A stretch of 25,121 nucleotides of DNA from the IMG/VR virus record IMGVR_UViG_3300035704_000391, positions 1 through 25,121 of that record; one strand, written 5' to 3'. A program made the translations under genes and the position numbers. Source of the DNA: a virus. The notes beneath the pieces were generated by a model. It was not told where the DNA came from. It made no database searches and saw only the letters and a program-made list of their open reading frames with translations. Positions 1 to 25,121 of the stretch are shown piece after piece (within the stretch, counting starts at the first letter, position 1; every line of letters starts with the position of its first letter).

Positions 1-1305
1 TTACTCGCCCTGAATGATGTACTGCTTAGCCTTCGCCGCCGCGATCGCTTGCGCCCGCGTCACTTTGAATTTCGCGGCGTATGCGTCGATGTCGGCCATC
101 GTGGCTACCTTCTTTTTCGGCGCTGCAGGCGCCGGCGCAGGAGCGGCCGGGGTGGCCGCCGACGTGCCACCCTTCAGCTTCGAATCAAGATCCGATAACG
201 CTTTATCGCGGCTCATGCCCCAAATTGTCGGCTTGCCCGTCATGATTTGTGCGTACTGATCGCCCGCGTCGTACTTGTTCGTTAGCACTTGCCGAAGACG
301 GTTACCAACGTTTTCCCGCTGCGTCTGTAGATCGGACAGGATTTCTTGGGGGTCCGGCGGATTGCCGTCCTTGTCCGTTACTGCCTTGACGAGCTTGCTC
401 TTACCCTTGTCGTCAGTTGTTACCGTGTATGCGCCCCCAGTCTTGAGGCCGTGATCTAGACGGTCAAGCTGCTGGCGAAGATCCATTTCTTGCGACTCGA
501 AGTTATGAAAGCTCGCCATCGCCTTATCGCCGGCGTTCTGGCGCTCATTCGGCGTCATCTGCTTTTCGCCGTTTGCGCCGCCGGGCGCCGAAACTGCAGC
601 CATACCCGCAATCGGCTTCCCGACGACGTATTTGTTCTGATCCGGGTCGAACGACACCGGCTCGCCCTTATCGGTAAAACCGGCCTTTTCAAACTTCGTC
701 GTCTTCTCTGGCTTATCGCCGGCGACTTTTGCTCGCGCGATTCCCGCTAGGCCAGGCATGTGCGCCGGATCTACCAGCGTTCCGGGCGCAAACATATTGC
801 CGATCATGTCCGAGCCTTCTTGCGTAAGCGGTGAACGGCCAGCCATGTCCTTCGCTTCGTCCAGCGCTCGGGTTCGTTCCAACTGATCCTGCATGCTCGG
901 CATCTGGACTTGCCGGCCGCCGAGTGTCACCGTTTGCCCTGGATCGCTCGCCACGCTCGCCGATCCACCGCCATTCGCATTCATGAGCGAATGGACGAGC
1001 GGGGACGTGAAATTCATATTAGGGTCAGTCGTGACCGGCGCCATCGTCGACGTGATCGAAGGATTCGGCACGGAAATATTGCCTGAACCATCTACCGGCG
1101 TAGCGCCGTTGCGAAGCGCGTCGGCAAGCGTGCTCTGCTCGCGCTCCCGCTGCTCCTGCTCCGCGAGCGCCTGGCGTGATTGCGACAGAGCGTTCTCGGT
1201 ATCGAGCTGCTGCTGCTGCTGTGCAGCGCTCGTTATATGTTGCGCGACCTGGACCCCTTGCGAGAGAGAGTCAAAGAACGGCTGCAGGTACGGGTTTTCA
1301 GCCAC
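1..1305 (-). CDS. Low-complexity internal virion / DNA-ejection-like protein
   Basis: About 434 residues and complete: the TAA stop is the first three bases of the window. The N-terminal third is helical and glutamine-rich (a run of five Q near residue 30, then many Q, E and R), looking like coiled coil. The middle is rich in G, S, T, N and P and probably disordered. A second charged helical stretch follows, then an A/P-rich linker with KKK and a C-terminal helical module (VATMADIDAYAAKFKVTRAQ). I prefer the GTG at 1305 because GGAGG lies five bases upstream; an in-frame ATG at 1332 has no ribosome binding site and would add nine residues. The preferred start overlaps the end of the preceding gene by eight bases. 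Composition and position at the end of the late operon resemble ejection proteins of short-tailed phages, but I recognise no catalytic domain. That it is a gene is fairly sure; the role is inference. Confidence 0.75.
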   Translation of the reverse strand: MAENPYLQPFFDSLSQGVQVAQHITSAAQQQQQLDTENALSQSRQALAEQEQREREQSTLADALRNGATPVDGSGNISVPNPSITSTMAPVTTDPNMNFTSPLVHSLMNANGGGSASVASDPGQTVTLGGRQVQMPSMQDQLERTRALDEAKDMAGRSPLTQEGSDMIGNMFAPGTLVDPAHMPGLAGIARAKVAGDKPEKTTKFEKAGFTDKGEPVSFDPDQNKYVVGKPIAGMAAVSAPGGANGEKQMTPNERQNAGDKAMASFHNFESQEMDLRQQLDRLDHGLKTGGAYTVTTDDKGKSKLVKAVTDKDGNPPDPQEILSDLQTQRENVGNRLRQVLTNKYDAGDQYAQIMTGKPTIWGMSRDKALSDLDSKLKGGTSAATPAAPAPAPAAPKKKVATMADIDAYAAKFKVTRAQAIAAAKAKQYIIQGE

Positions 1306-1879
1306 CGAAACCTCCGGCTGCTGCCGCTGCATTCAGCTGCGAAAGAATCGCTGTCAATCCCCCGGAGAGTCCCCCTGCCGCTACGCTGCCAGGAGCCACA
1401 CTCGTCCCAGAGCTTGTGCTCGTTCCGGTGTTGGTATTTCCCGGAGCTGCGAAGCTAAAGCCCGTCGCTGACTGGAGGGCCTGGAGCTGCTGCTGCTGTG
1501 CTGCGGCTTCGAGCTGCGATTGCAGACTTCCGACCGCTCCGGCTCTTCCTACTTCTGTTTGGAGAGCCGCCGTCCCACTCGCTCCCGAGTTTCCGAACCC
1601 GCGACTTGCGAGACTTTGCGCCAGGCGATCGCCGATCCCCTTGTAAGTCGTGTTTAGGTTGTCCGTTCCGGTCGTCATCGCCGGCGTGAGATTCGGCCCC
1701 TTCGTAATGAAGTTCTGGAGCGCTCCGGCTGTGGTCCCCTGCAGCCCACTTTGGATCGGCGAAAACGTCGGCGTGCTCGACCCGCTGGTCGTTGCCGCGC
1801 TGCTGGTCGTTCCCGTCCGAGATGCTGTCGTATTGCTCAGTCCCCCGAGCAGTCCCCCCAACGCTGTCATGATCGCCAT
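1298..1879 (-). CDS. Small Ala/Gly/Ser/Thr-rich internal virion-like protein
   Basis: 193 residues. It opens with a hydrophobic glycine-rich segment (MAIMTALGGLLGGLSN), runs through a serine/threonine-rich disordered stretch, then a likely helical middle with QSQLEAAAQQQQLQALQS, and ends in G/A/S-rich sequence. Short proteins of this composition beside a larger glutamine-rich protein are typical of the ejection-protein set of P22- or T7-like phages; that comparison is by composition only. The ATG is preceded by AAAGGCGG, an imperfect ribosome site. The acetyltransferase frame upstream runs out of frame through the first 425 bases of this gene. I take this frame as the genuine one because the other encodes an R/S/D-rich sequence typical of a shadow frame. 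The end overlaps the following gene by eight bases with its preferred start. Confidence 0.7.
   Translation of the reverse strand: MAIMTALGGLLGGLSNTTASRTGTTSSAATTSGSSTPTFSPIQSGLQGTTAGALQNFITKGPNLTPAMTTGTDNLNTTYKGIGDRLAQSLASRGFGNSGASGTAALQTEVGRAGAVGSLQSQLEAAAQQQQLQALQSATGFSFAAPGNTNTGTSTSSGTSVAPGSVAAGGLSGGLTAILSQLNAAAAAGGFGG
1311..1315 (-). promoter_or_regulatory. Ribosome binding site deciding the start of the 434-aa gene
   Basis: On the minus strand GGAGG is followed by five bases (TTTCG) and then GTG. It lies inside the end of the preceding reading frame, so translation of the two genes is probably coupled. It favours the GTG at 1305 over the ATG at 1332. Confidence 0.6.
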
Positions 1880-2381
1880 AATCCGCCTTTACACTCCCCG
1901 CCATCACCAAATCTGCTGTCTTGCCGCCGCTCATCGTAAAGCTGCGCAGCGTGCCCTCTTCCCGAATGCCGACGCGCTTCATCAGCCCCCGAATGCTTCG
2001 GTTGTGCGCCAACACCGGACACGAGACACGCTCGTATCCCATCGCCCAGATTTCCTCCAGGCAAAGCCGCACCGCCCTATCCGTCGTCTCCCTGCCCCAC
2101 GCCCACGGCGCAAAAAAACAATGCCCTACGCCCGATATCTTGTTGACCGGTTCGAACCCAAGCCACCCGCACAACCGCCCATTGCGCAGAACACCCCACG
2201 TCCGTCCACCGCGTGATTCCATCGACGCCGCCGCGTCTATCAGCGCCTGCGTATTCTGAAGCGCGAAATCGTCCGCCATCAATCGCAGCGCGGGTTGCAC
2301 CCATTGCCACGCCTGGGGCAGCGCCCATTCAGGAAACGGTGTAACCAGTTCGATTCGCACCGCCTCGCGTGAAAGTCTCAT
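1455..2381 (-). CDS. GNAT-family N-acetyltransferase (RimJ/RimL-like), stop codon probably lost
   Basis: The open frame is 308 codons, but only residues 1 to about 168 look like a protein domain. That part fits GNAT acetyltransferases of the RimJ/RimL type: a central strand (TWGVLRNGRLCGWLGFEPVN), an acetyl-CoA loop region around FAPWAWGRETTDRAV (about 90-104), a helix LCLEEIWAMGYERV, and the typical C-terminal stretch AHNRSIRGLMKRVGIREEG (125-143) followed by TADLVMAGSVKADYG. Such enzymes move an acetyl group from acetyl-CoA to an amine, often a protein N-terminus or small molecule; the substrate here is unknown. The domain ends exactly where the next gene begins (ATG at 1879), and the remaining 140 codons overlap that gene out of frame and look meaningless. 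AGGA precedes the ATG. It is divergent from the plus-strand cassette, so it probably starts its own transcript. A true product of about 168 residues is likely. Confidence 0.72.
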   Translation of the reverse strand: MRLSREAVRIELVTPFPEWALPQAWQWVQPALRLMADDFALQNTQALIDAAASMESRGGRTWGVLRNGRLCGWLGFEPVNKISGVGHCFFAPWAWGRETTDRAVRLCLEEIWAMGYERVSCPVLAHNRSIRGLMKRVGIREEGTLRSFTMSGGKTADLVMAGSVKADYGDHDSVGGTARGTEQYDSISDGNDQQRGNDQRVEHADVFADPKWAAGDHSRSAPELHYEGAESHAGDDDRNGQPKHDLQGDRRSPGAKSRKSRVRKLGSEWDGGSPNRSRKSRSGRKSAIAARSRSTAAAAPGPPVSDGL

Positions 2382-2462
2382 CAGTCCTGAAAGTCGGAGT
2401 CAGTGGCCCGCGAGTTTGTTATTTGCTTGCAGCCAGATACAGAAAGCGCTTACGATGAGGCG
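2382..2462. promoter_or_regulatory. Divergent intergenic region, likely holding promoters for both directions
   Basis: The acetyltransferase starts leftward at 2381 and the small basic gene starts rightward near 2463, so about 80 bases must carry start signals for the rightward transcript and probably the leftward one. The only AT-richer patch is around 2413-2445, with TTGTTA and GATACA elements at poor spacing (14 bases). I do not see a convincing consensus promoter, so the call rests mainly on gene arrangement. Confidence 0.3.
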
Positions 2463-2624
2463 ATGGCAGCGAAAGCAGTTAGCAAAACGAAGAAGACCCG
2501 GACGGCCGCGACGACGACCACCGGAAGCGGCGCGCGCAGCGTGTCGAAAACGAAGACAAAAGCGCCCGTGGCGCAGACGGCGAAGAGGCCGGCCGCCAGG
2601 ACAGCGAGAGCAACGGCCGGCTAG
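2463..2624 (+). CDS. Small basic Lys/Ala/Thr-rich protein, histone-H1-tail-like
   Basis: 53 residues from the ATG at 2463, on the strand opposite to nearly everything else. It consists almost entirely of A, K, T, R, S, P and G. The pieces VSKTKKTRTA and VSKTKTKAPVA look like an internal repeat, and the end is KRPAARTARATAG. Such composition resembles histone H1 tails and bacterial H1-like proteins, suggesting nucleic-acid binding or condensation, but there is no defined fold and this is inference. Third codon positions are mostly G or C in this frame, supporting it over the arginine-rich shadow frame. A GTG at 2403 could extend the N-terminus by 20 residues and has GGAG just upstream, so the start is uncertain. 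The stop is followed after three bases by the ribosome site of the next gene, so the two probably form one transcript. Confidence 0.55.
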   Translation: MAAKAVSKTKKTRTAATTTTGSGARSVSKTKTKAPVAQTAKRPAARTARATAG

Positions 2625-2627
2625 CCC

Positions 2628-2635
2628 GGGGAGGG
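2628..2635 (+). promoter_or_regulatory. Strong ribosome binding site for the 57-aa plus-strand gene
   Basis: GGGGAGGG lies four bases before the ATG at 2640 and three bases after the stop of the preceding gene. This near-consensus site is the best evidence that the tiny plus-strand frame is translated. Confidence 0.65.
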
Positions 2636-2639
2636 TCCA

Positions 2640-2813
2640 ATGCCCACATTGGAAGAACTCGAAGACGACGAACGAGAGCTTCGCCGCTTCCGTACGCCCC
2701 GCGCCGCTTCCGCACCGGCCCCGCTACCGGATGCGGGTGAACCGGAAGTCCTCGTCCAGGAGGAAGAGGAGAGAGAGCACCCCGACTCTCAGCCACAATC
2801 CGATGATGGATAA
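2640..2813 (+). CDS. Small acidic protein of unknown function
   Basis: 57 residues (MPTLEELEDDERELRRFRTP, then a P/A-rich middle, then an acidic tail with EEEE and ending QSDDG). The first 18 residues could form one charged helix; the rest looks disordered. No known family is recognised. It is supported by a strong ribosome site, by its place directly after another small gene on the same strand, and by the intrinsic terminator 38 bases downstream. The pairing of a strongly basic and a strongly acidic small protein in one transcript could mean they interact, but nothing in the sequence proves this. Confidence 0.6.
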   Translation: MPTLEELEDDERELRRFRTPRAASAPAPLPDAGEPEVLVQEEEEREHPDSQPQSDDG

Positions 2814-2851
2814 TCGAAGGGTAGACAAGTTGATGATTTCCCTCGGATAGG

Positions 2852-2881
2852 AGTGGGGCATCCCCGAGATGCCCCACTTTT
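2852..2881 (+). terminator. Intrinsic terminator ending the plus-strand cassette
   Basis: A perfect 11-base inverted repeat (AGTGGGGCATC, loop CCCGA, GATGCCCCACT) is followed on the plus strand by TTTT. Stem, loop and T-run fit a rho-independent terminator. The T-run is on the plus side only; read on the minus strand the stem is followed by CTCCTATCC, so it is weaker for the converging structural operon, whose last gene stops at 2885. Confidence 0.85.
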
Positions 2882-2884
2882 CGT

Positions 2885-5866
2885 TTACAGGATCTGCGCT
2901 CCCGGTCCTACCGCGGGCGGATCCGTCCGCCAGCCAATGAGATTGACCTGATCGAACGCCCAGGGCGTCAGGCTCGTCAGACCGTGCCGCAACGCTTCGC
3001 GGTATTCCTTCCAACCATCCACACCAGGGTTCTGCACCGGGAATAAATAGCGGATCTTATTCAGCGGCCAGTCGAGCGCCGTGATTTCGTCAAGGCTCAC
3101 ACGTACCCGATTAAAGTCCCGATCCGACGTCAGAAACGCGAGGTTCTCCAGCTTCAGGATCTGGAACGGCGCCGTCGTGTGGCTGTGCCACTGCGCCGGG
3201 AAGCTGATGTAGTTGTTCAGGCGGCCGCCCACGGCCGAGACCGGCGTCGGGATAAGACCGTTCACGTCGTTCGCATACAGAATTTCGAACTCCGCATCCG
3301 GATAAGTTCCCTGCACGTGCGCGACAATCGCGGCGCAGTGATCGTTCAGGCGGTTCGCCAGGAAGTCTGCATCGGCATAAGCATTCACTGAAGGATCGTC
3401 GTCAGGTGTCAGGAACGTGGCCAGCGCCCGCCCGAGCGCCGTCATTGCATCCGCGCTAATCGCGTCGTCGTAATAAGCCATCCCGGTTGGCCCGGCGAAC
3501 GGTCCGCCCTCCTGAAAAAACCACCAGAGAAATTCGCCGAGCTGCAACTTTACGGGGAGGCCTGCCGCCGTCTGCAGCGCGGCCACGTGCAGGAACGCCG
3601 CTTTCTGGTAGGCGAGAAAGGGCGCGGCCATCGGTGAGCATTGCGCACTCTTGAGGCCGCCGAAGCCGGTGTCCGTCGTTACGGCCGTCGTGTCGGCGAA
3701 CCGACACACCCACGTGTTAGCCGCGCCCGGGTGTCCGGGGATCGTCGGATCGTCCGGCGGGTTGACGATCTCAAGACTGAACGCGCTCGATACCGTGTTC
3801 CCGCGCGAAGCCGCCTCTGCATAAAGATCGGCGTGCCACGCCGCGGCGCCGTAGTTGAGAACCGGCGTCTGCGTCGGATCGACTACCCACGTGCCCGCCG
3901 TGCTGCCGGTCAGCGAACCGGTGACCGTGATCTGGTTTGGCGCCGTGTCCGCGTTGAGATAGCCGTGGAAGCCGGATATCTGGTAGGCCGCGCTCGTCGA
4001 GCGCACCGTGACAGTCAAGATGGACGCGGAGGCCGAAGCCCAGACACCGGAGAACGTCTCGTTGATGTAGAGCGCGAAATGTTCTGCCCACGTGTCGGCC
4101 GTCTCGTTCACGCCCACGAGCTTGCCGAGCGTCGTCAGACCGAATACGAGGAACAACCCGTCGCCCACGCTCGGACTGACTGAACTGAAGTCCACCGTCG
4201 CGCTGGCGAACGTTTGCGTTGCGTTGGCGCGCTGGTTCCACCAGAAGACGCCAATGTACTCATCAATGGGGCCTCCGGTAAACCCGAGCTGGTAGATCAT
4301 CCACATCAAGCGCGACGGCGCGAGCTGGTAGCCGTGCTGTGTGTCGTAGTCGATAGCTGGAGAGCGATCGCTCCATGCGCCCGGTGCATCGGGCACGTCG
4401 GAAGCGACCGCCGCTTCCAGAAAATCAAAGTAACAGAACCCATACGAACCGATGCCACTCGGCGGAGCGTCCGGCGTTTTAATGGTAAGCACAACCGTGT
4501 GCTGGCCAGGCCCGATGCCGCTGGCGATCTTGCGCCGCGTCGAGATCGCTTCAGAGATCGCCGAGCCTGTGCTCGATGGAGTTCCCACCACGCCAGAGGA
4601 ATAGGTCACAAGCATCATGTCTAGATCCGCTTGCGCAACGCCGTCGACCGTGACGCCAAAGACGCCGCGATCCGAATACACAGAAGTCCCCACCCAAAGG
4701 TCGTGAACGTGTCGATTCCAATACGTGATCGTGAGCGAGTCGCCCACCGTACTCGAGTAAATAGCGAATCCCTGGCTGAACCAGCCCACATCTGTTGTGT
4801 TCCACGTCCCGACCGCCTTCGTCCAAGCGTCCGTCTCTTCGACGCGCACAGAAGCGGGCCCGGCGACCTTCAGTTCGGCCAGACTGTTCGGATCCGCCGT
4901 GATGCCCCAGTTAGAGAAAACCGCGTCGGCCGTCGTGTCCGTATAAGCCGCGCTGTCGGCCAGCTCCGGAGCGAACGTGAGCCACGCCTGGCGCAGATTG
5001 TCGATGCCGAGCGCCGTGAAGTCGATCTTGCAATGAAACGTCACGGCAGAACTGCCGCCGGCGAGCTGAACCGGACTCGTCTCGCTGAAGTTTATGTGCG
5101 TCGGATCGGTCGTAGTCCAGTACAGCCGGATCATATTCGCATCGCTTCCCGGCCGCGTGGCAGTGATCGTTATTGTGGCCGTCGTCGCGTCGATGACGGC
5201 GCTTGTGGCCGAAAGCCCATGGATATTACCGCTGTAATCGTAATCGTTTACACCGAAGCCGCGAGTGCCCCCCGTAGTGGAGGCGCACAGTTGGGCCGCG
5301 ATTGTGCCGGCATCCTCGCCGCCGGCCGCGAAGTACGAATACTGATCGTTTTCAAACCACAGCGAGATCGTGTCGCCAGCGGTTAGGCTCGGCAGGTTGA
5401 GCGTGAGCGTGATGCTGGCAGCAGCGTGAGAACCGCTGGCCACCGTCGTAGGGTTTGTGTTCGCAAGTTTGGTTGCACTCGTTCCCGTCAACGTCGTTTG
5501 GGTGTTATCGAACGAAAGATCGACGCTGCCGACCGTGCCATCACCGCGAATGAAATCTAGGTAGCAAAAATCGATTGTCGGGAATTTGGGCGTGTCGAGC
5601 GGCGCCAGGCCGGTGTACGTGACGTCGAACTCCAAAACGACGCCGCGCAGATCTCCGTCCGGAAGCGCTTTGAGTCGCGGATGGTGATAGAAGTCGTCGG
5701 TGTCGAAGATCACGAGCACCCAGAACGCCGCTGGATCGCGAAAGATGCCGGAGACGGTAAAGCCCGTCGCGCTCGCGCCGTGCATGGCCGCCGGTGAATC
5801 GATGCCCGAGAAGCCGCGGAAGTACATCGACCGGTTGGGTTGGAACTTTGTGACGACTTCAGACAC
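2885..5866 (-). CDS. Large virion protein with beta-sandwich regions and a C-terminal glycosidase-like (TIM-barrel-like) domain
   Basis: 993 residues. The N-terminus and several later blocks (about 40-480) are T/S/G-rich beta sequence with repeated Y-F-D/L-D-F patterns such as FCYLDFI near 100 and FCYFDFLEAA near 478, suggesting repeated beta-sandwich domains. From about 690 the style changes to a helical, tryptophan-rich region resembling glycoside-hydrolase barrels: GLPVKLQLGEFLWWFFQ (769-785, with E778 a candidate acid), GMAYYDDAIS (795-804), then FEILYANDVNGL (860-871). Similar regions occur in large phage tail proteins that I recall being annotated as tail-sheath or host-interaction proteins with a TIM-barrel domain; I cannot confirm activity. 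It starts at GTG with GAGG six bases upstream and two bases after the preceding stop. It is the last gene before the opposing terminator. CDS is sure; role is moderate. Confidence 0.8.
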   Translation of the reverse strand: MSEVVTKFQPNRSMYFRGFSGIDSPAAMHGASATGFTVSGIFRDPAAFWVLVIFDTDDFYHHPRLKALPDGDLRGVVLEFDVTYTGLAPLDTPKFPTIDFCYLDFIRGDGTVGSVDLSFDNTQTTLTGTSATKLANTNPTTVASGSHAAASITLTLNLPSLTAGDTISLWFENDQYSYFAAGGEDAGTIAAQLCASTTGGTRGFGVNDYDYSGNIHGLSATSAVIDATTATITITATRPGSDANMIRLYWTTTDPTHINFSETSPVQLAGGSSAVTFHCKIDFTALGIDNLRQAWLTFAPELADSAAYTDTTADAVFSNWGITADPNSLAELKVAGPASVRVEETDAWTKAVGTWNTTDVGWFSQGFAIYSSTVGDSLTITYWNRHVHDLWVGTSVYSDRGVFGVTVDGVAQADLDMMLVTYSSGVVGTPSSTGSAISEAISTRRKIASGIGPGQHTVVLTIKTPDAPPSGIGSYGFCYFDFLEAAVASDVPDAPGAWSDRSPAIDYDTQHGYQLAPSRLMWMIYQLGFTGGPIDEYIGVFWWNQRANATQTFASATVDFSSVSPSVGDGLFLVFGLTTLGKLVGVNETADTWAEHFALYINETFSGVWASASASILTVTVRSTSAAYQISGFHGYLNADTAPNQITVTGSLTGSTAGTWVVDPTQTPVLNYGAAAWHADLYAEAASRGNTVSSAFSLEIVNPPDDPTIPGHPGAANTWVCRFADTTAVTTDTGFGGLKSAQCSPMAAPFLAYQKAAFLHVAALQTAAGLPVKLQLGEFLWWFFQEGGPFAGPTGMAYYDDAISADAMTALGRALATFLTPDDDPSVNAYADADFLANRLNDHCAAIVAHVQGTYPDAEFEILYANDVNGLIPTPVSAVGGRLNNYISFPAQWHSHTTAPFQILKLENLAFLTSDRDFNRVRVSLDEITALDWPLNKIRYLFPVQNPGVDGWKEYREALRHGLTSLTPWAFDQVNLIGWRTDPPAVGPGAQIL

Positions 5867-5868
5867 GG

Positions 5869-6354
5869 CTACCTCAGCTCAAACGTCAGACCCGCCCCCG
5901 GAAAGCTAACCCCGGTCAGCAGCGCCGGCACACTCGTAATATCTAGCCGCAGCAACGCATCTTGCGGAATCGGCGGAAACGCCGACACGTCCGCCATTGT
6001 TATCTGTCCACTCGCGGAGAGCGCTGGGCCCCACGCCGTACCGTTCGTGAATAGCTGCACCGTCACCGATCCGCCGATCGGCAAGATCGAGAGGATAATA
6101 ATCCCCTTCGTAGGCTGGAACTTCGCCGGCGTCGTTACCAGCGCGGCCGCGCCACTCTCGACGGCCAGAATATCCGGCACGGTCAAAACGATTTGCGAGA
6201 CGGTAGACGTTGTCGACGTGCTCGCGGGCGCAGCGGGATTTTCCGTTGGGGTGTCCTTTAACGCTTTTGAGATGCGCCGCATTCGTTCGTTCAGCGTGGG
6301 AAGGTCGATCTTCTTGAGCTGGAGATCGCCGACGGAATTGAAATCAGAGGGCAT
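5869..6354 (-). CDS. Small beta-rich virion protein of unknown function
   Basis: 161 residues. The first 40 are charged and likely helical (DLPTLNERMRRISKALKD), followed by a P/T/S linker and about 115 residues of alternating hydrophobic beta sequence ending in FPGAGLTFELR. This short-helix-plus-beta-domain layout is common in small tail accessory proteins. No family is recognised. Its ATG shares one base with the TAA of the 911-aa gene (TAATG), so translation is probably coupled. Location between the nozzle-like protein and the 993-aa protein suggests a tail-tip or connector part. Confidence 0.75.
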   Translation of the reverse strand: MPSDFNSVGDLQLKKIDLPTLNERMRRISKALKDTPTENPAAPASTSTTSTVSQIVLTVPDILAVESGAAALVTTPAKFQPTKGIIILSILPIGGSVTVQLFTNGTAWGPALSASGQITMADVSAFPPIPQDALLRLDITSVPALLTGVSFPGAGLTFELR

Positions 6355-9089
6355 TAGTCAGCCTCCGGAGTCTCGGCATCGGCGCCGCGAATGAACTCTT
6401 TCCATCCCCAGGCTTCCGGCTGCGCTGTGCCCACTTCGCGCATCCAGGCACGGATCGAGTAGACGCGGCCTGTCGGCGTTCCTGCTCCCTGCGGAGTGGC
6501 CCTCAGGCGCCACAGACGCCCGCGCAGGTTCGGAGGAACGCGGAATTCGTAAATGTCGCGGTCCGACTCCGGCCCGTCGAAAGTGAACCGCGGCGAGAGG
6601 CCATCGGGCAGATCGGTAGAAATCTCGATATTGAACTGCCCCACGGTGTCCGCTTCGAAGCGCTGCGCCATCTGAACGCGTTCACTGCTGAAGTCGAGCA
6701 CCTGTGTGGAGCGAATCGACGCATCGCGCTCTTCTAGCGACCAATAAATATAGAGTCCCTGCACCGCCGGCGGGACGTTGCCGCCTTGCGTCGGGTCGCC
6801 GGTTGGATCGAGCGGATCGATCTCGGTGCGGACGCTGATGTGGTACGGCCCATCGTCGCCCCAGTCATCCGGAAGCGGCATGTAAAACTTTTGGCGAGAC
6901 GTTCCTGTGAACGATGCCTTGTAAGGAGCCGGCACGGATGACAACGGCCCAGCCGTGTCCGTTGCGTTGAACAGCAGCCACACGTTCATCGTGGCGCCGT
7001 TTAGTTCCGCATCGATGACTACTTCCTGATAGTCCTTCGCCTGGTCGCCGAGCCCTTGATCCAAGAACCGCGTTTGCCAGACGCTCGGAGCCGTGCCAGC
7101 GACCTGGCGCGACATGAGTAGATAACCTTCCGCATCCCCCGCGAACCAGGTGTATTTGTTGCCGAACGGGATTGCCGTCGTCAGCGCAATTCCGAAGTTG
7201 CTGGTGAAGCTCGCCCATCGGTCAATCTCGGGGTGGTAAAGAAAAGCGGCGCCGATGATGTCTCCAGGCGATCCTCCGCCATTCCCAAGCACGGCCGTTC
7301 CGTTCTGATAGCAAGCAAACGGGTATTGCGGCGTGCCGAGAAGATCCTGCCCGCGCTGTCCAGCTACGATGTCGCTGAACCCAGGCTTGAGCCAGCGCTT
7401 TCCCATAAACACAGGCGCAAGCTTGTCGCTCGCGCACTTGATGGCATACATATCGAACCGGTACACGCCATCCGGCCCGAGCGCGAGATCAAAGCCGCCG
7501 GCTTTCGTCACACAGCCCTTGTCGATAATGCCCGAGGTCGCTTCCGTTTCCGTGAGCTGGCCCGTGACGATGTCGCCGTACACCGTCCATACGGTGCGTT
7601 GCTTGTAAATGGCCAGCACTTCCGTGTGCAGGGTCATGTCTTTGATGCTGTCGTCGGGGAGCCCAACCTGCGTCCAGTTTCCGGTCTCGGCGTTATCTTG
7701 CGAGGCCGGGAAAAGCGGGATGCCGTTCTGGCTCCAGTACATGCGTCCGTTCTTCCAAGCGGCCAGCACGTTGAAGTACGGCCCGGCGATTCCCATATCG
7801 TCGCTCGCCACTCCACTCGGCGGCGGGTCGTTCGTCGTTGGCATTTCGATGCCGACAAGCGTGAGCTGCAGGTCCGGTGCGCCGTCCGTGTAACTCGTCG
7901 TCGTCGCGTCTGCAAACTCGATCACCTGATAGGCGTTGCCGAGCGTCCCGCCCTCGCGGTAAAGCCGCTGCCGCACGATGTCTTGGCCGGCAGGGGGAGC
8001 GTCCCAGGTAAGATCCACCAGCCCGTTGCTTGGCGTCACTTCGGCGCTCACTGGTCCAGGATTCGTTTCGAGGCCAGCCGAATTCACGAAAGTGCGGTAA
8101 TACTGATAAGTTCCGACTGCTCCCGCGCTGGCATCAACCGCGAAGCCGCCTTCCGCAATCGGCGCGGTGCCTGGGGCGGCCGGCGCGCCAGCAACGCCAC
8201 TCGTAGGCATCAGCACGGCTGAAGGCGTGGCAATCGTGTCCACCCACGGCGTATCATTGCTCGGGTACGTCGATGTGAGTGCCGTTAGGCAATAGGCGCC
8301 GGTCGGGTCCAGCCCGTTGCCGAATTGCTTCAGGAACGTCGAGGAACCAGAACCAGACTGCCGGTAAAGCCGAATCGCGCCCACGGCAGCGTAGGGCAAA
8401 CCGAGAATCGCGTTAGCTCCGCCCGCCGAAGAAATCGTTACACCCGGGCCTGGCGCAGATTCGTAAGGCGTGAGAAAGCCGCCACTCTCCGGAGCCGCGA
8501 ACGTTACATAAGTGCAGTAGTAAGTGTAGTCGCCCACCAGCGGGCCATCGCCGCTCGTGTTGGCTACCGCTGTAATCGATGAACCTGGGATGTCCGGAAG
8601 CCACGGCGTCACAGCCGTTCCCGGGAAAATCTCGGTGAGGATCGCCGGATCGATCTTAAGTTGCTGGAGCGGATCGTGAACCCAAATGAAGCCGTTCCAA
8701 ACGACAATACTTAGCCGCTTGCCGCTCAGCCCGGACGCGACCAGAGTCACGAAGCTGCCATCGCGCCAATAGTAGAGTGCCGTGCCCGCACCAACCAGGA
8801 ACGCGCCGCTCACGCTGTATTGTGGAGTACTGAAACTTCCGAAGCTAATGGACACGATCCCGTTGGTGTACGCCTGCGTCGTCGAGAAATCGTCGAGCTT
8901 ATAAACGGAATGAACCGGCTGGCCGTTCGGCGCTCGGCCGAGGCGCCAGAACGTATCCGCGCCGCGGAGTTCGCCGGCGCTATCGACGCGCCAATTGCGA
9001 AAGTCGATCGCATCGCCTTCGGGCGTCTTGTCGCTGGGCGTAAGTAGATTTAACCCGCCGGGGAAGATCCGTTGTTCTTCGCGCTTCAT
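6354..9089 (-). CDS. Tail nozzle / stabilisation-like protein with fibronectin-like insert
   Basis: 911 residues. The N-terminus has the pattern seen in nozzle or DNA-stabilisation proteins of short-tailed phages (P22 gp10-like, T7 gp12-like): FPGGLNLLTPSDKTPEGDAI near 9-28, then FRNWRVDSAGELRG. Many short strands with aromatic ends follow (ALYYWRDGSF, FIWVHDP, VLAAWKNGRMYWSQ, VWTVYGD, YTWFAGDAEGYLL), which fits a beta-propeller-like body. One or two fibronectin-like segments sit inside (about 165-260 and 325-420; for example YQYYRTFVNSAGLETNPGP). Such proteins form the lower ring of the tail and hold the packaged genome. GGGGAGGG lies eight bases before the ATG, which overlaps the preceding stop as TAATG. 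Placement right after three adaptor-like genes supports the call; P22-type versus T7-type cannot be decided here. Confidence 0.75.
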   Translation of the reverse strand: MKREEQRIFPGGLNLLTPSDKTPEGDAIDFRNWRVDSAGELRGADTFWRLGRAPNGQPVHSVYKLDDFSTTQAYTNGIVSISFGSFSTPQYSVSGAFLVGAGTALYYWRDGSFVTLVASGLSGKRLSIVVWNGFIWVHDPLQQLKIDPAILTEIFPGTAVTPWLPDIPGSSITAVANTSGDGPLVGDYTYYCTYVTFAAPESGGFLTPYESAPGPGVTISSAGGANAILGLPYAAVGAIRLYRQSGSGSSTFLKQFGNGLDPTGAYCLTALTSTYPSNDTPWVDTIATPSAVLMPTSGVAGAPAAPGTAPIAEGGFAVDASAGAVGTYQYYRTFVNSAGLETNPGPVSAEVTPSNGLVDLTWDAPPAGQDIVRQRLYREGGTLGNAYQVIEFADATTTSYTDGAPDLQLTLVGIEMPTTNDPPPSGVASDDMGIAGPYFNVLAAWKNGRMYWSQNGIPLFPASQDNAETGNWTQVGLPDDSIKDMTLHTEVLAIYKQRTVWTVYGDIVTGQLTETEATSGIIDKGCVTKAGGFDLALGPDGVYRFDMYAIKCASDKLAPVFMGKRWLKPGFSDIVAGQRGQDLLGTPQYPFACYQNGTAVLGNGGGSPGDIIGAAFLYHPEIDRWASFTSNFGIALTTAIPFGNKYTWFAGDAEGYLLMSRQVAGTAPSVWQTRFLDQGLGDQAKDYQEVVIDAELNGATMNVWLLFNATDTAGPLSSVPAPYKASFTGTSRQKFYMPLPDDWGDDGPYHISVRTEIDPLDPTGDPTQGGNVPPAVQGLYIYWSLEERDASIRSTQVLDFSSERVQMAQRFEADTVGQFNIEISTDLPDGLSPRFTFDGPESDRDIYEFRVPPNLRGRLWRLRATPQGAGTPTGRVYSIRAWMREVGTAQPEAWGWKEFIRGADAETPEAD

Positions 9090-9712
9090 TACTCAAGCCC
9101 TCCCCAGTAAGTCGTAAACACCTGCTCGTAGAGCGAAATCATGGACTGAGCCGCCGAAACCACTTCGGGCATGGCGTATGGGCTTTCCTTCCCGCGAGCA
9201 CGTGCCAGCGCGAAGTACAGGAAATAATCGGCCACCACGCCCGGAATCGGTACCGTCGTCTGCGTTGTGCTCACCGCCGCCGGCGTCACGTGGCTGATCG
9301 TCTCCAGCTCAGCGCTCGATGACTGCACCGGGTACAGCGTCACCGTGCCGAGCGGCCCGGCGTCCATGCTGTAGCGCGATGGCAACACGCCAGGCGAGCA
9401 CAGCGTCTCAGGCCAAAGCGAATCGTAGGCAAGCAATTCCGCGGCCGACGTTGGCCGAAGCTGTTGGCCATTGACGCTCACGTGGATCGAATCGATCCAA
9501 TCCGCCGGCAGTGCGAGAACAGGCGTCGGCGTTCCCGGGACGCTCACAATCTCGCGCGAGACGAAAAGGCCCAGCTCCGCCAGGCGAAGTGCCGCCTCCT
9601 GGAAGTACCCGTACACTTCGCTCTTTGTGAGCCAGTCCGCGACATCGGTCCAAGCGAATGCGCCGACGCGAGAGAGGAAGTCGATTTCGGTCTGCGTTAG
9701 GTCCCAGCTCAT
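9089..9712 (-). CDS. Neck/adaptor-like protein, paralogue of the preceding gene
   Basis: 207 residues. A helical N-terminal part (TEIDFLSRVGAFAWTDVADW, then an E/A/L-rich helix) is followed by a strand block with LALPADWIDSIHVSVNGQQL, RPTSAAELLAYDSLW (86-100), PSRYSMDAG and VTLYPVQ, and a final helix-rich end. The block LP..., GQQLRP, AEL.A.DS.W, P.RY, YP is shared with the 213-aa gene just upstream, so the two are tandem relatives. Helix-plus-beta proteins of this kind with LP and YP motifs are typical of the ring between portal and tail. ATGA overlaps the previous stop by four bases. Function is inferred from pattern and location. Confidence 0.72.
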   Translation of the reverse strand: MSWDLTQTEIDFLSRVGAFAWTDVADWLTKSEVYGYFQEAALRLAELGLFVSREIVSVPGTPTPVLALPADWIDSIHVSVNGQQLRPTSAAELLAYDSLWPETLCSPGVLPSRYSMDAGPLGTVTLYPVQSSSAELETISHVTPAAVSTTQTTVPIPGVVADYFLYFALARARGKESPYAMPEVVSAAQSMISLYEQVFTTYWGGLE

Positions 9713-10350
9713 TTCACCCTCGTGAGTTCGAATGGCATAGCCGTCGCGAAGCCGCTATCCCGTTGCCGCTCGCGAATCAGATCACCGACCTTCTTCGCTT
9801 CCGCCATGAACTCATCCCGGTAGCCAGAGAATTTGGCCAGCTCCTGGCCGCCCTCGATTTGGCGCAAAGCCCACGCCGAATAGTTCACGGGCGCATACTG
9901 AGAAGCCGCGCGGAGCTGCAAGCTATCGCCGTTCGCCTCCATCGTGGCCGGACAGCACGCGTAAACGATGTTGAGCGTGTCGGCCGCCGCCGGTTGCGGG
10001 TAAATCGCCAGCCAATCGAGCCCGCGCAGAACGTAGCGCTGAGGAATGCCCGGCGTGTTCTGCCAGCCGCTATCGAGCGCTTCAAGTTCGGCGATCGTCG
10101 CCGGCCGGAGTTGCTGGCCAGACGAATTGTAGACCCTCCGCGGCAGGATGAAGTCCGGCAGTGTGGCGAGGACGTTGTATGCGAGCTGTCCACCCGTGAG
10201 CGGAAACGGGAGCGTCCGTTCGAGACAGAGCGAGAGCAGCACAAAGAGGCGCTGCGCCTCATTCAGCGCTCCCGTGGCGTTCGGATAAAAGACGCCGCCG
10301 CCATCGTTTAGCTTCGTCCACGTCAGGGCCTGGAGTTGAGTGAGGGTCAT
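9709..10350 (-). CDS. Neck/adaptor-like protein
   Basis: 213 residues. The N-terminal 60 residues are helical with aromatic and asparagine spots (LNEAQRLFVLLSLCLERTLP). Then follows LATLPDFILPRRVYNSSGQQ and LRPATIAELEALDSGW (81-96), IPQRYVLRGLDWLAIYPQP (102-120), and a C-terminal helical part ending in charged residues (GYRDEFMAEAKKVGDLIRER). It shares the GQQLRP...AEL.A.DS.W...P.RY...YP frame with the following gene. This matches the usual design of head-to-tail adaptor proteins in short-tailed phages. It begins two bases after the stop of the 384-aa gene. A specific named family cannot be assigned by eye. Confidence 0.72.
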   Translation of the reverse strand: MTLTQLQALTWTKLNDGGGVFYPNATGALNEAQRLFVLLSLCLERTLPFPLTGGQLAYNVLATLPDFILPRRVYNSSGQQLRPATIAELEALDSGWQNTPGIPQRYVLRGLDWLAIYPQPAAADTLNIVYACCPATMEANGDSLQLRAASQYAPVNYSAWALRQIEGGQELAKFSGYRDEFMAEAKKVGDLIRERQRDSGFATAMPFELTRVK

Positions 10351-10352
10351 GG

Positions 10353-11507
10353 CTAGTACGTGTACTGCGCGAGCACAGCTTGCCCCGTCGTTGGAATCGC
10401 GGCGCCCAAGAACACGATCAGCAGGCCCGAGGCGTTATAGTCCGTCCCAAGCAGCTTGAGAGTGCCGTTGACCGTTACGATGACCGGCGTGAGCGGTGGA
10501 AAGCTCACCGTGAAAATCGCGTTCGTCCCGTTCACGACGCCCGCAGGGGCCTCGCTTTTGAATGTTCCCGCGCCAGTGGCCAGGTCCGCCGAGTCGTCCA
10601 GCAACAAGTTCCGCGCAATCAGCGGACCGCTGGAACGCAGAACGCGCTGTATCCGGTGTCTGGTGTAGCTGGATTCGAGACGCATCCGCTCGTTCGGGTG
10701 CTTGCCGTTCTCGACGTGGATTTGCCCGTTGAGATGCGCCTCGTAGCGAGACTCCCACCGCATCGCCTCGTTCGCGTCTTTGGAAAGGTCCGCTTTCGCT
10801 CCCGCGATGATCGCCGCCGAGGACACGAAGGCGAGCGGCCCGTCTGTCGTACTGCTTCCGTCGAATCCTTCGCCGATCAGATCGAACGTAATCGGATAGC
10901 CCTGCGCCAGCGTCGGAACCGGGTACAGAAGCACGCGCTGCACCGTCTCGCCCGTCTGGCTGTCAACGCCGTCATCCTTGAGAACATAGTCGGTAGCCGG
11001 GCAGTTGATGGCGAGAAACGAGCCTTCCAATTCTCCGAAGACGTCCTCGTCGATGGCGTCCAGCAGCGCGCCGTTTACCGGACTGCCAACTGAGCGCAGC
11101 TCCCGGCAATTGTCCGGCAAATCATAATACGCTTGCGCGAGCCAGTACGGCCCGGAAGTGCCTCCCTCGAACGGGCGGTCGAGGGTGAGCGACGTTCCGT
11201 CAACTATAGTTGCCGTGTAAAGCGGCCCATAGCCAAGGAACAGCTGCCAGCCGTTCATCGCCGCCGTCCAGGACGTGCCGACGCCGACGCCGGCCGTCGA
11301 TCCTGGCGTGAGCGTAATCGTTCCGGTGTTATAAGCCGCCGTCGTCTCGAGGTAGCCAGAGCCTTCGATGCCCTTCCAGTTCATCGCGGAGAGGATCAGC
11401 TCATAGCGTCCCCGAATCGCGTGATCGATGGTGTCGAGCTTAGTGCCCGGCCCAGCGAACTGCTGAAGCAGGATGCGTATCTGACCCCATGAGTATTGAT
11501 TGACCAC
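10353..11507 (-). CDS. Adaptor-like virion protein with two beta-domain additions
   Basis: 384 residues starting at GTG, directly after the stop of the SGNH fibre gene (TAAGTG). The N-terminal helices (GQIRILLQQFAGPGTKLDTI) and the core block DLPDNCRELRSV (129-140) ... RVLLYPVPTL (191-200) follow the same LP ... YP plan as the next two genes. An inserted beta segment at about 55-125 (TLTPGSTAGVGVGTSWTAAM then LTLDRPFEGGTSGPYW) is of a type common in phage neck and baseplate proteins. A separate C-terminal beta domain (about 322-384) has NGTNAIFTVSFPP, VTVNGTLKLLGTDYNASG and a Y.Y ending, also widespread in phage virion proteins. It is probably the first of three tandem neck proteins. The CDS is firm; the exact structural slot is inferred. 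Confidence 0.75.
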   Translation of the reverse strand: MVNQYSWGQIRILLQQFAGPGTKLDTIDHAIRGRYELILSAMNWKGIEGSGYLETTAAYNTGTITLTPGSTAGVGVGTSWTAAMNGWQLFLGYGPLYTATIVDGTSLTLDRPFEGGTSGPYWLAQAYYDLPDNCRELRSVGSPVNGALLDAIDEDVFGELEGSFLAINCPATDYVLKDDGVDSQTGETVQRVLLYPVPTLAQGYPITFDLIGEGFDGSSTTDGPLAFVSSAAIIAGAKADLSKDANEAMRWESRYEAHLNGQIHVENGKHPNERMRLESSYTRHRIQRVLRSSGPLIARNLLLDDSADLATGAGTFKSEAPAGVVNGTNAIFTVSFPPLTPVIVTVNGTLKLLGTDYNASGLLIVFLGAAIPTTGQAVLAQYTY

Positions 11508-14500
11508 TTAGAAAGCCCCCAGAACGCGGTAATTCGTGCCGTCGCACATGCCGGTAACATGGCTGCTTCCGCCACTCGCGATCACATTGCCGACCGTAGT
11601 CACGCTCGAATCGCTTACGCGGATGATGGCGCCCTCGCCGGCCGTCGCGCACGCCGTCCAGCTCGCGAGCGCTAGCGGTGGGATCTGAGCGCCCTGCGCC
11701 AATTTGAAGACGCCCGTCGAGTCCATCGACGCGCGCAACGCGCCGCCCGTCAGGTCGTAGATGCAGAACTTGTTCGCGCAGCCGTAAGCGGTCTCGCTGG
11801 AGTTCCCGACACCCGCCCAAAACCAGCGGCCGGAGCCCTTGTACACCGTTGCTGTAATGGCGCTCGTTCCGGTGCTCGTGTTGAGCAGGTACATTGCCGC
11901 ATAGTTGACGCTCGACGTGAAGACGGCCGAGCCGCCGGTGTCCCAGTCCGCGTCATAGCGGTTGTTGGTCTTGTCGTACAGATACCAGGAGCTGTCCGAT
12001 TTCTTCAGCCCGGCCCGGTACTCGTGGGAGCTATTGGCATAAGAGATGTTCACGTCAGTCCCAGAAACGCTCGACAAACTGCGCAGGTTGAGCATCGGAT
12101 TAAAGCCGCCGTTCGTGGCGGACTGCATGATGTTAAGCGAGCCGTTCATGAACTTCGACACTTCCGTGCTCGTCGCCGCGCCGCCGATCACATTGGAGTT
12201 GACCAAATCCGCCAGTGCGAGCGCCCCAGCATCGTTCGGATGCAGACCGTCGCTGAATAGTCCCATCGCGTTCGCGTCGGCATACGCCGGCCATTGCGTG
12301 TAGGCAGAAATGTAGCCGTAGCCTGCGGAGGTTGCCAAGCTAAGCATCGCCGCGATCGCTGTCGGCTGGTTCGAAGAGCAACTGAGATTCGAGCAAGGTG
12401 GCTCAGCGAATAGCAGAATGGAGCTTCCCCGCCCCGCTTGGTGCGTGGCGATCGCGGCCAGCTCCGTCGCAAAGGACGGCGAACCGCCTACCGTGCCGTA
12501 TTCCGCTTCGTTCGTGCCGAGGCTAAGAACCGTCAACGCATCGCCGCTTTGCAGGTCCGAAAAATCAAAGTGCCCGACGTAACCGAGCGCCTGCATGCTC
12601 CCGACCGCGTAATTGTCGATCGCGACACCATAGGTGTTTGCCACCCACTCGGCGCCGTAGAGATAGGAGAAGCCAGTCCCGCCGGCCGTCAGGACAACTG
12701 TGTGAGATCCAGCCGAAACCGTAAAGCTTGTCGCCACGGCCGTCGCGGATCCGGCGATAGTTCCGCACGCCGTGCCCGCGCTCGTCCCGTCGATCGCGAC
12801 GTCCATGCCGCTCGATGAGTCGCTGGTTCGCGCGCAATACACAATCAACGTTGTGCCGCTGTGGGCGCTCATCGTCGCCGTCGCTGCGGGCGACATCTTC
12901 ACAAGGGTGTTGAGTGTTGTGCCCGCTGATGGGACTTGCTGCGGCCCGATGGCCGTCGATGTCGTCCAGGTGCCCGTCAGCGTCCAGGCGGTTCCGTCGA
13001 CGTTCGGCACGCCGCTGGTAATCACCGAGAGCATCCCGGTTCCGTGCGAGACGTAGCCGGCGTTCGTGATCGCCTGGCGCAGATTGTTTACCCAAAGGCT
13101 TGCTTTGTCGGCTGGCCCGGTACCGGACGAGCAGGAAACGTTCGAGACGCACCGGGAAATCGAATCGGCGAAGACCTTTACGCGCACTACTTGTGTCGCC
13201 GACTTCGCCAGCGCCTCGCGCCAGGCGACCAGGTTCGAAGGCGTTCCGATGTCTCCGAATGCGTTGATCGTCTGCGTTGGGAAGCTGCCAGTCACTGTCG
13301 TGTTGTTCCCGGCGATGATGCCCGGCGAGCTCGTACCCGTGCCGCCCGCCGAGATAGGCAAGGGCGAAGTAATGCCGTTCAGCGGCTTCCAGGCGGATCC
13401 GTCGCACCATACCAGCATCGACACCGACCCGCTGCCCGCGAGCGCTCCGAAAATGCTCGTCGCATCGTCTACACCTTCGACCTGGGTAACGATGGATGAG
13501 TTGCAGGTCGTAAGGGCCGCAACGTGCTGCGTATTCACCTGGAACTGGCTGAACTTGTTCACGCCCGTCATCACGTTCGCGGAGGCCTTCAGCGGCACAA
13601 CGGAAGTGACTATGTCGCACTCGCCTGGCGTCGAGGAACAATCGAGCGCGCCGGATCCGCCGGTAACGATATTGCCCCAACTCGCCACGCTGCCGTTGGT
13701 AACCAGATAGCCAGCCGTGCCAGTTTCGGCGGGCAGCGTGCCCGTGCCCGAGACGGCCGCCGTAATCGCCGTCCGCACCGCCTTCTCTGAGGCCAAGTTG
13801 CTATCGCTGCCGGGACTGCCGAGCGTCGTGACAAGCCCGAGGCCGGCACCGAGCGCCGCGCCGGTGGTGCTGTTCCACTGCACGATGTTGCCGCTCACGG
13901 TCGTTCCCGGCGTCGTGATGGCGCTTCCGCCAGCGCCGCAGGCCGCGCCAGAGTCGATCAGGTTGCCGTTTGCATCCCACTTGGCGCAATGGTCGGTGGC
14001 GAACGTGCCGACTCCGCTGACGAGCGAGTCGGGGCTGGTTCCCGAGAGAAATGAGGCGAAGTCCGCTAGGCCAAGATCGTGCGGCCCGACCGTCGTTCCA
14101 TCGCCGCCGTTGTACTGCGCAAACTGCCCGGACGTTCCTGTGTCAATCGTTCCCGTGCCCGTTCCGCTCGCGCCGGTGTCGCCCTTCGCTCCGGACGCTC
14201 CCGTTGCGCCGGGTGCTCCCGCCGCTCCCGCAGCTCCCGTTGCGCCCGCCGGTCCCACAACGGCGCCGGCGTCCAGGGTGTCGCCGTTCAAGAGCGTAAC
14301 GATCAGATGGCCCGATCCGTTCACCGCCGCGCTCCGGATGCCGCTGGATCCACTTCCGCCATCACCGTTGCCGAGCGGAAAGCCGCTACTCGGCCACGTC
14401 CCGGCTTTCGGCCCGTAAATGATCCACGTACTCGTGTTTACGTAGAAGTCGCCATCGCTGCCGAGCGTGTTCGCCGGCAGGCCTACGCCGTTGCGGACTG

Positions 14501-14591
14501 TGTTGACGCTGTGCGGGTGCGAGCTGATGCCTACGGCTTGCGGAAACGCCGGCAGGCCCAGCAACGCGAGAAAAAGGATAAGTTTGCCCAC
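11508..14591 (-). CDS. Tail fibre with signal-peptide-like leader, collagen-like repeats and SGNH hydrolase domain
   Basis: 1027 residues from GTG at 14591. Residues 1-19 look like a Sec signal peptide (MGKLILFLALLGLPAFPQA). Residues 113-145 are about ten collagen-like Gly-X-Y triplets, a usual trimerisation shaft in phage fibres. Residues 150-450 are G/T/S-rich fibre repeats. An SGNH/GDSL-type esterase domain follows: block I VKVFADSIS with nucleophile S477 (ADS instead of GDS), block II glycine near G664 (YAVGS), block III LSLGTNEAEYG with G692 and N694, block V DGLHPND with D781 and H784. Between blocks I and II lies a beta-rich insert (about 530-645), possibly a carbohydrate-binding module. 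The last 230 residues are again fibre-like. SGNH domains in tail fibres usually remove acetyl or other ester groups from host surface polysaccharide. The 72 bases before the start hold no gene and no clear ribosome site, so the start is moderately sure. Confidence 0.82.
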   Translation of the reverse strand: MGKLILFLALLGLPAFPQAVGISSHPHSVNTVRNGVGLPANTLGSDGDFYVNTSTWIIYGPKAGTWPSSGFPLGNGDGGSGSSGIRSAAVNGSGHLIVTLLNGDTLDAGAVVGPAGATGAAGAAGAPGATGASGAKGDTGASGTGTGTIDTGTSGQFAQYNGGDGTTVGPHDLGLADFASFLSGTSPDSLVSGVGTFATDHCAKWDANGNLIDSGAACGAGGSAITTPGTTVSGNIVQWNSTTGAALGAGLGLVTTLGSPGSDSNLASEKAVRTAITAAVSGTGTLPAETGTAGYLVTNGSVASWGNIVTGGSGALDCSSTPGECDIVTSVVPLKASANVMTGVNKFSQFQVNTQHVAALTTCNSSIVTQVEGVDDATSIFGALAGSGSVSMLVWCDGSAWKPLNGITSPLPISAGGTGTSSPGIIAGNNTTVTGSFPTQTINAFGDIGTPSNLVAWREALAKSATQVVRVKVFADSISRCVSNVSCSSGTGPADKASLWVNNLRQAITNAGYVSHGTGMLSVITSGVPNVDGTAWTLTGTWTTSTAIGPQQVPSAGTTLNTLVKMSPAATATMSAHSGTTLIVYCARTSDSSSGMDVAIDGTSAGTACGTIAGSATAVATSFTVSAGSHTVVLTAGGTGFSYLYGAEWVANTYGVAIDNYAVGSMQALGYVGHFDFSDLQSGDALTVLSLGTNEAEYGTVGGSPSFATELAAIATHQAGRGSSILLFAEPPCSNLSCSSNQPTAIAAMLSLATSAGYGYISAYTQWPAYADANAMGLFSDGLHPNDAGALALADLVNSNVIGGAATSTEVSKFMNGSLNIMQSATNGGFNPMLNLRSLSSVSGTDVNISYANSSHEYRAGLKKSDSSWYLYDKTNNRYDADWDTGGSAVFTSSVNYAAMYLLNTSTGTSAITATVYKGSGRWFWAGVGNSSETAYGCANKFCIYDLTGGALRASMDSTGVFKLAQGAQIPPLALASWTACATAGEGAIIRVSDSSVTTVGNVIASGGSSHVTGMCDGTNYRVLGAF

Positions 14592-14663
14592 ATCCGTTTA
14601 GTCGGAGTGTGGGGCAGGGCGTAGTTTTACTGGACAACGATGGAACAGTACGATCTTTCGCAT

Positions 14664-16706
14664 CTAATTCCCACACGACAGGGTTTCAACGATGGTGTTG
14701 GCGGCTGTCAGCGTCCCGGTGTACGTCACAGCGAGGCCGGTCTTGGAAACGCTGCCTACCGAAACGTTGGTCAGGGTTTGCGTGCCTGATTCCGAGTGAT
14801 TGCAGATAGGAGTCGCAAGAAAAGGCGTCGGGAAAGTCAATGTCGCGATGGCGCCCGTGGTTGGGCTGCCAGCCAGGGTGATCGTGAAAGAAAGCTTAGT
14901 AGAGCCACCGCCGGCGGCGGTGACAGTCGAAGAACCCCAGCCGGACGTGAGCGCTACGCCTCCCGTGGCGAGAGCTGTTCCAGTGATAGACGCCGAGCCC
15001 CAGACCGTCGCGGACATGTTGTCGTAAACATTCCCGTTGATGTTTTGAAAGCTGACGCCTCCCAGATCGTAAAAGATCGATCCGCTTGCCATGTTGAACA
15101 GCGATCCGGTCCCGGTAGTGCCGCGGATGTTCGAGTCGCCAATATACACTTTGCCGCCACTGACGGCGTGAATCGTGGTCGTGCTCGTCGAAAGTCCGTT
15201 GAGCCGACTCTGACCGTGAACTACCAGCGTTCCTGCAGAGCCGATGTATACGCTGTCACTCCCGGAACTTCCTTCAAGCCAGCACGACCAACAAAGGAGA
15301 TTGCCTTCTACGTCCACATTGGCGGTTGTTTGAGTGACCCCGGTCCCGCCAGCAATGTTATCCCCGAAGGAGTTCAGCGATCCGCCGCTCTCTACCTTCA
15401 GCGATTGCTGCCCCTGCCAGGCGTTACCCATGCTGGTGGAGTTGAAAGCCGTAACGTCAAGCGCCGTGTAGCCAAATTGCAGTGCGCCGCCGTTCAGTAA
15501 CAAGCCAGTGACGGCATTGTTCTGAATTCCTATGAGTGACGTAGAAAGCGCCCCGAAGCCCGAGGCGTTAACGAATATCAAGCGCGACGACTGACCAACG
15601 TCGAGCAGCACGTTGTTGTGAGTTGTGCCGCTGAGCGAGTACCCTCCGCCCCACATGCCGAAGTTCTGCATAATGCTGGAGGTAATGCCGAAGAAGCATG
15701 ATTTGCCGCCCGCCCCATGGGTGCAGCTCGTGAAATCGAAATTCGGAGGCAAAAGAAAAATCGTGGAAGTTATGCCAGCGCCATTGTAAGAGGAGACCCG
15801 GTAAGGCGCCCCGCTAGTCGTCGCGCAACCAGAATTCGAATAGAATTCGGCGTGCGAGACAACAGACATTCCTGCCGGAAACTGGACGCCGCTGCAAGAC
15901 GAGGCGGCGGACGATGTGACCAGATCCCACGCCGCTGTGTCGTCCGAACCCCAAGTAATCCACATGTTGCTCGCCGAGGCACTCGCGTTAGAACTGGCCG
16001 TAATCGAGGTCGGCGAGTTGACCGCCGAAATCGTACTTTGAGCAAGATACAGGGGCGAGGAAGAATTGCTCCCTGTGACCCACACGACTTTGCCCACGTC
16101 AAGGCTGGAAAACTTGCAGTCGCTGCAGGAAACAGTGGCCGAATTATTTGTGATCGAGGCATCGTTTCTGTACTGCCCATCGGCTTTCACGGTGATGCAA
16201 TTCGCTTGGCCAGCGCACGATTTAGATGCATAGAGTAACGACTGGCTTGGCGCACTGAGCGCGTTGCCGCCCCCGCTGTTGACGAGGTACGTTCCGTAAA
16301 CAAGGGCGCTCGGAGGGTACAGCGTAAGAGATGCGACCCCAGCGCTGCCGGTGGCCGCCGCTTTTCCGTAAATCCGCGTCCCGGATGCAATTGACGCCGG
16401 TGATGTCGTTCCCGAGTCTCGGCAGTCGCTTGCCACGGCGGTGCCTTGAATTACCAGGTTCCCGGTGACGGTAGCGTTTTCGAACAAGCAATTCTGCGTC
16501 CCAGAATTCGCGAGGGTCACGCTGGCATTCGCGCTCACGGAAGACTGCGCAACGCCGGTCCATGCGCCCCCTGCCGTAAGCGGGATCGCTTGACCGGAAC
16601 TGTTGAGCATCCAGAGCTGGCCGGACGCTAGATTCGCGCCAGCGGTGTAGGTTTGCGCCGCTGCTAGCCCGGAGGCCAGCAGGGCGAGCGCAATCAATCG
16701 CTTCAT
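14664..16706 (-). CDS. Beta-helix-like tailspike/adhesin with signal-peptide-like leader
   Basis: 680 residues. The start has the full form of a Sec signal peptide: MKR, a hydrophobic core LIALALLASGL, then AAAQ as a plausible cleavage region. The body is rich in G, S, T, N and V with short strand repeats (for example SLKVESGGSLNSFGDN, GKVYIGDSNIRGTTG), typical of right-handed beta-helix, pectate-lyase-like proteins. Many cysteines occur as close pairs (CSDC, CWSC, SCAGQANC, SCTHGAGGKSC), unusual for a protein meant to fold in the cytoplasm. The last 90 residues are a separate beta domain ending ETLSCGN. No catalytic motif is clear. AGGA lies ten bases before the ATG, which follows the preceding stop by twelve bases. 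Likely receptor binding or glycan recognition; hydrolase activity cannot be claimed. Confidence 0.75.
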   Translation of the reverse strand: MKRLIALALLASGLAAAQTYTAGANLASGQLWMLNSSGQAIPLTAGGAWTGVAQSSVSANASVTLANSGTQNCLFENATVTGNLVIQGTAVASDCRDSGTTSPASIASGTRIYGKAAATGSAGVASLTLYPPSALVYGTYLVNSGGGNALSAPSQSLLYASKSCAGQANCITVKADGQYRNDASITNNSATVSCSDCKFSSLDVGKVVWVTGSNSSSPLYLAQSTISAVNSPTSITASSNASASASNMWITWGSDDTAAWDLVTSSAASSCSGVQFPAGMSVVSHAEFYSNSGCATTSGAPYRVSSYNGAGITSTIFLLPPNFDFTSCTHGAGGKSCFFGITSSIMQNFGMWGGGYSLSGTTHNNVLLDVGQSSRLIFVNASGFGALSTSLIGIQNNAVTGLLLNGGALQFGYTALDVTAFNSTSMGNAWQGQQSLKVESGGSLNSFGDNIAGGTGVTQTTANVDVEGNLLCWSCWLEGSSGSDSVYIGSAGTLVVHGQSRLNGLSTSTTTIHAVSGGKVYIGDSNIRGTTGTGSLFNMASGSIFYDLGGVSFQNINGNVYDNMSATVWGSASITGTALATGGVALTSGWGSSTVTAAGGGSTKLSFTITLAGSPTTGAIATLTFPTPFLATPICNHSESGTQTLTNVSVGSVSKTGLAVTYTGTLTAANTIVETLSCGN

Positions 16707-16718
16707 GCGTGTTTGTCC

Positions 16719-17120
16719 TTAAGAAGTTAAGTCGGCGCTCACGGCGTATGTGTAACTCGACGAGTCGCCCTCCTGCACCTGCACATCCCAATACACCGGC
16801 AACGTGTCGGCGATTGAGAGCTTCACGTCACCACGCGCATCCTGCGGGTATTGCGTGAGTTCGTATACGTAAACGCCCGTGGCGGTGATCGCCACTGGCG
16901 CCGTCAAGAGCACCGCCGGGTTGCCCGTCGCGTCGCCGTGCGTCAGCGTCACTCCGTCCCACGAATACCCCCGCAGAACGAGCGTGAGGCCGCCGGTACC
17001 GGAGGCCCCCGACACGTCGAGATAGACCCGCACGTAACGGTGCTCTCGGCTATGGATGAGCGCCGAGGTCGCCGTCGCGGTGCGCGCCGCGCTCGAAAGC
17101 AATATCTGCCGGCTCTTCAT
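16719..17120 (-). CDS. Small beta-rich virion protein
   Basis: 133 residues with no membrane segment. It begins MKSRQILLSSAARTATATSA and continues in alternating hydrophobic strands (YVRVYLDVSGASGTGGLTLV, LRGYSWDGVTL, GVYVYELTQYP, LPVYWDVQVQ). This looks like a single beta sandwich, as in capsid-stabilising or spike-base proteins. Its ATG shares one base with the stop of the preceding gene (TAATG), so the two are coupled. Placed between coat and adhesin genes, it could decorate the head or anchor the spikes; nothing decides between them. Confidence 0.72.
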   Translation of the reverse strand: MKSRQILLSSAARTATATSALIHSREHRYVRVYLDVSGASGTGGLTLVLRGYSWDGVTLTHGDATGNPAVLLTAPVAITATGVYVYELTQYPQDARGDVKLSIADTLPVYWDVQVQEGDSSSYTYAVSADLTS

Positions 17121-17650
17121 TAGAGCCTCTTCAGCGTCACAACGACCACCACTCCGACCAAGGCCGTCAGTGTGCCGCTGTAAACCACGGCGAGCCGGTC
17201 GCCTGCCGCCATCACGAGATCAGCAGCCGTAGCGCTCAGCGTAGCCGCTTGCGGCGTATTGGCCGTCGTTTTGAGACTCAGAGCCGCCGTCACCAAGCCC
17301 GTCCCAGCGCCAGGCGCCGTTGTGCCGGTGTCTTTCGAGAACGAGATCGTTACAGTGCCGCCATCGCTGCCGGCCGTCGAGTGCACTTCCTCGATCGCGA
17401 TAACCTGATAAGCCGCGTCCGCCAGAAATATCGATTGCGTCGACTGGCTGGACTTTTCACGGTAGATCACCGGGAAAGTAGAACCCGCGATCGCGCCCGC
17501 CGCCGAAATCCCGAACAGCACAGTCTTGCTGCTGTCTTGGACTTCGAGCAGGTTGGCCGATTGCGAAGCCGCGCCGCGAATGGTGCACACTACCTCGGTC
17601 TTCTTGACGTTCTTTAGGAGCAGCCGGGTAAGATCTGAAAGATTTGCCAT
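17120..17650 (-). CDS. Beta-rich head-associated protein, possible capsid stabiliser
   Basis: 176 residues from the ATG at 17650. After a short helix (LTRLLLKNVKKTEVVCTIRG) and a segment LLEVQDSSKTVLFGISAAGA, the sequence holds a pattern I recognise from many phage head-region proteins: IFLADAAYQVIAIEEVHSTA, then GTVTISFSKDTGTTAPGAG, and ending with AAGDRLAVVYSGTLTALVGV and a strand-rich tail. Such proteins are thought to be virion surface or stabilising parts; this is by resemblance. There is no good ribosome site before this ATG, but an 8-base hairpin sits just upstream, and AAAAGGAG and CAGGAGG occur further up near the coat stop. The open frame continues upstream without a likely start, so the start has some doubt. 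Confidence 0.7.
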   Translation of the reverse strand: MANLSDLTRLLLKNVKKTEVVCTIRGAASQSANLLEVQDSSKTVLFGISAAGAIAGSTFPVIYREKSSQSTQSIFLADAAYQVIAIEEVHSTAGSDGGTVTISFSKDTGTTAPGAGTGLVTAALSLKTTANTPQAATLSATAADLVMAAGDRLAVVYSGTLTALVGVVVVVTLKRL

Positions 17651-17667
17651 TGTTTTTGTGGTGGGCC

Positions 17668-17706
17668 GAGGATCGATATCACCGACGAGGGCGACTGACG
17701 ATCCTC
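17668..17706. other. Hairpin between coat gene and next gene
   Basis: GAGGATCG at 17668-17675 is perfectly complementary to CGATCCTC at 17699-17706, with a 23-base loop. It lies in the 71-base gap after the coat gene. Without a T-run it is not a clear terminator; it could be an RNA-processing or stability element that sets coat protein level, or chance. Confidence 0.35.
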
Positions 17707-17721
17707 CTGCCGCTACTCCTT

Positions 17722-18639
17722 TTAGGCGCTGGGTGCCGCCGCCACTCCGTAAAAGCTGTTGTAGCCGGACGAGAACTGCATCCAGCCGGCCGTCTTCATC
17801 GAACGTGACTCGAAATCGATGCCGTGCACGGTGTTGAAGGCTTCGCGGTCGTACCACCGCAATTCGGTCTCCGACGTGTCCGCCATGATGCCCCAAGCGT
17901 GCGCATCGTTCAGGTAGTCCCACACCTCGACGTTCTCGAACGAGGTCATGCCGACGCGTTGCTTGAACGCGTTGATCGCGCGATTCGCAGTGTCCGGACG
18001 AGTGTCGCCCTTGAGCTGCTCCACGCCCACGAACTCGAGCTCCGGAGGAAGCCACAGCGTCTTTGGAACGATGCGCTGCCTCAAGCCACGGTGATTCACA
18101 GTGCGCCGCAGCAACGTCAGCAGCAAACGAATCGAATCCACGTCGGGATCCGCTGCGGTGGCCAGCACGTTGCTCTGCGTCCCGCCGCCGATGAGCGGAT
18201 GGGACTGCGAGAACAGCGGCACACCATCGGGTCCGTTAACGGTGAAGCCGGTATTGAACGTGTACGCCGCACTCACTTCGCGCGTTTCATGCGCCGACTT
18301 GCCCAACTCTTTCGCCAATTTCGCGAAGACGCCGAACTGGTCGTTGTCCATCGCAATTTTGGTGACTTTGAAGCCGAGCCCGTACTGCAAGTGAATGTAG
18401 TTCTTGCGGAAGCCCGGCAGCGGCGTATCGAAACGCACGCCGACGCCTTCGCCTACGACCGGGATCGTGCCGAAGCCGGTCACTTCGGTCGTTTGTTCGA
18501 GCGAGCGTTTGCTCGTCATCATCCGGAAGAACTTTTGGAACTGAGGCGGGAACTGGTTGTACCGGTTCATCACGACCTCGTCGATGGCCGGGAGCATCGA
18601 GGTAAGGTTTAAATCCGGCAGTAACTGTCTGACAATCAT
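17722..18639 (-). CDS. Major capsid protein
   Basis: 305 residues. Order of genes (scaffold, decoration-like protein, this gene, then small beta-rich proteins) and several sequence features point to the coat: an N-terminal helical arm (MIVRQLLPDLNLTSMLPAID), a long region with LEQTTEVTGFGTIPVVGEGV, a loop PLFSQSHPLIGGGTQSNVLA typical of coat proteins related to Mu gpT and podovirus coats, and a helix-plus-strand end with LLRRTVNHRGLRQRIVPKTL, WLPPELEFV and a beta C-terminus. An HK97-like fold is expected but not provable here. GGAG lies eight bases before the ATG. The 54 bases between it and the preceding gene show only a weak GGCC hairpin. About 300 residues is within the normal range for podovirus coats. 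Confidence 0.85.
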   Translation of the reverse strand: MIVRQLLPDLNLTSMLPAIDEVVMNRYNQFPPQFQKFFRMMTSKRSLEQTTEVTGFGTIPVVGEGVGVRFDTPLPGFRKNYIHLQYGLGFKVTKIAMDNDQFGVFAKLAKELGKSAHETREVSAAYTFNTGFTVNGPDGVPLFSQSHPLIGGGTQSNVLATAADPDVDSIRLLLTLLRRTVNHRGLRQRIVPKTLWLPPELEFVGVEQLKGDTRPDTANRAINAFKQRVGMTSFENVEVWDYLNDAHAWGIMADTSETELRWYDREAFNTVHGIDFESRSMKTAGWMQFSSGYNSFYGVAAAPSA

Positions 18640-18693
18640 TGTGTTTTCTCCGCTGCGTTGCTAGGGGTTGCTGGAAAGGGCCGCGACAGGCCG

Positions 18694-19257
18694 CTAGACG
18701 CCGGCGCTCCCTTGCGCATAGGCATGCTTGAGAATCAAAACCTCGACGATGGCGTAAGCGCCCTCGGCGTTCCGCACGTCGCGATAGATGTCCTGGACCC
18801 GCAGATCGAGAGCGGCGGTCGTAGCAATCGTCGATGCGTCCACCTGCATCGCGCTCATCAGCGTGCCGTTAGTCTGCGCGGTGTTGTTCACGTCGGCGTT
18901 CTTGCCGATGTGCGAGGCAACCGAGATGCTGGTCGTGTCATCGCACTGCGCTTCGAAGAGAGCGCCGGGATCGTCAACGACGGTGTGCCATGTGATCGAG
19001 GACGCGGCGCCGTAATTTAGCGAAGATCCGATGATCAGGGTAGTGCCAGGGGTCCCGCTCGTGTACGTCTTGACACCAGGCGTCGGAAGTAGCTGACCTT
19101 CTACGGTTGCCGAGGTCGCGGCTTTCGCGACGAGATCGAACGCGTAAATCGCGGCTGAGTCTGCGGCGGCTTTAGCGTATTGCTTTACGCCAACCGGCGC
19201 GCCAGCGGTATCGACCATGAGTGGCCGGAATCCGTGCGGCCAGTTGTTGTTTCCCAT
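18694..19257 (-). CDS. Capsid decoration / structural protein, coat-proximal
   Basis: 187 residues from the ATG at 19257 (MGNNNWPHGFRPL). The opening N-N-x-P/W-x-GFRPL is common in proteins encoded just before coat genes in podoviruses and similar phages; they are virion proteins, probably cementing the shell. The rest is beta-rich with a typical sequence of short blocks (AIYAFDLVAKAAT, TLIIGSSLNYGAA, VVDDPGALFEAQCDD, then DIYRDVRNAEGAYAIVEVLI). The frame stays open 24 codons further upstream but that part is a poor protein sequence, so the GFRPL start is preferred although no clear ribosome site is visible. A 138-base gap precedes it. Confidence 0.75.
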   Translation of the reverse strand: MGNNNWPHGFRPLMVDTAGAPVGVKQYAKAAADSAAIYAFDLVAKAATSATVEGQLLPTPGVKTYTSGTPGTTLIIGSSLNYGAASSITWHTVVDDPGALFEAQCDDTTSISVASHIGKNADVNNTAQTNGTLMSAMQVDASTIATTAALDLRVQDIYRDVRNAEGAYAIVEVLILKHAYAQGSAGV

Positions 19258-19364
19258 GTCCGATAAGTCGGAATGGCAAGAACGCGAGTCCACGGGCGTC
19301 CAAAAACACGATGAGCGCGGCCACCACAACCGCGCCCACCGTGCTACTCACCATGACTGAAAGG

Positions 19365-19399
19365 AGATCTATGGAAGATCTAACTGCTTGTCCAGTTAG
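19365..19399. other. Two adjacent small inverted repeats after the 205-aa gene
   Basis: AGATCT occurs twice (19365-19370 and 19376-19381), able to pair across five bases. CTAACTG at 19380-19386 pairs with CAGTTAG at 19393-19399 across a six-base loop. The second includes the stop codon of the 205-aa gene. The hairpins share bases, so they may be alternatives. No T-run follows on the minus strand. They fall at the start of the 138-base gap before decoration and coat genes, the place where a phage might change transcript stability. Confidence 0.35.
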
Positions 19400-20013
19400 T
19401 CGGAGGATGATGGCCCGGGTCCACGCTCGACCGAAATACCCATTTCGTAATCGCCCTTCTGGCTGCGCACGATGTCGCCAGGGCGCATGAGTTCGAGGCC
19501 GAGACCCTTCGCTTCCGATTTGAGCTTCTCGATGTTCTGCTGCGTCTCGTCATTGATGGCGCGCAGCTCTTCGTTTGAAAGATCGACGACGGCCTGCTTA
19601 CGTTTGTCGGCGATGCGCTGCGGGATTTCGCCCACCACCATCGTTCCGAAGCGAACCGGATCGCCGTTCGCATCTTTGACGATGCGGTAATCGCGTGTGC
19701 CGAGGCGCTGGTTCACACTGTTCGACAGCAGCTTGATCGCGAAGCCCGGTTTCTGGTACTGCCTCTTAATGGCTTCGAGCGGATCGCGCAGGCCGAGCGG
19801 ATCGAAGTCGAGATCGCCCCACGAGTCGAGGTCTTTTTCTTCCTGGCTGAGGCCCACTTCTACTTTCGGATAGCCTTTCGCGGCGCGCAGCGCGTCGAGT
19901 TCGGCTTGCTTCGCAATCAACTCTTCGTTTGTCGGCCCGGCCAGGCGATCGCCAAACGCCGGGTCCATCTTCGTTGGTTTCGGTAGTGCTGCTGCTGTGG
20001 TCTTCTGTGCCAT
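19396..20013 (-). CDS. Head-region protein of unknown function
   Basis: 205 residues, hydrophilic. An N-terminal disordered part (MAQKTTAAALPKPTKMDPAF) leads to a charged helical region, a middle with FAIKLLSNSVNQRLGTRDYR and IVKDANGDPVRFGTMVVGEI (a strand pair with a G/T turn), and a long helix from about 130 (RIADKRKQAVVDLSNEELRA ...). It ends in G/P/S/D. No family is certain. Position between scaffold and decoration genes makes a head-assembly or minor head protein likely. The ATG is two bases after the scaffold stop; GGAGGT lies 14 bases upstream, far for a ribosome site, so reinitiation after the scaffold gene is plausible. Confidence 0.7.
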   Translation of the reverse strand: MAQKTTAAALPKPTKMDPAFGDRLAGPTNEELIAKQAELDALRAAKGYPKVEVGLSQEEKDLDSWGDLDFDPLGLRDPLEAIKRQYQKPGFAIKLLSNSVNQRLGTRDYRIVKDANGDPVRFGTMVVGEIPQRIADKRKQAVVDLSNEELRAINDETQQNIEKLKSEAKGLGLELMRPGDIVRSQKGDYEMGISVERGPGPSSSD

Positions 20014-20015
20014 GG

Positions 20016-20792
20016 CTAAACTTGGTTACCTCCGGTGTAGACGATGCCCTTCTTCGCGCGGTCCTTGTAGGCTTTCTCGTCCACGCCCATTTCGCGGCAG
20101 ATCGATTTCTGGAAGTCGCTCAGCTCGTCGTTCTCGTCGTCCGAGGTCGTTTTTCCTTTACCCTTCGACTTGTCGCCGCCCGCGGCGGCCGCCCGCTCTT
20201 CGCGTTCGTCCTGCTCCGCTTTCGTGACGATCTTGCCGGACCGCACGCCTTCCAGATAGGCATTGTTCGCCGCCTGGCGTGTCGCCACGCCCTTCGGAAC
20301 GCCCGCCGCCGTCAGCGTTTGAAAGTGCTTCGCCGTCGACTTGAAAAACTCGCTCTTCTCGTCGGCCAGCTCCGGATACTCTTTCGCCAGCGCTGCGTCT
20401 TCGGTGAGCTGACGGGCACGCGATTCGATGCGCGAATCGACGCTTTCGCCGGAGACGAACCCGAGCTTTTCAGCGAGTTCCTTGAAGCCCTTCACTCCTT
20501 TTTTCGAGAGCACCTCAAGCGGATCCTCTTCGGTCTCCGTCTCGATGGGCGTGTCGGCTTTCGCCGCCGGTTTCTTCTTCGCCTCTTCGTGCCAGTACCG
20601 GGCCGCCTGGTCTTTTTCGGCGATCTGCGCGTCTTTCGCCGTGCTCTCAGCCTTCAGCGCGTCGATCTGAGCTTGCAGGGCGGCCATCGCCGCCGTGTTA
20701 TCGACCGGCGGTGCAGCAGCTCCGCCGCCGCCGTCCGCTCCGGCTGCCGCCTCGTCGCATAAAACCGTCTTCCAACAGTCCAGAAATTTCAA
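20016..20792 (-). CDS. Capsid scaffolding protein
   Basis: 258 residues. It has the usual scaffold make-up: a flexible A/G/P-rich start, a long coiled coil (LQAQIDALKAESTAKDAQIA then EKDQAARYWHEEAKKK), an acidic linker (TPIETETEEDPLEVL), further helices rich in E, K and A, a G/K-rich flexible hinge (GGDKSKGKGKTTSDDENDE), and a compact C-terminal helical motif (224-249: LSDFQKSICREMG continuing VDEKAYKDRAKKG). In P22 and other phages a basic C-terminal helix-turn-helix of the scaffold binds coat protein, so this end is the likely coat-binding part. The start is TTG at 20792, which overlaps the preceding stop as TTGA and has GGAG eight bases upstream. Upstream in-frame codons would extend into the previous gene and look non-coding. 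Located just before head genes, as expected. Confidence 0.82.
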   Translation of the reverse strand: MKFLDCWKTVLCDEAAAGADGGGGAAAPPVDNTAAMAALQAQIDALKAESTAKDAQIAEKDQAARYWHEEAKKKPAAKADTPIETETEEDPLEVLSKKGVKGFKELAEKLGFVSGESVDSRIESRARQLTEDAALAKEYPELADEKSEFFKSTAKHFQTLTAAGVPKGVATRQAANNAYLEGVRSGKIVTKAEQDEREERAAAAGGDKSKGKGKTTSDDENDELSDFQKSICREMGVDEKAYKDRAKKGIVYTGGNQV

Positions 20793-21136
20793 AGGTTCAA
20801 CTCCTTGCCGAACGCCGTGCCAGCGTAGAGGTCCGCGCGTTTGCGCACGTATTCCTCTTTGCACGTGGCACAGACGACGGCGTAAATGCCGTCGATGTTG
20901 ATCACGTACATCCGGGTTGTCGGAAGATTATGCGAATTGTTCAGGGTTTCCGTTGGGATCTCGCAGATCTGGCAACCCTTGGGCACCGTTCCGGCGAGGA
21001 CATCGAGCGCGTGGGCGTGCCACTCGTGGCAGCGCGGACACATACGTTGCCCAGTGGAGATGTTTATGAGATCGGACGGCCCGACCTGGCGCGAACACCA
21101 GTGGCAGCGTTCGGCCATGACGACGAGCGCGCTCAT
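20789..21136 (-). CDS. Small protein with four CxxC pairs, probable zinc-binding
   Basis: 115 residues with four CxxC pairs: C11/C14 (CHWC), C33/C36 (CPRC), C55/C58 (CQIC) and C89/C92 (CATC). Pairs one and two, and three and four, could each form a zinc-ribbon site. Between them are LINISTGQRM and MYVINIDGIYAVVC, the kind of strands that hold such ribbons. Role may be nucleic-acid or protein binding; no enzyme motif is present. It overlaps the preceding gene by ATGA. A second ATG at residue 7 sits just before the first CxxC and could be the start, but the overlap favours the first. It lies directly before the scaffold gene. Confidence 0.72.
   Translation of the reverse strand: MSALVVMAERCHWCSRQVGPSDLINISTGQRMCPRCHEWHAHALDVLAGTVPKGCQICEIPTETLNNSHNLPTTRMYVINIDGIYAVVCATCKEEYVRKRADLYAGTAFGKELNL
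20801..20804 (-). promoter_or_regulatory. Ribosome binding site for the TTG start of the scaffold gene
   Basis: GGAG is placed eight bases before TTG on the minus strand, inside the end of the zinc-protein gene. With the TTGA stop-start overlap it explains an otherwise rare start codon and suggests scaffold translation is coupled and possibly kept moderate. Confidence 0.5.
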
Positions 21137-21357
21137 TTCTCGTGGTGGAAATTGTCGGCGAACTGCGCACGCTTGCGCTCTGCCGGATCGGCCGAGTGCT
21201 CGGCCTTCTTGATCCTGCTCATCGGGATCGGCTGACCTTCCGGGATGCCCAGGTCTTCATGCAATAGCCCTTTGTGCGTCGGCTTGATGTGGACGCCCGC
21301 CGCTCTGTTCTCGCGGTCGAGGACTTTCTCAAACCCTGGATGTTTGCTTGTCTTCAT
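21133..21357 (-). CDS. Small HPGF-motif protein
   Basis: 74 residues from the ATG at 21357, chosen because AGGAG lies seven bases upstream and it follows the preceding stop directly; the open frame extends further up but only as sequence overlapping the previous gene. The protein is hydrophilic: MKTSKHPGFEKVLDRENRAA, then HIKPTHKGLLHEDLGIPEGQ, and a charged helical end with SADPAERKRAQFADNFHHEK. The start KTSKHPGFEKV recurs almost unchanged in a second small gene at 22242-22442 (KTSSHPGFDKM). No known function. Probably a small virion or early assembly component, but this is only from position. Confidence 0.7.
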   Translation of the reverse strand: MKTSKHPGFEKVLDRENRAAGVHIKPTHKGLLHEDLGIPEGQPIPMSRIKKAEHSADPAERKRAQFADNFHHEK

Positions 21358-21367
21358 AAGAGTTCTC

Positions 21368-21574
21368 CTAACCAACCACCGTGATCGTGTCGCCCGCTGC
21401 AATCGCCACGCCGGGCCCGAGCACGAAGCTATTTCCAACGATCAGATAGTGAATGCCCGGCAGCAGCAGCACGCCGCCCGCCGTCCCTTGCGACCAAAAG
21501 ATCAGCGCACCCGCCGGATGCGGCAGGTAGAGCGCGTGAAACGCGATCACGTTCGTGACTGTGTACGTTCTCAT
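21368..21574 (-). CDS. Small hydrophobic beta-domain protein
   Basis: 68 residues, mostly hydrophobic with regular G and P turns (HALYLPHPAGALIFWSQG, then LLLPGIHYLIVGNSFVLGPG, ending IAAGDTITVVG). The alternation suggests a small beta fold rather than a membrane helix. The LPG.HY..G ... P ... GD.I pattern resembles the C-terminal domain of the 384-aa adaptor at 10353 (LLGTDYNASG ... IPTTGQAVLAQY), so this could be a free-standing copy of that common phage domain. It overlaps the preceding gene by ATGA, with GGAGA upstream. Confidence 0.65.
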   Translation of the reverse strand: MRTYTVTNVIAFHALYLPHPAGALIFWSQGTAGGVLLLPGIHYLIVGNSFVLGPGVAIAAGDTITVVG

Positions 21575-21777
21575 CGGTTCTCCCTGAGCACCATGCAGCT
21601 CCGCGGGACGTACATATTTCGCTCCTGATCACCAGCTCTCTCTATCAGCGCTCCTAGAAAGCTTTGGATCTCGGTGCCGCGCTCGCACCATTCGGCGTGT
21701 TTGCCACGGCCGAACACGCACCCTTCGCAGCACTTCTGCGGGTCGGGTTTGTAGAGGCGGGAAACGAGATCGCTCAC
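21571..21777 (-). CDS. Small cysteine-cluster protein
   Basis: 68 residues from GTG at 21777. This start overlaps the stop of the KTSC gene (GTGA), with GGAGG five bases upstream; another GTG four codons earlier has no such site. The sequence holds CCEGCVFGRGKHAEWC, giving a CxxC-like pair plus one more cysteine and a histidine, enough for one metal site, and a further cysteine near the end. The rest is a helix (EIQSFLGALIERAGDQERN). No family is recognised. Confidence 0.65.
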   Translation of the reverse strand: MSDLVSRLYKPDPQKCCEGCVFGRGKHAEWCERGTEIQSFLGALIERAGDQERNMYVPRSCMVLRENR

Positions 21778-22010
21778 ACGTACCTCCACGGATGCTTCTT
21801 TTCATTGCCCCTGATCGTCACGTGAAAATGCTTCCCGACGCTCGGCGCGTTGACGAGCGCCTTCGCCTGTTCGGCGCTCACGCCGTCGTACTCGGCGACT
21901 TTGCCCGGCACCTCGCCACGGCCGTGAAACTCCACGTGCAGGCGATTCGTTTTCGGATCGTGGCCGACGCTCTTAATCTGCGAGCTGCTCACCGCCTGGC
22001 GCGTCAGCAT
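21774..22010 (-). CDS. KTSC-domain protein
   Basis: 78 residues matching the KTSC pattern: SSSQIKSVGHDPKTNRLHVE (8-27), then AEYDGVSAEQAKALVNAP, SVGKHFHVTIRG and the final aromatic residues WRYV. KTSC domains (named for a lysyl-tRNA synthetase C-terminal region) occur as short stand-alone proteins in many phages and bacteria; their role is poorly known and nucleic-acid binding has been suggested. The usual K-T-S-C box is not kept literally, but spacing and the NAPS.GK.F signature are clear. It overlaps the preceding gene by seven bases. Confidence 0.78.
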   Translation of the reverse strand: MLTRQAVSSSQIKSVGHDPKTNRLHVEFHGRGEVPGKVAEYDGVSAEQAKALVNAPSVGKHFHVTIRGNEKKHPWRYV

Positions 22011-22237
22011 TTGGTTTTCAGCGGTACGCCGCTCCCGGGCGCAGGTTTTCCTTCGCGTTTCGCAACGCGGATCTGGTAAACGTCGGTGAACGCCTGCAGC
22101 TCCGCCGCGATCGCGCGCGCTTCCGCTTCGATCCGGTGGCGGGCGTTATCGTCACGCACGGCGCCGTTCGCAAAGTGATGCGCAACGCAGATCTGGTTAT
22201 GCGCCATCCGCTTCAGGATGGTCGCGAGGCACGGCAT
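22004..22237 (-). CDS. Small helical protein of unknown function
   Basis: 77 residues, hydrophilic, with one long likely helix (RHRIEAEARAIAAELQAFTD) flanked by a histidine-containing part (MAHNQICVAHHFANGAV) and a basic C-terminus ending in KTKC. It starts four bases after the preceding stop. An internal ATG at residue 11 is an alternative start; no clear ribosome site distinguishes them. No family is recognised. Confidence 0.6.
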   Translation of the reverse strand: MPCLATILKRMAHNQICVAHHFANGAVRDDNARHRIEAEARAIAAELQAFTDVYQIRVAKREGKPAPGSGVPLKTKC

Positions 22238-22241
22238 GGGA

Positions 22242-22442
22242 CTAGCAGCCCTCGGGCGGCATGTTGCCCGGCAACGGTGCGCTCGTCGGTCCGCCGGCCA
22301 TCGGAGGTCCGGGCGGCGGCGCCGCTTGCGGCATCGGCGGTTCCAGCGCCTTCTTGGCTCCGGCCTTGAAGCCAGGGTGCTTGCCGCCGTGGTGCACCAT
22401 CTTGTCGAAACCTGGGTGACTACTGGTCTTGTGTTTTGCCAT
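22242..22442 (-). CDS. Small HPGF-motif protein with proline-rich tail
   Basis: 66 residues from the ATG at 22442 (MAKHKTSSHPGFDKMVHHGG). It has two HPGF copies (residues 9-12 and 23-26), then a proline/glycine/alanine-rich tail and ends PPEGC. The open frame extends 27 codons upstream but that part is only arginine-rich sequence antiphase to the preceding gene. It overlaps that gene by 23 bases. The motif is shared with the gene at 21133-21357. Basic start and disordered tail suggest a binding peptide rather than an enzyme. Confidence 0.62.
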   Translation of the reverse strand: MAKHKTSSHPGFDKMVHHGGKHPGFKAGAKKALEPPMPQAAPPPGPPMAGGPTSAPLPGNMPPEGC

Positions 22443-22626
22443 TTGCGTCTTCTTTCGCTGCCGCCTTGGCGGCTGCCGTCGTTTCTTTCTTCTCGTCGGC
22501 CTTGATCTGCGCGTTGAGCTCACTCGCCAGCGCGTTAAAGTGCGCGCGCCCGGCGTCGTCGAGCGTCGTCGAGTTCTTGAGCCGATCCGCGATCAACGCC
22601 CGGCAAACCTTTGCATACACGTGCAT
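22420..22626 (-). CDS. Small helical protein with charged Ala/Lys tail
   Basis: 68 residues. The first half is a helical domain (YAKVCRALIADRLKNSTTLD, then HFNALASELNAQIK) and the second half is A/K/E/D-rich (KKETTAAAKAAAKEDANGKT), likely extended or helical and solvent exposed. Its ATG shares a base with the preceding stop (TAATG). No family is recognised. Confidence 0.62.
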   Translation of the reverse strand: MHVYAKVCRALIADRLKNSTTLDDAGRAHFNALASELNAQIKADEKKETTAAAKAAAKEDANGKTQDQ

Positions 22627-22886
22627 TACGTCCTCTTACCTTCCAATTCCTGCTCGATGATCGCCGGCAGATGACGCGCTCGATCGAGTGCGTTCACCGC
22701 CCCGACCGCTTTGCGCCACTCGTCGGCGTCCTTCGCTGTCACGCACGCTCGCCGTGCGTCCTCAGCCAGTAAGTCGAGGCGAGTTTTGAAACTGTTCCAA
22801 GCACGCGATTCCGTCATGTCGCGCAGCTCGCGAATCGTTAACGGGTCCGGGCCGCGGGCAACGATGACTTTTCCGGCTAGATCCAT
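22626..22886 (-). CDS. Small helical protein of unknown function
   Basis: 86 residues. A short strand start (MDLAGKVIVARGPDPLTIRE) is followed by three likely helices with evenly spaced leucines and alanines (SFKTRLDLLAEDARRACVTA, DEWRKAVGAVNALDRARHLP, AIIEQELEGK). It may be a small helical bundle, as in minor head or packaging accessory proteins. It overlaps the previous gene by ten bases. Confidence 0.62.
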   Translation of the reverse strand: MDLAGKVIVARGPDPLTIRELRDMTESRAWNSFKTRLDLLAEDARRACVTAKDADEWRKAVGAVNALDRARHLPAIIEQELEGKRT

Positions 22887-23254
22887 GGCAGCGGCTCCGG
22901 GGGATCGTCCGGCCCATCGGCGCCAGACGGCGCGAACGTGAACCCCGCGGCCGTCACCATTCGAACTGGCGCTCCTTCGGCCACTACGGGGAATTCTGGG
23001 AACGGATTCAACTCCCCTGGTAGCTCTTTCTTCTCCCGGAAGTAGGCAGCCAGCTTCTCAGCATCGAGTGAGCCATAAGGACTAGCGCCAGAACTCACGC
23101 GAACTCCGCGCCGCGCTCGATTGCGATACGCGCGTTCATTGACGCCCATCCCTCGGCAAATTGCTTTTTGCTCCGCGTCCAGCCGCGGCCACGGCGCTCG
23201 ATCAAGAATCCGCTCCCTGAGCCGGATTAGCGCCTTTTGCGCACGCTTAAACAT
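22877..23254 (-). CDS. Protein with scaffold-like C-terminal motif near its N-terminus
   Basis: 125 residues. It opens with a basic helix (MFKRAQKALIRLRERILDRA). Residues 25-50 (LDAEQKAICRGMG continuing VNERAYRNRARRG) match residues 224-249 of the scaffold protein in 15 of 26 positions, with most other changes conservative (K/R, D/N, S/A). After this the sequence is less ordered and ends with a P/D-rich stretch (GADGPDDPPEPLPWI). If that motif binds coat protein, as scaffold C-termini do elsewhere, this protein could enter the procapsid as cargo or help start assembly. The ATG directly follows the preceding stop (TGAATG), with GGGAGG four bases upstream, a strong ribosome site. Confidence 0.7.
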   Translation of the reverse strand: MFKRAQKALIRLRERILDRAPWPRLDAEQKAICRGMGVNERAYRNRARRGVRVSSGASPYGSLDAEKLAAYFREKKELPGELNPFPEFPVVAEGAPVRMVTAAGFTFAPSGADGPDDPPEPLPWI

Positions 23255-23419
23255 TCAGCCTCCCTTTCGGTACTTCAGAATTCGTTTACGGATCGAGTCG
23301 CCGCTCGCTTCGAGCGTCGAGACGTACTTCTCCGGATCGATGAAGATCAGCGCGGCGAAGATCGGCAAGGCGCAAAGCAGGTCAATCAGTAAGCACGTTC
23401 GGACGACGAACTCACGCAT
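23255..23419 (-). CDS. Small single-helix membrane protein
   Basis: 54 residues. One hydrophobic segment (residues 5-27, VVRTCLLIDLLCALPIFAAL) is followed by a basic end (DSIRKRILKYRKGG). The layout suggests a single membrane helix with a positively charged C-terminus. It could be a small accessory membrane protein; a holin role is possible but holins usually lie elsewhere and the sequence gives no proof. The ATG shares a base with the preceding stop (TAATG), and the stop touches the next ATG, so it fits the gene chain exactly, which is the main support for such a short gene. Confidence 0.6.
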   Translation of the reverse strand: MREFVVRTCLLIDLLCALPIFAALIFIDPEKYVSTLEASGDSIRKRILKYRKGG

Positions 23420-23832
23420 TACAAAACGCCTCGGTCATCGTTTAGCGCTTGGTCTCTTTCGGCAGTCAGTTGCTCCGATCCTCGCCGCAGCGTCACAAGC
23501 GCGATCGCCGTCAGCTCGACTAGGCGCTCATAGTCGTTCGCGTACCGTGAGTTCCTCTTTTCATTGAGAAATCCGTTCAGCGCCTCGGCCTGAAGGTGCA
23601 GCAGTTCATGGACCAGCGTTACCTCGGGATCGTTGTTGCCCAGCCACGTTGTGGGGATCTTTGCCGGGTCCAGGATCGTGATAACGGCATCTTTGTAGTC
23701 GCTAAGCTGGTTCACCTTGCCGGCAGGATTGTTCTCCGTTTGTTCCACAACCACGCAACGGATCGTCCAGTCCTGCAAGCGCAGGCGCTTCTGCCAATAG
23801 GGGAGAAGTTCGAAGGCTTCCGGAACGGTCAC
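23419..23832 (-). CDS. HEXXH-motif protein, putative zinc metallopeptidase-like
   Basis: 137 residues. H75-E76-L-L-H79 inside VTLVHELLHLQAEALNGFLN is a classical zinc-peptidase helix; E102 or E106 in the following helix (YERLVELTAIAL) could be the third ligand, as in gluzincins. The N-terminal half has strands (LQDWTIRCVVVEQ, DAVITILDP), giving a compact mini-protease layout. Similar small HEXXH proteins occur in phage genomes, and their substrates are mostly unknown. It starts at GTG overlapping the portal stop (GTGA) and is directly downstream of portal, where phages often encode head-maturation factors; a classical phage head protease is normally a serine enzyme of a different fold. Activity is inference. 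Confidence 0.68.
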   Translation of the reverse strand: MTVPEAFELLPYWQKRLRLQDWTIRCVVVEQTENNPAGKVNQLSDYKDAVITILDPAKIPTTWLGNNDPEVTLVHELLHLQAEALNGFLNEKRNSRYANDYERLVELTAIALVTLRRGSEQLTAERDQALNDDRGVL

Positions 23833-25121
23833 GCTGCTATCGGACTCCCCGGCGGCACGCCTGGCGCCGGCGCTTTCGGCGCTGCCGGCGGCTTGCCCTT
23901 GAATTCATGCGGCTTGATCGGCGGCGCCACGCTCCCCTGGACAGGCATCGGCGGTTGAATCGGCGCTCCACCCGGCGGCATCATCACGCCTGGCGGCAAG
24001 TTCCCCATTCCCGTCCCAAGCATCTGCGCCGGATTCGTGCCCAGTTGCGAGGCCTGCTGCGCCATCTGCTGCGTAATCGCCTGCACCAGCTTCTTTTGTT
24101 CGAGTTGGTGCAGATGGTCGATGTAGTGCGACCGCAGCGCGAGCAGCGCGTCGTGATCGTCGTAGTGGTCAGCCGTCGCCTCGTTGAGGTCTTTCATGTG
24201 CCGGATCATGTGCAGTTGGTCGTTATCCATCGGATTTACCTGGATCGCCTCGCCCTGCTGCATCCGAGCCCATTCGTCCTTCGGATTGAGCGGTAAGTCC
24301 GGTGTCGGCGGCTTCGGGACGAGGTCCTCGAAGTTTGGATCGCCCAGCGCTTTATGCGCCCGGCGCGTCGTCTCCCAGAGCGCCTCGGGATTCTGCACAA
24401 CCAGCGGGTTCTGTAAGTCAAGCTGGTACAACGCGAGGTCGTTTTCTTTGTCCGCCGCCCTCGACCAGACGCTCGTCGCCAGCTCGAGATGGAAATCGTA
24501 ATCGCCGTTGCGTTCATCTTGCGAGAGGATAGAGCCGCCGTGCGCGACTGGAAACACCCCGTCCGCGTCCTCTTCTGTGACGCGGAAGAAGATTTCCGGA
24601 TCGCTGAATTGCCATTCGAGCTTCCAGAACTTCGCGAAGATCGTCGCGTAGTCCTCGCGCAACGTCGTCGTGTCCATCGTCATGCGGAGGTTGCCCGCCT
24701 GCATGAGCATCGCCTGGCCGGCCGCCGTGCGCGGCGCGTTCGGGCGATCGGACGCGCGGCCCATCGATTGATCGGTTAGCCCCGTCAGGCGCTCGCCGTA
24801 AGCGAGGACGACCTGCTCTTTCGCGGCTACCGCTTCGAGATCGGCGTGGAACTCCATCTGGGACATATCCGTCTTGGGATTGTCCATCGGGATCATCATG
24901 CCGGGCCGAAGCCGGAATTGCTTCGGCTCGAAACCCTGCGCCGGCTTATAGCCGACCGGCGGCGCTACGACGAATTCCATCGCGTCCGTGCCCAGGTTGT
25001 GGTTCGCGCGCACTTCGTCTTCGATGTCGATGGTCTGCTGAATGAGGCCATCGCACCAGTAAGAGCCGTCTTTTTGGTAGCTGGCTTCGACGAACGGCCG
25101 CGGAAACGGGTCCGCCGGATA
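23829..25121 (-). CDS. Portal protein, C-terminal part (cut by the window edge)
   Basis: 430 codons are visible; the frame is open through the right edge, so the N-terminal part lies outside. Visible features fit the portal of podovirus-like phages: MEFVVAPPVGYKPAQGFEPK, RLRPGMMIPMDNPKTD, a long helix AKEQVVLAYGERLTGLTD, the stretch DRPNAPRTAAGQAMLMQAGN, then TLREDYATIFAKFWKLEWQF and a helical C-terminal part (HDALLALRSHYIDHLHQLEQ) with a proline-rich tail ending PPGSPIAA. The portal is a twelve-subunit ring through which DNA enters and leaves the head, and it starts procapsid assembly. An internal GTG at 25013 is not the true start, because upstream codons also read as normal protein. The stop overlaps the HEXXH gene as GTGA. 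Confidence 0.8.
   Translation of the reverse strand, partial: YPADPFPRPFVEASYQKDGSYWCDGLIQQTIDIEDEVRANHNLGTDAMEFVVAPPVGYKPAQGFEPKQFRLRPGMMIPMDNPKTDMSQMEFHADLEAVAAKEQVVLAYGERLTGLTDQSMGRASDRPNAPRTAAGQAMLMQAGNLRMTMDTTTLREDYATIFAKFWKLEWQFSDPEIFFRVTEEDADGVFPVAHGGSILSQDERNGDYDFHLELATSVWSRAADKENDLALYQLDLQNPLVVQNPEALWETTRRAHKALGDPNFEDLVPKPPTPDLPLNPKDEWARMQQGEAIQVNPMDNDQLHMIRHMKDLNEATADHYDDHDALLALRSHYIDHLHQLEQKKLVQAITQQMAQQASQLGTNPAQMLGTGMGNLPPGVMMPPGGAPIQPPMPVQGSVAPPIKPHEFKGKPPAAPKAPAPGVPPGSPIAA

Follow-up and report, generated by a model that had tools for sequence, protein, structure and literature searches.

The window analyzed here is the whole of a virus record of 25,121 bases, possibly a genome fragment, in which the minus strand carries all of the structural genes (the first-pass annotation gave no strand). 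Read from position 25121 downwards, it holds the end of a portal gene (23829-25121, minus; SU10/phrog_1216-like), the upstream part of the record being missing, followed by a gene with an HE..H motif (23419-23832, minus), a 54-aa gene for a probable membrane protein (23255-23419, minus), a gene for a 125-aa protein (22877-23254, minus) and a run of small genes. Still further down come a gene for a cysteine-rich, Zn-ribbon-like protein (20789-21136, minus), the scaffold gene (20016-20792, minus; 258 aa with a TTG start), two genes, the gene of the major capsid protein (17722-18639, minus) and the tail genes. The 54-aa gene directly upstream of the 125-aa gene and an 86-aa gene directly downstream of it (22626-22886, minus) form the left and right borders of what we call the accessory slot. 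By sequence, the coat protein is related to Mu gpT (Pfam PF10124, E = 2e-10; PF25209, E = 7e-11), and it is the presumed partner of the motif described below. The product of 20016-20792 gave no match by itself in the family libraries. Its name in the first-pass annotation, scaffold, is supported by the gene order of the window, which agrees with that of annotated phages with related capsid proteins; there the order runs terminase, portal, small genes, scaffold, two genes and capsid and places the scaffold gene in the same slot upstream of the coat gene. The position just before the scaffold is taken by a GroES-like co-chaperonin in most annotated related phages and by the Zn-ribbon-like protein in the family of the window, with homologues in 51 fetched loci.

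The 125-aa frame has the best codon likelihood of the three frames, and the gene is preceded by a strong Shine-Dalgarno sequence, AAGGGAGG (23259-23266, minus), and packed tightly against its neighbors. Its GC3 of 0.63 is the lowest among the genes checked, and few genes of the module are less typical in codon usage. The protein is predicted to begin with a basic helix (residues 2-19; 23198-23251, minus), which is followed by a scaffold-type motif at residues 25-51 (LDAEQKAICRGMGVNERAYRNRARRGV; 23102-23182, minus), a helix at residues 65-76 and a Pro-rich tail. No Pfam or NCBIfam family (E < 1) and no PADLOC family was found for it, and with the motif removed it had no relatives among phages, viral contigs or the family libraries. 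Seven weak genome matches to the remainder were inspected, and these comprised one scaffold tail and otherwise low-identity alignments, several of which crossed stop codons or lay in a frame that is not coding. Foldseek searches of the models of the 125-aa protein and the scaffold against the PDB returned nothing useful. We also considered whether the remainder derives from the part of the scaffold upstream of its motif, for which there was no profile signal, and whether the similarity continues into the gene after the scaffold, for which there was only one weak gapped alignment passing through a stop codon; the first possibility was rejected.

The first-pass annotation had reported a match of 15 in 26 positions between residues 25-50 of this protein (LDAEQKAICRGMGVNERAYRNRARRG) and residues 224-249 of the scaffold (LSDFQKSICREMGVDEKAYKDRAKKG), and a recount gave the same figure. 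The scaffold motif spans residues 224-250 (20043-20123, minus). The local alignment scores 89, as compared with a maximum of 66 in 20,000 shuffles, and a Gumbel fit yields p ~1.4e-7, or ~7e-5 after correction for every pair of genes in the window. We then built a profile from 35 scaffold C termini, leaving out that of the window itself. Against 25,178 six-frame segments it gave the 125-aa protein 38.1 bits (E = 1.3e-9), while 5,000 shuffles of the same protein reached at most 6.3 bits; a further version of the profile includes the motifs of the 125-aa protein and of the contig L106 (see below), so that the scores of those proteins with it are circular. Outside scaffolds, no sequence of five bacterial genomes exceeded 27 bits with the motif profile, and the highest-scoring ones were phage proteins of the same family. 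Because the independent profile gives 38 bits (E = 1e-9) where shuffled sequences give only 6, the resemblance is, on this sequence evidence, homology rather than chance, which the alignment shuffles, the profile score and the protein shuffles all rule out. AlphaFold2 predicts two short helices joined by a turn in both proteins, with residues 27-36 and 40-49 of the 125-aa protein corresponding exactly to residues 226-235 and 239-247 of the scaffold, and the motif block of the former has a pLDDT of 85-95. The 125-aa protein has the signature L..[EQ]K.I(C/A)..MG[VI]....Y..R, and it keeps every one of the residues L, Y, R and G that are invariant in the family. A further 74 residues follow the motif, which is thus not C-terminal in this protein. 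The likeness to a scaffold ends there: the scaffold profile matches residues 25-55 only, and the long acidic helical body is not found in a protein of 125 aa with a basic start.

To place the motif in a wider context, we collected loci with relatives of the capsid protein from 63 viral contigs and 5 bacterial assemblies, four of these five belonging to the Bryobacterales/Bryobacteraceae (Acidobacteria). About 50 related soil-phage scaffolds carry the motif as a conserved C-terminal helix-turn-helix ending 1-13 residues from the stop, so that the earlier description of it as the scaffold C terminus proved to hold for the whole phage family. In another group of scaffolds the motif is interrupted by a loop insertion, of about 8-17 residues between its two halves (L055, L056, L060, L063, L064, L066, L069, L080, L099 and L100; for example QKQIAIRMLVDDETTPEQAIEKYKARATKGVAM). 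Among 2.9 million viral contigs, the pattern QK.I...MG....AY occurred at 22 places, each one a scaffold tail, and the motif profile run over 257 genomes of the host order found scaffold tails and the contig L106 only. Because these scans return scaffold tails, the motif is a mark of scaffolds of this type and not a general helix-turn-helix (HTH); nor did the profile search bring up a general module unrelated to scaffolds, the outcome that the first-pass annotation had named as damaging to its proposal. A generic bacterial HTH was dismissed on the profile background and on the absence of any HTH family match to the 125-aa protein in Pfam or NCBIfam at E < 1. The motif profile matched nothing among the PDB sequences.

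A motif search of Acidobacteria genomes also led to a Mu-like I protein (PF10123, E = 1e-65) that ends in LNAEQKQVCAALGLSEEQYLQSVEVN. The I and Z proteins of Mu itself end in LSADEQAAVKALGITEAEYLKMKQEQEK, and the coat gene T follows directly. Searching the window with a profile of eight Mu-like I/Z C termini put the 125-aa protein first (E = 2.9e-4) and the scaffold second (E = 1.3e-3), with all others at E > 1; the link requires a profile of several Mu-like proteins, Mu Z alone scoring 5.5 bits against the soil-phage profile. In every scaffold, and likewise in Mu I/Z, 1-14 residues lie between the end of the motif and the C terminus. Since the Mu-like profile ranks the 125-aa protein and the scaffold first and second, the motif is an old C-terminal element of the scaffolds that serve gpT-type coats.

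The two genes of the window were said to lie about 2 kb apart with DNA too diverged for a recent copy; the distance is 2.1 kb, and the DNA identity over the 27 codons of the motif is 44/81, distributed over codon positions 1, 2 and 3 as 17, 19 and 8 of 27. With third positions at saturation, a recent tandem copy of the window's own scaffold is excluded. Amino acid identity over the same codons is 15/27, against a neutral expectation of 6.3 and a maximum of 13 in 20,000 simulations at equal DNA identity, and as this lies above the neutral range, the two copies have therefore long been held to the same amino acid pattern. All four lysines in the second helix of the scaffold motif are replaced by arginine in the 125-aa protein, which preserves the charge of this helix. 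Compared with individual scaffolds, the 125-aa copy matches 17/27 residues in L074, 16/27 in L003 and 15/27 in its own phage, and no close donor was found. Part of the divergence may thus predate capture and have arisen in the scaffold of another phage, and if the gene was recently taken from such a scaffold, the argument from conservation is weaker. The idea of reuse put forward in the first-pass annotation therefore survives in part: the 125-aa protein has a homologous copy of the scaffold motif, yet the copy is not closest to its own scaffold in particular and may come from another phage.

The gene itself is missing from the nearest relatives of the window, which are L003 (capsid 86% identical), L037 and L038 (79%) and L092 (77%). 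Its flanks are better conserved. The 86-aa gene is present in all four and the 54-aa gene in L037, L038 and L092, with L003 lacking it; in L092 the next gene after the 54-aa one is already the homologue of 22626-22886. Other genes, including one for a sigma-70-like protein, fill the slot in L037 and L038, and in L037 (5591-6515, plus) the place of the 125-aa gene is taken by genes for sigma-70-like and LuxR-type HTH proteins. Because none of the four nearest relatives has the gene, we regard it as accessory and dispensable for head assembly, and since it is accessory and its motif is not closest to that of its own scaffold, it may have come from another phage.

Further carriers of the motif were found on L106, a contig of the same phage family whose terminase is 38-66% identical to those of the family and whose portal has a similar start. 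Two unrelated small proteins with the motif flank its terminase gene. The gene at about 8797-9342 (plus), just upstream of the terminase gene, has the motif at the very N terminus of its product (ELEKAQRYIAERLGVRWDRYQARAKTGV), and the gene at 11098-11472 (plus), just downstream, has it in mid-protein (LTDGERRLCAQMGISEAAFALRR) behind a Tat-like signal at the start. With a profile that leaves them out, these proteins score 21.7 and 24.7 bits, below the 125-aa protein and above background. Outside scaffolds, the motif is therefore found in at least three unrelated proteins from two phages, and in none of them is it C-terminal.

How might a scaffold tail serve a second protein? Scaffold fusions take cargo into P22 particles. 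We infer by analogy with P22 and 80α that the motif contacts the coat protein. In P22, the coat N-arm is held by residues 271-300 of the scaffold gp8, which form a U-shaped pair of C-terminal helices, with basic residues of the hairpin touching acidic residues of the arm (PMC9965877), and the 80α scaffold grips its coat with a C-terminal helix and a hook (PMC5644958). The reading that we favor, at slightly better than an even chance, treats the 125-aa protein as an accessory protein that has a homologous copy of the presumed coat-docking hairpin of the scaffold and would be taken into the procapsid. The hairpin would occupy the site of the scaffold tail on the inner face of the coat protein, the protein would enter the procapsid with, or instead of, a few scaffold molecules, and its remainder would be a passenger, acting as a minor factor in assembly or as an internal protein of the head. 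By this analogy, the motif most likely serves for docking to the coat protein. The homology of the motif, the conservation of its residues and of the charge of its second helix, the two-helix form predicted for it, its link to scaffolds and gpT-type coats and its occurrence in two more unrelated small proteins of L106 all support docking. Counting against it, the motif is not terminal and the hairpin might not dock if buried or blocked; in addition, the nearest relatives do without the gene, its codon usage is atypical and the remainder offers no hint of a function in the head.

The same observations have to be weighed under other explanations. SaPI1 CpmB follows the logic of a small helical protein that shares a coat-binding motif with the scaffold (PMC5644958), and the 125-aa protein, small and starting with a helix, could likewise be an alternative or competing scaffold that acts at the same coat site and alters capsid size, nucleation or scaffold number. 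We think this unlikely, because CpmB serves a satellite and has its motif at the C terminus, whereas the record has scaffold, portal and coat genes of its own and the motif of the 125-aa protein is placed elsewhere. Improbable too is that the open reading frame is a non-functional, transient fusion in which a piece of scaffold was captured beside an unrelated frame. Such an origin would agree with the presence of the gene in only one of five close relatives, its slot being empty in L092 and filled by other genes in L037 and L038, with a GC3 that is the lowest of the genes checked and with a remainder that has no relatives. It accords poorly with third positions that are saturated while the amino acids are kept, with the good ribosome-binding site and coding signal, and with the occurrence of similar proteins twice more in L106.

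Slightly more doubtful is the proposal that the hairpin binds another target, such as the portal, the terminase or nucleic acid, either in the scaffold as well or in the 125-aa protein alone. The motif does resemble a short HTH, its copy in the 125-aa protein and the helix before it are very basic, the corresponding slot of L037 holds sigma-like and LuxR-like HTH genes, and the carriers in L106 adjoin the terminase gene. However, the 125-aa protein has no Pfam HTH match, across the 257 genomes the motif points far more specifically to scaffolds than to proteins that bind DNA, and it accompanies coat proteins of the gpT type. Docking to the coat protein thus remains the function we prefer. A broader version of it, in which the scaffold hairpin is a portable tag for import into the head that unrelated accessory proteins gain at various positions and that causes them to be packed into the procapsid, is offered tentatively, and we would sooner doubt it than assume it. 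If it is true, the three carriers in two phages, that is the 125-aa protein and the two proteins of L106, are its first examples.

Several known systems bear on this proposal. In SaPI1 and 80α, as here, a second small protein (CpmB) and the scaffold share a short helical motif, which in their case contacts the coat (PMC5644958). CpmB differs in having its motif at the C terminus, in being encoded by a satellite and in changing capsid size, whereas the motif of the 125-aa protein is near the N terminus and the gene is the phage's own. Measured against CpmB, the 125-aa protein thus has the shared motif, which by analogy would bind the coat, and it does not belong to a satellite that lacks coat and scaffold genes. 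The I and Z proteins of Mu (PF10123) have a C-terminal motif that is homologous by profile, a protease and a scaffold sharing one tail alongside a coat of the gpT family. They arise from an internal start in one gene and keep the motif C-terminal, unlike the two separate genes of the window; no Mu I-type protease was found in the record, where a gene with an HE..H motif (23419-23832) lies just upstream of the accessory slot. The capsid-targeting sequence of T4 is N-terminal and is cleaved by the prohead protease. It is a short module that takes diverse small internal proteins to the scaffold core (PMC3012670). The T4 module has a different sequence and addresses the T4 core, whereas the motif near the N terminus of the 125-aa protein is a copy of the scaffold's own tail, with one carrier known in the window (where the upstream part of the record is missing) and two in L106. 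The hairpin of P22 gp8 is alike in its predicted two-helix shape, and no sequence relation to it was detected. The 125-aa protein therefore fits neither the CpmB nor the T4 definition fully, not being encoded by a satellite, not having a C-terminal motif and not being accompanied by an I-type protease. A scaffold motif on a second protein is known from a satellite, in CpmB, and from the overlapping I and Z genes of Mu; its presence in an accessory phage protein with a gene of its own, at a site other than the C terminus, would show that a docking tag can pass from one protein to another. If this is true, it would provide a simple rule for spotting internal head proteins among phage genes of no assigned function, and gpT-type particles might gain a new cargo tag from it.

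Some further features of the window were noted. The product of the gene at 23419-23832 (minus), directly upstream of the accessory slot, contains a HELLH metal-binding motif and has a weak match to PF14891 (E = 0.005); the gene is present in L003 and L029 and was not found in L037 or L092. Two small proteins, encoded at 22242-22448 and 21133-21357 (both minus), have KTS.HPGF.K motifs in common, and both are found in a single open frame of L037 (SSHPGFDESVNHGKQHPGFEKSLAREN), suggesting that one gene was split or two were fused. The adjoining genes at 9089-9712 and 9709-10350 (minus) are distant tandem paralogues, with 28% identity over 150 aa (E = 6e-9).
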